A stretch of DNA of 64,000 bases, taken from NCBI RefSeq assembly GCF_900188395.1, contig NZ_FZOB01000002.1, positions 155,076 through 219,075 of the forward strand, in the 5' to 3' direction. Origin of the DNA: Desulfurobacterium atlanticum. Its GTDB lineage: Bacteria; Aquificota; Aquificia; Desulfurobacteriales; Desulfurobacteriaceae. A program made the translations under genes and the position numbers. Positions 1 through 64,000 of the stretch are shown in pieces; within the stretch, counting starts at the first letter, position 1, and each line of letters opens with the position of its first letter. Under the pieces are notes generated by a model. It was not told the origin of the DNA, ran no database searches, and saw only the letters and a list, made by a program, of their open reading frames with translations.

Positions 1-660
1 AAAATGTTAAAAATAGATAAACTTCTTGATAGAAAACCTTCACAGCTATCAGGAGGACAGCGACAGAGAGTCGCCCTTGCAAGAGCGATAATATCTGAAA
101 GACCTGTATGCCTGATGGATGAACCACTTTCAAATCTTGATGCCAAACTCAGAAGCGCTATGAGAAAAGAACTTAAATCCCTTCAGCAAAAACTCAACCT
201 TACGGTTATCTATGTTACCCACGATCAGATTGAAGCTATGAGTATGGCAGATGAAATTATCCTTATAAACAACGGAAAGATAGAGCAGCACGCCGAACCA
301 ACAACCATATATGAAAACCCAAAAACTACTTATGTAGCAGAGTTTATAGGAACTCCCCCGATGAATATTTTTGATGTGAAAACAATAGAAAGTTTCCCAT
401 TCAAAATACCAGAAAATGCTGTAAAAGTAGGAGTCAGACCTGAAGATATCTCCTTTAAAGAAGATGAAATAAAAATAGGGGAAGGAGAGGTCGTATTTTC
501 CGAATACCATGGAAGTGAAATTATCTACTCTGTAAATGTGAAAGGAGATCTAATTAACGCCAAGCTGACAGAAAAAGAATTTTTATCCGGAAAGAAAGTT
601 TCTCTCTACTGTAAGAAGAGTAAACTTCACTTTTTTGACGGGAAAGGAAAAAAACTTTAA
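1..660 (+). CDS. ugpC: ABC transporter ATP-binding subunit, UgpC/MalK type (5' truncated by window edge)
   Basis: This is the ATPase subunit that powers a carbohydrate/glycerol-phosphate ABC importer on the cytoplasmic face of the inner membrane. The visible part begins just before the signature motif LSGGQ (about residue 15 counting from the ATG at 4), followed by Walker B with catalytic Glu (LMDEP), the D-loop, the switch His (VTHD) and a C-terminal TOBE-like domain with the typical GVRPED motif. Walker A and the Q-loop are missing, so the true start lies upstream and the ATG at 4 is internal. The gene ends 13 bases before ugpB, so it is the first visible member of a ugpC-B-A-E operon. The family is clear; the substrate is inferred from ugpB. 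Confidence 0.9.
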   Translation, partial: KMLKIDKLLDRKPSQLSGGQRQRVALARAIISERPVCLMDEPLSNLDAKLRSAMRKELKSLQQKLNLTVIYVTHDQIEAMSMADEIILINNGKIEQHAEPTTIYENPKTTYVAEFIGTPPMNIFDVKTIESFPFKIPENAVKVGVRPEDISFKEDEIKIGEGEVVFSEYHGSEIIYSVNVKGDLINAKLTEKEFLSGKKVSLYCKKSKLHFFDGKGKKL

Positions 661-673
661 AGGGAGGGAAGGT

Positions 674-1981
674 ATGAAAAAAGTTCTCATGGCTCTTTTT
701 GCAGTGCTGACGGCATTTTCATCAGCACTGGCTCAGGAAAAGATTCACATCACTTTCTGGCACGCGATGGGTGGGTCAAGAGCTGCATTTATTGACAGAA
801 TGGTGCAGGACTTTAACTACACACACCCGAACATTGAGGTAAAAGCTCAGTACAAAGGAAGCTACAGGGACACACTAAACTCAGCAATCCTTGCATACAA
901 GCAGGGAAATGCTCCTCACATCGTTCAGATTTTTGAAGTTGGAAGCCAGCTTGCTCTTGATTCTGGAATATTTATGCCGTTCCAGGACCTTGTAAAACCG
1001 GGAGACTACGCACTTTTAAACGATTTCATAAAACCTGTTGCTAACTATTACAGGATAAAAGGAAAGTTTAACTCTGTTCCTTTTAACTCCTCAAACCCGA
1101 TACTCTACTACAACAAAGACCTTTTCAGAAAAGCCGGACTGGACCCTGAAAATCCTCCAAAAACATTTGACGAAATCGTTGACGCCTGTGTAAAACTGAA
1201 AAAAGCAGGTGTTCGCTACTGTATAACATGGCCTCTCCACTCCTGGTTTGTTGAGCAGTGGATAGCAGAACAGGGAGCGCTTCTTGCCAACAATGAAAAC
1301 GGTAGAAAAGCAAGAGCTACAAATATTTACATCAACTCAAAACCGATGTACAGAATTATGAATTGGTGGAAAAAACTATACGATAAAGGGTACTACGCCT
1401 ACTCAGGAAAACCTGAAGATTGGGATGGAGCAAATAACCTTTTCGTATCTCAGCAAGCTGCAATGCTTATAACTTCAACATCAGATGTAACAATACTTGA
1501 AAACGCAGCTTATGAGCATGGATTTAAATTAGGCACTGGATTTCTTCCGGTACCTGACGGTATAAAAAGAAACGGTGTCGTTGTCGGCGGTGCAAGCCTA
1601 TGGGTTACAAAAGGGCACCCAAAGAAAGAGCTTGAAGCAGCTAAAGAGTTTCTACTCTGGTTTACAAACACAGAGAATGAAGTTCGCTGGCACAAAGGAA
1701 CAGGTTATTTCCCTGTAAGAGAAAGTGCCGTAAAAGTTTTAAAATTTGAAAAATGGTTTGATAAGCATCCGGCTTACAAAGCTGCCTTTGACCAGCTCCT
1801 TCAAACAATTCCAAACAGAGCAACCCAGGGAGCATTGATCGGAAACTTCCCTGAAATAAGGACAATAATTGAGAACGCTGTTCAGGATATTCTTGCTGGA
1901 AAACCTATAAGGGCAACACTGCAGGAAGCTGATAGAAAAGCTGATCAGGCACTTAAAAGATACAACATGAGCGTTAGGTAA
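674..1981 (+). CDS. ugpB: Glycerol-3-phosphate ABC transporter substrate-binding protein
   Basis: Periplasmic solute-binding protein of 435 aa. The start at 674 is preceded by GGGAGGGAAGG and begins a signal peptide (MKK, hydrophobic stretch, cleavage near SALA-Q). There is no lipobox Cys, so it should be a soluble periplasmic protein. The body carries segments typical of UgpB: FWHAMGGS near the mature N-terminus, FNSSNPILYYNKD followed by KAGLDPENPPKT, GGASLWV, WHKGTGYFPVRES and GNFPEIR. These fit the sn-glycerol-3-phosphate/glycerophosphodiester-binding branch better than maltose-binding proteins. It lies between the ATPase and the two permease genes. Substrate choice is inferred from these motifs; another polyol phosphate or sugar remains possible. 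Confidence 0.88.
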   Translation: MKKVLMALFAVLTAFSSALAQEKIHITFWHAMGGSRAAFIDRMVQDFNYTHPNIEVKAQYKGSYRDTLNSAILAYKQGNAPHIVQIFEVGSQLALDSGIFMPFQDLVKPGDYALLNDFIKPVANYYRIKGKFNSVPFNSSNPILYYNKDLFRKAGLDPENPPKTFDEIVDACVKLKKAGVRYCITWPLHSWFVEQWIAEQGALLANNENGRKARATNIYINSKPMYRIMNWWKKLYDKGYYAYSGKPEDWDGANNLFVSQQAAMLITSTSDVTILENAAYEHGFKLGTGFLPVPDGIKRNGVVVGGASLWVTKGHPKKELEAAKEFLLWFTNTENEVRWHKGTGYFPVRESAVKVLKFEKWFDKHPAYKAAFDQLLQTIPNRATQGALIGNFPEIRTIIENAVQDILAGKPIRATLQEADRKADQALKRYNMSVR

Positions 1982-1986
1982 TCTAT

Positions 1987-2006
1987 GGAGGGGATACTTC
2001 CCCTCC
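1987..2006 (+). terminator. GC-rich hairpin between ugpB and ugpA
   Basis: A perfect 7-bp stem, GGAGGGG (1987-1993) with CCCCTCC (2000-2006) and a 6-nt loop, lies 5 bases after the ugpB stop and is followed by only CTTT. It is most likely a partial terminator or 3' RNA-stabilising structure. Such hairpins are common after binding-protein genes and would give more binding protein than permease. The short T run argues against full termination. Confidence 0.55.
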
Positions 2007-2022
2007 CTTTATGAGGACAGAT

Positions 2023-2913
2023 ATGAACAAACACAGCCTCTATAGAAGTAAAATAACTGCACTTTTGTTTATCCTCCCAACCTTGATCATTCTAACTCTA
2101 TTCTTATACTATCCAACTATTGAAACATTCAAGATGTCAATGTATCGTGTTGCTTTTCTCGGTCTATCAAAACAGTTCGTAGGACTTGAAAATTACAGGG
2201 ATATCTTTTTGTCAGCTGAATACAGGAAAATATTTGTTAATACTGGAATTTTTGTACTCATAAGCGTGGTGGTAAGTATAGTAATAGGACTTTTTCTTGC
2301 GGTTCTTGCCAATCAAAAACTGAAAGGAAAATCCCTATTCCGTATTCTGCTTATATGGCCATACTCTCTTCCTCCTGCTGTTGCCGGCGTCATATTCCTG
2401 TTCCTTTTTAATGAACAGTCCGGAATGGTAAACTATCTGTTAAAACATCTACTTGATATATCCCCTCCATGGCTTTCAAAAAGCACCCTTGCAATGGGAG
2501 TTGTAATAACCGCTTTTGTGTGGAAGATGATCGGTTACAATGTGGTATTTTACCTTGCTGCACTCCAAAACATACCAAAAGAGATAATTGAAGCGGCAAA
2601 AGTGGAAGGTGCATCCATCCTCCAGACGTTTTTCAAAGTAACTCTTCCTATGCTTTCTCCTATCACCCTGTTTTTAATCGTAACGAACACTATCGCAGCA
2701 TTCTTTGAAAGTTTTACTTTCATAGATCTTATAACGAAAGGAGGTCCCTCCGACAGCACAACGGTAATAATATACAGCATTTACAGAGACGGTTTTGAGT
2801 ACTTTAAAACAGGTCTTGCAGCAGCAGAATCTGTTATCCTTTTTACCTGTGTTGTAGTACTAACTCTTATCCAGATGAAAGTTTCTAAAAGGATGGTTCA
2901 CTATGAAAGGTAA
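2023..2913 (+). CDS. ugpA: ABC transporter permease, UgpA type
   Basis: Inner-membrane permease of the ugp importer, about 296 aa with six predicted membrane segments starting with a hydrophobic helix near residues 12-30. The cytoplasmic EAA loop that docks on the ATPase is visible as EAAKVEGA followed by LPMLSP. I prefer the ATG at 2023, which has AGGA five bases upstream; an in-frame ATG at 2011 sits directly behind the hairpin and has no free Shine-Dalgarno. The gene overlaps the next permease gene by 11 bases, indicating translational coupling. It pairs with the following UgpE-type subunit to form the heterodimeric pore. Confidence 0.85.
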   Translation: MNKHSLYRSKITALLFILPTLIILTLFLYYPTIETFKMSMYRVAFLGLSKQFVGLENYRDIFLSAEYRKIFVNTGIFVLISVVVSIVIGLFLAVLANQKLKGKSLFRILLIWPYSLPPAVAGVIFLFLFNEQSGMVNYLLKHLLDISPPWLSKSTLAMGVVITAFVWKMIGYNVVFYLAALQNIPKEIIEAAKVEGASILQTFFKVTLPMLSPITLFLIVTNTIAAFFESFTFIDLITKGGPSDSTTVIIYSIYRDGFEYFKTGLAAAESVILFTCVVVLTLIQMKVSKRMVHYER

Positions 2914-3724
2914 AAGTTTGAAACTCATTACCTACACCCTTCTGATAATAAGTATCTTAATCATAGCTCTACCTGTAATCACCGCCTTTATATTTTCAAC
3001 ACAGACACCGGCAGAAATTTTCTCATACCCTCCCAAATTCACAATAGGAAAAGCTTTAATATCAAATTACAAAACTGCATGGAGCATGTACCATCTTGGA
3101 AAGTATATGCTTAACACATTTTTCATCGCCATAGCTGTAACAGCAGGAAAAATAGTTATCTCTTTTCTTGCAGCGACAGTTCTTGTGTACTTTGACATCC
3201 CATTTAAAAGAGCACTTTTCATCTTTATCCTTCTAACATTAATGATGCCAACAGAGATAATGATAGTCGCCCTTTTTGACATAGTTACAAAACTCGGATG
3301 GTCAAACTCCTACCTTGCTCTTACCATCCCATTTCTTGCCTCTGCAACGGGAACTTTTCTTTTCCGCCAGCACTTCCTTCAGATATCCCCTGCAATTGTT
3401 GATGCTGCAAAAGTTGAAGGAGCAGGACCTCTCCAGTTCGCAGTCAAAATTCTATTTCCCATGTCTGCGAACGTAATAGCTGCTTTAACCGTAATAGAGT
3501 TCGTTTATGTCTGGAATCAATACCTGTGGCCACTGGTAATAATAAGAGATAATTCAAAACAGATGATACAGATAGGGCTTAGAATGATGATTACAGGACA
3601 GGATGCAACAAACTGGGGAATAGTAATGGCAGGAGCGGTAATTTCACTTCTTCCGGCTTTAGCGGTTTTCCTATTCCTGCAAAGATACCTGACAAAAGGA
3701 CTGTTCCTCGGAAGTGAAAAATAA
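2903..3724 (+). CDS. ugpE: ABC transporter permease, UgpE type
   Basis: Second permease subunit, 273 aa, with six hydrophobic segments and the EAA loop DAAKVEGAGPLQ near residues 165-180, the usual position for MalG/UgpE proteins. The C-terminus ends in LTKGLFLGSEK, resembling the conserved QRYVVRGLTAGAVK-like tail of this family. It begins inside the ugpA coding end (overlap 2903-2913). It is the last gene of the ugpC-B-A-E operon; 41 bases separate it from the convergently transcribed rsmA. No glycerophosphodiesterase (ugpQ) follows here. Confidence 0.85.
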   Translation: MKGKSLKLITYTLLIISILIIALPVITAFIFSTQTPAEIFSYPPKFTIGKALISNYKTAWSMYHLGKYMLNTFFIAIAVTAGKIVISFLAATVLVYFDIPFKRALFIFILLTLMMPTEIMIVALFDIVTKLGWSNSYLALTIPFLASATGTFLFRQHFLQISPAIVDAAKVEGAGPLQFAVKILFPMSANVIAALTVIEFVYVWNQYLWPLVIIRDNSKQMIQIGLRMMITGQDATNWGIVMAGAVISLLPALAVFLFLQRYLTKGLFLGSEK

Positions 3725-3733
3725 AATAGGTTT

Positions 3734-3758
3734 AAAAAAAACACTTGCCTTTTGCAAG
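3734..3758 (-). terminator. Rho-independent terminator after rsmA
   Basis: On the minus strand, stem CTTGC / GCAAG (3744-3748 with 3754-3758, 5-nt loop) is followed after TG by a run of eight T. It lies 8 bases beyond the rsmA stop and closes the folP-cdaA-cdaR-glmM-rsmA operon. There is no comparable T run on the plus strand, so it should not stop the ugp operon. Confidence 0.7.
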
Positions 3759-3765
3759 GTAAAAC

Positions 3766-4539
3766 TTAAATGATATTTTTTTGTTTAAACGTAGTAAACA
3801 ATCTATAAAACTCCTCAGGTGAAACATCTTCCGGTCTTAAAGATAAAATATCGGAAATTTCTAACAGTTCAATTCCAAGGGTGTTTTTAAGTTTTTTTCT
3901 GCGACCTGAAAACGCTTTTTTCAGAAATTTTTCAAACTGTTCAAGCTCTTCTTTATCAAGTGAAAAGTCCTTTGGTATCATTTTAAAAACTGTTGACCAG
4001 ACTTTTGGAGGAGGTGTAAAAACCTTAGGTGAAACATCAAAAAGTTTTTTTATCTCAAAGAAATTCTGTAAAAGAGCAGGAAGGTAACCATAATTTTTCC
4101 CTTTTCTGCTAATAAGCCTTTCAGCAACCTCTTTCTGCGTCATAAACACAGCTCTTTCAAGAATACTTTTATAATCAAGTAAATTTCTGATAATTGCCGT
4201 GGAAACATTGTAAGGAAGATTTCCTACAACTTTAATCCTGTTTCCACACTTTGAAAAGTCAAACTTTACAGCATCTCCTTTCACAATTTCAACAAAGCTA
4301 CAATCTCTAAACGTTTCTTTTAAATAATCTATCATCTCATCATCTATCTCAACACATATTAACCTTTTTGGTTTCCTTTCTACAAGCTCTTTTGTTAAAG
4401 CACCTCCTCCCGGACCGATTTCAACAACAGTATCTCCTGCCTTTATGTCAAGAGAATCTACGATTTTCCTTATGATATTCCTATCCTTTAAAAAATGTTG
4501 TCCCAAATACTTTTTAAGCTTTAATCTCTCATTTTTCAA
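3766..4539 (-). CDS. rsmA: 16S rRNA dimethyladenosine transferase
   Basis: KsgA/RsmA dimethylates two adjacent adenosines in the 3' hairpin of 16S rRNA late in 30S assembly. The N-terminus has the family motif YLGQHFLKD, then the SAM-binding motif VVEIGPGGGALT, acidic motif VEID and the catalytic NLPYNVS motif (N6-adenine methyltransferase NPPY variant). Length, about 257 aa, is normal. There is no in-frame ATG near the start. I chose the TTG at 4539 because GAGGG precedes it by five bases; a TTG at 4557 has no ribosome-binding site. The start overlaps the glmM stop, so translation is probably coupled. Confidence 0.93.
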   Translation of the reverse strand: MKNERLKLKKYLGQHFLKDRNIIRKIVDSLDIKAGDTVVEIGPGGGALTKELVERKPKRLICVEIDDEMIDYLKETFRDCSFVEIVKGDAVKFDFSKCGNRIKVVGNLPYNVSTAIIRNLLDYKSILERAVFMTQKEVAERLISRKGKNYGYLPALLQNFFEIKKLFDVSPKVFTPPPKVWSTVFKMIPKDFSLDKEELEQFEKFLKKAFSGRRKKLKNTLGIELLEISDILSLRPEDVSPEEFYRLFTTFKQKNII

Positions 4540-5875
4540 CGATACCCTCTTTTTCAAACGCTTCAGCTATAATGTTTATAACTTTTTCTATAAGCTCCTC
4601 ATTTTCAGCTTCAACCATTATTCTCACCTTTGGCTCTGTCCCAGAATACCTGACTAAAACTCTTCCATTATTTTCGAGAATCTCATTACCGCGGGAAATA
4701 GCCTCTTTAACGTATTTAAGACTTTCTATCGGTTTTTTCTCTGAAACCCTCAGATTAACAAGTTTTTGAGGATATTTCTTAAAAAGAGAAACAAGTTCAC
4801 TGAAAGGCTTTCCCGATTTTTTAAGAATTGAAGCAAGAAGAACAGCTGTAAGAACGCCATCTCCAGTTTCCATCTCTTTTTTATAAATTATATGCCCTGA
4901 CTGTTCCCCTCCTATTAAAGCACCAACTTCATCCATCTTTTCTGCAACATTTCTATCCCCAACTGATGTTCTGTAAAAATCTACCCCTTTTGATTTTATA
5001 TAGTTTTCAAGTCCTAAATTGCTCATAACAGTCGCAACTACCGGTTTCCCATTCCCGTAAAAGTCTGAAAGCAAAGCGATAATCTGGTCTCCATCAACCA
5101 CATTTCCATTTTCATCAACGGCGATACACCTATCCGCATCTCCATCAAAAGCAAAACCGATATCAGCCCTGATTTCCTGAACTTTTTTAGATATAAATTC
5201 TGGATAAGTAGCACCGCAATTATCGTTTATATTAAATCCGTCAGGTTCTGCATTATAAACAAACACTTTAGCTCCAAGGGAACGAAAAACCTCCGGAGCT
5301 ATCATAAATGCAGCTCCATTGGCACAATCAATTGCAATTCTTAAACCTGCAAGATAAACTCCCGATTCTTCAAGAAACTTAATATAGGTTTCAAGATATC
5401 CCCTTCCATCAAACACCTGCCCTATCTCAAGGGACGCTGCTTTTGGTAGTTCATATTTGTTAAATATTACAAGCTCAAGAGAGGCTTCTTCCATATCTGA
5501 AAATTTTTTCCCAAGATTGTTAAAAAACTTAATTCCATTATACTCAGGAGGATTATGAGAGGCCGAAACCATAATTCCCATTGAAAGGGAATGATTTTTT
5601 ACCATATATGAAATAGAAGGAGTTGTGGTAGTTCCAAGATAAACAACATCAACTCCCGTAGATAAAAGCCCTGAAATAAGGGCTGTAACTATCATATCTG
5701 AGGATAGCCTGGTATCTTTACCTATAACAACAGTATGTTTTGTTTCTGGATATTTGGCTTTAAGATAACATCCGGCTGAAATTCCTATTTTTTGACTCAT
5801 TTCAGGTGTAAGGGGAAACTCATTTGCTATAGCCCGTATCCCATCTGTTCCAAAAAGTTTCTTTTTCGGCATCAT
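4529..5875 (-). CDS. glmM: Phosphoglucosamine mutase
   Basis: GlmM interconverts glucosamine-6-phosphate and glucosamine-1-phosphate, the step before UDP-GlcNAc synthesis for peptidoglycan and LPS. The 448-aa protein starts with LFGTDGIRA, has the phosphoserine loop VSASHNPPEYNG (about residue 104), the Mg-binding loop DGDADR, the sugar-binding GEQSGH and the phosphate-binding RYSGTEP near the C-terminus. Two tandem ATG codons (5875 and 5872) follow AGGAGG; the second has better spacing. It overlaps cdaR by four bases (ATGA). The cdaA-cdaR-glmM order is the one known from Firmicutes, where CdaA, CdaR and GlmM interact. Confidence 0.96.
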   Translation of the reverse strand: MMPKKKLFGTDGIRAIANEFPLTPEMSQKIGISAGCYLKAKYPETKHTVVIGKDTRLSSDMIVTALISGLLSTGVDVVYLGTTTTPSISYMVKNHSLSMGIMVSASHNPPEYNGIKFFNNLGKKFSDMEEASLELVIFNKYELPKAASLEIGQVFDGRGYLETYIKFLEESGVYLAGLRIAIDCANGAAFMIAPEVFRSLGAKVFVYNAEPDGFNINDNCGATYPEFISKKVQEIRADIGFAFDGDADRCIAVDENGNVVDGDQIIALLSDFYGNGKPVVATVMSNLGLENYIKSKGVDFYRTSVGDRNVAEKMDEVGALIGGEQSGHIIYKKEMETGDGVLTAVLLASILKKSGKPFSELVSLFKKYPQKLVNLRVSEKKPIESLKYVKEAISRGNEILENNGRVLVRYSGTEPKVRIMVEAENEELIEKVINIIAEAFEKEGIVEK

Positions 5876-6528
5876 CTCCTCCTTTCAATTACCACATTTA
5901 TTTTTGCAGGAAAAACTTTGTAGGGAGAAACTATTTTTAGAACAACCCTTGCCCTGTTAGAAATACTATCAACATCAACAGGCTCTGTCTCTACAAATCT
6001 TACACTTTTAACCTCTGATTGAGGAAGATATACAGTAACATAATCTGGAGAAACAAAAATAGCTTTATATCTTTTTTTGAACTTTCCTGAAAAGATAACT
6101 TTAACAGGAAGAAGTTTTGCAACCAATTTTTCAAGTTTAATTTTTACTTTATCAGGATAAAATTTCTTTACAGTTACATCTTGAAGTTGGGGAAAAACTG
6201 TTACTGTATCCTGATTTAAAGGAACGGTTATCTCCCTATTTAAAGAAGCTAAAAAATTATCTGGAACTTTCAATACAGCTTTCCCTTCCTCTTTCAACAT
6301 CGCAACTGACCTTTTTGCACCCTCAATTTCAACTTCAATCTCTGAAGGTGAGTAAGAAACCACATAAAAGTCTGATGAAACTTCAATTTTCAAAGGAAGA
6401 GAAATTCTGGAAACAACTGTTTCCTGTTTCACAGCAAGAAACCAGAGAAGAAAAGCGAAAACAATAGCCAGTAATTTATAATGAAAGTTGTAAAAAATAT
6501 AATCAATTACTCTCTTCAACCTTTCCAC
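5872..6528 (-). CDS. cdaR: YbbR-domain membrane protein, CdaR-like regulator of diadenylate cyclase
   Basis: A 218-aa protein with one N-terminal membrane helix (about residues 16-33) followed by an extracytoplasmic region of beta-rich YbbR-type repeats. In Firmicutes the YbbR protein CdaR binds the membrane cyclase CdaA and modulates c-di-AMP synthesis. Here it overlaps the cdaA stop by 26 bases and the glmM start by 4, so the three genes are tightly coupled. It is shorter than the four-YbbR CdaR of Bacillus and probably has about two repeats. The start codon appears to be GTG at 6528. Assignment rests on the YbbR pattern and context rather than on catalytic residues. Confidence 0.82.
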   Translation of the reverse strand: MERLKRVIDYIFYNFHYKLLAIVFAFLLWFLAVKQETVVSRISLPLKIEVSSDFYVVSYSPSEIEVEIEGAKRSVAMLKEEGKAVLKVPDNFLASLNREITVPLNQDTVTVFPQLQDVTVKKFYPDKVKIKLEKLVAKLLPVKVIFSGKFKKRYKAIFVSPDYVTVYLPQSEVKSVRFVETEPVDVDSISNRARVVLKIVSPYKVFPAKINVVIERRR

Positions 6529-7327
6529 CTTTTATAAAAGTAACAATAACATCTTTTATACTTTTCTTTTCGGTATCCTGAGCAAGTAGAGAAAGAAGCA
6601 CTCTTTTTAATCTTTGTGGCTCAATGTTTTTTATAAGCTTCCCGTGATAAGCTATAGAAATTTTTCCGGTTTCTTCAGAAATTACAACGGCAATACAGTC
6701 TGTTTCCTCTGTTATCCCTATAGCCGCTCTATGCCTGGTTCCAACAGTCTGCGGAAGAGACGTATTCAGTGTAATAGGAAGAAAAACTCCAGCCTTTCTG
6801 ATTCTATCCTCTTTTATTATCACAGCTCCATCGTGAAGCGGAGTTCCAGGCCAGAATATTGTTACAAGAAGCTCTTTTGATACTTTCGCATCAATAACTG
6901 TGCCTGCTTCAGTATAAGCATCTGTCTTCACTTTCCTTTCAAAAACTATAAGCCCACCTATCTTATCCTTTCCCATTGTTACAACAGCTCTTGTAACCTC
7001 ATCAACAACTCTTTGAGCTTCATAATTTTTTGAAAAAACTCCTAACTGTCCTTCACCAAGCCTTGCTAAAAGCTTTCTTATCTCAGGCTGAAATATCACT
7101 ATAATGGCAAAAATCCCTATGGTTAAAACACTGTTAACAAGAAAAGAAAGTGTATAAAGATTTAAAAGCTTGGAAACAACGCTTATAAGAATAATCGTCA
7201 TTATTCCAAACAGTATCTGTATAGCCCGGGTTTTAGAAAGATAAACAAGAACTCTATAAATCAGGAAGGCAACTATAAGAATATCAACAATATCCCTTAT
7301 TGTTATCTGCGGAACAAAATCAAACAT
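6503..7327 (-). CDS. cdaA: Membrane diadenylate cyclase CdaA (c-di-AMP synthase)
   Basis: CdaA condenses two ATP into c-di-AMP. The 274-aa protein has three hydrophobic helices in the first 90 residues and then a DisA_N cyclase domain. The two catalytic/ligand motifs are both intact: DGA in LHDGAVII and RHR in GTRHRAAIG, as is the conserved MxxDK-like region before them. The ATG at 7327 directly follows the folP stop codon. With cdaR and glmM downstream it forms the canonical module tying c-di-AMP to cell-wall precursor supply. In many bacteria c-di-AMP controls potassium and osmolyte transport. No c-di-AMP phosphodiesterase (GdpP type) is recognisable in this window. Confidence 0.95.
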   Translation of the reverse strand: MFDFVPQITIRDIVDILIVAFLIYRVLVYLSKTRAIQILFGIMTIILISVVSKLLNLYTLSFLVNSVLTIGIFAIIVIFQPEIRKLLARLGEGQLGVFSKNYEAQRVVDEVTRAVVTMGKDKIGGLIVFERKVKTDAYTEAGTVIDAKVSKELLVTIFWPGTPLHDGAVIIKEDRIRKAGVFLPITLNTSLPQTVGTRHRAAIGITEETDCIAVVISEETGKISIAYHGKLIKNIEPQRLKRVLLSLLAQDTEKKSIKDVIVTFIKGGKVEESN

Positions 7328-8524
7328 TTAAGCCTCTTCCACAGCAAAAAGAATATCTATAAACTGCCTTGTTTCTTTTACATCATGCACCCTTACGATT
7401 TTAACACCGTTTAAAACACCTCTAACAATAGAAGCAAGAGAACCGGCAACCCGATTTTCAGGGTCTTTTTCACCGGTTATAAATCCGATAAAACTTTTTC
7501 TTGAAGTGCCAAGAAGAAGCGGCAAACCGAATCTTTTAAACTCATTTATCCTTTTCAAAATCTCAAGGTTATCTTCCACCCTTTTTCCAAAACCGATACC
7601 CGGGTCAAGGATAATCTGCTCTCTTTTCACCCCTTTAGCAACAGCAGAATCTACGGTTTTTTCAAAATATTCACATATCTCCTTAACAACATCTTTATAG
7701 TAAGGATTCTTCTGCATATTTTTAGGTGTGCCTTTTATATGCATCAGAACAGCAGGAACACCCCTTTCTGCAACAAGCCCGGCCATCTTCTCATCAAAAT
7801 GAAACCCGCTTATATCGTTAACAATATCAGCACCAGCATCAAGGGCTTCTTTTGCAACTTCAGATTTATACGTATCAACAGAGATAAAAATTTCCGGAAA
7901 CCGTCTTCTTATAGCATCTATTATAGGAACAACCCTTCTTTTCTCCTCATCAATGGGAACAGGTTCAGAACCTGGACGTGTTGATTCTCCTCCAACATCT
8001 ATTATTTCAGCCCCTTCCTCTATCATCTCTTCAACACGGAAAAGGGCTTTGTCAACACTGTTCCATTTTCCCCCATCAGAAAACGAATCAGGAGTAACAT
8101 TGAGAATTCCCATAATCACCGGTTTATCAAGAACCAGCTTTTTACCATTAACATCAAATTCGAACTGGCTTTTTCTTTCAGCAGCAACTAACTTTTCTAT
8201 CTCCTTACCAAGAAACTTCAAGCCAAACGGCTGTTTTTTCAATCTTTCAAGCAGTTTTTCAAGAGACCTTAAAGAAACTATCAAAACCGCCGTGCAAGTG
8301 GTACATTTAAACGATGAAGCCTCCCGTGGAAGGGCACAATCTCCTCCAGAAGCTATCGCATCCTGTTTTAAGATATTTGCCGCTCTTGTATCTATTTCCT
8401 CAATCACAAAAGTGTAAACATTTCCTTTTTTTGAAAGAATTTCTGCACCAGCAGGAGTATTTCCTATATTTAACAGGAAATTTTTAAGCTCTTCTTCCCT
8501 AAAAATTCTTCTTGTTATAAACAT
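7328..8524 (-). CDS. folP: Dihydropteroate synthase with N-terminal extension
   Basis: Joins p-aminobenzoate to 6-hydroxymethyl-dihydropterin diphosphate in folate synthesis. The C-terminal 270 residues form the TIM-barrel enzyme, with the signature GILNVTPDSFSDGG, the pterin-binding DVGGESTRPG, and later DPGIGFGK and LLGTSRKSF. At 398 aa it is about 120 residues longer than the usual enzyme. The extra N-terminal part (with a CxxC, CTTC, near residues 74-77) is not recognisable to me and resembles long forms known from some other deep-branching bacteria and archaea. It is the first gene of the operon leading to cdaA-cdaR-glmM-rsmA. Confidence 0.93.
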   Translation of the reverse strand: MFITRRIFREEELKNFLLNIGNTPAGAEILSKKGNVYTFVIEEIDTRAANILKQDAIASGGDCALPREASSFKCTTCTAVLIVSLRSLEKLLERLKKQPFGLKFLGKEIEKLVAAERKSQFEFDVNGKKLVLDKPVIMGILNVTPDSFSDGGKWNSVDKALFRVEEMIEEGAEIIDVGGESTRPGSEPVPIDEEKRRVVPIIDAIRRRFPEIFISVDTYKSEVAKEALDAGADIVNDISGFHFDEKMAGLVAERGVPAVLMHIKGTPKNMQKNPYYKDVVKEICEYFEKTVDSAVAKGVKREQIILDPGIGFGKRVEDNLEILKRINEFKRFGLPLLLGTSRKSFIGFITGEKDPENRVAGSLASIVRGVLNGVKIVRVHDVKETRQFIDILFAVEEA

Positions 8525-8557
8525 ACAGGCCTCTTTTAAGTTAAAATAGATATGAAG

Positions 8558-8586
8558 ATTATACCTGTTAATTTAGTTCCATAGAA
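8558..8586 (-). promoter_or_regulatory. Possible sigma-70 promoter for the folP-cdaA operon
   Basis: A perfect TATAAT (-10, 8563-8558 on the minus strand) lies 34 bases upstream of the folP ATG, with a poor -35 (TTCTAT) at 17-bp spacing. The -10 box is convincing, the -35 is not. Confidence 0.35.
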
Positions 8587-8595
8587 AGAGGATAT

Positions 8596-11247
8596 ATGGC
8601 AAAAATCATAACAACTCACAAAAACATGGACCTTGATGCTCTTGGAGCTGTAATCGCCGCAAAAAAGCTCTATCCTGAAGCAACCGTTATTCTTCCCGGA
8701 ACAAAGGGAAAGGATGTAATTAAAGTCCTTCAAGAAAATCCTTCACTTATAGAATATGTAGATGAAACGGGATTTGAAAAAAGCGAAAAAATTGAAACAG
8801 TAATAGTGGTTGATACTCCAGATATAAACAGAATTCCACAGGTAGTGAAAAAGATAATAGAAGCAGAAAACTGCAGGGTAATAATATACGATCACCACAC
8901 AAAGGATGTTTCAGGTTTTGAAAACAGTGAGCTTTATTTTAAAGAAACAGGAGCTGTTACATCGCTTTTAACAATGATTTTAAAAAGCCGTAAAATAATT
9001 CCATCTCCACTTGAAGCATCAATAATGGCACTTGGCATCTATTCTGATACGGGAAGTTTTCTTTTTCCTGGAACAACATCCCTTGACCTTATGGCATGTT
9101 CATACCTTTTTTCAATAGGAGCAAACCCGGAAACCATTAAATATTACCTGCCAAAAGAGCTATCGCCAGAAGAGATAGATATTTTAAAAATACTGAAAGA
9201 TAATATTGAAATCAAAGAGATAAACGGAAACACAGTTGCAATAACAACAGCTCAATTTGACAGATACGTAGGTGATATAGCCCACCTTATAAGTAAACTA
9301 CTTGATATAAATAATTATCCAGCTTTGATAGCAATCATCTCAGTAGAAGGCACCATCTTTGTAATTTGCCGCTCCAAGACACCTCTTGTGGATGTTTCAA
9401 AAGTTGCAGAAAAACTTGGAGGAGGCGGACACAAAGAAGCAGCATCTGCTGTTATAAGAGACAAAACTCTTTATGAAGCAAAAGAACTTGTTTTAAAGCT
9501 TTTAAAAGAAACTGTGCAACCTGCAAAAGTTGCAAGAGACATAATGTCCACACCAGCTCAAGTTTTAAAGGAAACGGTAAGTGTAAAAGACGCACTTTCC
9601 TTTTTGATGAAGCAGGGAATAAACGCCGCTCCTGTAGTTGACGAAGATGGTAATATTGTTGGTTTAATAAACAGGAACCTTACAGACAAAGCGATTCACA
9701 TGGGAATAGAGTCTGAACCTGTTTTTCTCATAATGGAAAGAGATTTTGAATATGTGACACCTGAAACTCCTGTAGGAGTTGTGGAGAAAATAGTAATAGA
9801 TAACCAACAAACACTGGTTCCTGTGATAGAGAACGGCAAAGTAGTCGGAGTTATAACAAGAACAGATATTCTTACAAACCTTTACAGGAACATTATTGAT
9901 GAGTCGGAAAAATTTTACAGGAAGAGAACTCTTTCATCTCCAGGATACAAAAACGTAAAACAGATAATGAAAGAGAGACTTCCTGAAAAGGTATTTAATT
10001 TACTGAAAAAAATAGGCGAAATAGCAGACAGAGAAAAAATCAACGCTTATGTGATAGGTGGATTTGTAAGAGACCTTATCATTGGAAGAAGAAATCTTGA
10101 TGTTGACATTGTGGTTGAAGGTGATGCACCTTCTTTTGCAAAAAAAGTAGCGAAAGAACTTAACGGGAAACTCCACTCTTTTGAAAAGTTTAAAACAGCA
10201 ACGGTTACACTGCCGGACGGTTTTAGAATAGACTTTGCTTCTGCAAGGACAGAAATTTACCGTGCACCAGGTGCCCTTCCTGAAGTTGATACAGCTCCGC
10301 TGAAAAAAGACCTTTTCAGAAGGGATTTTACAATAAACACATTGGCAATAAAGATAAACGGAAAAGAGTTTGGAAAACTGATAGACTTTTTCAACGGTTT
10401 AAAGGACATAAAAGAGAAAAAAATTCGCGTTCTTCACGCTTTAAGTTTTGTTGAAGACCCGACAAGGATTTTAAGAGCTTTAAGGTTTGCAGTAAGGTAC
10501 AGATTTGACCTTGGAAAACATACAGAAAAGCTTTTAAGAATAGCTGTAAAGAAAAACCTTTTCAGAACAGTTGAAGGTAAAAGAGTTTATCTTGAGCTAA
10601 AACATATTTTTGAAGAGGAGAATCCATTAAGAATTGTTAACAGAATGAAAGAATATGGAATTTTAAAATCTATAAGTTCTGGAATAATCTGGGATAAGAG
10701 AAAGAAAGATTTCTTTGAAAGGATAAGAAAAGTTATAAACTGGCACAAGTTAACTTTTGGAAACAGAAAAAAAGTTAACTATCCAATAATATACTTTGCA
10801 GCGTTTCTTGAAGGAATACATGGAAAAGAGCTTGAAAAACTTTTAAAAGACTTTTCAATTCCTGAAAAGGAGGTTGATCTTATAAAAAACCTTATATATA
10901 GAGGAAAACAACTTCTTAAAACACTTGAAAAGGAAAAACTAAAAAACAGCGAAATTTACAATCTTCTCAAAAGTGAACCTGACGAGCTTACCCTTTATAT
11001 AGCCGCAAAAACAGATAAAGAGAAATTAAGATTAAAGCTACTTGACTTTTTAGGAGAATGGAAAGAAATGAAACTCGCAATCACCGGAAGAGACCTTAAA
11101 GAGACGGGATTAAAGCCGGGGCCGGTGTTCAAAAAAATTCTGAAAACATTAAAAGATAAAGTTATAGATGGAGAGATAGACAATGTTTACGATGAGCTTA
11201 AAACTGAAGCACAGAAACAAATAGAAACCATACACTCAAAGAACTGA
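8596..11247 (+). CDS. DHH phosphoesterase - CBS pair - tRNA nucleotidyltransferase fusion
   Basis: An 883-aa multidomain protein. Residues 1-310 form a DHH/DHHA1 phosphoesterase with intact metal motifs (DLDALG, DTPD, YDHHTK, YSDTGSF) and the DHHA1 motif GGGGHKEAAS. Residues about 315-435 hold two CBS domains, which usually bind adenine nucleotides. From about residue 480 there is a class II nucleotidyltransferase with VIGGFVRDLI, the two metal-binding Asp in LDVDIVV and RRDFTINTLA, as in CCA-adding enzymes, poly(A) polymerases and split CC- or A-adding enzymes. The architecture is known in Aquifex- and Thermotoga-type bacteria. Whether it adds A, CC or CCA cannot be read directly. AGAGGA precedes the ATG. 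Confidence 0.92.
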   Translation: MAKIITTHKNMDLDALGAVIAAKKLYPEATVILPGTKGKDVIKVLQENPSLIEYVDETGFEKSEKIETVIVVDTPDINRIPQVVKKIIEAENCRVIIYDHHTKDVSGFENSELYFKETGAVTSLLTMILKSRKIIPSPLEASIMALGIYSDTGSFLFPGTTSLDLMACSYLFSIGANPETIKYYLPKELSPEEIDILKILKDNIEIKEINGNTVAITTAQFDRYVGDIAHLISKLLDINNYPALIAIISVEGTIFVICRSKTPLVDVSKVAEKLGGGGHKEAASAVIRDKTLYEAKELVLKLLKETVQPAKVARDIMSTPAQVLKETVSVKDALSFLMKQGINAAPVVDEDGNIVGLINRNLTDKAIHMGIESEPVFLIMERDFEYVTPETPVGVVEKIVIDNQQTLVPVIENGKVVGVITRTDILTNLYRNIIDESEKFYRKRTLSSPGYKNVKQIMKERLPEKVFNLLKKIGEIADREKINAYVIGGFVRDLIIGRRNLDVDIVVEGDAPSFAKKVAKELNGKLHSFEKFKTATVTLPDGFRIDFASARTEIYRAPGALPEVDTAPLKKDLFRRDFTINTLAIKINGKEFGKLIDFFNGLKDIKEKKIRVLHALSFVEDPTRILRALRFAVRYRFDLGKHTEKLLRIAVKKNLFRTVEGKRVYLELKHIFEEENPLRIVNRMKEYGILKSISSGIIWDKRKKDFFERIRKVINWHKLTFGNRKKVNYPIIYFAAFLEGIHGKELEKLLKDFSIPEKEVDLIKNLIYRGKQLLKTLEKEKLKNSEIYNLLKSEPDELTLYIAAKTDKEKLRLKLLDFLGEWKEMKLAITGRDLKETGLKPGPVFKKILKTLKDKVIDGEIDNVYDELKTEAQKQIETIHSKN

Positions 11248-11314
11248 AAATCGTTTATAAATAAGAGAAATCAATCTTAATATGGTTTTTATCAGTGTTA
11301 CAAAAATAATTTTT

Positions 11315-11330
11315 TTGCTAAAATTAGCAA
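11315..11330. promoter_or_regulatory. Palindrome upstream of the RHH-like gene, possible operator
   Basis: TTGCTAA and TTAGCAA form 7-bp perfect inverted arms around a 2-bp centre, 62 bases upstream of the small ribbon-helix-helix-like gene. RHH repressors commonly bind such short palindromes in their own promoter, so autoregulation is a reasonable guess. A preceding run of seven T means a weak terminator hairpin for the upstream gene, read on the other strand, is not excluded. Confidence 0.4.
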
Positions 11331-11391
11331 CACATTAAAATATTAAAAGTTAAAACAAAAAATTTCCTAATTGAAAGTAAAAGGAGGAATT

Positions 11392-11616
11392 ATGGCAAGA
11401 GGAAGAAAACCTGGAAAAAGAACAAATAAAGTTGTAAAAATCTCTCTCCCTAAAAAGATTTACTACATCCTTTACGGAATAGCCGGAAATAACGAGCAAA
11501 AGCTTAACAAACTCATAAAAACAATCATTGAAGAGAAACTTGATAACTCTACAATGGCAGATCTAACAAAACTTCTTGAAAACGCAAAAAAAGAGAAAGA
11601 AGAAGTTGAAGAGTAA
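11392..11616 (+). CDS. Small ribbon-helix-helix-like protein
   Basis: A 74-aa basic protein. The ATG at 11392 has an ideal AGGAGG five bases upstream; an upstream ATG in the same frame at 11371 lacks one. After a very basic N-terminus (ARGRKPGKR) comes a predicted beta strand KVVKISLP, then two helices (KKIYYILYGIAG and EQKLNKLIKTIIEEKL), the layout of MetJ/Arc/CopG DNA-binding domains. A charged coiled-coil-like tail follows. It stands alone between a large fusion gene and a bidirectional terminator; no toxin gene follows, so it is not an obvious antitoxin. The fold is inferred from pattern, not from a database hit. Confidence 0.6.
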   Translation: MARGRKPGKRTNKVVKISLPKKIYYILYGIAGNNEQKLNKLIKTIIEEKLDNSTMADLTKLLENAKKEKEEVEE

Positions 11617-11631
11617 ATTCAATTTAAATTA

Positions 11632-11658
11632 AAGTCGGAGGAACAGCACCTCCGACTT
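11632..11658. terminator. Bidirectional terminator between RHH-like gene and trpE/pabB-like gene
   Basis: A perfect 10-bp stem, AAGTCGGAGG (11632-11641) with CCTCCGACTT (11649-11658), has a 7-nt loop and lies between two convergent genes, touching the stop of the minus-strand gene at 11660. Flanks are AT-rich on both sides (CTTATAAAAT to the right), so it can serve both transcripts. Confidence 0.8.
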
Positions 11659-11659
11659 C

Positions 11660-12946
11660 TTATAAAATATCAATTCCTGCTACGGTTAGAAAAGCTTTTC
11701 CCTTGTTTATAGTTTCTTTATACTCAAGGTCAGGGACAGAATCCCATACTATTCCAGCACCAACCTGAAGATATGCACGGTTTTCTTTTATAAGCAATGT
11801 TCTTATAACAATATTAAAATCAAGGTTTCCTTCAAAAGAGAAATAACCGACAGAACCGGTATAAAGAGCCCTTCTTGTTGGTTCAAGCTCCTCAATAATC
11901 TCCATAGTTCTCACTTTAGGGGCTCCTGTTATAGTTCCCCCGGGAAACATTGCTTTTACAATATCCACAGGATGAACGTTGCTATCAACTTCTCCTTTTA
12001 CATTGGAAACTATATGAATAACATGGGAGTAGCTTTCAAGCACCATCAGTTCATCAACCTCAACAGTGCCATAACGGGCAACTTTCCCGATATCGTTTCT
12101 CTCAAGATCAACAAGCATTATATGCTCAGCACGCTCCTTCTCAGAAAGAAGAAGCTCCCTTGAAAGATGTAAATCTTCTTCCTTATTTTTTCCTCTTCTT
12201 CTTGTGCCGGCTATCGGCCGTGTCTCAATAACATTTTTCTCTTTTTTTATCAGCCTTTCTGGAGAACAGGAAACAGCCTCAAATCCATCAATGTCAAAAT
12301 AAAATGAAAACGGTGATGGATTTATTTTTCTTAAACTGTCGTAGAAAGATAAACTGGAACCTTCAATTTCAAAATCAAGTCTCTGAGAAAAATTAACCTG
12401 AAATGTATCACCTGAAGCTATATACTCTTTTATTTTTTCAACAGCATAAACAAAATAATCTTTTGACATATTAAAACCTTTAAACTTAATATTAAACGGA
12501 GGAAACTGTTTGAAGCTAAATCCACTACCTGAAATTTCAACCTCATCACCGTAAATTTTTATCTCTTTTTTTAGATTATCAAAGACAAAAGTTGTTTCAG
12601 GAAGAAAGAAAAGAATATCAGGCATACCGATGTCATCAGTAGCAATATCAGGCAGTTTTTCTATGTCTCTAACAGCATCGTATGATAGATAACCAAAAAT
12701 ACCAAAATCTTCAGGATATTTTTTCTTTAAAGAATCGTAAAACTTTTTCAGCTTTTCAAATCCATCAAAATCTCCTGTCTTAAGAAGAAGTTTCTCTTTT
12801 TCCCCAACACAGATAAAAGAAAATCTTCCTGTTTTACCGTTCACAGTAGCCGAATCAAGAAACAGTTTTACAGGAAAACCTTTTGATACTAAATATTTAA
12901 ACAATTCATAAGGTTCTATCCAATCAACATTCCTTACCACAGACAC
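11660..12946 (-). CDS. Chorismate-utilising enzyme, anthranilate/aminodeoxychorismate synthase component I
   Basis: A 428-aa member of the TrpE/PabB family, which aminates chorismate using ammonia from a separate glutaminase. The catalytic C-terminal half is intact: [19 protein letters not shown], the [10 protein letters not shown] motif, [19 protein letters not shown] and GAGIVWDS. The PIAGT motif (Ala where classical E. coli PabB has Lys) fits anthranilate synthase or the non-Lys PabB group. The short N-terminus without a clear tryptophan-binding LLES motif fits PabB better. No glutaminase gene is adjacent, so the choice is open. The start is GTG at 12946 with AAGGAGA upstream. Confidence 0.85.
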
Positions 12947-13081
12947 TCTCCTTGCTTTAGCTTCAAAAGTTTGAAATTCTTCGGTTGCAAAGCAACCTCG
13001 GAAATACTTTTCTGTTTAGAACAAAGTCTATAGAATCCTTCAATCCCATAGTTGTTTTTTTAAACATCCTCGCTATAAAGG

Positions 13082-13110
13082 TTGTATGTAAACTCTAAAA
13101 ATTTTATGAT
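13082..13110 (+). promoter_or_regulatory. Sigma-70 type promoter for ilvBNC, within the 12947-13166 intergenic region
   Basis: TTGTAT, 17-bp spacer, TATGAT lies 56 bases before the ilvB ATG, giving a leader of about 50 nt with AGGAGG before the start. The 220-base region otherwise holds a 6-bp hairpin (GGTTGC/GCAACC, 12983-12997) near the divergent trpE/pabB start. I see no T-box, leader peptide with Leu/Ile/Val codons or attenuator. Confidence 0.6.
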
Positions 13111-13166
13111 ATTATTCAGCTTTATCAACTGTGCTAATCTCCCGCCCTAAGATTTAGGAGGCAAAT

Positions 13167-14909
13167 ATGAAACTATCAGGAGCGGAAATACTTTTAGAAG
13201 CGTTAAAGCTTGAAGGTGTAGAGTATATATTCGGATATCCAGGAGGAGCTGTTCTGGATATTTATGATAGACTAACCTATACTCCTTTAAAACATATTTT
13301 GACAAGACACGAACAGGGAGCAGCCCATGCAGCTGACGGATATGCAAGAACAACAGGCAAAGTAGGTGTATGCTTTGCAACATCAGGTCCCGGAGCTACA
13401 AATCTTGTAACAGGAATCGCTACTGCTCAAATAGACTCTGTCCCGATAGTTGCATTTACAGGAAACGTCCCAACATTTATGATAGGAAATGATGCTTTCC
13501 AGGAAGTTGATACAGTCGGAATAACAAGACCTATAACTAAACATAACTTCCTTGTTAAAGATGTTAACAACCTTGCAGACACCATCAAAAAAGCCTTTTA
13601 CATAGCAAAAACCGGAAGGCCGGGCGTTGTACTGGTTGACCTGCCTAAAGATGTTATGAGAAGTATTGCTGATTTCTTTGAGCAGGAATACCGATCTCCT
13701 GTTCAGATAAGAAGTTATAAACCTGTTAAAAAAGGACATCCGGGGCAGATAAAAAGAGCGGCAAAAGCTATCGCACAGGCCAAAAGGCCCGTTCTTTACG
13801 TAGGTGGAGGAATCATAAAAGCTGATGCTTCAGACCTTATAGTCAAACTTGCAGAACTTGTAACGATACCTGTTACAACAACATTAATGGGACTTGGTGC
13901 CATTCCTGGAACTCATCCCTACTTTCTTGGAATGCTCGGAATGCACGGAACATACGCTGCAAACATGGCAGTTACAGAGTGCGACCTTTTAATAGCTGTA
14001 GGTGCAAGATTTGATGACAGGGTTACTGGCAAAGTGGCTGAATTTGCACCTAACGCAAAGATTATTCACATAGATGTTGATAGCGCTGAAATCGGCAAAG
14101 TTAAAGATGCTCACATTCCTATAGTTGGAGATGCAAAACTTGTTCTTGAAGAGCTGCTGCCGGAAGTTGAAAAGCAGATTATGAAAAACAGAGAAGTCTC
14201 CCTTGAAAGGGACAGGTGGATGGATCTTGTTCAACACTGGAAGGTAAGATACCCTCTTTATTATGAACCAAGTGATGTGGTAATAAAACCGCAGTTTGTA
14301 ATAGAGAAAATATACGAAATTACAGATGGAGACGCAATAATATCAACTGACGTCGGTCAGCATCAGATGTGGACGGCTCAGTATTACAAATTCAAAAGGC
14401 CAAAGCAACTTGCAACGTCAGGCGGACTTGGAACTATGGGATACGGTGTTCCGGCGGCGATAGGAGCACAGATAGGAAATCCTGATAAAACGGTTTTCTG
14501 TATATCAGGAGACGGAAGCTTTCAGATGAACATGCAGGAAATAGTTACAGCTGCTAATTACAAAATACCTGTTAAAATTGCCATCCTGAACAACCGTTAT
14601 CTTGGAATGGTTCGTCAGTGGCAGGGTATTTTTTATGATAGAAACTACTCTGAGGTTGATATTGCATTCCAGCCTGACTTCGTTAAACTAACGGAAAGCA
14701 TGGGAGGAATCGGCCTACGAGCTGAGAAACCTGAAGATGTTGAAAAAGTTTTGAAAGAGGCAATGGCAATTAACGACAGACCGGTAGTTATAGATTTTGT
14801 TGTTAACAGAGAAGAGGATGTTTTCCCGATGGTTCCTCCTGGTGCTGCTGTCAGCGAGATGATACTTCCTGATTATGGAAAGAAAAAATCAAGAAAAGCT
14901 GTTAGCTAA
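13167..14909 (+). CDS. ilvB: Acetolactate synthase large subunit
   Basis: ThDP-dependent catalytic subunit that condenses pyruvate with pyruvate or 2-oxobutyrate, the first common step to valine, leucine and isoleucine. The 580-aa protein has the N-terminal [16 protein letters not shown], the catalytic Glu region [15 protein letters not shown], the FAD/central domain [11 protein letters not shown], and the ThDP motif GDGSFQMN...[18 protein letters not shown] precedes the ATG. It is nine bases from ilvN and leads the ilvB-ilvN-ilvC operon. Length and all key motifs are normal. Confidence 0.97.
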
Positions 14910-14918
14910 GAGGTAGCT

Positions 14919-16456
<1,538 letters not shown>

Positions 16457-16459
16457 TTC

Positions 16460-16476
16460 AGGGGGCTCTGCCCCCT
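16460..16476 (+). terminator. Rho-independent terminator after ilvC
   Basis: AGGGGGC-TCT-GCCCCCT forms a 7-bp, nearly all-GC stem with a 3-nt loop and is followed by TTACTATTT. It lies 4 bases after the ilvC stop. Confidence 0.8.
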
Positions 16477-16490
16477 TTACTATTTGTCAA

Positions 16491-16518
16491 TGGACAATTA
16501 TAAAATTATTCCTAAATT
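16491..16518 (+). promoter_or_regulatory. Likely uvrA promoter, possibly giving a leaderless mRNA
   Basis: TGGACA (16491-16496), 16-bp spacer, TAAATT (16513-16518). The uvrA ATG is at 16527, eight bases after the -10 box, where transcription would start, and there is no Shine-Dalgarno sequence between them. This arrangement suggests a leaderless or nearly leaderless transcript. Confidence 0.4.
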
Positions 16519-16526
16519 TTCTATCC

Positions 16527-19337
16527 ATGAAAGATAAAATCATTATAAAAGGTGCAAGGCAGCACAATTTAAAAAATATTGATCTTGAAATTCCGAAAAA
16601 TAAACTTGTTGTAATCACCGGGCTTTCAGGTTCAGGGAAATCCTCCCTTGCCTTTGATACCCTTTATGCTGAAGGACAGAGAAGATATGTTGAATCTCTC
16701 TCTTCTTACGCAAGGCAGTTTCTTCAACTTATGGAAAAGCCAGATGTTGACTTTATAGAAGGATTATCTCCGGCAATCTCCATAGAGCAGAAAACAGTAT
16801 CAAAAAACCCCCGTTCAACAGTGGGAACAACAACAGAGATACACGACTATTTAAGACTTCTTTTTGCAAGAGCTGGAACTCCATACTGTCCGAACTGTGA
16901 TATTCCCATTCAACCACAAACTATTCAGGAGATAGTTGACAGAATATTAAAATTTGAAGGTAAAAGAATCCTGATTCTCTCTCCGGTAGTAAGAGAACAG
17001 AAAGGAGAACACAAAAAACTTATAGAGAGACTTGAAAAGCAGGGATTTAGAAGAGTCAGAATAGACGGAAAAATATACACTATAGATGAAGCAAGAGAAC
17101 TAAAACTTGAAAAGAGGGTGAAACACTCCATAGATGTTATTGTTGACAGAATTAAAGTAAAATCCTCTGATAAAACAAGAATAGCAGACTCTGTGGAGAT
17201 AGCTGTTAACCTTTCTGAAGGCCTTGTAGTTGTTTTAGACTATGACACAGGAAATGAGGAAACCTTCAGCACAAAAGGTGCGTGTCCTGAATGTGGATTC
17301 AGTTTCAAAGAAATTTCTCCAAGACTTTTCTCCTTCAACAGCCCGATAGGTGCATGCACCACCTGCGGAGGTATAGGTTTCAAACTTAAAATAGACCCTG
17401 ACCTTCTCATAGACTGGGATAAACCGGCAATAATGGCTTTTAATATAGCGGAAAACAGTAAATTTGAATACATAAAAGACATGGTAGCAACTGCCTGTGA
17501 ATATCTTGATATTCCGATTATAAAACCTATAGGAGAGCTCAGTGAAGAAGAGCTTGATTTTATTCTCTTTGCGGAAAAAGGTCTTGTAAGGGTAATAAAT
17601 ACGATAGGCTGGAGCAGGGGGAAATATAAACCTTACTACTTTGAAGGGATTATAAAACATCTTGAGAGAAGATATGCAGAAACCGAATCGGAAACGGTAA
17701 GAGAGTATATAGAAGAATATATGAGAGAAGTTCCCTGTGATACATGTAAAGGAGCCCGTTTAAACAGAGAAGCTCTTTCTATAAAAATAGAAGGACTAAA
17801 CATAGCTGAAATTGAGAAGATGAGCATAGCAGAGGCGTTTAAATTTTTTGAAAATTTAAACTTTGAAGGTAAAAGAAAGATTATTGCTGAAAGAGTTTTA
17901 AAAGAGATAAAAAACCGTCTTAAATTTCTACTTGATGTAGGGCTTGATTACCTTACACTTGACAGAAGAACAGGAACATTATCCGGCGGTGAATCTCAGA
18001 GAATAAGGCTTGCAACTCAGATAGGTTCAAAGCTTACCGGCGTATTGTATGTCCTTGATGAACCAAGCATAGGACTGCATCAGAGGGATAATCAAAGACT
18101 TATAAACACTTTAAAAGAGCTCAGGGACATAGGAAACACAGTAATAGTTGTTGAACACGATACAGAGACGATAGAAAATGCAGATTTTATAGTTGATATG
18201 GGACCGGGAGCCGGAATCCACGGTGGCGAAGTTGTTGCCACAGGCACGGCTGAAGAGATAAAAATCAATGAAAACTCAATAACAGGAAAGTATCTTTCCG
18301 GGAAACTTAAAATTCCTGTTCCTGAGAAAAGGAGAACACCGCAAGGAAAGGCACTAAAAGTGATAGGAGCAAAAGAACACAATTTAAAAAACATTACTGT
18401 GGAATTTCCCCTTGGACTTTTTATATGTGTAACAGGTGTTTCAGGTTCTGGAAAATCAACTCTTGTCAATGATATTCTTTATAGAGCTCTGTCCAAAGAG
18501 ATCTACAAAAGCAAAACTATTCCGGGAAAATATGAAAAAATAGAAGGACTTGAACACATAGATAAGGTTATAAATGTTGACCAATCACCGATAGGTAGAA
18601 CACCACGCTCAAACCCGGCAACTTACATCGGCGTTTTTGACCTTATTAGAGAACTTTTTGCTGCTACTCCTGAAGCTCGGGCAAGGGGTTATAAAAAGGG
18701 AAGATTTTCCTTTAATGTTCCGGGAGGAAGGTGTGAAGCCTGCAGAGGAGACGGAGTAATAAAGGTTGAAATGCACTTTCTTCCTGATGTTTACGTAACC
18801 TGTGATGTTTGTGGTGGAAAGAGATACAACAGAGAAACCCTTGAGATAACATATAAGGGAAAAAATATTCACGATATTCTGGAAATGAGCGTTGAAGAAG
18901 CCCTTGAATTTTTCAAACATCATGAAAAAATAGTAAGAAAACTTAAAACCCTATACGATGTTGGACTCTCCTATATCAAACTGGGACAGCCTGCCACAAC
19001 CCTTTCAGGAGGAGAAGCCCAGAGAATTAAACTTGCTAAAGAACTTTCAAAAAGGGCAACAGGCAAAACTGTCTATATCCTTGATGAACCAACCACCGGA
19101 CTGCATATCCACGATGTTAAAAAACTTATAGAGGTTCTTCAAAAATTGGTTGATATGGGAAACACAGTAATTGTTATAGAACATAATCTTGACTTCATAA
19201 AATGTGCCGATTACATAATTGACCTTGGACCTGAAGGGGGAGATAAAGGGGGAAAAGTTGTTGCCACCGGAACACCTGAAGAAGTGGCAAAAATGGATAC
19301 CTGGACAGGTAGATACTTGAAAAAATTTTTGTTATAG
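16527..19337 (+). CDS. uvrA: Excinuclease ABC subunit A
   Basis: Damage-recognition ATPase of nucleotide excision repair. The 936-aa protein has two ABC modules with Walker A motifs GLSGSGKSS (about residue 31) and GVSGSGKST (about 640), two signature motifs ([13 protein letters not shown] and [13 protein letters not shown]), and paired Cys zinc sites (CPNC, CPEC...CTTC, CEAC...CDVC). Length is normal. The ATG lacks a Shine-Dalgarno and lies directly after a candidate -10 box. uvrB and uvrC are not nearby, as is usual. Confidence 0.98.
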
Positions 19338-19379
19338 TAGTTTTCAACCATAAATTAATAATCAACTTTGAGGGTTCTT

Positions 19380-21089
19380 TTGAAACTTAATAGATTTCTT
19401 GAGAGTTATGAAATAAGAGAATCCTGTTTTGAAACTATTAAACCTTTACAGGAGATAATAACAAAACGAGAGATTATCTCCATAGGACGAGAGCTTAAAG
19501 AGTATATTGACAGAAGATTTCCTGAATACAGAAAGCTTTTAAAGAACTCTCAAATTTCAAAAGGACTGTTCGCAGAAACAATATACGACTTCTACAAAAG
19601 TTTGTTTAGCAGAGAAACCCTCATATTAATGGTTAACTCCATTTTAAAACTTCACGAGAAAAGAGGTATTAACATAGTTGATTTTCTTGAAGTTTATTCT
19701 CTGTTTGTGGAGAAATTACTGACACTTCTATTCTGTAGGCTGGATAAAAAAGATAAGCAAATATATAAAACAGCATCAAAACTGCTCTTTGCAATAGGTG
19801 AATACATTTTAAATATAAGGAAAGAAGAACTTAAATTAATAGAAAGAGACCCTATAACAGGTGTATTTCCAAGGTATAAAATAACAAGCTTTTTTGAAAA
19901 GTACAGAGAAGAAAAAGACCACTATGGATTTATTGTTGATATAAGAAATTTTGGCAATATAAACACTGTCCTTGGATATGAAGCAGGAGACAGTATCCTT
20001 GTTTTTGTTTCCAACCTTCTTAAGGAAAATTTGGGGCAAAACAGTGGAGAAAATGTTTTCAGGCTACAGGGAGACCAGTTTTTTGTCTTTGTAAAAGGAA
20101 AAAATAGTGATAGCATAAAAGCTCAACTTGAAAGTGTTGTGGATTATGCAAAAAAACACTCTCCAACAGTCCATTTCCAGGGCAAATCCCGCAAAGTGCA
20201 GATTCCACTTATATGCGTGGGAGCAAAACTGGAGGAATCCTGTGAATATTCATGCTTTATGTGGACTCTTGAAAACGCTTTAAAAGAGTATAAAAAATTA
20301 AAAAAAACAGGGGTTTACCTTCTTGATGAAAAAGTTAAGAACCAGTGCTTTATTCAAAGAGAAAACATAAAACAGGTAATTGAAGCGATTGAGGAAAAAA
20401 GAATAACCTTTGCACTTCAAAAAATCTTTGATATTTCAGAAAAGCAGATTTTTGGCTACGAGGCTCTTGCAAGATTGATAAATAAGCACGGCGACATAGT
20501 TTCAGCTTCTGTATTTTTTAACAATTTAAATGCCTATTCCCTTGATGAAGAGATAGATATGATTGTGATTGACAAAGTTTTTCACTTTAAAAGTAGAGCA
20601 GGTATAAAAGAGAATATATCTGTTAATGTTTCAAATACCCTTCTTGAAGGAAACTTAAATTTCCTGATTACCACTGCAGATAAATACAACATCAATCCGA
20701 AAGAAATTGTCATAGAATTAACAGAAAGACAGAACCTTTCGTTAATTTCAAACCTTGAAGAAAAAATAGAATACCTGAAAGAAGCCGGATTTAAAATATT
20801 TATTGATGATTTTGGAGTTGACTATGCTAATTTTCATCTACTTGAAAAAATAAAAGTTGACGGTGTTAAAATAGATGGGAAGTTTATTAGAGATATAAAT
20901 ATAAATCCAATTGATAGAGAATTTGTGTCTTTTGTCCTTTCCATAGCCAGAACTCTAAATATCCATGTTGTAGCAGAATATGTTGAAAACCGTGAAATCT
21001 TAAAAACACTTGAAGAGCTTTCATCAGACCAAAAAGTGAAAGTTTTAGGACAGGGATATCTGTTTGGCAAACCAGAGGTCAAAACCTAA
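19380..21089 (+). CDS. Degenerate GGDEF - EAL domain protein (c-di-GMP phosphodiesterase)
   Basis: A protein of about 569 aa. Residues 1-150 form a helical N-terminal region resembling a globin-like or four-helix sensor. Residues about 155-290 are a GGDEF fold whose active motif is degenerate (LQGDQFF instead of GGDEF), so it is unlikely to make c-di-GMP. From about residue 320 there is an EAL domain with the key motifs kept: FGYEALARL, ELTERQ, DDFGVDYANF, VKIDG and GQGYLFGKP, so hydrolysis of c-di-GMP is plausible. I place the start at the TTG at 19380, preceded by GAGGG; an upstream TTG at 19368 overlaps that site. It precedes pilus-related genes. Confidence 0.85.
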   Translation: MKLNRFLESYEIRESCFETIKPLQEIITKREIISIGRELKEYIDRRFPEYRKLLKNSQISKGLFAETIYDFYKSLFSRETLILMVNSILKLHEKRGINIVDFLEVYSLFVEKLLTLLFCRLDKKDKQIYKTASKLLFAIGEYILNIRKEELKLIERDPITGVFPRYKITSFFEKYREEKDHYGFIVDIRNFGNINTVLGYEAGDSILVFVSNLLKENLGQNSGENVFRLQGDQFFVFVKGKNSDSIKAQLESVVDYAKKHSPTVHFQGKSRKVQIPLICVGAKLEESCEYSCFMWTLENALKEYKKLKKTGVYLLDEKVKNQCFIQRENIKQVIEAIEEKRITFALQKIFDISEKQIFGYEALARLINKHGDIVSASVFFNNLNAYSLDEEIDMIVIDKVFHFKSRAGIKENISVNVSNTLLEGNLNFLITTADKYNINPKEIVIELTERQNLSLISNLEEKIEYLKEAGFKIFIDDFGVDYANFHLLEKIKVDGVKIDGKFIRDININPIDREFVSFVLSIARTLNIHVVAEYVENREILKTLEELSSDQKVKVLGQGYLFGKPEVKT

Positions 21090-21130
21090 ATTTACATTTT
21101 CGTTATAATTTTCCCGGAGGTTTTTTACAG

Positions 21131-21718
21131 ATGAAACTCAAAATAGACGGAAAGGAACAGGTAATTAATATAGATACAAAAAAATACAAAAAATTAAAGG
21201 AAGTCTTAAGACTTGTTGAATTTCATTATCTTTTCCCAAGCAGAGTTATAAGAACAGTGGAAGTAAAAGGAAAACCGGTACCCCCTGATATGCTTGATTT
21301 TATAGAGAATGTTTCCGAGATAAACATAATCACTGACTCAACAGCAAATTTTATAAAAAAACACATTGAGCTTTCTGTGATAGCTCTTGACTCAATGGAA
21401 AATGCTGTGGAAGCTGTGATTGAATCTTTTGACACATCTTCTGACCTTGCCAGACTGCACCTTAATTACATAACAGACTCTATTTTAAAAACCGTAGAGA
21501 TAGTTGAAAAAGGAAGCAACTTTCTTCCGTTGCTGGAAGACAGTGAAGAAGCTGTGGTAAATATTGAAGAAAAAATCTTAAAACTCAACGAACTTGAAGA
21601 TAAAGAAGAAATCATAAAATTTCTTAAAGAGGAACTTTTAGAAGGCGTTGAAAAGTGGAAGGAGTTTCTTTTAAGACTTCTAATGACAATGGAAAATAGC
21701 TCCAGGGAGACCCATTAA
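21131..21718 (+). CDS. Conserved-looking hypothetical protein before prepilin peptidase
   Basis: I do not recognise this 195-aa acidic protein. The first 75 residues look like mixed alpha/beta (a small ubiquitin-like or regulatory fold is possible), with two predicted strands KLKIDGKEQVINI and RTVEVKGKPVP; the rest is predicted to be long amphipathic helices rich in Glu and Leu, suggesting coiled coils. There is no signal peptide or membrane segment. A CGGAGG site precedes the ATG. Its TAA overlaps the pilD ATG (TAATG), so the two are co-translated and it may act in the same secretion/pilus pathway or in c-di-GMP signalling with the gene upstream. Confidence 0.7.
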   Translation: MKLKIDGKEQVINIDTKKYKKLKEVLRLVEFHYLFPSRVIRTVEVKGKPVPPDMLDFIENVSEINIITDSTANFIKKHIELSVIALDSMENAVEAVIESFDTSSDLARLHLNYITDSILKTVEIVEKGSNFLPLLEDSEEAVVNIEEKILKLNELEDKEEIIKFLKEELLEGVEKWKEFLLRLLMTMENSSRETH

Positions 21719-22491
21719 TGGTATATTCCAGCCTATTTCCTGTCTTTATCGGTTTTTTTCTCGGATTGATAGTTGGCAGTTTCCTAAATGTGTGTATATA
21801 CAGAATTCCGAAAGAAGAATCCATAATCTTTCCCGGTTCCCACTGCCCCCACTGCAATCACCTGATAAAGTGGTATGACAACATTCCGGTTTTAAGCTAT
21901 ATCTTTCTTAAAGGAAGATGCCGTTATTGTGGAAAAAAAATATCTCCAATATATCCTATGGTTGAGATATTAACGGGTATTTTTACCGCTCTTCTATTTT
22001 TCAAATTTAAACTCTCTTTTGATGCTTTTTATTACAGTATCCTGACCTGGTTTCTAATAGCTATCTCTTTTATAGATATAAAAGAACTTCAGGTTCCTGT
22101 TAAACCATGCTATTTCACAATGGTTTTCGGTATGGCATTTTCAATCTTCACAAAAACAAACACTTTCATAGATTCTATTTTAGGAGCATCTCTTGGTGCA
22201 GGAATTATACTTTTTATAATAGAGACCTATTACATAATTAAAGGTAAAGAGGGAATGGGTTACGGAGATGCAAACATCCTTGCAACAATAGGGGCTTTTC
22301 TTGGATGGAAAAAGGTGTTTTTCGTTATTATGCTGGCATCAATGGTTGGTGCTGTGGTAGGAATCTTGATTTCAATAAAAGAGAAAAAGCACGGAGACAC
22401 TCCGATACCTTTTGGACCCTTTCTTTCCATAGGTGGATATCTTACAATATTTGTAGGAAATTTGCTTCTTAAATTTTATCTGGGGGTATAG
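21718..22491 (+). CDS. pilD: Prepilin peptidase / N-methyltransferase
   Basis: Inner-membrane aspartyl protease that cleaves the leader of type IV prepilins and methylates the new N-terminus. The 257-aa protein shows GSFLNVCIYRIP, the zinc-binding methylase loop CPHC...CRYCG with IYPMVE, the first catalytic Asp region SFIDIKELQVP, and the second catalytic motif GMGYGDANIL (GxGD). Eight or so hydrophobic helices are visible. The start overlaps the preceding stop and its stop is immediately followed by the TTG start of the next gene. Confidence 0.95.
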   Translation: MVYSSLFPVFIGFFLGLIVGSFLNVCIYRIPKEESIIFPGSHCPHCNHLIKWYDNIPVLSYIFLKGRCRYCGKKISPIYPMVEILTGIFTALLFFKFKLSFDAFYYSILTWFLIAISFIDIKELQVPVKPCYFTMVFGMAFSIFTKTNTFIDSILGASLGAGIILFIIETYYIIKGKEGMGYGDANILATIGAFLGWKKVFFVIMLASMVGAVVGILISIKEKKHGDTPIPFGPFLSIGGYLTIFVGNLLLKFYLGV

Positions 22492-23022
22492 TTGGGCTAT
22501 TCCTTAAACTCGGATATAAGCTGTGGAAGTAAAAAATTCCATGTTCAGACAGAATTTTACAGCAGTTCACAGAAAATAGTTACCAACATATTTTTAAATG
22601 GAAACATAATAAAGAGGATTGAGAAAGCTCCAGAAACAGATAATCTTGAGCATGAGATAAAACAACAGCATAATTTTGTGGTAGAAAAATTAACCACAGC
22701 ATTGAAAGAGAAAATAGCATGCACCCAAAATACAGAGAAAAACGAAAAAGGAAAGTTCCCTTTAAGGGAAAACTCAAACAGAGAGAGCTGCTTTAAACCC
22801 GGTAAAAATCTGGCTGAAAAACTGATAAAAGAAAAACCCGGAGAAAGAGCTTTTAAGGAAATTGTAAAACGTAAGCCGGGAAAAAAATTGGTGGAAAAGT
22901 TAGTAGAGAAAAAGCCGGGAAAAGAAATTTTTGAAAAAATAATAGAGAAGCACCCTGGTGAAGAAACATTTAAGAAAACAAAAAAGTTTCTTGATACACT
23001 GTTTAACATGCTTAAAGATTAA
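22492..23022 (+). CDS. Protein with five tandem 13-residue KPG repeats
   Basis: A 176-aa protein I cannot name. Residues 1-75 look like a small beta-rich domain ending in a helix. Residues 102-166 are five back-to-back 13-residue repeats of the form [K/H]-P-G-[K/E]-x-x-x-x-[K/E]-x-x-x-[K/R/E], for example KPGKKLVEKLVEK and KPGKEIFEKIIEK, predicted as short amphipathic helices each capped by Pro-Gly. There are no signal peptide and no membrane helix. The start is TTG directly after the pilD stop, with GGGGG upstream, so it belongs to the same operon. Its end overlaps the convergent HAD gene by 11 bases. Confidence 0.75.
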   Translation: MGYSLNSDISCGSKKFHVQTEFYSSSQKIVTNIFLNGNIIKRIEKAPETDNLEHEIKQQHNFVVEKLTTALKEKIACTQNTEKNEKGKFPLRENSNRESCFKPGKNLAEKLIKEKPGERAFKEIVKRKPGKKLVEKLVEKKPGKEIFEKIIEKHPGEETFKKTKKFLDTLFNMLKD

Positions 23023-23626
23023 TTATGCTGAGTATATCAGCAGGTTTTCTTACTATAAAATTGGGATTGTACCGTAAAAGATTTTCTTCTGTGTTAAACC
23101 CCCATGTAACAGCCACAGAAACCACTCCCGCTTTTTTTGCCGCCACAACATCCCTTCCTTCATCTCCCACATAGTAAACCTGATCAAATCTCTCTTTTAA
23201 AGTTTTTAAAATCCTCCACTTTCGCGATAGAAAAGGAGAAGTTTTAACAAAAGAGAATATCTGATAAATTCCTTCTCTCTCAAGAACCGTTCTTATAAAG
23301 GAAAAAGAGTTTGTAGAAACTATACCAAGGGAATAACCTTTCTCTCTGAGTTTAAAAAGAATCTCTTTTACATCCGGTAAAACAGTAAAGCTACCTCCCT
23401 TTTTACTTTGATTTATCAAAAATCTTAAAGTCAAAATAAGCGGAAAAACTTTGTAGGATGCTATACGGTATTCTTTAATAAATTCGGAGAAGGAGTATTC
23501 TCTTAATATATTTCTATTCTCTATTCTGGAAATCCTGAAAAATGGAGCAAGCTGATTGTAAGCGTCTATAACCGTATCATAAGTATCCACCATAGTTCCA
23601 TCAAAATCAAATACTACCGCTATCAA
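23012..23626 (-). CDS. HAD-superfamily hydrolase, phosphoglycolate phosphatase-like
   Basis: A 204-aa HAD hydrolase of the Gph/PpaX group. Motif I is VVFDFDGTMVDT with the nucleophile and acid/base Asp, motif II is VSTNSFS, and motif III/IV is YVGDEGRDVVAAKKAGV. A helical cap lies between motif I and II. Substrate cannot be read from sequence; phosphoglycolate or another small phosphate ester is typical. The start is a TTG (23626) overlapping the coaBC stop, so it is translated with coaBC. Confidence 0.85.
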   Translation of the reverse strand: MIAVVFDFDGTMVDTYDTVIDAYNQLAPFFRISRIENRNILREYSFSEFIKEYRIASYKVFPLILTLRFLINQSKKGGSFTVLPDVKEILFKLREKGYSLGIVSTNSFSFIRTVLEREGIYQIFSFVKTSPFLSRKWRILKTLKERFDQVYYVGDEGRDVVAAKKAGVVSVAVTWGFNTEENLLRYNPNFIVRKPADILSIINL

Positions 23627-24807
23627 TTCAACATTCCGCCAACAACTTTTAAAATGGAAAAGGCTACTTCTCTTTTAGTTCCAGAAAAGCGTTTTTCAAA
23701 ATCTTCTCCAATAACAATACAGGAGGTCTTATCACTTCCGAAAACCCCCTTTTTAACGTCATTTGCAACAATAAAGTCAAGATTTTTTTCCATAAGTTTT
23801 TTTCTCGCGTTTTCAACAATGTTTTCCGTTTCTGCTGCAAAACCGACAACCGTTTTCACTTTTTTAGAAGCAGAAACCTCTGCAAGAATATCCGGAGTTC
23901 TTTTTAGTTTTAAAATAAACTCGCCACAATTTTTCTTTATTTTATTTTCTGCTTTCTGGACAGGAGTAAAATCTCCAACCGCCGCAGCAGATATAAAAAT
24001 ATCTGTTCCTTCAAGGTTTTTTAAAACAGCCCTTCTCATCTCATCAACAGTTTCAACTTCAATAAAATTTCTTAGATTATAAGGAGGTTTCAAACATGTT
24101 TTCCCAGATATAAGAACAACATCAGCTCCAGCAGCTACAGCCATCTCGGCAAGTGCATACCCCATTTTTCCAGAAGATGGATTTGATATAAATCTTACCG
24201 GGTCTATATATTCTCTTGTTGGACCTGCAGTAATAACAATTTTTTTTCCCTTTAAGAACTTTGGAACAAAATAAGATTCAACAGCCTGAACTATCTTTCC
24301 GATATCTGCAAGCCTGCCTTTCCCTTTTACTCCGCAGGCAAGTTCACCTTCATCAGAATCAACAACAAAATATCCTCTCTCTTTCAGAATTTCAATGTTT
24401 TTCAAAGTCGCAGGATTGTTGTACATGTTCACATTCATCGCAGGACAGATTATTCCTCTTCCCATAACAAGCGCTGTAGCAGTTACAGGATTATCAGCTA
24501 TTCCACAGGCTATTTTTGCAATTGTGTTTGCAGTAGCCGGTGCAACTATAAAAAGGTCAACAGTTGAACCTAAAGTGGTATGCCTTATCTCTGGAGAATC
24601 TTCAGAAACCACATTTTTGTAAACTTCATGTCCAGAAAGAGTTTTAAGAGCAATTTCAGGAACAAATTTTAAGCCGGCCTCGGTAACGGCAGTAAAAACA
24701 TCAGCTCCCCTTCTCTGCAACTCTCTTAAAAGCTCTATGCTTTTATAAGCAGCGATGCTTCCTGTTATACCAAGGAGTATCTTTTTTCCATCAAGTGTTT
24801 TTTCCAC
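23623..24807 (-). CDS. coaBC: Bifunctional phosphopantothenoylcysteine decarboxylase / phosphopantothenate-cysteine ligase
   Basis: Makes 4'-phosphopantetheine from 4'-phosphopantothenate and Cys for coenzyme A. The N-terminal CoaC flavoprotein domain has GITGSIAAYKS, the HTTL active His region, PAMNVNMYNN and the Cys loop ELACGVKGKGR. The CoaB domain starts near ITAGPTREYIDPVRFISNPSSG, typical for the ligase. Length, 394 aa, is normal. The start is GTG with AAAGGAG upstream. It overlaps the ClC gene upstream by 17 bases and the HAD gene downstream by 4. Confidence 0.96.
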   Translation of the reverse strand: MEKTLDGKKILLGITGSIAAYKSIELLRELQRRGADVFTAVTEAGLKFVPEIALKTLSGHEVYKNVVSEDSPEIRHTTLGSTVDLFIVAPATANTIAKIACGIADNPVTATALVMGRGIICPAMNVNMYNNPATLKNIEILKERGYFVVDSDEGELACGVKGKGRLADIGKIVQAVESYFVPKFLKGKKIVITAGPTREYIDPVRFISNPSSGKMGYALAEMAVAAGADVVLISGKTCLKPPYNLRNFIEVETVDEMRRAVLKNLEGTDIFISAAAVGDFTPVQKAENKIKKNCGEFILKLKRTPDILAEVSASKKVKTVVGFAAETENIVENARKKLMEKNLDFIVANDVKKGVFGSDKTSCIVIGEDFEKRFSGTKREVAFSILKVVGGMLN

Positions 24808-26140
24808 GACAGCCTACTCCTTTTATCAGCGGTTTAATATCTATCTCCTGCCCAAGATATAAACTAAAACCAAAGCTTGTAGTATAGCTTGTAATGACAG
24901 CAGCAGTCATAGGAATAACAACATCAGCATTACTCATTTCGGTAATCATAACTATCGCCGCAAGAGGTGTTTTCGCTCCTGCTGCAAGAGCCGCTCCCAT
25001 CCCTGCAAGAGAAAACATAACTATCTGGTCAGGAAAGATATGGCCGAACATATTACCCATAGCAGCACCTATTATCAAATTTGGAAGAACAAGTCCCCCT
25101 GGAATGCCAAATCCTAAAGTTAAACTTGTAATAACCATAACTCCAACAATTATTGCAACATCTATCCAGATAGGAATGGGAATCTGGGCAATATGAGAAA
25201 CTATCCTCATATCCGCAGGTGCTGATAAAATCTCAGTATCATGAATGGCTAAATAAAGAAGAAAAAGCACAGGCAGAGAAATTATAGTGCCTACTAAAGG
25301 CCTCTTTAAAGGTTCAAAAAACTGAGAAACACAACAACCTGTATGAAAAAGAAAAGTGTAAATATAAATAACAAAAGAGATGGCAAGTCCCATAATAACA
25401 AGATATGGAATGCTATCAAGCGTCCACACAGGTCTCTTTGTAAGGTAGATAAAAGCACTTTCTCCTCTAAAAAATGTAAAAGTAAGATAACTTGTAATTG
25501 AAGCAATAATCATCGGAACAAACGGAGAATAATCAAAATCGTACATATTCTCAAGTTCCATAGCAAAAATGGAACTTCCAAGAGGTGCTTTAAGCAGTGC
25601 ACCGGTAAATGCACCTCCTCCGATAAGACCTAAAATATTTTTAAACTTTTTACTAAAACCATAAGCTTTCCCAAGCCATTCACCTATAGCCACACCTATA
25701 AAAAAGGAAGGCCCTTCCCTTCCTGCGATAAAACCTCCTGCCAGCACTAAAGTGGATGATATAAACTTTAAAAAAATCAACCTTGCAGGAAGAAAATATT
25801 TGGTTTTAAGATGCACTATAGCATAGCCTATCCCAGGACCACCAACCACAGGGTCTATCAAAAGAGTATAACCAACAACAAGAGCAATTAAAACAGGATA
25901 GATAAAAAAGAGAATCTCATGAAACGACAAAAGTTTATTAATTTCAACAATTAAAAGATCCATGAACGCAGCTATGGAACCTGTAACTATCCCAACGGTA
26001 AAAGCATACGGAATCCATCTCCCGAGAAAATACGAGATTGATAAAAGATCAAATCTCAGCTTTAAATTAACCTTTGCACAACCTTTTAGATATTCCCATA
26101 CAAGATTTATCTTTTCTCTGTTAAACAATAATTTCTCCAT
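24791..26140 (-). CDS. ClC-type chloride channel/transporter (no CBS domains)
   Basis: A 449-aa membrane protein with about ten or more hydrophobic segments. ClC ion-binding motifs are visible: GREGPSFFIG with the external gating Glu, and GFGIPGGLVLPNLIIGA corresponding to GxFxP; the first selectivity loop is GGPGIGY rather than the usual GSGIP. The gating Glu suggests a Cl-/H+ exchanger or gated channel. The protein ends without CBS domains. It sits 6 bases after htpX and overlaps coaBC. A second ClC gene with CBS domains lies 2.4 kb upstream in the same transcription unit. Confidence 0.9.
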   Translation of the reverse strand: MEKLLFNREKINLVWEYLKGCAKVNLKLRFDLLSISYFLGRWIPYAFTVGIVTGSIAAFMDLLIVEINKLLSFHEILFFIYPVLIALVVGYTLLIDPVVGGPGIGYAIVHLKTKYFLPARLIFLKFISSTLVLAGGFIAGREGPSFFIGVAIGEWLGKAYGFSKKFKNILGLIGGGAFTGALLKAPLGSSIFAMELENMYDFDYSPFVPMIIASITSYLTFTFFRGESAFIYLTKRPVWTLDSIPYLVIMGLAISFVIYIYTFLFHTGCCVSQFFEPLKRPLVGTIISLPVLFLLYLAIHDTEILSAPADMRIVSHIAQIPIPIWIDVAIIVGVMVITSLTLGFGIPGGLVLPNLIIGAAMGNMFGHIFPDQIVMFSLAGMGAALAAGAKTPLAAIVMITEMSNADVVIPMTAAVITSYTTSFGFSLYLGQEIDIKPLIKGVGCRGKNT

Positions 26141-26146
26141 AAAAAA

Positions 26147-27049
26147 TTAAAACCTGAAAAACTCTCTAACTCTGCCAAAAAGTTTCTCCGCAAGTTCAAG
26201 AAGACGCCTGATTCTTTCTTCTGTAGGTGGATGAGTGGAAAACAGAGCAGCCAGACCTTCACCTTTAAAGGGATTCACAATAAACATGTGAGAAGTTACA
26301 GGTTTTACTTCAGCTTCAACAACTCCAGGAGGAAGCCCTTTAGCATAAAGCTCAAGTTTTTTTAAAGCACTTGCAAGAGCTTCAGGTTTTTGTGATATTA
26401 TACCGCCCACTTCATCAGCCTTATACTCTCTTGAACGGGAAATAGCCAATCTGATAAGAGTCGCTGCTATAGGAGCAAGTATCACCATCAGAATTAGCCC
26501 TACGGTCTCAGCCAGGCCATTATCTTCATCATCTCTTCTTCCAAAACCAAAAAACATCATCCATCTTGCCATATCAGCAAGCATAACTATTGCACTTGCC
26601 ATAGTGGCTGCTACAGCCGAGATAAGAGTGTCTCTGTTTTTAATGTGAGCTATCTCGTGGGCTAAAACTCCCTCAAGCTCATCTCTGTTTAAAATCTCCA
26701 TAATTTTGGTGGTAACGCATACAACTCCGTGAGCAGGATCTCTTCCGGTGGCAAACGCGTTTGGAACATCCATAGGTACTATGGCAACCTTTGGCTTTGG
26801 AATTTCGGCGGCTTTTGAAAGTTTTTCTACAATTTCGTGAAGTTCAGGGGCATCATCAGGAGAAACTTCTCTGGCACCATACATAGAGAGCACTATTTTG
26901 TCTGAGAAAAACCAGCTTGCAAAGTTCATTGCAGAAGCTAAGAAAAATGCAAATATCATTCCGGTGGTGCCACCCACCAGTTTGCCGAATGCAAGAAGAA
27001 TACCTGATAAAAGACCTAAGAGGAGAACTGTTTTAATTGTATTTCCCAT
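26147..27049 (-). CDS. htpX: Membrane zinc metalloprotease HtpX
   Basis: HtpX degrades damaged membrane proteins at the inner membrane. The protein of about 300 aa has two N-terminal hydrophobic helices, the zinc motif HEIAHIKNRD, two further hydrophobic stretches, and the third ligand region SREYKADEVG. The ATG at 27049 has GAGAGG five bases upstream; an in-frame GTG at 27055 lacks spacing. It lies between mutL and a ClC gene with gaps of 6-12 bases, so it is in a multigene operon. Confidence 0.95.
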   Translation of the reverse strand: MGNTIKTVLLLGLLSGILLAFGKLVGGTTGMIFAFFLASAMNFASWFFSDKIVLSMYGAREVSPDDAPELHEIVEKLSKAAEIPKPKVAIVPMDVPNAFATGRDPAHGVVCVTTKIMEILNRDELEGVLAHEIAHIKNRDTLISAVAATMASAIVMLADMARWMMFFGFGRRDDEDNGLAETVGLILMVILAPIAATLIRLAISRSREYKADEVGGIISQKPEALASALKKLELYAKGLPPGVVEAEVKPVTSHMFIVNPFKGEGLAALFSTHPPTEERIRRLLELAEKLFGRVREFFRF

Positions 27050-27061
27050 AAACACCTCTCT

Positions 27062-28516
27062 TTAAATTCTACCAAGCTTTTTTAAAATTTCCCGCTTTCT
27101 TATCCTATAAAATATAGGCCTTCCGTGGGGGCAAACATTCTTCTCTTTACAGGAAAGATAAAGATTTATCAACTTTTGAACATCATCTATTGAAACAAAA
27201 GTTGTGCCACCCTTTATAGCCCTTTTACAGGCAACAGAAGCAATAGATTCAGGAGACTCTCCATTCAACAGCTTGTAAACATCTTCAACAGTTAAGATAG
27301 AAGGGATTGAAACAACTTTATAAAAATTTTTCTCTTTTACAACCTCTACTCCGAATCTTCCCAAAGTGACAACTTTCTGGTAATCCTCTATTCTTTCTCC
27401 AATTTCAACATTTACTCTATCAACTTCTCCTTTAAACAGCTTTTCAAGCAGAAGTTCATAGTTAACCCTTTCATGAAGAAGGTGCTTATCAAAAAAATAG
27501 TAATACTCTCCATCTTCACATATAACAACGGTATCATCACTACCTATTATGTTTAACCTGCTTTGATAAAAAGCCTCTTCCGTCTCTTTTAATAACCTTC
27601 GGGTAGCAAACGAAGGAAACTTATACAAAGACGTATCCACTTTTTTTTCAATTTCATCAAGAATATTTCTAATGTTTTTTAAAATTACTCTATCCTTTAA
27701 TGGAGATAGGTTTACATCAACAGACGAAGGAGGAACATCTATAAACAAAACATACTCATCAATCATCAACTTTTTTAAAAGTTCCGAAATCTCTTTAACA
27801 ATCACAGGCCTTCTGTTAACAAAAATCTTCCTGACCTTTCCGCTTTTCCCTTCAAATGAAGTTTTAAAAAAACCGATGAAGAATCTACCTTCAGCAACTT
27901 TAAAATTGGTAATTCCGACCATCTTCACTCTCTCAACCAGAGAAGAAGGATAGAATACCCTATCTCCTACTTTAAAAAAAATAGACTCGTTTGCCAACGC
28001 ATAATCCATAATAACAGCTTTCATCTTTGTTTTCTCTGCTTTTGAAATCTCCCGTTTTCTGATAGGAGCATTAAAATAAAGATTTGAAACAGATACAGCC
28101 GTACCCCCTGAAAATGTTATCGGTTTATAATCAACAATTTCTCCTCCTCTGACAAAAATCTCTCCCCCAATATCTTCATTAAAATATCTGCTTTTTATTC
28201 TTAATTCGGAAAACAGAGAAATAGCGTGCAGCGCTTCTCCTCTAAATCCGTAGGTTTTAAGTCTGTTGAAGTCGTCAATGGAAAAAATTTTACTGGTAGC
28301 AAACCTTTCAACAGAGAGAGGAAGGTCTTCTAAAGGAATTCCCTCACCGTCATCAACCACTTTAAACTCAAAAGGAGAAACAATATCAACAACTATTTTA
28401 GAAGCATTGGCATCTATGCTGTTTTCTATAAGCTCTTTCAAAACGGCAGAGGGAGAAACAGCTATCTGTCCAGCCGCTATTTTTGAAATTATACTTTCAT
28501 CAAGCCGATGTATCAT
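27062..28516 (-). CDS. mutL: DNA mismatch repair protein MutL
   Basis: MutL couples mismatch recognition to strand incision. I take the ATG at 28516 (485 aa), which matches the family N-terminus (IHRLDESIISKIAAG). The ATPase motif KELIENSIDANA, DDGEGI and TYGFRGEAL are intact. Two substitutions are seen where most MutL have AAGEVVERP: the protein has AAGQIAVSP. The short C-terminal domain keeps the endonuclease motifs in slightly altered form: DKHLLHERVNYE, ACKRAIKGG and CPHGRP, so a nicking MutL (no MutH) is likely. It overlaps the upstream ClC stop. Confidence 0.94.
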   Translation of the reverse strand: MIHRLDESIISKIAAGQIAVSPSAVLKELIENSIDANASKIVVDIVSPFEFKVVDDGEGIPLEDLPLSVERFATSKIFSIDDFNRLKTYGFRGEALHAISLFSELRIKSRYFNEDIGGEIFVRGGEIVDYKPITFSGGTAVSVSNLYFNAPIRKREISKAEKTKMKAVIMDYALANESIFFKVGDRVFYPSSLVERVKMVGITNFKVAEGRFFIGFFKTSFEGKSGKVRKIFVNRRPVIVKEISELLKKLMIDEYVLFIDVPPSSVDVNLSPLKDRVILKNIRNILDEIEKKVDTSLYKFPSFATRRLLKETEEAFYQSRLNIIGSDDTVVICEDGEYYYFFDKHLLHERVNYELLLEKLFKGEVDRVNVEIGERIEDYQKVVTLGRFGVEVVKEKNFYKVVSIPSILTVEDVYKLLNGESPESIASVACKRAIKGGTTFVSIDDVQKLINLYLSCKEKNVCPHGRPIFYRIRKREILKKLGRI

Positions 28517-30308
28517 AGTTTCCTGACAGCTTTTTCCTCTCCTGCTCGGCAAGGAAGTTCGCTATATCCACTCTTGTAATCATACCAACAAGATTTTTAC
28601 TTTCAAAATCTTCAACAACAGGAGCTCTTCCAACACCGTTTGTTATAAAGGTGTTTAAAACCTCAAGTATTGTCATATCAGGCAGGACACAAACAGGATT
28701 TTCTGTCATAATATGCTTAACCTCAACCTTATCCCTGTCAGGAATAGGTACTTTCATTATGTCCCTTCCTGTAACCATACCGATAACCCTGCCATTTTCA
28801 ACAACAGGGATTCCTGAAATAGTATATTGAGCCATTAACCTTTCAGCCTTTATAACCGGATCATCAGGAGAAAGAGTTATAACATTCTTTGTCATAATAT
28901 CAGCAACTTTAAATGTTCTAAGTAGGGCTCCTTTAAGCTCGTCCATGTGAGCTGGAGAATCAATTCTGCTTGGAACCTGAGCGGGGAACATACTTATATC
29001 GGTTGTTAAAAGATACGCAACAGAAACAGATATAAGGGCAGGCACAAGAAGGTCATAACCTCCTGTTATCTCTACAACGAGAATAAGTGTTGATAGAGGA
29101 ATATTTGCCGCTGCAGCAAGGGTAGCAATCATTCCAACGATTACAAGAGAAGCTATATCAAGCTCCGAAGGAGGCATAATACTTAAAAAGTGGGCAATAT
29201 GATAAAAGGAAGCTCCTGTTAATCCACCAATTACAAGACAGGGACCAAATATACCACCAGAACCACCGGAACCAAGGGTAAGAGAGAGCCCTAAAATAAC
29301 CATAAAAACACCTAATATTATATGGATGGGAGTTAAGTAATGGAAATTACCGAGCATTATAAGCTGTATCCAACCGTAAGCACTTCCTATTGCAAGGGGA
29401 TTAAGCATACCTAAAATGCCTGTAAAAAATCCGCCTATTGCAGGTTTTAAAGCAGGGTGAAGTTCAAGATTAATGAAAAGGTGGTGAATCTTAAAAAAGG
29501 TATAAACCAACAAACGGGCAACGAAAGCTGCAAGAACACCCATTACAAAATAGGTTATGAAAAGTGGAAGAGATAAACCCTCAAAAGGTTTGGTGGGAAC
29601 CTTGAACATGTGTTCAAAACCCAGGAAAATCCCAACAATAATGTAAGAAGTAACAGAAGCTATAAATCCCGGAATTAACGCTTCAACTTCAAAATCTCTT
29701 CTGTAAAAAAGTTCACCTGAAAGGAGTGCACCTGCAAGAGGAGCTTTAAAAACTCCAGCAATTCCAGCCCCAAGGCCGACGGCAAGGGCAATGTTTCTAT
29801 CATGCTCATCAAGCTTAAACAGTTTACCCACAAAAGAGCCAACACTACCGCCTATCAATGCACTTGGACCTTCCATTCCGGAAACGCCGCCTGAACCTAT
29901 GGTTATTGAAGAAGTGATAAGTTTAAAAACGGCAGACTTCAGGCCCAGGGGTAATCTGAAATGGAACGCTTTAATTGCCATCTCAGTACCTTCGCCGCGG
30001 GCTTCCGGGACAAGATAGGTGATTATGCCCACTATCAGTCCGCCCAGAGCAACGCAAAAAGGTAAAAGAAAAGGTCTTTCCATAATAAAGTGAAAAACAA
30101 CATGACCTCCAGCTTCACCTGCCGGTAGTGGAGGATAGTATCCCACTATTTTTCCAAGGAAAATTTCATAGGAGAATTCAACAGCCTTTATAAATACGAT
30201 TATGAAAAGACCACATAAGACTCCTATTACTCCGGGAACGAAAAGGTCTTGAAAGTTTTCATGGTAGGAAATCGTAAAACGCTTTTTCAACCCTCCAAAT
30301 TGGATCAA
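28500..30308 (-). CDS. ClC-type chloride channel/transporter with C-terminal CBS pair
   Basis: A 602-aa ClC protein. Membrane part: residues about 30-450, with GSGGVSGMEGPSALIG (gating Glu kept) and GSGGSGGIFGPCLVIGG (GxFGP). Residues about 470-595 form two CBS domains (VADIMTKNVITL..., VKHIMTENPVCVL...), which in other proteins sense adenine nucleotides, including c-di-AMP in some. The start is TTG at 30308 with AAGGAGG six bases upstream. It is the first clear gene of the ClC-mutL-htpX-ClC-coaBC-HAD unit. Confidence 0.93.
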   Translation of the reverse strand: MIQFGGLKKRFTISYHENFQDLFVPGVIGVLCGLFIIVFIKAVEFSYEIFLGKIVGYYPPLPAGEAGGHVVFHFIMERPFLLPFCVALGGLIVGIITYLVPEARGEGTEMAIKAFHFRLPLGLKSAVFKLITSSITIGSGGVSGMEGPSALIGGSVGSFVGKLFKLDEHDRNIALAVGLGAGIAGVFKAPLAGALLSGELFYRRDFEVEALIPGFIASVTSYIIVGIFLGFEHMFKVPTKPFEGLSLPLFITYFVMGVLAAFVARLLVYTFFKIHHLFINLELHPALKPAIGGFFTGILGMLNPLAIGSAYGWIQLIMLGNFHYLTPIHIILGVFMVILGLSLTLGSGGSGGIFGPCLVIGGLTGASFYHIAHFLSIMPPSELDIASLVIVGMIATLAAAANIPLSTLILVVEITGGYDLLVPALISVSVAYLLTTDISMFPAQVPSRIDSPAHMDELKGALLRTFKVADIMTKNVITLSPDDPVIKAERLMAQYTISGIPVVENGRVIGMVTGRDIMKVPIPDRDKVEVKHIMTENPVCVLPDMTILEVLNTFITNGVGRAPVVEDFESKNLVGMITRVDIANFLAEQERKKLSGNYDTSA

Positions 30309-30497
30309 TTCTTTTCCTCCTTGGAACTAACCCCATATAAAAAATCGCTCCCGCTATAAGCATAATAATTATATAACCAAACACGAAAATTACAAAAATA
30401 GCCAATCTAATTTTAGAGTATTCAATAACTTCTGCATTTAAAGTAAAAGGAGATCTGTTCTACAGTCTTAAATCCTCTTTTTGTTGAAGTTTAAATA

Positions 30498-30526
30498 TTG
30501 ACAGTTAGTTTCATAAAATATAAATT
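30498..30526 (+). promoter_or_regulatory. Sigma-70 promoter of the 30566-32599 operon; rest of the 30309-30565 gap
   Basis: A perfect TTGACA (30498-30503) and TAAATT (30521-30526) at 17-bp spacing predict transcription from about 30533 and a 33-nt leader with GGAGG before the ATG. The remaining 190 bases to the divergent ClC start hold a short minus-strand frame for one membrane helix (see findings) and nothing else I recognise. Confidence 0.65.
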
Positions 30527-30565
30527 ATTATTGTAGATAATTTGATAGTAATATGGAGGATTTAG

Positions 30566-31258
30566 ATGAATCTTACGGAACTGAGGGAATTGCAGGCACT
30601 TAATACACTTGTGTTTGAAACACTTGGGCAACCTGAAAAAGAAAGGGAGTTTAAGTTTAAATCTCTTAAAAGATGGGGGCTTGATTTAATTTTAGGAAAG
30701 AAAGGTGGGGAGGAAACGTTTTTTGTTTCCGAGTACGGGAAAAGAAAAGTGGGGGATACGTATGAAGAAGAGGGGGTAAAGTACGAAGTTAATGAAGTTC
30801 TGGAGGCTCTTCCAAAGAACAAAAAGTTATTTGCCCATATAGAGATGGAAAACGGAACAGCATATATAGTTGGCGAGTTGAGGGAAGGAGACAAAAACAT
30901 TGAAATACTTAGACTTCCAGCTGCATCAATGCTTCTTGCATACTTCAAAAAGCACCGTCTTCACCACCTTATAGAAGCTTTACGAAACGTAGGAACAGCT
31001 ACAGAACTTGTGAAACAGAGAGGGCAGGAAGGAAAGCCCTATCCGTTTGAAAAACTTCCAAACGTTGCAAGAAGATTTTTGAGAGAAGCTAAAAAAGTGG
31101 AGAAGGAAGCTGGTTTTGGCAGAGTGGCACTTGCATATTTTGGAGAAAACAAAGATGGAGATCCAAGATTCAGGGTATCCTGGCTACTTCCAACAATAGC
31201 TTTATTTGAAATAGATATAGCAGAAAAAGCTGACAAACTTCTTGCAGCTTTTAAATAG
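30566..31258 (+). CDS. Unrecognised protein, first gene of the prefoldin/RAMP-like operon
   Basis: A 230-aa protein that I do not recognise. It has no signal peptide or membrane helix and is rich in Lys, Glu and Leu. The N-terminal 110 residues look alpha/beta, with predicted strands around [22 protein letters not shown] and AYIVGEL; residues 120-190 are predicted helices; the C-terminus has strands RVALAYFG and [18 protein letters not shown] and a final helix. TATGGAGG precedes the ATG. The gene is nine bases upstream of the RAMP-like gene and has its own promoter. It presumably acts with the three downstream products; I assign no function. Confidence 0.75.
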
Positions 31259-31266
31259 GAGTAAAA

Positions 31267-31986
31267 ATGGAACTTTTAACATGGACTCCTATACTGTTTG
31301 CAAAGAAGGAGTTTCCAAGGGATGAGAGCGGGAAACCGTTTCTCCCCGGAAATGTTATAAAGGAAGGGATAATAAGTGCTTTCATTTACTACTACATAAA
31401 AAAAGACAGGGATATAGAAAGCAGAGTGAAGCTTTATCTGTTGAAGCAACATCTAAACCCTGATGAAGTGGTGAGAAGGATTAAAGAGATTATCTCTGAT
31501 AAGTATCCTGAAATTCTAAACTTTGAAGTGATAGAAAGGATAGATCTTTCAAGTGGAGAGATATATACGACAACAGCAGAAGTTTTCCATCTAAAAAATT
31601 GGAAAGAGATAGAAACTTTTAAAGTGGAAGTGTTTAAAGGAAAGATAGAGCTTCCTCTGAAAATAAAGATACTTGAGAAACTTAAAGCTGCGGGGCACTC
31701 ATTTTGTGAAGCTCTCGCAAGGATGGAAATGAGAATGCTTGGAGAACATCCCATTGTTGAGACATTCTACAAACCTCTGCTAAATGATATGAAAAGGTGG
31801 GAGATTCCCCTTAGACTTGGGATGTGGACTGATACAAAATTTAGGGGTAATTTGCTCTTTTTCTGGAGAATCAAAGAGGTCAGGAATAGAATTTTTGAAG
31901 AGCTGAAAATAGACATAAGACCAACAAAGGTTATTTACTTACCAAGAGAAAAAGCCACAGCAGGGTGGTGTGAGATAAAAATTTAA
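31267..31986 (+). CDS. Stand-alone RAMP-like (Csm5-like) protein, tentative
   Basis: A 239-aa protein whose layout resembles the Csm5 branch of CRISPR RAMP proteins. It begins LLTWTPILFAK, then has PFLPGNVIKEGIISAFIYYYI, which matches the RAMP pattern 'y-h-PGSSlKGalR-a'. Near the C-terminus are PLRLGMWTDTKFRG (Gly-rich loop position) and RPTKVIYLPREKATAGWCEIKI-type ending (quoted in part: YLPREKATAGW), like the 'kTr-l...GW-kl' ends of Csm5. The middle is a charged helical region. No other cas gene is adjacent. RBS GGAG precedes the ATG. The family call is my pattern reading; an unrelated ferredoxin-like protein is possible. Confidence 0.5.
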   Translation: MELLTWTPILFAKKEFPRDESGKPFLPGNVIKEGIISAFIYYYIKKDRDIESRVKLYLLKQHLNPDEVVRRIKEIISDKYPEILNFEVIERIDLSSGEIYTTTAEVFHLKNWKEIETFKVEVFKGKIELPLKIKILEKLKAAGHSFCEALARMEMRMLGEHPIVETFYKPLLNDMKRWEIPLRLGMWTDTKFRGNLLFFWRIKEVRNRIFEELKIDIRPTKVIYLPREKATAGWCEIKI

Positions 31987-32010
31987 AAACCTGTTAGAGG
32001 GAGGTGAGTC

Positions 32011-32466
32011 ATGGCTGTGAAGAAGAACGACAAAGGGATGACAGATCTTACAAGACAGCTCAGAAGCCTCATTGCACAGATTGAGGCGTTGAGGGTGGAA
32101 ATTTCTCAGCTGGACACCCTTGTATCTGAGTACAGAAGCACCATTACAACGCTAAAAAACCTTAAAGAGCTTGGAGCCGAGAAAGAGGTTCTTCTGCCTG
32201 TAGGAAGGATAGCTCAGGTAGGGGCTAAACTTGAAGATGTGGATAAGGTAGTGATAAGTATTGGGAGCGGTATATCTGTAGAACTTCCATTTGATGAAGC
32301 TGTTGAACAGATAGAAAAGGAGATTATAGCTGTTCTTGCTCTGAGAGAAGCACTGGAAAAAGCTATGGTTGAGCTTTACGGTAAGGTTGAAGAGCTGTCT
32401 CAAAAAATAAGAGAACACGGACAGGCAGAAGCTGGAGGCAAAGAAGATGAAGGAGAAGAAAAATAA
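32011..32466 (+). CDS. Archaeal-type prefoldin alpha subunit
   Basis: A 151-aa protein with the full prefoldin alpha layout: an N-terminal coiled-coil helix (about residues 10-55), a central beta region (VLLPVGRIAQVGAKL, DKVVISIGSGISVEL) forming the two hairpins, and a C-terminal coiled-coil helix (about 90-135), with a charged tail. The segment LPVG...A.L.DVDKVVISIGSG...DEA matches archaeal PfdA closely. In archaea prefoldin (alpha2 beta4) hands unfolded proteins to the group II chaperonin, which bacteria normally lack. GGGAGGTGA precedes the ATG. The gene overlaps the following small gene by 20 bases. Confidence 0.88.
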   Translation: MAVKKNDKGMTDLTRQLRSLIAQIEALRVEISQLDTLVSEYRSTITTLKNLKELGAEKEVLLPVGRIAQVGAKLEDVDKVVISIGSGISVELPFDEAVEQIEKEIIAVLALREALEKAMVELYGKVEELSQKIREHGQAEAGGKEDEGEEK

Positions 32467-32599
32467 AGAAAAGGAAAGGGTGTTAAAATTTCTTGAAAAG
32501 TTGCCTCCAGACAGGAAAATTTATTATAGAATCGGAACTGTTATGGTGGAGGTTACAAGGGAGGAAGCGATAAGGCTTTTAGAAAAAGAGGAAAACTAA
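32447..32599 (+). CDS. 50-aa mini prefoldin-beta-like protein
   Basis: A small gene inside the end of the prefoldin alpha gene in another frame. GGAGG (32434-32438) lies 8 bases before the ATG. The 50-aa product has a short charged helix (KEKERVLKFLEKL), then PPDRKIYYRIGTVMVEVTREEA, and a last short helix (quoted here in part: IYYRIGTVMVEV, EEAIRLLEKEE). This matches the centre of prefoldin beta, where a helix ends in 'L-e-l-dd-VYk-iGnilvkv-keea-eeL'. Both long coiled-coil arms are absent. It is too short to form a normal prefoldin beta and may complete a hairpin sheet with the alpha subunit. Confidence 0.72.
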   Translation: MKEKKNKEKERVLKFLEKLPPDRKIYYRIGTVMVEVTREEAIRLLEKEEN

Positions 32600-32617
32600 A
32601 AATATTTGTGGCTATAT

Positions 32618-32647
32618 AAAGAGGCTGCTTTTTATAGCAGCCTCTTT
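32618..32647 (+). terminator. Terminator of the prefoldin/RAMP-like operon
   Basis: AAAGAGGCTGCT (32618-32629) pairs perfectly with AGCAGCCTCTTT (32636-32647), loop 6 nt, followed by TGTTTTT. It lies 18 bases after the mini prefoldin-beta stop and separates that operon from truA. Confidence 0.85.
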
Positions 32648-32699
32648 TGTTTTTCTGGTAGAGTATTTTTGCAAAATTTTAGTTTTTGGAGTTTCTTTA

Positions 32700-33455
32700 A
32701 TGGAAAGAAACATAAAAATAACTCTTGAGTATGATGGAACAAACTATATGGGCTGGCAGATTCAGAAGCACGGAAAAACAATACAGGGAACTGTTAAAGA
32801 GGTTATTGAAAAGATAGTTAATCATAAGATAAATCTTGTAGGTGCAAGTAGAACAGATGCTGGAGTTCATGCTTTTGGACAGGTTGCAAATTTTAAAACA
32901 ACAAAAGAAATGCCTATTGAAAGGCTTAAAAGAGCAATTAATGGTCTTTTGCCGCCAGACATAAAAGTTGTGAAAACAGAAGAAGTTTCTCTTTCTTTCC
33001 ATTCAAGACTTGATTCCAGGGGTAAAACGTATGTTTACCGGATTTTTAATAGAGATGTTCCATCTCCTTTTGAATATAAAAAGGCATGGTTTATCTCTCA
33101 CGAAATCAAAGAAGCAGAACTACAGAAAGTGTTAAACCATTTTATAGGAACACACGACTTTACCACTTTTTCAAAACTATCATCAGATGAGAAGAAAAAT
33201 CCGATTAGAACCATAGATAGGATAGATGTGAAAAGGGTTAATCACACAATAACGATAACTATAACAGGCCGTTCCTTTCTAAGACACATGATAAGAGTGA
33301 TAGTTGCAACAGCAGTTGAATCGCTAAAAGGAAAAATAGATAGAGACTCCATCCCCGAACTTTTTAAAAAGCGAGACAGAAAGTTTGCCCCTTTCCTTGC
33401 GCCTCCTGAGGGATTATACTTAATGAAAGTTTATTATAATGATTATCCATTTTAA
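32700..33455 (+). CDS. truA: tRNA pseudouridine(38-40) synthase
   Basis: Isomerises uridines 38-40 in the anticodon stem-loop. The 251-aa protein has the N-terminal EYDGTNYMGWQIQ, the catalytic Asp motif GASRTDAGVHAFGQ, the conserved YRIFNR tyrosine region and, near the C-terminus, GRSFLRHMIRVI. Length is typical. A GGAG site precedes the ATG at 32700. It lies 25 bases upstream of hypF on the same strand; a transcriptional link is likely but not a functional one. Confidence 0.97.
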   Translation: MERNIKITLEYDGTNYMGWQIQKHGKTIQGTVKEVIEKIVNHKINLVGASRTDAGVHAFGQVANFKTTKEMPIERLKRAINGLLPPDIKVVKTEEVSLSFHSRLDSRGKTYVYRIFNRDVPSPFEYKKAWFISHEIKEAELQKVLNHFIGTHDFTTFSKLSSDEKKNPIRTIDRIDVKRVNHTITITITGRSFLRHMIRVIVATAVESLKGKIDRDSIPELFKKRDRKFAPFLAPPEGLYLMKVYYNDYPF

Positions 33456-33480
33456 ATAATATCCATATATTAGGAGTCTT

Positions 33481-35721
33481 ATGAGAGTTAAAATATTTAT
33501 CACAGGGACCGTTCAGGGTGTTGGATTTCGCCCGTTTATATACAACCTTGCAACACATTTGGGACTTAAAGGATACGTTCTTAATGATGTAACAGGAGTA
33601 ACTATAGAAGCTGAAGGGGAAAAGGAAAAACTGGAACAGCTTATTGTAAGGATAGAAAAAGAGAAACCTCCTATATCAAAAATTTACAGTATGGAGTATA
33701 AGTTTCTTGAAGATAAAGGTTATAAAAGCTTTGAGATTAAAAAAAGCAGTGAATCTGGTGAAAAAAGAGCACTTATCCTGCCAGACCTTGCAACGTGTAA
33801 TGACTGTTTTAACGAACTTGAAAATCCTGAGGATAGAAGATATCTGTATCCTTTTATCAACTGCACAAACTGCGGTCCAAGATTTACAATAATAGAGAAA
33901 CTTCCCTACGACAGAAAAAACACAACAATGAAAATTTTTAAAATGTGTCCTGAATGTGAACGGGAGTACAACGATCCATCAAACAGAAGATTCCATGCAC
34001 AGCCAAACGCCTGCCCTGTATGCGGTCCGCATATCACTCTAACAGACAATACCGGTAAAATTATAGCTGAAAAGGAAGAAGCACTAATAAAAACTGTTGA
34101 GCTGATAAAAGAGGGGAAAATACTGGCGGTTAAGGGGCTTGGCGGATTTCATCTAATATGCGATGCAACAAATGAAAAAGCGGTAAGAGAATTAAGGATA
34201 AGAAAACACAGGGAAGAAAAACCTCTTGCGGTAATGTTTCCCGATATAGATGCGATTAAAAAGGTAGCTGAAGTAAACAAACTTGAAGAGAGAGCTTTAC
34301 TATCAATAGAAAAACCGATTGTAATTTTAAAAAAGAAAAAAAACTTCAACCTTGCACCTTCAATAGCTCCAGATAACACAACAATAGGTGCATTTCTTCC
34401 CTATACGCCGCTTCACCACCTGATTTTAAAATTCCTGAAAAAACCAATAGTTGCAACAAGTGCAAACGTAACAGACGACCCTATCGTAAAAGATAATGAT
34501 GAAGCGGTAGAAAGACTTGGAGAAATTGCCGATTTTCTTTTAATTCACAACAGACCTATAAAAAGAAGATGTGATGATTCTGTTGTGAGGATAGTTGCAC
34601 AAAAGCCTGCTCCTATAAGACGCTCAAGGGGATTTGCTCCTCTTCCTGTTAAACTTCCATTTAAACTGAAAAAGCCTGTTCTTGCCCTTGGACCGTTTAT
34701 GAAGAATACAATTGCCGTTGGAGTGGATGATAAAGTTTTCATCTCTCAGCACATCGGAGACCTTGAAACACCTCTTGCAGTTCAGTTTTTTGAAGAAACC
34801 ATAAAAGATTTTCTGAATCTATTTGAGATAAACCCTGAAGTAGTTGTATCGGATAAGCATCCGGGTTACTACTCAACAAAGTATGGAGAGAAACACTACA
34901 AAGAAAAACTTTTAAAAGTTCAGCACCACTTTGCCCATCTTCTTTCATGCCTTGCAGAAAATGAAGTAGCACCTGAAGAAACAGTCATAGGATTTGCGTT
35001 TGATGGAACGGGATATGGAGATGATGGAACTATTTGGGGTGGAGAAGTTTTTATCGTTAACTATAAATCCTACAGGAGAGTTTTCTATTTGAAACCCTTT
35101 CCACTTCCCGGAGGAGAGAAAGCTGTGAAAGAACCGTACAGAACAGCATTTTCCCTGTGCTATACATCAAATACCCCTCTACCGGAAAATCTGACCAAAC
35201 CGCAGGAGATAAAATTTCTGGAAAAAATGGTGGAGAGAAAAATCAATTCACCTTTAACGTCCAGTATGGGAAGACTGTTTGATGGAATTTGCGCAATAGC
35301 CGGAATAAGAAGAAAAGTATCATACCACGCACAGGGGGCAATTCTTCTTGAACAGGCAGCACTGAAAAGCGACACAAAAAAATCCTATTCATTTAAAATA
35401 GAAGGAAATGTAATAAACTGGGAACCTGCTTTAAAAGAGATTGTTCAGGACATTAAAAAGGGACTTCCTGTAGAAATTATTGCCCGCAAATTTCACAACG
35501 CTGTGGCAAATATGATTGTTGATACTGCTCTCCTTTTAAGGAAAACTTATGGAATAAATAGCGTGGCACTGTCAGGTGGAGTGTTTCAAAACGGACTACT
35601 TATTGAAACAGTTTTACCAGAACTAAAAGATAAGGGTTTAAAAACATATACTCACCAGATAGTCCCCACAAACGACGGAGGTATATCCCTTGGTCAGGTC
35701 ATCGCAGGAGGTTTAGCGTGA
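33481..35721 (+). CDS. hypF: [NiFe] hydrogenase maturation carbamoyltransferase HypF
   Basis: HypF uses carbamoyl phosphate and ATP to make the CN ligands of the [NiFe] hydrogenase active site. The 746-aa protein has an N-terminal acylphosphatase domain (GTVQGVGFRPFIY), two zinc fingers (CNDCF...CTNCGPR and CPECE...CPVCGPH), a YrdC-like adenylation domain (KGLGGFHLICDATN, ATSANVTDDPIV), and a Kae1-like domain with VQHHFAHLLSC and the ATP-binding LSGGVFQNG. Its presence means the organism makes a [NiFe] hydrogenase; other hyp genes are not in the window. AGGAG precedes the ATG. Confidence 0.97.
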   Translation: MRVKIFITGTVQGVGFRPFIYNLATHLGLKGYVLNDVTGVTIEAEGEKEKLEQLIVRIEKEKPPISKIYSMEYKFLEDKGYKSFEIKKSSESGEKRALILPDLATCNDCFNELENPEDRRYLYPFINCTNCGPRFTIIEKLPYDRKNTTMKIFKMCPECEREYNDPSNRRFHAQPNACPVCGPHITLTDNTGKIIAEKEEALIKTVELIKEGKILAVKGLGGFHLICDATNEKAVRELRIRKHREEKPLAVMFPDIDAIKKVAEVNKLEERALLSIEKPIVILKKKKNFNLAPSIAPDNTTIGAFLPYTPLHHLILKFLKKPIVATSANVTDDPIVKDNDEAVERLGEIADFLLIHNRPIKRRCDDSVVRIVAQKPAPIRRSRGFAPLPVKLPFKLKKPVLALGPFMKNTIAVGVDDKVFISQHIGDLETPLAVQFFEETIKDFLNLFEINPEVVVSDKHPGYYSTKYGEKHYKEKLLKVQHHFAHLLSCLAENEVAPEETVIGFAFDGTGYGDDGTIWGGEVFIVNYKSYRRVFYLKPFPLPGGEKAVKEPYRTAFSLCYTSNTPLPENLTKPQEIKFLEKMVERKINSPLTSSMGRLFDGICAIAGIRRKVSYHAQGAILLEQAALKSDTKKSYSFKIEGNVINWEPALKEIVQDIKKGLPVEIIARKFHNAVANMIVDTALLLRKTYGINSVALSGGVFQNGLLIETVLPELKDKGLKTYTHQIVPTNDGGISLGQVIAGGLA

Positions 35722-36833
35722 AGAGATTTGAAGGTGTTACACCGTTTATAGTGATGGATATTGTAAGAGATGCTCAGAAATATGAAGACACCATCCATTT
35801 TGAAGTGGGACAGCCGGACCTTCAACCGCCACATCAGGTTTGGGAATTTGCCCAGAAAGCGGTAAAAGAACACAGAACAGAATATACAGAAAGCCTTGGT
35901 CTTATCGCTTTAAGGGAAAAGATTGCAGAGTTTTACTACAAAAAATACGGTGTTAATATATCTCCGGGAAGAATTGCAATAACTTCAGGAACTTCAGGTG
36001 CATTTCTTGTTGCATACTCAGTGCTTCTTGATTTTAAAGAGAAAATTTTACTTACAGATCCATCCTATCCCTGCTATAAAAATTTTGCAAAGGTACTTGA
36101 TATTGAACCTGTTTTTGAGCCTATAGACAGTTCTACAAATTATCAGCTAACACCTGGAAAGCTGAAAAAACACAAAAAAATCAAAGCTGTTCACATTTCA
36201 TCTCCTTCAAATCCGATAGGAAACGTTTACGACAGAGAAAATTTCAAATCCCTTATAGAAACGGCAGAAAATTCAGGCATTTATTTCATTTCAGATGAGA
36301 TATATCACGGACTGGTATATGACAAAAAGGAACATACAGCTCTTGAGTTTTCAGATAATGCAATAGTTATCAACGGATTTTCAAAATACTTTTGTATGCC
36401 GGGATTTCGTCTCGGATGGATTATACTGCCAGAAAAACTTGTAAGAAAAGCTGAAATAGTTCTTCAAAATTTCTTTATCAGTGCACCAACAATAAGCCAA
36501 TATGCCGCTCTCGGAGCATTTGACTTTGAACATCTAAATAAAACAACTCAAGTCTTCAAAGAAAGAAGAGATTTTCTATTAAAGGAGCTTTCTGAAATAT
36601 TTGAAATTGATGCAAGACCAGAAGGTGCTTTCTACATATGGGCTAACATCTCAAAATACCACAACGATTCATTTACTTTTGCAAAAGAACTTCTTGAAAA
36701 CATCCACGTAGCTGTTACACCTGGAGTTGACTTTGGAGAAAACAGAACTAGAGAATATATAAGGTTTGCTTATACAAGAAACATAAAACATCTGAAAGAA
36801 GGAGCTGAAAGAATTAAAAATTATCTAAAATAG
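35718..36833 (+). CDS. Class I/II pyridoxal-phosphate aminotransferase
   Basis: A 371-aa fold-type I aminotransferase. The PLP Lys lies in GFSKYFCMPGFRLGW (SKxxxxxGxRxGW), with SPSNPIGNVYD and SDEIYHGLVY upstream and the substrate-carboxylate Arg in YIRFAYTRN near the end. The length is slightly short for this family, and it resembles aspartate/alanine-type or MalY/PatB-like enzymes; the donor cannot be fixed from sequence. The start is GTG at 35718, six bases after GGAGG, overlapping the hypF stop. Its own stop TAG is inside the terminator stem that follows. Confidence 0.9.
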   Translation: MKRFEGVTPFIVMDIVRDAQKYEDTIHFEVGQPDLQPPHQVWEFAQKAVKEHRTEYTESLGLIALREKIAEFYYKKYGVNISPGRIAITSGTSGAFLVAYSVLLDFKEKILLTDPSYPCYKNFAKVLDIEPVFEPIDSSTNYQLTPGKLKKHKKIKAVHISSPSNPIGNVYDRENFKSLIETAENSGIYFISDEIYHGLVYDKKEHTALEFSDNAIVINGFSKYFCMPGFRLGWIILPEKLVRKAEIVLQNFFISAPTISQYAALGAFDFEHLNKTTQVFKERRDFLLKELSEIFEIDARPEGAFYIWANISKYHNDSFTFAKELLENIHVAVTPGVDFGENRTREYIRFAYTRNIKHLKEGAERIKNYLK

Positions 36834-36854
36834 GGCCGTAAACCCTCGGCCCTA
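36831..36854. terminator. Bidirectional terminator between aminotransferase and rubrerythrin
   Basis: TAGGGCCG (36831-36838) pairs with CGGCCCTA (36847-36854) around an 8-nt loop, followed by TAATTAATA. The left arm includes the aminotransferase stop codon and the right arm ends three bases before the convergent rubrerythrin stop. Confidence 0.7.
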
Positions 36855-36857
36855 TAA

Positions 36858-37442
36858 TTAATACTCTTCACACTTCACTTCAAAATAATTCTTTGGATGA
36901 TCACATGAAGGACAAACTTCAGGTGGCTCTTCTCCCTCATGAACATAACCGCACTTCATACACGCCCATACAATCTTTTTCTCTTTCTTGAAAATTGTAC
37001 CGTTCTCTATCTCCTGAAGAAGCTTTTTAAATCTCTCCTCATGATGCTTTTCTGCAACAGCTATCGCTCTTAATCTCTTGGCTATTTCAGGATAACCTTC
37101 CTTTTCAGCCACATCTGCAAACTCAGGATACATGGTAGTATATTCGTAATTTTCACCTTCTATTGCAGATTTAAGATTATCAACAGTATTACCTAAAATA
37201 GTTGGAACTTCCGTTTCAACCTTTAAAACAGATAGGTCTTCATCACACTTATCTTTAAGAACATTTATAAGTCTCATAAGCCACTTAGCGTGCTCTCTCT
37301 CCTGTTCGGCAGTTAAAAGAAACACCTCAGCCACCTTTTCATACCCTTCTTTCTTTGCCACTTTGGCATAAAATGTATATCTGTTCCTTGCCTGACTTTC
37401 CCCCACAAACGCTTTTGCAAGATTCTCAATCACCTGCTTCAT
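36858..37442 (-). CDS. Rubrerythrin
   Basis: A 194-aa non-haem di-iron peroxidase that detoxifies hydrogen peroxide in anaerobes. The N-terminal four-helix ferritin-like domain has the iron-binding Glu/His motifs ([37 protein letters not shown]), and the C-terminus is a rubredoxin-like domain with CMKCGY and CPSCDHP. I place the start at 37442, directly behind GGAGGGTCT; a longer frame to 37547 encodes unrelated AT-rich sequence. It has its own promoter and an imperfect palindrome over the -10 box that may be a peroxide or oxygen operator. Confidence 0.95.
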
Positions 37443-37474
37443 AGACCCTCCATTTATATAGTTGTTTAACCTTA

Positions 37475-37503
37475 AATATAAAGTAAAAAAAACAACCTCG
37501 CAA
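37475..37503 (-). promoter_or_regulatory. Rubrerythrin promoter with quasi-palindrome over the -10 box
   Basis: On the minus strand TTGCGA (37503-37498), 17-bp spacer, TATATT (37480-37475). A 16-bp imperfect palindrome (ACCTTAAATATAAAGT on the plus strand, about 37469-37484, 12 of 16 symmetric) covers the -10, and GTTGTTT/AAACAAC arms flank it. This is a plausible PerR/Fur-like operator, but no exact consensus is present. Confidence 0.5.
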
Positions 37504-37648
37504 TTATTTAATTCCAAAATCAACAATTTCACAAAGCTTTTATTCAAGTAAGAAAAAAGACCTATCCGATGAAACTATTTTGTATACTAAACTAATAATG
37601 AAACACGCAAAGAGAAAGATTTCATTGAAGTAAGCATTTAAAAATATA

Positions 37649-37666
37649 AGCGGGCAAAAGCCCGCT
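37649..37666 (-). terminator. Terminator after aspS
   Basis: AGCGGGC-(4 nt)-GCCCGCT, a perfect 7-bp stem, lies 9 bases after the aspS stop. On the minus strand it is followed by TTATATTTTT. Confidence 0.8.
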
Positions 37667-37674
37667 GGAAATTA

Positions 37675-39468
37675 TTATTCTTTTTCTTCCTCCGCTTCTA
37701 CAGTAATACCAAGTTCCTGAAGCTGTTCCTCTCTTACAGTATCTGGAGCTCCTGTTAAAAGACACTGTCCCCTTTGAGTTTTTGGAAATGCTATAACCTC
37801 TCTAATAGAATCCTCTTTGCAAAGTATAGAGCAAATCCTGTCAAGACCAAATGCCATTCCTCCGTGAGGAGGAGCTCCATATTTTAACGCTTCAATCAAA
37901 AACCCAAATCTATCTCTTGCTTCCTCTTCGGAAAGACCTATCACTTTAAAAATCTTTTCCTGAATATCACTTCTGTGAATACGGATACTGCCACCGCCTA
38001 TCTCAACCCCGTTAAGCACCATATCATAAGCTCTTGCCTTTACACTTCCCGGGTCTGTCTCAAGCTTCTCAATATCTTCCTCTTTCGGGCTTGTAAATGG
38101 ATGGTGAAGAGCTTCCCACCTGTTTTCATCTTCATTCCACTCAAACATAGGAAAATCGGTAATCCATAGAAGATTCACTTTATTTTCATCTATAAGCCCT
38201 GCCATTTTCCCAAGTTTCAACCTTAAATTTGAAAGGGCATGATTAACAACATCCTTCTTATCAGCAACAAAAAACAGAATATCCCCGGTTTCTGCTTCAA
38301 ATCTTTCAAGAATTTTGTTAATCTCCCCTTCAGAGAAAAACTTAACTATAGGAGATTGAAGCCCATCAGGATTCACTTTTATCCATGCAAGTCCTTTTGC
38401 CCCGTATATACCTACAAACTTTGTAAGCTCATCAATCTCCTTACGGGAAAGGGAAGCTCCACCTTTAAAGTTTATTCCTTTTACAATTCCGCCACCTTCT
38501 GCAACCATCCTGAAAACTTTAAAATTACATTCAGCAGCTATATCGGTAATATTTTTAAGCTCAAGGCCAAATCTTGTATCAGGTCTATCGGTTCCAAATC
38601 TTTCCATAGCTTCATCGTAAGTCATTACAGGCAAAGGAATTTCCACATCTATATCAAGAAGTTCCCTATAGATTCGCTTTATAAGTCTTTCTGCAAAAGA
38701 CATTACATCTTTCTCTTTTACAAAAGACATCTCAAAGTCTATCTGGGTAAATTCCGGCTGTCTGTCAGCCCTTAAATCTTCATCTCTGAAACACTTAACT
38801 ATCTGGAAGTATTTATCAAATCCTGAAACCATCAAAATCTGTTTAAAAAGCTGAGGAGATTGAGGCAGTGCATAGAATTTTCCCTGATGCATTCTACTTG
38901 GAACAAGAAAATCCCTTGCGCCTTCAGGAGTGCTTTTTGTTAAAAACGGTGTTTCTATCTCTATAAAACCTTCCTCATCAAAAGTTTTTCTTACAACCTG
39001 ATAAAGGCGATGTCTGAAAATAATGTTTTCCTGCATCTTTTTTCTTCTTAAATCAAGGAAACGGTATCTAAGACGAACATCCTCACCTGCTTTAACATCA
39101 TCATCAACAGGGAAAGGTAACGGCTCACTACGATTTAAAATCTTAAGTTCATCAACATAAACCTCAACTTCTCCGGTTGAAATTTTTGGATTTTCTGTTC
39201 CTTCCGGCCTTTTTCTTACTTCTCCCTTTACTGCAAGAACAAACTCATCCCTTATCTTTTTTGCTCTCTCTGTTAACTCCTGACTTATCTCCGGGCTTAC
39301 AACTATCTGAATTTTCCCGGTTCTATCTCTTAAATCTATAAAAACCACTCCTCCGTGGTCTCTTGTAGAATCAACCCATCCTGCAAGAGACACTCTCTCT
39401 CCAACATTTTCTTTTCTCAATTCACCACAGTAATGTGTTCTTTCAAAATCACCAAAATGGTCAAGCAT
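37675..39468 (-). CDS. aspS: Aspartyl-tRNA synthetase
   Basis: Class II synthetase that charges tRNA-Asp. The 597-aa length and layout are of the bacterial type: N-terminal OB-fold (VSLAGWVDSTRDHGGVVFIDLRDR, quoted only in part: GWVDSTRDHGGV), motif 2 FRDEDLRADRQPEFTQ, the bacterial GAD insertion in the middle, and motif 3 GMAFGLDRICSIL. AGAGGAAAG precedes the ATG at 39468. It stands as a single gene between its own promoter and terminator. Whether it also mischarges tRNA-Asn cannot be judged from this window. Confidence 0.97.
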   Translation of the reverse strand: MLDHFGDFERTHYCGELRKENVGERVSLAGWVDSTRDHGGVVFIDLRDRTGKIQIVVSPEISQELTERAKKIRDEFVLAVKGEVRKRPEGTENPKISTGEVEVYVDELKILNRSEPLPFPVDDDVKAGEDVRLRYRFLDLRRKKMQENIIFRHRLYQVVRKTFDEEGFIEIETPFLTKSTPEGARDFLVPSRMHQGKFYALPQSPQLFKQILMVSGFDKYFQIVKCFRDEDLRADRQPEFTQIDFEMSFVKEKDVMSFAERLIKRIYRELLDIDVEIPLPVMTYDEAMERFGTDRPDTRFGLELKNITDIAAECNFKVFRMVAEGGGIVKGINFKGGASLSRKEIDELTKFVGIYGAKGLAWIKVNPDGLQSPIVKFFSEGEINKILERFEAETGDILFFVADKKDVVNHALSNLRLKLGKMAGLIDENKVNLLWITDFPMFEWNEDENRWEALHHPFTSPKEEDIEKLETDPGSVKARAYDMVLNGVEIGGGSIRIHRSDIQEKIFKVIGLSEEEARDRFGFLIEALKYGAPPHGGMAFGLDRICSILCKEDSIREVIAFPKTQRGQCLLTGAPDTVREEQLQELGITVEAEEEKE

Positions 39469-39500
39469 CTTTCCTCTCCACAGTTTAAAATTGCAGCCTA

Positions 39501-39529
39501 ATTATCCTAAATGAAGATTTCAATAGCAA
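39501..39529 (-). promoter_or_regulatory. Likely aspS promoter in the 39469-39676 gap
   Basis: TTGCTA, 17-bp spacer, GATAAT on the minus strand, with the -10 about 33 bases before the aspS ATG. The rest of this 208-base gap, between aspS and the end of the fruK-like gene, shows no gene or strong hairpin. Confidence 0.45.
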
Positions 39530-39676
39530 CAGTTAAATATGGTCTTAAACTTTCCGTAATTTCAAAAGTATTGAGATTCTTAACCAATACTCAAAGTGAC
39601 TACACTTTTACTATTCCGAGAACAAAGCCCGAAAAATTTCTCAAAGTTTAAAGCCGTCTTTCAGACATTCTCACAA

Positions 39677-40600
39677 TTAAACATAAGAAACCATTACCCG
39701 TTCATAAATATCGTAAACTGTATCAACATCACAAAGTTTCGGTCCCTCTTTCATAACAGTAGCAGTTCCGCAGGCAACTGCAAATGCAAGAGATTCTTCA
39801 AGAGACCAGCCTTTGTCAAGAGAAAAGATAAAACCTCCAACAACAGAATCCCCTGCACCAACGGTATTTACAACTTTAACTTCCGGGGGAACTGCTCTTA
39901 TAACCTTATCAGCAGTAACAGCAACAGCCCCATACCTTCCAAGAGAGCTTACAACAACGGAAACTCCCATGGAAACAACTTCCTTACAGGCTTTAACTAT
40001 ATCATTAAAATCAAATAAAGGTCGTCCCACAAGGCGCTCAAGCTCGTGCTTGTTGGGTTTTATAGCAAAGGGAGAAGCCTTCACCGCATTTTTCAAAAGC
40101 ATACCGTCAGCATCAACAAGAACTTCACACCCTTTCATCTTAAAATGCTCAATAATATCTTTGTAAAACGTATCAGGTAAACCTGGAGGAACACTTCCAC
40201 CAAGTATAAGAAACTGAGGCGAATAACTACATATAAGCTCTTTCAGTTCTCTTACTTCCTCATCTGAAAGAACCGGTCCTTTACACGCTATTAAAACATG
40301 AGAACCTTTACCTTTCTGCTCAAGAATTGTATTAACCCTTGTTTCCTCTTTAATACCAACAGCTTTAAAATCAACCCTCTCTTTCTCAAGTCCTTTTCTA
40401 ACACATTCTCCTATACAACCGCCAAGAACCGTTATAAGATTTGGAGAAGCACCGAGCCTGCTTATAACCCTTGCAGCATTTAAACCTTTACCGCCAGGTG
40501 AGAGGAAAGGATTCTCCACTCTGTTTGTATCATCCTCTTTTAAAACGGAAGTGTAATAGTAAACATCAAGGCACGGATTTGGACATACAGAAACTATCAT
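39677..40600 (-). CDS. PfkB-family sugar kinase, 1-phosphofructokinase/tagatose-6-P kinase-like
   Basis: A 307-aa PfkB (ribokinase-fold) kinase of the FruK/LacC group. It starts with VSVCPNPCLDVYYYT, has GGKGLNAARVI for sugar binding, and the anion hole/catalytic base motif NTVGAGDSVVGGF. I chose the ATG at 40600, five bases after GGGGG; a TTG at 40603 is directly before it. It is 8 bases downstream of argB in a phosphoesterase-epmA-argB-kinase operon. In an organism without PTS genes nearby, fructose-6-phosphate or another phosphosugar is a more likely substrate than PTS-derived fructose-1-phosphate; this is inference. Confidence 0.85.
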   Translation of the reverse strand: MIVSVCPNPCLDVYYYTSVLKEDDTNRVENPFLSPGGKGLNAARVISRLGASPNLITVLGGCIGECVRKGLEKERVDFKAVGIKEETRVNTILEQKGKGSHVLIACKGPVLSDEEVRELKELICSYSPQFLILGGSVPPGLPDTFYKDIIEHFKMKGCEVLVDADGMLLKNAVKASPFAIKPNKHELERLVGRPLFDFNDIVKACKEVVSMGVSVVVSSLGRYGAVAVTADKVIRAVPPEVKVVNTVGAGDSVVGGFIFSLDKGWSLEESLAFAVACGTATVMKEGPKLCDVDTVYDIYERVMVSYV

Positions 40601-40610
40601 CAATTCCCCC

Positions 40611-42413
<1,803 letters not shown>

Positions 42414-42424
<11 letters not shown>

Positions 42425-42989
42425 GACAAACCTCCTTTAAAACGGTATAAACAGATACAGGGACATACCCTGTAAACTCTACATTCACATTAAAGCAAGG
42501 AATATCAAAAACGTGACAACCGCAGTGAATATTGAAACTGTTTCTGTGAACATGACCGTGGATAAGCAGGTCGCAGTTGGAAAATTTGAACAACTCTCTT
42601 ACTCTGCCAATCAAATTGAGATAGCGTTTCTTCTTCCTTAAATCAAGAGCTGGAAAATGAGAAAGAAAAAATCTTCTCCCTTCCACTTCAATTATTTTAT
42701 AAAGCGGATAAATCCTATCAAAATAACCGAGAAGCTTATCTTTAAGTTTAAAATCGTGATTTCCAAGAATTAGAATCTTTCTACACGGTAGAGATTCCCA
42801 GCGTTTTAGAAATCCTTTCTCATCATTAAGCGTCCAGGTGAAATCACCAAGATGGAAAAGTATATCTCCTGCTTTAATCTCCTTTTCAAGATTTTCAAGA
42901 ATTCTATTTTCAAAACCTTCAAATCTGAAAGCACTTAAATTGACTATATTGGAGTGGTAAAAATGGGTATCTGAAATAAAGTAAAGCAC
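42414..42989 (-). CDS. Calcineurin-like metallophosphoesterase
   Basis: A 191-aa metallophosphatase of the YfcE-like group. The five metal-ligand motifs are visible: SDTHFYHSN, HLGDFT, LGNHDF, SHFPA and HGHVHRNS. It lacks a signal peptide and is cytoplasmic. The substrate is unknown; small phosphodiesters or phosphonucleotides are common for this group. The start is GTG at 42989 with GGAGG upstream. It leads the operon into epmA, argB and the PfkB-type kinase, with overlaps of about 11 bases. Confidence 0.85.
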
Positions 42990-43043
42990 ACAACCTCCGC
43001 TTTGTTAAAATTACATCCTAAAATTAAACCAGGGTAGAAAACA

Positions 43044-43721
43044 ATGGAACAGCAGTTTCTAAAAAACAGATGGAACAATTTAAGTGAAATAATCCCCGAA
43101 AACGTTGAGAATTTTATCTCAATCTATAACAAAAGAGAACCTCTGTTGATTGAGATAGAAGAGTTTGCAAAAAAAGAGAAAGTTCCCATCCTGCTTCCAT
43201 CCTCAGCAAACCTTCTTAAACTGCTGTGCAAACTAAAACAACCCCGTACTATACTTGAAATAGGAACAGGCATCGGATACAGCACTTTATCAATTCTTTA
43301 CGCTTTAAATGGAAATTGTGAACTGATTTCTGTTGATTTTAACAGAGATAGAATAGAAATTGCATCAAGCTTCATAAAAAAGAGCGGTTTTAAAGCAACT
43401 TTAATACATAATGATGCTTTCAATGCATTAAGAGATTTCCTTGCGGAAGGGAAAACATTTGATTTTATATTTATAGACTCAATGAAATCGGAGTATCCAT
43501 TTTTCAATTATAAAATTCAAGCTCTTCTAAAAGAAAACGGAATGGCGGTTTTTGACAACGTGCTTTTCAGGGGATATGTGTGTGGCGTTCATCCAGAAAG
43601 ATATAAAAGAGCTGTTTTTCTTCTTAAAAAATTCCTCAAAGATGTTAAAACCTATCCAAACTTTGAAAATTCAATCATACCGGTGGGAGATGGACTTCTA
43701 ATAACTGAAAGAAAAAATTAA
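43044..43721 (+). CDS. O-methyltransferase (family 3, SAM-dependent)
   Basis: A 225-aa class I methyltransferase similar to the YrrM/TrmR and catechol O-methyltransferase group. SAM motif I is ILEIGTGIGYSTLS, followed by the acidic VDFNRDRIEIA and DFIFIDSMKSEYP with the metal-binding Asp, and FDNVLFRG. Bacterial relatives methylate 5-hydroxyuridine in tRNA (TrmR) or small catechols. No specific substrate can be assigned here. The gene is divergent from the phosphoesterase and its stop overlaps the convergent amidase gene by four bases. Confidence 0.85.
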   Translation: MEQQFLKNRWNNLSEIIPENVENFISIYNKREPLLIEIEEFAKKEKVPILLPSSANLLKLLCKLKQPRTILEIGTGIGYSTLSILYALNGNCELISVDFNRDRIEIASSFIKKSGFKATLIHNDAFNALRDFLAEGKTFDFIFIDSMKSEYPFFNYKIQALLKENGMAVFDNVLFRGYVCGVHPERYKRAVFLLKKFLKDVKTYPNFENSIIPVGDGLLITERKN

Positions 43722-44872
43722 TACATGGCAACTTTATCAAGAGAATGTAAATATTCTTTAATCCCTTCAGCTATTCCCCTTGCAATTTTCCACTGATAAC
43801 TGCTTTTCACAAGATTTTTTCTGTCTTTTTTGTTTGTCATAAAGCCTGTTTCAATCAGAACGGCAGGCCTTCCAGGAGTCTTAATAACAAGAATATTTCT
43901 CTTCATATCTCTTATGCCTTTAACTATACTCTCATTAGTATTAGCCTTAAGCTTCTTAACAATAGCTTCGGCAAGCCGTCTGCTCTCAACAAAAGTAACA
44001 GTACTTGATAAGGAAACTATAACAGGCGTTATACTCCAGCACATAGTATCTGAGCAGATTTTCACATTTTTTGCTATCTCCTCAGCGGTATCGGTAGCCT
44101 TTGCAAAAAGAGTCGGAGAAGCTTTGAAAACTGTAACTCCATTCCAGTTAGGATGATTTGGCATTGAGTCAGCATGGATACTTACAAAAGCATCAGCGCA
44201 GGATTTAGCTGCAATCTCAGCCCTTTTTAAAAGGGGAACAAAAACATCTCTATCTCTTGTCATAATCACGGTAATACGCGGGTCTTTCTCAAGAAGTTTT
44301 TTTACCTTTTTAGCTATCGCAAGGGTGATTGTTTTCTCTTTGTATTTTGGATGTCTCCAGTGAATAGGCCATATTGCACCGGGATCTTTTCCACCATGCC
44401 CAGGGTCAAGAACAACGATTCTTTTCCCAAACTCTGTTTTAAGCTTTAACGGAACAAAATCAGGTAGCACGTCAATAACAAGACGAAACGGCTTATTTTT
44501 TCTGGCTTTCAAAGCAAAAATTTTGTAAGAACGAGGAGAATAAAGCTTTATTCTTATCTTTGTTTTTGTTCTGGTCAATGGAATTATCTCAACATATTTT
44601 GCAAATCTACTTTTAAGATAAATTTTCTTTCTATTTGCTCTTAAACCTTTAACGATAAAGACAAGGTAATTATGCTTCATATAGTTGGAGATATACTTTT
44701 TATAAACCTTCCCGCTTAAATCAAGAACTATCCTTGTCCTTTTTGGGGAGGATGAATATCTAACTCTTTTAACGTAAGGAATATACCTTTTTGCAAAAGA
44801 AAATTCCATAGAAGAAAGGGAGAATAGGCCTCCAATACCTAAAACTTTAAGAAACTGCCTTCTGCTAAACAT
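43718..44872 (-). CDS. N-acetylmuramoyl-L-alanine amidase with Tat signal and AMIN domain
   Basis: Periplasmic cell-wall hydrolase of the AmiC type, about 384 aa, that cuts the amide bond between MurNAc and the stem peptide during division. From the ATG at 44872 the N-terminus is MFSRRQFLKVLG followed by a hydrophobic stretch, a twin-arginine signal like those of E. coli AmiA and AmiC. An AMIN-like beta domain (about 40-150) is followed by an Amidase_3 domain with VVLDPGHGGKDPGA (His), the metal Glu in the KEKTITLAIAK region, VSIHADS (His) and IETGFMTN (catalytic Glu). An upstream TTG at 44899 is less likely. Confidence 0.92.
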   Translation of the reverse strand: MFSRRQFLKVLGIGGLFSLSSMEFSFAKRYIPYVKRVRYSSSPKRTRIVLDLSGKVYKKYISNYMKHNYLVFIVKGLRANRKKIYLKSRFAKYVEIIPLTRTKTKIRIKLYSPRSYKIFALKARKNKPFRLVIDVLPDFVPLKLKTEFGKRIVVLDPGHGGKDPGAIWPIHWRHPKYKEKTITLAIAKKVKKLLEKDPRITVIMTRDRDVFVPLLKRAEIAAKSCADAFVSIHADSMPNHPNWNGVTVFKASPTLFAKATDTAEEIAKNVKICSDTMCWSITPVIVSLSSTVTFVESRRLAEAIVKKLKANTNESIVKGIRDMKRNILVIKTPGRPAVLIETGFMTNKKDRKNLVKSSYQWKIARGIAEGIKEYLHSLDKVAMY

Positions 44873-44930
44873 AACTGACCTTCTCCCCTCTAAACTCAAT
44901 TATAAAACTATTATATACTCAACGGAAAGT

Positions 44931-45668
44931 TTAACATTTCTTCCCAAAAAGAACCATCCTTCTTAAAAGCTGAAGGGCAAGGGCAGGGTCACAGCCTTTT
45001 CCGCACACAGCAGAGCAACTTCCGGCAAAATGGCATCTGAAAACTCCCTCAGGAGAAGCAACCACTTCCATTCTTTCATAATACCCTTCATCTCTGTTAT
45101 CAACAATATACCTGAAAGCCTGAGCAAGTGCTTGAGGCCCCATAAACCCCTTTACTCCTTTAGAAAGGTCAGGTGTTCCCATACACACACTGTAGCAACT
45201 ACCACACTTAATACAGTAAGCAAACTGAATATAACGTGCAAGTTGCTCTGGAGTTTGCTTAAGTTCTTTATCAGGTTCTATCGAGTAAATATCTTCATGT
45301 TTATTTATAAGGTAAGGTTTTACCATCTCATGTTTTCTAAAAAACGGCTCAAGGTCAACAACAAGGTCTTTAATAACAGGGTATTTAGAAAGAGGTTCAA
45401 GTCTAACAGTATTCCCTTCAAGCTGAGCTATTTTTGTAATACATGCAAGTTTTGGAATGCCATTAACCCTAACAGCACAGGAACCGCAGATAGCCATTCT
45501 GCATGAATGCCTGTATGAAAGGGAAGAATCAATATTTTCTTTTATATAGTTAAGTGCATCAAGTATAGTAACAACACTTGCTATTTTTGGAACCTTAAAA
45601 GTCTGTTCGTAAGGCTTTTTATCCTTTGCAGGGTCAAACCTTTTAATTATAAATGTATATTCTGCCAT
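44931..45668 (-). CDS. frdB: Fumarate reductase / succinate dehydrogenase iron-sulfur subunit
   Basis: Electron-transfer subunit with three clusters. Residues about 55-80 hold the [2Fe-2S] site (CRMAICGSCAVRVNG...C), residues about 150-160 the [4Fe-4S] motif CIKCGSCYSVC, and near residue 215 the remaining Cys in CHFAGSCSAVCGKGC. The extra GKGC after SAVC is unlike the usual CP(K/M) of E. coli FrdB. The 245-aa length is normal. GGGAG precedes the ATG. It is the last gene of frdA-C-D-B. In an autotroph with the reductive TCA cycle it would run as fumarate reductase. Confidence 0.94.
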   Translation of the reverse strand: MAEYTFIIKRFDPAKDKKPYEQTFKVPKIASVVTILDALNYIKENIDSSLSYRHSCRMAICGSCAVRVNGIPKLACITKIAQLEGNTVRLEPLSKYPVIKDLVVDLEPFFRKHEMVKPYLINKHEDIYSIEPDKELKQTPEQLARYIQFAYCIKCGSCYSVCMGTPDLSKGVKGFMGPQALAQAFRYIVDNRDEGYYERMEVVASPEGVFRCHFAGSCSAVCGKGCDPALALQLLRRMVLFGKKC

Positions 45669-45684
45669 TCTTAAAACTCCCGTC

Positions 45685-45990
45685 TTAAATAACCTTGTGT
45701 TTTGCAGCTATTAAAATTACAGATAAAAAGGCACCTATAACAACAAAAAGATAATCAACAGCTTTACTGTATCCCTTCTTTTCAACAACAATTGAACGAA
45801 TTCCGTAAAGTCCATGATAAAGAATCATCAAAATAGAAAAGTCAAGAACGTAAATGAAATAAGGTGTTTTAGGATGCAGCATCTCTTTTAAAGGTTTAAT
45901 ATGCATCATCAGATTATGCACTATAAAGAAAAAGAAAACAAAAACTGCCGATACAAGATAGAAAAAGTAAAGCAACCTTTCACTTCTCAT
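45685..45990 (-). CDS. Membrane anchor subunit, SdhD/FrdD-like
   Basis: A 101-aa protein with three hydrophobic helices. The motif LYHGLYGIRSIVVEKKG resembles the second-helix His-xx-xGxR-xxxxD pattern of succinate:quinone oxidoreductase anchors, and IVHNLMMH supplies further His residues that may ligate haem b. It overlaps the other anchor gene by four bases (ATGA) and precedes frdB by 17 bases. Family placement rests on helix pattern, size and operon position. Confidence 0.78.
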   Translation of the reverse strand: MRSERLLYFFYLVSAVFVFFFFIVHNLMMHIKPLKEMLHPKTPYFIYVLDFSILMILYHGLYGIRSIVVEKKGYSKAVDYLFVVIGAFLSVILIAAKHKVI

Positions 45991-46310
45991 GATGTCATCC
46001 CCTTTCCGATTATAAGAACGAGAAGAAAAACAGCAGCCATAGCCATACAGATATAAAAGAGTATCCTTGAATATTTAAGGGAAACTGGAGAGTAGGGATA
46101 CTCTATAAATCCAGGTTTTCCTATAAAGAAAGCAAGTTCAAGTATTATAAGCCTTATGCCGTTAAACGCGTGATACGCAAAAGCAACTACGGCAAGCCAG
46201 TCAAAGTAAACACATACAGGCCCCTTTGCTAAAACATGAATCACCATATAAACAAAAAGAAAAACTCCCGTAATTCTGTGCAGTTTTGATAGCTTCTCTT
46301 CCATCACCAT
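45987..46310 (-). CDS. Membrane anchor subunit, SdhC/FrdC-like
   Basis: A 107-aa three-helix protein. HRITGVFLFVYMVIHVL matches the first SdhC helix (HRxTG...H), and YHAFNGIRLIILE the conserved second helix, with His residues suited to haem b binding. Together with the neighbouring SdhD-like subunit it forms a two-anchor complex that exchanges electrons with the quinone pool. It starts two bases after the frdA stop. Confidence 0.83.
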   Translation of the reverse strand: MVMEEKLSKLHRITGVFLFVYMVIHVLAKGPVCVYFDWLAVVAFAYHAFNGIRLIILELAFFIGKPGFIEYPYSPVSLKYSRILFYICMAMAAVFLLVLIIGKGMTS

Positions 46311-46312
46311 GA

Positions 46313-48013
46313 TTAATACTTCCTTTCCACCGGTTTGTATTTTGTGATTTTCACATCCCTATAGTAAAGATCAAGCTTTTCACCAACTCTTTTAACAAGA
46401 GTATGTTTTAAGAAATTTTTATCATCCCTTTCAGGATAATCTGTCCTGAAATGAGCTCCTCTTGATTCTTTCCTGTTCAAAGCAGAAAAAGTGATAACCT
46501 CTGCAACATCAACCATATTAAGAAGCTCCTGATAATTTATCAGTTCAAGATTGTATATTCTGGAAGTGTTCCCAACTTTCACTTCAGAAAGTTCAGCTTT
46601 TATATCCCTTATTTCTTCAAGAGCTTTTTGAAGTTCTTCCTCATTTCTCTCTATACCCACAAATCTATCCATCGTTTCTCTCAGTTTCTTACGTAGAGAG
46701 TATAAAGATGTTTTTCCACCGCTTCCTATATGAGAGAAAAATTCCTTCTCTTTAGAATTTAAAAGTGCCTCATCAACTTTTTTCTTTCCTGAAAACTCTT
46801 TAAGGTTTTCAACAACTTTCTCACCACAAAGTTTCCCACACACAAGGCACTCAGCGGTAGAGTTTGTTCCAAGTCTGTTAGAACCGTGAATTCCAGCAGC
46901 AGCATTCTCACCTATAGCATAAACCCCGGGAATTTCTGTAACACCGTAAACGTCAGCAGCAATTCCACCCATAGAATAGTGCGCAGCCGGCCTTATCGGT
47001 ATAGGTTCTTTAACAGGGTCTATACCTAAAAACTTCATACAAACTTCTCTAATAAGATGAAGCCTGTGCTTAACCTTCTCCTCTCCAAGGTGGGTAAGGT
47101 CAAGTAAAACATAACTTAAACCGTCTCTCTCAAAGGCTCTACCTTTTTTAATCTCTTCAAAAATAGAACGGGAAACAATATCCCTTGGAGCAAGCTCCAT
47201 TGCAGTGGGAGCGTAATATTTCATAAACCTTTCACCATCTTTGTTTAAAAGATGTCCGCCTTCACCCCTTGCAGCTTCTGACATAAGAATCCCTGACGGG
47301 ATAAGACCAGTTGGATGGAATTGAATAAACTCCATATCTTCAAGGGGAAGTCCCATTCTTAAAGCATAAGCAAGACCATCACCGGTAGAGCTATCTGAAT
47401 ATGTTGTAAATGAGTAGGTGCAACCCGAGCCACCTGTGGCAAGAATAAGTTGATTTCCTACTATAAAGTCAACCTCTCCTGTTTTAAGCTTGTAGGCTGC
47501 AAGAACAAACGCACCGTTATTTTCAAAAATATCGTAAACAAAATACTCATCGTACCTTTGATAGTTTGAAAATCTGAGAAGATTATCATAAAGAGTCTGC
47601 ATTTCAAAAAAACCAGTCTTATCACTTGCATAAGTTGCCCTTGGATAGGAATGACCACCAAAAGGCCGTTGAGCAATTTTTCCATCTTTTGTTCTTGACC
47701 ATGGACATCCTAAATGGTCAAGAAAGTAAATTTCTTCAGGACAATACTCTACAAACTTTTCAACTGCATCCTGATCAGCAAGAAAATCACTCCCCTTAAC
47801 AGTATCATACTCATGCTTCTCAAAACTGTCCTCAGGAGATAAAACAGCAGCAGTTCCCCCTTCAGCACATACAGAGTGTGCTCTCATAAGCTGAACTTTT
47901 GAGACAAGTCCCACATTCACTTCATCTTTAGTTTTTCTTAAAATCTCAATAGCCACCCTGAGTCCAGCAAGTCCTGTCCCAAGAATAACAACATCGTGAT
48001 AATAAACAGCCAT
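46313..48013 (-). CDS. frdA: Fumarate reductase / succinate dehydrogenase flavoprotein subunit
   Basis: Catalytic subunit with covalent FAD, 566 aa. N-terminal VVILGTGLAGLRVAIEIL binds FAD; the flavinylation region is MRAHSVCAEGGTAAVL with the His; the active site has GHSYPRATYASD, AARGEGGHLLNKDGERFM and HYSMGGIAADVYG; the C-terminal helical domain ends with RGAHFRTDYPERDD. A strong promoter lies upstream. It heads frdA-C-D-B. Direction (fumarate reduction or succinate oxidation) cannot be read from sequence; both anchors are single-gene, as in many sdh operons. Confidence 0.96.
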   Translation of the reverse strand: MAVYYHDVVILGTGLAGLRVAIEILRKTKDEVNVGLVSKVQLMRAHSVCAEGGTAAVLSPEDSFEKHEYDTVKGSDFLADQDAVEKFVEYCPEEIYFLDHLGCPWSRTKDGKIAQRPFGGHSYPRATYASDKTGFFEMQTLYDNLLRFSNYQRYDEYFVYDIFENNGAFVLAAYKLKTGEVDFIVGNQLILATGGSGCTYSFTTYSDSSTGDGLAYALRMGLPLEDMEFIQFHPTGLIPSGILMSEAARGEGGHLLNKDGERFMKYYAPTAMELAPRDIVSRSIFEEIKKGRAFERDGLSYVLLDLTHLGEEKVKHRLHLIREVCMKFLGIDPVKEPIPIRPAAHYSMGGIAADVYGVTEIPGVYAIGENAAAGIHGSNRLGTNSTAECLVCGKLCGEKVVENLKEFSGKKKVDEALLNSKEKEFFSHIGSGGKTSLYSLRKKLRETMDRFVGIERNEEELQKALEEIRDIKAELSEVKVGNTSRIYNLELINYQELLNMVDVAEVITFSALNRKESRGAHFRTDYPERDDKNFLKHTLVKRVGEKLDLYYRDVKITKYKPVERKY

Positions 48014-48048
48014 AGCAGCGCCTCTTTCTCAAAAAATTTTGCGCAGAG

Positions 48049-48076
48049 ATTATAACACAAGTATATCTTCTATCAA
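48049..48076 (-). promoter_or_regulatory. Strong sigma-70 promoter of the frd operon
   Basis: On the minus strand TTGATA (48076-48071), 16-bp spacer, perfect TATAAT (48054-48049), 36 bases before the frdA ATG, which also has AAGAGGCG as ribosome-binding site. Confidence 0.7.
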
Positions 48077-48115
48077 GAAAATCAGACATTTATACTAATT
48101 ATACAATTATAAAGT

Positions 48116-50122
48116 TTACAGACTTACCACTAAAGCAATATGGTAAACAATAAAAGCAACAACCCATGCAACAGCAAGTTCTACAGCAACTACAAATAGA
48201 ACCCATTTTTTTGATCCGCTCTCCTGATAGATAGCGGAAATGGTGGCTATACACGGAATATAAAGGAGAACAAAAAATAGATAGGCAAGAGCTGCTTGAG
48301 GTGTAAAAACTGTCCTTAACACTTCAGGAAGGTGCTCAGCATTCCCATAAAGCGTTCCTAAAGTTCCGACAACAACTTCTTTAGCAACACCACCAAACAG
48401 CAAAGCAATAACAGGCTTCCAGTCAGTTATACCGATGGGTTTAAAAACAGGAAGTATCAACTTTCCAATCATTCCAGCTAAAGAATGCTCCCCGGCATAC
48501 TCCACACCAAACGGAAAACTGGCAAGAACCCAGATAATAACAGAAGCTAAAAATATAACTGTTCCTGCTTTTTCTATAAAATCCTTAACCTCTATAAATG
48601 TTTGATTTAAAACCATTTTCAAAGAAGGAACTTTATAAGCAGGTAGTTCAATAAAAAACTCTTCCTCTCCACTACTCTTTAAAAACAGTGATAACAACTT
48701 AGAAAAAATAAGAGCTATAAAAATTCCCGTTCCATACAAAGAGAGTACTATCAACGTTCTGCTACTTTCAAAAAAAGCGGCTATAAAAACGGTATATACA
48801 GCAAGTCTTGCACTGCAGGAAATCCACGGAATCACAAGCATCGTTATAAGCTTTTGAATCGGTGAACGCATAGCTCTTGTAGAGTAAACGGCAGGCACAT
48901 TACACCCAAAACCGAGAATAAGAGGAATAACAGAAGCTCCAGAAAGCCCAAAAATTCTCATAAAATTATCCCAAAGGGCGGCTGCTCTTGCCATATACCC
49001 TGAATCTTCTAAAATGGAAAGAAGCGTATAAAGAACGAAAAGTATGGGAAGAAAAGACAGAACAGAACCTACTCCTGCAAAAACACCCCTGTCTATAAAG
49101 GACTTCAAAATCTCAGGAAAAGGTAGCTTATAGAGAAATGAAGGTAAAATATCCCCAAAAAATTTCCCAATAATCTCCACAAAAGGTTCACTTAACATGA
49201 AAGTCAATTTAAAAACAGCCGCCATAATAGCAAAGAAAACAGGAATTCCTGTTAAAGGAGTAGTAATAACACGGTCTATCCTATCCCTTAAACATTCTTT
49301 CTCACACTTTTTTTCCGCTTCAACAACTTCCTTAGCTATTTCAGAAGCGATAATAAACCTTTCTCTAACAATAATAGCACCTATATCTTCTCCCTTTCTC
49401 TCTTTGACCTCTTTCCTTATCCTTTCAAGAACAGATTTTAACTTTTCACCTGAAGAAGAACTTAAAACTTTTTCAATAATTTCCTTATCACCCTCAAGTA
49501 TTTTTATTGCATACCACCTAACTTTTTGAGGCTCAAACAAACTTTTAATAACAGATGAAACTTCAAGAATTGCTGCTTCAACAATTTCAGAATAAACAGG
49601 TTGGAAAACTTTTCCCTTTATTCCTTCAAGAGCAACTAAAACCATTTTCTCTTTTAGCTCACTCAATCCTGCACCTGTATAAGCACTCACAGGAACAACG
49701 GGTAAATTCAAAATCTTAGATAACTTTTCAAAATTTATATTAAAATCTTCAACATCATCAACTTTGTTCAATGCAAGAATTGGTTTCACACCCATTTCAA
49801 GAAGCTCAAGAGTAAGATAAAGATTTCTTCCTAACGTGGTTACATCAACAACATTTAAAACGGTATCATACTTTTCATTCAGTAGAAAATTACGAGTTAC
49901 CCTTTCTTCAATGGTGTAAGAAGTCAAACTATAAACACCGGGAAGGTCTATCAACTTTATTTTAAAGCCCCTAAAGGAGAAAAAACCCTCCTTTTTTTCA
50001 ACCGTTACACCGGGCCAGTTTCCAACTTTAGCTTTTGTTCCAGCAAGGGCATTCATTATTGCCGTTTTTCCAACGTTTGGATTACCAACTAAAGCAACAA
50101 CTATCTCCTCTTTCAACTTCAC
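48116..50122 (-). CDS. feoB: Ferrous iron transporter FeoB
   Basis: Inner-membrane Fe(II) importer of 668 aa. The N-terminal G-protein domain has G1 GNPNVGKTA, G2 (WPGVTVEKKEG), G3 DLPGVYSL and G4 NKVDD, followed by a helical switch domain, then Gate and core membrane regions with about ten hydrophobic segments (including GFGCNVPAV and IPWISCSARL, carrying conserved Cys). The start is GTG at 50122 overlapping the feoA stop (GTGA). Length is slightly short but complete. With feoA it forms the standard two-gene unit expected in an anaerobic iron-rich habitat. Confidence 0.96.
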   Translation of the reverse strand: MKLKEEIVVALVGNPNVGKTAIMNALAGTKAKVGNWPGVTVEKKEGFFSFRGFKIKLIDLPGVYSLTSYTIEERVTRNFLLNEKYDTVLNVVDVTTLGRNLYLTLELLEMGVKPILALNKVDDVEDFNINFEKLSKILNLPVVPVSAYTGAGLSELKEKMVLVALEGIKGKVFQPVYSEIVEAAILEVSSVIKSLFEPQKVRWYAIKILEGDKEIIEKVLSSSSGEKLKSVLERIRKEVKERKGEDIGAIIVRERFIIASEIAKEVVEAEKKCEKECLRDRIDRVITTPLTGIPVFFAIMAAVFKLTFMLSEPFVEIIGKFFGDILPSFLYKLPFPEILKSFIDRGVFAGVGSVLSFLPILFVLYTLLSILEDSGYMARAAALWDNFMRIFGLSGASVIPLILGFGCNVPAVYSTRAMRSPIQKLITMLVIPWISCSARLAVYTVFIAAFFESSRTLIVLSLYGTGIFIALIFSKLLSLFLKSSGEEEFFIELPAYKVPSLKMVLNQTFIEVKDFIEKAGTVIFLASVIIWVLASFPFGVEYAGEHSLAGMIGKLILPVFKPIGITDWKPVIALLFGGVAKEVVVGTLGTLYGNAEHLPEVLRTVFTPQAALAYLFFVLLYIPCIATISAIYQESGSKKWVLFVVAVELAVAWVVAFIVYHIALVVSL

Positions 50123-50334
50123 CTCACAATAACTCTTCTTGCCATACCTTTGCCAAGAGCAAACCTGCTCCCTGCAATCTCCACAATAACAGGGCCTGGT
50201 GCTGTTTTAATCACCCTTACCTTTGTTCCTGGAAAAAGACCAACCGATGCCATGCGGTTACAAAAACAGGGAGAACCTTTTATTTCAACAACTTCAACCT
50301 TTTCTCCTTCCTTAACGTCAAGCAACGTTCTCAT
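50119..50334 (-). CDS. feoA: FeoA, SH3-like accessory protein
   Basis: A 71-aa cytoplasmic protein with the FeoA SH3-like fold: EGEKVEVVEIKG, CNRMASVGLFPGTKVRVI, GPVIVEIAGSRFALGKGMA. It assists or regulates FeoB. I use the ATG at 50334 (preceded by GGTGAAG); a longer frame to 50391 adds 19 residues unlike the family. Its stop overlaps the feoB start. Confidence 0.93.
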   Translation of the reverse strand: MRTLLDVKEGEKVEVVEIKGSPCFCNRMASVGLFPGTKVRVIKTAPGPVIVEIAGSRFALGKGMARRVIVR

Positions 50335-50462
50335 AACTTCACCTTTAACTCTTTGATTGTTAGAATATATTAACTTTTTGAAAAACGTCAAGAAAGCAAA
50401 GGATTAAAAACTTTTTTCAAATATTAACGCTTTTCAAAATGGTGAAACTTAAAAACTAAATG

Positions 50463-50468
50463 TATAAT
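50463..50468 (+). promoter_or_regulatory. -10 box of prmC, probable leaderless start
   Basis: A perfect TATAAT ends 7 bases before the prmC ATG at 50476. No Shine-Dalgarno sequence fits between, and no good -35 box is visible 16-18 bases upstream (TGGTGA at best). Transcription would begin at or next to the start codon. Confidence 0.4.
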
Positions 50469-50475
50469 TCCTCTT

Positions 50476-51324
50476 ATGAAATGGACTGTTATGAAACTTA
50501 TCAAACGAGCGACAGAAATTCTATCTGAAAAAGGAATAGAAACACCACGTCTTGATGCTGAACTTCTAATGTGTCATACGTTAGGTTGGGAAAATAGAGT
50601 TAAGCTTTATACAAAATATGACAGACCTTTATCATCTGATGAAGTTGAAACTTATCGCCAACTTATAAAGCAGCGAGTCAAAGGTGAACCTGTAGCATAT
50701 ATAACCGGAAGAAAAGAATTTTTTGGATTCCAGTTTAAATTAACAAAAGACGTTTTAATACCGCGTCCTGAAACTGAATTATTGGTTGAACAAACTCTTG
50801 AAATAGCAAAGAATATATCAGAAACTCCTATAAAAATTGCAGACATCGGCACAGGAAGTGGATGCATAATAATTACACTTGCAAAACTGCTAACAAAAAA
50901 AGCTGAATTTTTTGCAACAGATATATCAGAAAAAGCTTTAGATATAGCAAAGGAAAATGCAAAAATTCACAATGTAAATGTGCATTTTTTTAAAACAGAT
51001 ATACTGGAAAATCTAAATGAAAACTTCACAATAGTTGTATCAAATCCCCCGTATATCTCTTTCAAAGACAAAAGAGTTGAAAAAAGTGTTACAAAATATG
51101 AACCACACTGCGCTTTATTTGGAGGAGAGAAAGGCACAGAAATAATAGAAAAACTAACAAAACAAGCATACAGCAAACTTAAAAAAGGCGGTTATCTTTT
51201 AGTAGAATTTGGAGAAGGACAGGCAGGAGAAGTTAAGAAAATTTTTGAAGCTTCAGGTTTTAAAAATATACAAGTGCTTAAGGATCTGGCAGGAAAAGAA
51301 CGAATAATCTTAGGAGAAAAGTAA
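50476..51324 (+). CDS. prmC: Release factor glutamine methyltransferase
   Basis: Methylates the Gln of the GGQ motif in release factors RF1 and RF2. The 282-aa protein has the helical N-terminal domain (TPRLDAELLMCH...REFFG-like GRKEFFGFQF), motif LIPRPETELLVE, SAM motif DIGTGSGCIIITLA and the catalytic VVSNPPYIS. Length is normal. ATG codons occur at 50476 and 50491; neither has a ribosome-binding site. prfA is not adjacent. Its stop overlaps the murA ATG (TAATG). Confidence 0.95.
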   Translation: MKWTVMKLIKRATEILSEKGIETPRLDAELLMCHTLGWENRVKLYTKYDRPLSSDEVETYRQLIKQRVKGEPVAYITGRKEFFGFQFKLTKDVLIPRPETELLVEQTLEIAKNISETPIKIADIGTGSGCIIITLAKLLTKKAEFFATDISEKALDIAKENAKIHNVNVHFFKTDILENLNENFTIVVSNPPYISFKDKRVEKSVTKYEPHCALFGGEKGTEIIEKLTKQAYSKLKKGGYLLVEFGEGQAGEVKKIFEASGFKNIQVLKDLAGKERIILGEK

Positions 51325-52592
51325 TGTATAAGTTCATAATAAAGGGTGGAAAAGAGCTAAAGGGAACTGTAAAAATCTCAGGTTCAAAAAATGCAAGCCT
51401 TCCAATCATTTTTGCAGCAATACTTACAAAAGAAGCTCAGATTGAAAATGTTCCCAATTTAAGAGATACAAGAACAGCCGTTGCACTTTTAAAAGATATG
51501 GGATTTGAAACCTGCTTTGAAAAGAATACTCTTTTTGTGAGAGAAAAAGAAAAAATTAAAACAGAAGCAGATTATGAACTTGTAAGAACTATGAGAGCCT
51601 CTATTCTTTCTCTTGGTCCCCTTCTTGCAAAATATGGAAAAGCAAAAGTATCTTTGCCTGGTGGCTGTGCAATAGGTGCAAGACCTATAAATTTTCACCT
51701 TAAAGCTCTTTCTAAACTTGGAGCAGAAATATCTATAGACCATGGATATATAAATGCAACTGTTAAAGGTAGATTAAAAGGAGCAGAAATTGTATTTGAT
51801 AAACCAACAGTTGGCGGCACCGAAAACCTACTAATGGCAGCTGTGCTTGCCAAAGGAAAAACAGTAATAAAAAATGCTGCAAAAGAACCTGAAATAGTTG
51901 ACCTTGCTAATGCTCTCAAGAAAGCTGGAGCTATAATTGAAGGAGAAGGCACTGACACCATAGAAATTACAGGTGTGGAAGAACTCTCAAAAATAGACTA
52001 TACAGTAATGCCTGATAGAATTGAAGCTGGAACATTTATCTCTTTCATCGCTACAGCTGGAGGAGAAATCACAATTGAAGACTGTCCATATGACACAATA
52101 GAAGCAGTCGTTCAAAAATTTAAAGAAGCAGGGCTTACAATAGAAAAACTAAACAATGTAACAATAAAAATAAAGAAAGAAGGAAAACTTAAAGCTACAG
52201 ACATCACAACACAGGTTTATCCCGGATTCCCTACGGATATGCAGGCACAGTTTATGGCAGCAATGTGCCTTGCAGAAGGAGTTTCAATTATAAAAGAAAC
52301 AATCTTTGAAAATAGATTCCAGCATGTGCTTGAACTACTAAGACTTGGAGCTAACATTACAATAGATGGAAATACAGCTATAGTTAAAGGAGTAGAGAAA
52401 CTTATAGGTGCAAAAGTTATGGCGACAGACCTAAGGGCCAGTGCATCCCTTGTTGCTGCAGGACTTGCAGCTGAAAACACTACAGAAATCTACAGAATCT
52501 ATCACCTTGAGAGAGGCTACGAAAATCTTGAAAAAAAACTTCAATCCCTTGGAGCATACATAGAGAAGGTAAAAGCAGAAAAGCCTTTCTAA
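51324..52592 (+). CDS. murA: UDP-N-acetylglucosamine 1-carboxyvinyltransferase
   Basis: First committed step of peptidoglycan synthesis, transferring enolpyruvate from PEP to UDP-GlcNAc. The 422-aa protein has [14 protein letters not shown] at the N-terminus, the PEP-binding Cys in [13 protein letters not shown] (so a fosfomycin-sensitive type), [12 protein letters not shown], and [14 protein letters not shown]. The ATG overlaps the prmC stop. It lies in prmC-murA-mscS; together with glmM and the amidase it is one of three cell-wall genes in the window. Confidence 0.97.
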
Positions 52593-52605
52593 ACAGGGAG
52601 AAGTG

Positions 52606-54273
52606 ATGTTTATTTTCCATACAAAAGTGGCAAGCACAGAAATATATCTTGCATCCTTAACAGTTTTTATCCTGATAACAATTCAAATAATAAAAGTTAT
52701 CATTCAACGAAAACTACAAAATAAATTCCTTAAAGCTTTAATTGAAAGTTTAAGCGGTATCTTATTTTTTATAGCAGGATTTTCTATCTCTAAACTTGTT
52801 CCATCTCCACTTCTAAAGTTTGTATTTGAAGATTTTTCAATTTTAATAGGCTCTGTATATCTTACCCGGGCACTCTATATAGCAGAAGAAGCAGCAACCC
52901 TACCCAGATTTATAACATTTTTCTTTCTCACACTTGCATTTATTACATCAGTATTTACACACTTCAATTTCTTTAATTTAGATGTTAAGATTCTTCTTTT
53001 TCTACGAAAATTATTCATAATTCTTGCATTTATACCTCTAATTACATCTTTAACATCTCTTCTTAAAGAAAGTATCAGGAACATTGTTTCTATTTCTCTG
53101 TTTATATCCTACTTAACTTTTTCAATACTGTGGCTATCTGGTCTAATAACTTTTGATACAAAAGCCATTGTAGGAATAGGTGTAATCGCTGTAATAAGTT
53201 TATTTTACAGCTGGGTTATTACACGAGGAACAGAGTTTATTAAAAATTTTATTGATAAAGAATTTGTGAGAAAAAGAGACATTGTTGTTTTAATAAAAAA
53301 TCTCAAACTTCTAATTACCCTTATTTTTATCTTTTTCCTGAAAATTTCCCTGGAATACTTTTTCAATCTTGATAATCTTTTCTACATTTTAAAACAAACC
53401 TATTTTATTAAAACGGAACTGTTGAAAATAAGCTTCTACAATATCATCATTTCCATCTATTATGGATTTTTCCTGACATCTTTGCTCAATGTAGTAAGAA
53501 AAGGAATAAAACTTTACTTCCCAAAACACAGGCGCACAATAGAAGGCGGATCGGCAGAAGCACTCATATTTAACATAGGAATTCTCTTTGTTTTCATGGT
53601 GGTTCTATCTTCTCTTGGTATAACATGGAAAGTATTGCTTCCCATAGCAGGAACTCTCGGAGTTGGTATAGGTTTCGGACTTCAAACCATAATGAACAAT
53701 TACATGAGCGGATTTATTTTACTTTTTAGTAAAAAACTGAAAATAGGAGATATCGTTGAACTTCCTCTTTCTGTTCCAACTTTGGGAAATGAAGAGAAAA
53801 ATGTTTTTGGGAAAATTGAAGATATTGGCATTCTTGCAACTTTAATAAGAACAAATGATGGAGTTGAGATAGCCATACCAAACTCAAATTTTATATCTTC
53901 TCCTATAGTGAACTTCTCTCATCACGATCCGTTTGTAAGACTAAGAATTCCTGTAGGTGTATCTTACTCTTCAGACCCTGAAACAGTAAGAAAGGTTCTA
54001 ACAAAAGTTCTTGAAAACATGCCCGGTGTCTTAAAAACTCCCAGGCCTAAAGTCTGGTTCTGGGAATTCGGTGAAAGCGCCCTTATATTCATTGCATCTT
54101 TCTGGATAGATATAAGAAAAGAAATAAAAATAGAAGAAATAAGAAGCAGATTTTACTACACCGCCTGGAGAGAGCTTAAAAAAGCTGGAGTAGAAATACC
54201 ATTTCCTCAGCATGACTTATGGTTTAAAAATACTTTAAAAGTAGAAATTGATAGTAGGAAGAATCCTGAATAA
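52606..54273 (+). CDS. MscS-family mechanosensitive channel, large form
   Basis: A membrane protein of about 555 aa, much longer than E. coli MscS (286 aa). About ten hydrophobic helices precede the pore helix and cytoplasmic vestibule. The family core is clear: LPIAGTLGVGIGFGLQTIMNNYMSG (quoted in part: GVGIGFGLQTIMNN) followed by LKIGDIVEL, then VEIAIPNSNFISSPIVNFS, and a C-terminal alpha/beta domain ending in IPFPQHDLWFKN. It releases solutes on hypo-osmotic shock. The ATG at 52606 follows AGGGAG. It abuts the leader-distal end of the CRISPR array; 65 bases with no feature separate them. Confidence 0.9.
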   Translation: MFIFHTKVASTEIYLASLTVFILITIQIIKVIIQRKLQNKFLKALIESLSGILFFIAGFSISKLVPSPLLKFVFEDFSILIGSVYLTRALYIAEEAATLPRFITFFFLTLAFITSVFTHFNFFNLDVKILLFLRKLFIILAFIPLITSLTSLLKESIRNIVSISLFISYLTFSILWLSGLITFDTKAIVGIGVIAVISLFYSWVITRGTEFIKNFIDKEFVRKRDIVVLIKNLKLLITLIFIFFLKISLEYFFNLDNLFYILKQTYFIKTELLKISFYNIIISIYYGFFLTSLLNVVRKGIKLYFPKHRRTIEGGSAEALIFNIGILFVFMVVLSSLGITWKVLLPIAGTLGVGIGFGLQTIMNNYMSGFILLFSKKLKIGDIVELPLSVPTLGNEEKNVFGKIEDIGILATLIRTNDGVEIAIPNSNFISSPIVNFSHHDPFVRLRIPVGVSYSSDPETVRKVLTKVLENMPGVLKTPRPKVWFWEFGESALIFIASFWIDIRKEIKIEEIRSRFYYTAWRELKKAGVEIPFPQHDLWFKNTLKVEIDSRKNPE

Positions 54274-54338
54274 TTCACTATAAATGCTTTAAAGTAGGAG
54301 CAGATAAAACCTAAATCAATAAAACAGCAATCATAACT

Positions 54339-54368
54339 CTTATCTTATTTCTGAGGTACGCTTAAAAC
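54339..54368 (-). repeat. Degenerate terminal CRISPR repeat (leader-distal end)
   Basis: Only the right half (GAGGTACGCTTAAAAC, 16 bases) matches the consensus; the left 14 bases are largely changed. Degenerate repeats mark the oldest, leader-distal end of arrays, which supports minus-strand transcription. Confidence 0.85.
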
Positions 54369-55645
54369 CTTTGGGAAAAACGACCTCTTTTACTACCTCT
54401 GGAACAGTTTCAATTCCTTAGAGGTACGCTTAAAACTACAGAACAGGCAGAAACCTATGCTGGAATTTACCGGTTTCAATTCCTTAGAGGTACGCTTAAA
54501 ACCCAGGATATGGAAGAACTCAAAAGACGGTATCCTGATCTGTTTCAATTCCTTAGAGGTACGCTTAAAACAAAACTCATTTTGAATATCTATCATTATT
54601 ATTAGATAGGTTTCAATTCCTTAGAGGTACGCTTAAAACCACCTTTAGCTTCAATGAAACCTTTCTGCTTTAGATAGTTTCAATTCCTTAGAGGTACGCT
54701 TAAAACTTTCCGGCAAAAGAGGAATCCCAGATAGAATCCCTGTTTCAATTCCTTAGAGGTACGCTTAAAACTTTAGAAAATAATGAGATTCTTTTTGTTG
54801 ATTATTCGTTTCAATTCCTTAGAGGTACGCTTAAAACAAGGGAAAGGATTTTCATTTCCTCTGACTTCTATTGTGTGTTTCAATTCCTTAGAGGTACGCT
54901 TAAAACAAGCAGTAAAAACTAAATCATACCTTAAAGAGATAGCTGTTTCAATTCCTTAGAGGTACGCTTAAAACTCGTAAAATCTTTCTAGAAGTTGGTT
55001 TCTTTTATGGGTTTCAATTCCTTAGAGGTACGCTTAAAACAATCGGTGCTGAAAATGTCGGTCAAGTAGTTTCCAAATTGTTTCAATTCCTTAGAGGTAC
55101 GCTTAAAACTGATGGATTTAGAGAAGTATTATATGTTTGATCCTAGTTTCAATTCCTTAGAGGTACGCTTAAAACTTTAGATACAATAGAAGAAGATTTA
55201 GCAAGTCAGTTGTTTCAATTCCTTAGAGGTACGCTTAAAACCTCATCTCTCTTTCCTCCTTCTCTTTTGTTTTGGTAAGTTTCAATTCCTTAGAGGTACG
55301 CTTAAAACTTGGTGAGGAATATAAGAATATTATAATTGAAGAGTTTCAATTCCTTAGAGGTACGCTTAAAACGCGGTGTTTGACCTTATTAAGAATGCTT
55401 ATTCCATCAATAGTTTCAATTCCTTAGAGGTACGCTTAAAACAAGATGAAAAAGATAGCAAAAATCGGGAAAGCAACTTAGTTTCAATTCCTTAGAGGTA
55501 CGCTTAAAACTATATCATAACCTTACCAACAACAAAAAATCCAAATAGTTTCAATTCCTTAGAGGTACGCTTAAAACCATATATATACCTTCTGTAGGTA
55601 TGAATGAGCTTACTAGTTTCAATTCCTTAGAGGTACGCTTAAAAC

Positions 55646-55883
55646 GATAATTCAAGTATAAAAGCAACTTTTTTTAGATCAAGTTTCAATTCCTTAGAGG
55701 TACGCTTAAAACGATAATTCAAGTATAAAAGCAACTTTTTTTAGATCAAGTTTCAATTCCTTAGAGGTACGCTTAAAACGATAATTCAAGTATAAAAGCA
55801 ACTTTTTTTAGATCAAGTTTCAATTCCTTAGAGGTACGCTTAAAACGATAATTCAAGTATAAAAGCAACTTTTTTTAGATCAA
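55646..55883 (-). repeat. Four tandem copies of one CRISPR spacer
   Basis: The 37-nt spacers at 55646-55682, 55713-55749, 55780-55816 and 55847-55883 are identical, giving four exact 67-bp repeat-spacer units. This points to slippage or unequal recombination in the array rather than four independent acquisitions. Confidence 0.95.
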
Positions 55884-58800
55884 GTTTCAATTCCTTAGAG
55901 GTACGCTTAAAACAAGAATGTGAAGTGTGGCAAAACATGTAATTATTGTAGTTTCAATTCCTTAGAGGTACGCTTAAAACTTTTTTTACACTTTATTGCT
56001 GATATAACAGGTTAAATAGTTTCAATTCCTTAGAGGTACGCTTAAAACTCGAAAGAATTATCAACACAGATTTACTACGTGTTGAGTTTCAATTCCTTAG
56101 AGGTACGCTTAAAACACAAATAACTCAATAGGTTCATATGTACTATCTTTAGTTTCAATTCCTTAGAGGTACGCTTAAAACAAGAAAACCGAGAAAAAGG
56201 AGGTATAAAATGAAAGGTTTCAATTCCTTAGAGGTACGCTTAAAACATTGATTAAGCATAAATCTGTAATTATACAATTGTGGTTTCAATTCCTTAGAGG
56301 TACGCTTAAAACAAATCCAGTAGCTTTGTCTATAATATGCGCCGTATTATGTTTCAATTCCTTAGAGGTACGCTTAAAACAGATACAAATGGAAATCCTA
56401 CAGTTTATAAATTTCCTAAGTGTTTCAATTCCTTAGAGGTACGCTTAAAACCCTTTGTGATCATTTCCAACCTCCTTTTTTGTTTTGTTAAGTTTCAATT
56501 CCTTAGAGGTACGCTTAAAACTTATGGTAGAATGAAGAAAACCGAGAAAAAGGAGGTGTTTCAATTCCTTAGAGGTACGCTTAAAACTAGGGAAAGCAAC
56601 TTATAGAAGGTTAATCTCACGGTGTTTCAATTCCTTAGAGGTACGCTTAAAACTTAACATCTTTACAGAAAAAGTTGAAAGTCTCGTTGTGTTTCAATTC
56701 CTTAGAGGTACGCTTAAAACACGGGATAAGATACACTCAACTTGGTTATGCTGGTGGCAGTTTCAATTCCTTAGAGGTACGCTTAAAACCAGATGTCTGT
56801 TGGGAATGTTTGTTTCCTATAAAGAGTTTCAATTCCTTAGAGGTACGCTTAAAACCCAGGCGGCAAGTGCATTTTCGGTGCTGTCAAGCTCTACGTTTCA
56901 ATTCCTTAGAGGTACGCTTAAAACACAAAACCTGTATTAGATTTTGTATTCAATATAAAAGAGTTTCAATTCCTTAGAGGTACGCTTAAAACAAATAGTT
57001 TAGAACATGTTTTATCAAACACAAAAAGTTTCAATTCCTTAGAGGTACGCTTAAAACAAATAGTTTAGAACATGTTTTATCAAACACAAAAAGTTTCAAT
57101 TCCTTAGAGGTACGCTTAAAACTGTTCCTATAAATAGCTCTTTTCCACTTACAGGATGTCGTTTCAATTCCTTAGAGGTACGCTTAAAACATGTTTCGGG
57201 TATATATTATTGTATGAAAAAAACTGTTTCAATTCCTTAGAGGTACGCTTAAAACAATAATGGAAGATAGGGATTTAGCGTCGCCGTCATAGTTTCAATT
57301 CCTTAGAGGTACGCTTAAAACGTATATTTCCAGTGAACGGCTTTATTAAATGCCGCTTGTTTCAATTCCTTAGAGGTACGCTTAAAACCAGGTTGAGCCG
57401 GAAGTCTCTCAACTCCAAGCAAAGCTCCGTTTCAATTCCTTAGAGGTACGCTTAAAACCCTGACGCTCCAGTTCAGACTATTCCAGATGATGCTAGTTTC
57501 AATTCCTTAGAGGTACGCTTAAAACTATATACGATAATTGTTTCAAAAACTTGGGATATAGGTTTCAATTCCTTAGAGGTACGCTTAAAACAGTCCGCTG
57601 TCTTTCTTTTCTCGTCGCCGCCGTTCTTTGTTTCAATTCCTTAGAGGTACGCTTAAAACTAGAGAGAAAGGATATTGTTTCTTACGCCTTGCGAGAGTTT
57701 CAATTCCTTAGAGGTACGCTTAAAACTTAAATTATATTTTTTTATTAGAAAATCAACATATTTAGTTTCAATTCCTTAGAGGTACGCTTAAAACAATTGC
57801 ATTTAAAAGAGATAAGATTGTATTTGCTCAGTTTCAATTCCTTAGAGGTACGCTTAAAACCCTAAACCACAGTCATATTACACTGCTGTTTACAATGGTT
57901 TCAATTCCTTAGAGGTACGCTTAAAACTATAAAAGGAATAAGATGTTATAGGGTGGATATTTTGTTTCAATTCCTTAGAGGTACGCTTAAAACAGATTTT
58001 GATTCTGACACTCAAGCGTTGCTTGAGTGTTTCAATTCCTTAGAGGTACGCTTAAAACCATCGTTTATCCTCCTAAATATATATTATTTTTAATTAGTTT
58101 CAATTCCTTAGAGGTACGCTTAAAACCTTTTGGAGATTAGCTATCTTTTTGAGCTTTTTCCGTTTCAATTCCTTAGAGGTACGCTTAAAACCATATGGAA
58201 CTGTAATGTTTCGTGGTGTTGGATCGGTTTCAATTCCTTAGAGGTACGCTTAAAACTCAAGTCGGTTATAAAAATACATCCAAGCCTGTTTATGTTTCAA
58301 TTCCTTAGAGGTACGCTTAAAACTATATTAGGTTTGAATACGATATCGCCGGATTCGTAATCGTTTCAATTCCTTAGAGGTACGCTTAAAACGAAATAAA
58401 CGATTATAAACTTCAAGAAAATATAAACAGTTTCAATTCCTTAGAGGTACGCTTAAAACAGCTTTTAGTGTAGTATAGTCGTTAGTTACACTATCTTGTT
58501 TCAATTCCTTAGAGGTACGCTTAAAACACGCAAGTCGTTGAATTTGAAAACTGGTGAAATAAATTAGGTTTCAATTCCTTAGAGGTACGCTTAAAACGAA
58601 GTACCGTCAGTAAAGAATATACCTGCCTCTGATATGTTTCAATTCCTTAGAGGTACGCTTAAAACGATATCCAATAACAGAAGATTACGATAAAGGTATT
58701 GTGTTTCAATTCCTTAGAGGTACGCTTAAAACTATCGTATATTTTCATTTTGACATTTTCGTTATTCAAGTTTCAATTCCTTAGAGGTACGCTTAAAACA

Positions 58801-59003
58801 AGGTTTTACCGTAGTTGATAAATTTGCCCCTGCTATTTTCAGTTTCAATTCCTTAGAGGTACGCTTAAAACTATCTAGATTTTTATTCAATCTAGATAAC
58901 AAACCAAGTTTCAATTCCTTAGAGGTACGCTTAAAACTTAGAGCCACTGGGGTGTAAAACCCCAGTGAAATTAGTTTCAATTCCTTAGAGGTACGCTTAA
59001 AAC

Positions 59004-59200
59004 CCACTCTATTGCTTATTCCTTTTTTCAAAGAACGTCAAGATTTATACACATATTATCATTACCTAATATTGGAAGTCAAATGTCGGGGATGATTATT
59101 AAGATATTTATAATAAACATAATAACTGGCAGAAAGACACTGGGAATAAGTAAATTACATAAATAAAAACGCATATTGGATTCCCGACACTTATCATAAA
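59004..59200 (-). promoter_or_regulatory. CRISPR leader and promoter
   Basis: A 197-base AT-rich gene-free stretch next to the intact right end of the array. On the minus strand it holds TTGACT (59082-59077), 16-bp spacer, GATAAT (59060-59055), predicting transcription from about 59048 and some 45 nt before the first repeat. This fits a leader. A further weak inverted repeat (TGTCGGG at 59084-59090, CCCGACA at 59183-59189) brackets the upstream part; its meaning is unknown. Confidence 0.7.
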
Positions 59201-61823
<2,623 letters not shown>

Positions 61824-61879
61824 TCAGGGAATTTCTAAAAGGAAAGTTAAATTAAAGATGGTGAAAGTCAACTATAAAA

Positions 61880-62929
61880 CTATATCCAGAGAGAATACTG
61901 ATTTAAACCTGTATCTTCTGGGAAACCACATAAAATATTCATATTCTGGATAGCCTGACCAGAAGCCCCTTTCCCTATATTATCTATCGCAGAAATAGCA
62001 ACCCCAAGCCCTGTTTCCTCATCTTTTGTTACATATATATCACAAAAATTTGTCCCGGCAACATGAGAAGTTTCAGGAGGGAAAGATTTAAGCCTTACAA
62101 ATTTCTCATTTTTATAAAACTGGTTATAAACAGCCTGCAACTCTTCTTTTGCAGCATCTGTTTTAAAGTAGATGGTTGACAATATTCCCCTGTTCATAGG
62201 AACAAGATGTGGAGTAAATCTCACTTTTTTTAAACTTAACTTCTCAGCAATTTCTGGAGCATGACGATGGCCTTCAACAGCATAAGCCTTAAATGTCTCA
62301 TTAACTTCGCAAAAAGTAAAAGATACAGAAGATTTCCTTCCAGCCCCGGTAACTCCAGATTTACTGTCGGCAATAACTGGATAATTTTCGTCAATCAAAC
62401 CTGAGATTTTTGCAGGATAAAGTCCAAGTATAACACTTGTAGGATAACAACCCGGATTTGCAACAATTGTTTTATTTTTAATTTCATCTCTAAAAATTTC
62501 AGGTAAACCGTAAGCCACTTTTGCAAAAAGCTCTTTAGCGTGATGCTTTACTCCATAAACTTTTTCATAAATCTCGGGAGAATCAAATCTAAAATCAGCA
62601 CTAAAATCTATAATTTTAAGTTCTGGCTTTTTTTCATAAAGACCTCTAACAACAGGGAATGCCGCCCTATGGGGAAGACACACAAATACAACATCAGACA
62701 TTGAAGCTACTGTATCAACGTTAAACTCAGTAAAAACTAACTTTGAAACTTTTGAACCGTAAAGATGGGGAAAAACATCAGATACTTTCTGACCGGCATA
62801 CTGACGTGAAGTTAAAGAGAGAATATTTACAAACGGATGAAATAGTAAGAGGCGGAGAAGCTCCGCCCCTGTATATCCTGAAGCACCGATAATAGATATG
62901 TTAACGTTTTGACCACTGGTATCTTGCAC
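61880..62929 (-). CDS. argC: N-acetyl-gamma-glutamyl-phosphate reductase
   Basis: Third step of arginine synthesis, NADPH-dependent reduction of the acyl phosphate made by ArgB. Key motifs: [16 protein letters not shown] (Rossmann), SRQYAGQ, the catalytic Cys in [15 protein letters not shown], and GHRHAPEI. The family normally starts just before [10 protein letters not shown], within the last codons of rpsI. I use GTG at 62929, preceded by GAGGAG; ATG codons at 62947 and 62974 are in frame but weaker. The gene therefore overlaps rpsI by about 29 bases, and argC is co-expressed with ribosomal proteins. Confidence 0.93.
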
Positions 62930-63296
62930 GAGCTCCTCTTTGACCATATTTCTTTCTCTCTTTGATACGAGCATCTCTTGTAAGGAAACCAGCTTTTTTA
63001 AGAGCAGGTCTTAACTCAGGGTTAAAAGCAAGAAGAGCCTTTGCTATACCAAATTTAACAGCATCTGCCTGTGCTGACTTTCCGCCACCTTTAACGGTGC
63101 ACCATACATCAAATCTTCCATTCATTCCAGTAACATCAAAAGGCTGTTCCATTATTTTAAGAAGAGCAAGTCTTCCAAAGTAAGTTTCTGCATCTTGCCT
63201 ATTAACAGTTATTTTTCCTGAACCGTTTGGAATTATCCATACTCTCGCTATAGCTGTTTTTCTCTTACCTGTTCCGTAATATCTCATTTCTGCCAT
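62901..63296 (-). CDS. rpsI: 30S ribosomal protein S9
   Basis: S9 binds the 30S head and reaches the P-site tRNA with its basic C-terminal tail. The 131-aa protein has [16 protein letters not shown], the conserved [12 protein letters not shown] region and ends RARYQWSKR, the conserved tail (usually KARR-x-PQFSKR; here YQWSKR). The ATG at 63296 is six bases after GGAGG; an upstream ATG at 63308 overlaps the rplM stop. It follows rplM as in nearly all bacteria. Confidence 0.96.
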
Positions 63297-63307
63297 TGAT
63301 TCCTCCA

Positions 63308-63736
63308 TTAAAATTCAAGAGGTTTAGGATTTTGTGCACTGTGTGGATGCTCAGGACCAGCATAAACCTTCAACCTCTTAAGTCTCTTATCTCTAAGCTT
63401 GTTTTTAGGAAGCATACCCTTGACAGCAAGTTTAATTACTTCTTCCGGTTTCTTCTCAAGCATCTCTTTTAAAGTAGCCTGTTTAAGATGACCAAAATAG
63501 CCGGTATGCCTGTAGTAGATTTTGTTTTCAAGCTTTCTACCACTTGCGTAAATTTTTTCAGCATTCACAACAACCACAAAATCTCCACCATCAACATGTG
63601 GAGTGTAGGTAGGCTTATGCTTTCCCATAAGAATTTTTGCAATTTCACTTGCAAGCCTTCCAAGAGTTTTACCGGTAGCATCAACAACATACCAATCTCT
63701 TTTAACTTCTTCCTTCTTCTGCATGAAGGTTTTCAT
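63308..63736 (-). CDS. rplM: 50S ribosomal protein L13
   Basis: Early-assembly 50S protein, 142 aa. Typical motifs: [60 protein letters not shown] and [22 protein letters not shown] precedes the ATG, and a promoter lies 60 bases upstream. rplM-rpsI is the conserved pair; here argC, then obgE and a glycosyltransferase follow on the same strand. Confidence 0.98.
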
Positions 63737-63795
63737 TTCAGTTCCTCCAGATAGTGGCGTTCTTCTAAAACGCCGAAAATGTAGCGGGCACGCGA

Positions 63796-63824
63796 AATTT
63801 ACTATAGAGATAAAAAATTGTCAA
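63796..63824 (-). promoter_or_regulatory. Sigma-70 promoter of rplM-rpsI
   Basis: Perfect TTGACA (63824-63819 on the minus strand), 17-bp spacer, TAAATT (63801-63796), giving a leader of about 50 nt before the rplM ATG. It has the same boxes as the promoter at 30498. Confidence 0.7.
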
Positions 63825-63972
63825 GTGATAACGAGAATTTATCCCTGCATAGGTATACACATACTCCCCACCCACACCAAAGGAAAAAGGCTGCCCACCT
63901 GGTAGTTAAAATATTAAGAGCACTAAACATTCAAATTTTCAGAAAACCAAAACCACTACCAGGAGGACAACC

Positions 63973-64000
63973 ATGCAGCTAAATATAAACCTATACCACG
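63973..64000 (+). CDS. Start of an unidentified gene (3' truncated by window edge)
   Basis: An ATG at 63973 has an ideal AGGAGG six bases upstream and opens a frame of nine visible codons (MQLNINLYH). Too little is present to identify it. The 5' region contains a 9-bp inverted repeat (63898-63906 with 63955-63963) whose right arm reaches into the Shine-Dalgarno. Confidence 0.5.

Follow-up and report, generated by a model that had tools for sequence, protein, structure and literature searches.

A conserved operon of a heat-loving vent bacterium links a predicted gamma-prefoldin to a Csm5-fold protein and a UPF0128 protein

Why a bacterium should carry archaeal-type prefoldin genes in one operon with a gene for a RAMP-like protein is the question raised by a short locus of Desulfurobacterium atlanticum, a heat-loving inhabitant of vents, within the 64,000-nucleotide stretch of contig NZ_FZOB01000002.1 analysed here (the window). 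Four genes follow one another on the forward strand: gene A (30566-31258; 230 aa), encoding a UPF0128/TIGR00703 protein; gene B (31267-31986; 239 aa), encoding a stand-alone protein of the Csm5 (RAMP) fold without the K-G-R residues of Csm5; gene C (32011-32466; 151 aa), encoding a predicted gamma-prefoldin; and gene D (32447-32599; 50 aa), encoding a minimal prefoldin-beta that consists of a beta-hairpin without coiled-coil arms. A check of the open reading frames of the window found the four same-strand frames exactly where a preliminary description of the locus had placed them, with 8 bp between A and B, 24 bp between B and C and an overlap of 20 bp between C and D. Outside the operon lie a gene for a chloride-channel-like protein on the reverse strand (28500-30308) and, downstream, truA (32700-33455), both assigned by reading. 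In near relatives, the identity of A is about 77-93%, that of B 46-72% and that of C 50-86%, with the gene order unchanged; thus, these open reading frames are not chance.

The proposed promoter, TTGACA-17-TAAATT (30498-30526, forward strand), is not significant as a pattern, given that 9 promoter-like sites occur in 4 kb compared to 8.2 expected. Its support comes from recurrence: the same element stands at a similar distance 5' of A in 26 of the 53 upstream regions of relatives, a set that includes repeat copies of one genome, vs. 1.2 expected in shuffles. At the end of the operon, the intrinsic terminator that had been proposed (32618-32647, forward strand) is backed by folding (−20.3 kcal/mol, z = −4.4, none of the 200 shuffles being equally good). 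In several relatives (L002, L007-L009, L011 and L014), the palindrome TTTAGATAACCTAAA (TTTAG-N5-CTAAA) lies between the −35 and −10 elements of the A promoter and is a possible operator. The palindrome is missing from the A promoter of D. atlanticum as well as from the X and DUF505 promoters (see below), so no shared operator is claimed.

The four genes are real; the four-gene operon of the preliminary description, however, is a truncated view of a system of six to seven genes. Among many genomes (e.g. L056, L058-L061, L063, L065, L067, L068 and L190), the order is A-B-C-D-X-Y; L223 and L224 have it too, except that D and X are separated by a gap. X and Y are membrane proteins without annotation: X, of about 165 aa, has a soluble domain and a single hydrophobic segment at its N-terminal end, whereas Y, of about 180 aa, has about four hydrophobic segments. 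Genus g24 (L180 and L226) has C-X-Y-A-B-D-DUF505 in one operon, and in g30, A, C-D and X-Y are found at separate places. In D. atlanticum itself, X (65821-66318), Y (65279-65818) and DUF505 (66481-68418) lie together on contig C7, away from the A-B-C-D operon, with X and Y divergent from DUF505. The X-Y pair also occurs without A, B, C and D in genera g3 and g18 (L216, L217, L218 and L219) and hence has an independent existence. DUF505, for its part, occurs in ten genomes that lack A, so that a wider role of X, Y and DUF505 is possible.

The distribution of the genes across Aquificota agrees with this linkage. Of 136 genomes, 47 have A and 48 have prefoldin alpha; 45 have both, 86 have neither and five are discordant, these five being 64-89% complete and including one marginal match. 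Because related genomes are not independent, we relied on the count at the genus level, where the sets with A and with C are identical (14 of 30 genera, Fisher p = 7 × 10−9). As the two sets nearly coincide, the prefoldin alpha of Aquificota is essentially found only alongside UPF0128. Across the 61 genomes tested, B and C are present together in 22 and absent together from the rest; DUF505 was detected in every A-bearing genome among these 61 and in 14 of the 17 A-bearing genomes reached via other loci, and X in 36 of the 47 genomes with A. The preliminary description had named two outcomes that would count against it, genes that part company in relatives and predicted structures unrelated to the prefoldin and RAMP folds; both were checked and neither came out that way, the joining of alpha-like and beta-like prefoldins to a RAMP protein being kept in relatives and the model of B being a Csm5 (see below). 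Conserved order and joint inheritance show that the genes serve one pathway; they do not show that the products form one complex.

C is recognised as PF02996 (3.5 × 10−23) and is the only protein of this family in the genome. Its profile scored 155.5 bits against 6vy1, compared to 55.9 (2zdi_C) and 53.0 bits for canonical alpha prefoldins; 6vy1 is a PDB entry named prefoldin subunit alpha 2, which we take to be the gamma-prefoldin of Methanocaldococcus jannaschii. The two proteins are 48% identical over nearly the whole length, the beta assembly domain being best kept (21/34 identical positions, compared to 22/47 and 17/37 in the coils), and the C homologue of g30 is 65% identical to the M. 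jannaschii protein. Going by these sequence comparisons, C falls within the gamma-prefoldin branch and not among the canonical alpha subunits: the earlier assignment holds in that the protein is prefoldin alpha-like and fails as to the branch, and the filament scaffold that had been suggested as a possibility gains plausibility. In M. jannaschii, gamma-prefoldin self-assembles via its beta-sheet domains, pairs with neither alpha nor beta, shows a 26-fold induction under lethal heat and makes up filamentous structures inside the cells, some of them along the cell axis (PMC11117396). M. jannaschii likewise has UPF0128 and DUF505. Unlike in that archaeon, the host here is a bacterium, and the gene shares its operon with those for a reduced beta subunit and a Csm5-fold protein, joined in relatives by genes for membrane proteins. 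A phage origin of C was considered and rejected, PHROGs having returned only weak coiled-coil matches.

D, previously described as a 50-aa prefoldin beta-like fragment, matches the core of PF01920 (4.3 × 10−9; 36.7 bits vs. a cut-off of 27.6), scores below the cut-off of the equivalog TIGR02338 and aligns with 2zdi_A (1.3 × 10−4). Relatives of D were sought with single sequences, an iterated D profile having been dropped because it was contaminated by gene A proteins. In the alignment, the coiled-coil arms are missing and the hairpin is retained. Longer forms of 86-99 aa occur in relatives from g24 and g30, indicating that D is a reduced form, not a chance open reading frame.

For B, the suggestion of a Csm5/RAMP-like protein is borne out by structure prediction. 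The AlphaFold2 model (pLDDT 94.8) superimposes on Csm5 6mur_F with Z = 16.4 and an rmsd of 2.9 over 223 of 239 residues (VIA-align); Csm5 entries fill the first 30 rows, and proteins of any other kind come no higher than Z = 7.6. Foldseek (4 × 10−8) and a profile-profile comparison with 15 Csm5 proteins from the same phylum (hhalign, 97.3%, E = 1.7 × 10−11) agree, and no Pfam family is over cut-off, glycosyltransferase and FTH matches being below it. The whole fold is common to B and the Csm5 of type III-A complexes (6mur_F, 6o7e_Y and 7v02_E), at about 240 residues compared to about 350-400 in Csm5. In the signature of Csm5, P-G-S-x-h-K-G-A-h-R, the K, G and R are invariant among the 15 proteins from the same phylum, whereas the corresponding columns of B are, respectively, mixed (K in 12 of 29), E, D or Q, and mostly T; the P-G turn and a Gly-Trp near the C-terminus are kept. 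Unlike Csm5, B lies outside the csm operon, its neighbours in relatives being A and C, and it is present without type III-A: Csm5 over the family cut-off is absent from 13 of the 22 genomes with B. We conclude that B is a Csm5-fold protein that has departed from CRISPR, with loss of K-G-R, and has been recruited to another job.

A is a full-length member of UPF0128/TIGR00703 above the curated cut-offs (8.3 × 10−100 in Pfam and 4.3 × 10−101 in NCBIfam), as the DUF505 protein is of its own family, and is better conserved than its neighbours, with about 90% identity where B has about 70%. Of 14 control genomes, a single one has UPF0128, that of M. jannaschii, the archaeon where gamma-prefoldin was discovered; the family was detected in only 3 of the 392 genomes sampled from the phylum of an Archaeoglobaceae MAG in which a DUF505-like gene comes after A. 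In WOR-3-labelled MAGs (L071:4458-6678), genes for a TPR protein, Y and UPF0128 stand in a row, with no X, B, C or D nearby.

The explanation we favour, tentatively and at a probability just short of even, is that the operon encodes a bacterial gamma-prefoldin system, that is, a membrane-tethered scaffold or holdase with dedicated adaptors. C would assemble via its beta-sheet domains into a filament or a shorter oligomer, and the hairpin of D could bind the same beta interface and thereby cap or size the C assembly, a role for which an engineered subunit that has one interface disabled and caps filaments (PMC4895442) provides a precedent. B, conceivably no longer suited to crRNA, would form with A a dedicated pair of soluble adaptors, and X and Y would tie the C assembly to the inner membrane. 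For the physical complex that we infer, the likely job would be to protect a thermophile against heat, as a holdase or scaffold located at the membrane and working without a group II chaperonin. An extension of this explanation, whereby vent bacteria of deep-branching lineages would share with archaea a hitherto undescribed membrane-attached intracellular filament system made of a gamma-prefoldin polymer, a reduced beta subunit as its natural cap and a recruited Csm5 as a structural or client-binding adaptor, appears possible if rather doubtful.

A nucleic-acid role via A and B is the rival that we take most seriously, even if it seems on the whole improbable. A and B would bind RNA or single-stranded DNA, which DUF505 and the gamma-prefoldin assembly would organise or protect, for example as an RNA chaperone or an RNA-quality body at the membrane. 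The ancestor of B was RNA-binding, both proteins are basic (pI 8.8 for A and 9.2 for B), DUF505 has winged-helix matches, albeit sub-threshold, and the best structural matches of the A model (pLDDT 84) are the nucleic-acid-binding proteins PUR-alpha and PC4. However, these matches of A are below a meaningful level (Z = 4.4), no firm match to its fold having been returned by Foldseek or VIA-align, and the K-G-R that is invariant in the compared Csm5 is lost from B, which speaks against the RNA binding that the preliminary description had envisaged for the RAMP-like subunit. Membrane partners, moreover, would be unexpected in a machine of this kind.

A further rival is a cytoskeleton-like or membrane-organising structure, in which C filaments attached by X and Y would shape the cell or arrange membrane domains and A and B would be filament-binding accessories. 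X and Y adjoin the operon in relatives, Y accompanies A and the TPR protein in L071, and the axis-aligned filaments of M. jannaschii (PMC11117396) point the same way. Nevertheless, we regard this reading as unlikely: presence of the system is patchy (14 of 30 genera), relatives live without it, and this pattern points to a function in stress or in a particular niche that cells can do without, not to a core determinant of shape.

A CRISPR or defence module, in which B would still function as a variant of Csm5 and the operon would either assist type III CRISPR or constitute a novel anti-phage system, is very improbable. Apart from the Csm5 fold, it can draw on the genome itself, which has type III-A csm5 genes and an array of 69 repeats (Rfam CRISPR-DR2) within the window (54407-59003). 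That array, however, is 22 kb from the operon and no adjoining cas gene was seen; its neighbours are prmC-, EPSP-synthase-, MscS-, PMT-, Obg- and semialdehyde-dehydrogenase-like genes. Neither a cas gene nor a CRISPR array adjoins the operon, PADLOC returned weak matches only (B to Csm5, 7.5 × 10−5; C to the coiled-coil protein LmuB, 5.7 × 10−4), and a scan of IMG/VR viral contigs yielded no relatives of A. Together with the loss of the signature residues and the 13 genomes that have B without Csm5 over the family cut-off, the stable co-inheritance of A-B-C-D, unlike the turnover of an island, leaves little of the defence role that had been suggested.

An ordinary prefoldin pathway, in which C and D would form the classic jellyfish hexamer and hand clients over to a group II chaperonin, as the adjacency of an alpha-type and a beta-type gene recalls from canonical archaeal and eukaryotic prefoldin (1fxk and 2zdi), is equally improbable, because a PF00118 search of the genome found a single chaperonin, GroEL (TIGR02348, 5 × 10−247), and none of group II, D has no coiled-coil arms, and C is assigned to the gamma branch, which associates with neither alpha nor beta in M. 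jannaschii (PMC11117396). GroEL as the only chaperonin does not fit a prefoldin-thermosome pathway, and the occurrence of B where type III-A CRISPR is lacking does not fit a CRISPR effector.

The families and folds of the parts are already known; their combination is without description in the open-access papers searched, the text of which held nothing for UPF0128, TIGR00703, Csm5 with prefoldin, or gamma-prefoldin with Aquifex. There is a real chance that the combination represents a new kind of membrane-attached assembly. Gamma-prefoldin, which has been described from M. jannaschii with its role left open (PMC11117396), would here occur in bacteria as a member of a fixed gene set whose co-inheritance is near-perfect. 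The set supplies the first candidate partners for it, namely UPF0128, the Csm5-fold protein, the mini-beta subunit, two membrane proteins and DUF505, and gives the UPF0128 and DUF505 families a genomic context. The partners can be tested in M. jannaschii too, UPF0128 and DUF505 being present there and a strain with tagged gamma-prefoldin existing (PMC11117396). B also provides a case of Csm5 having left CRISPR for other work.

Some further genes were observed near DUF505 and UPF0128. At L176:4021-7370, genes for a thermo KaiC ATPase, a near_KaiC regulator and DUF505 stand in a row, and in the g30 genomes (L078:2877-3524), the near_KaiC regulator is beside UPF0128 and divergent from it. A KaiC link to the operon was rejected as not specific, since near_KaiC is present in 118 of the 136 genomes. 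Directly 3' of DUF505 on contig C7 of D. atlanticum (L102:10444-11514), a gene encodes a 357-aa protein that is conserved across Desulfurobacteriaceae (72-85% identity) and reaches the cut-off of no family in Pfam or NCBIfam.
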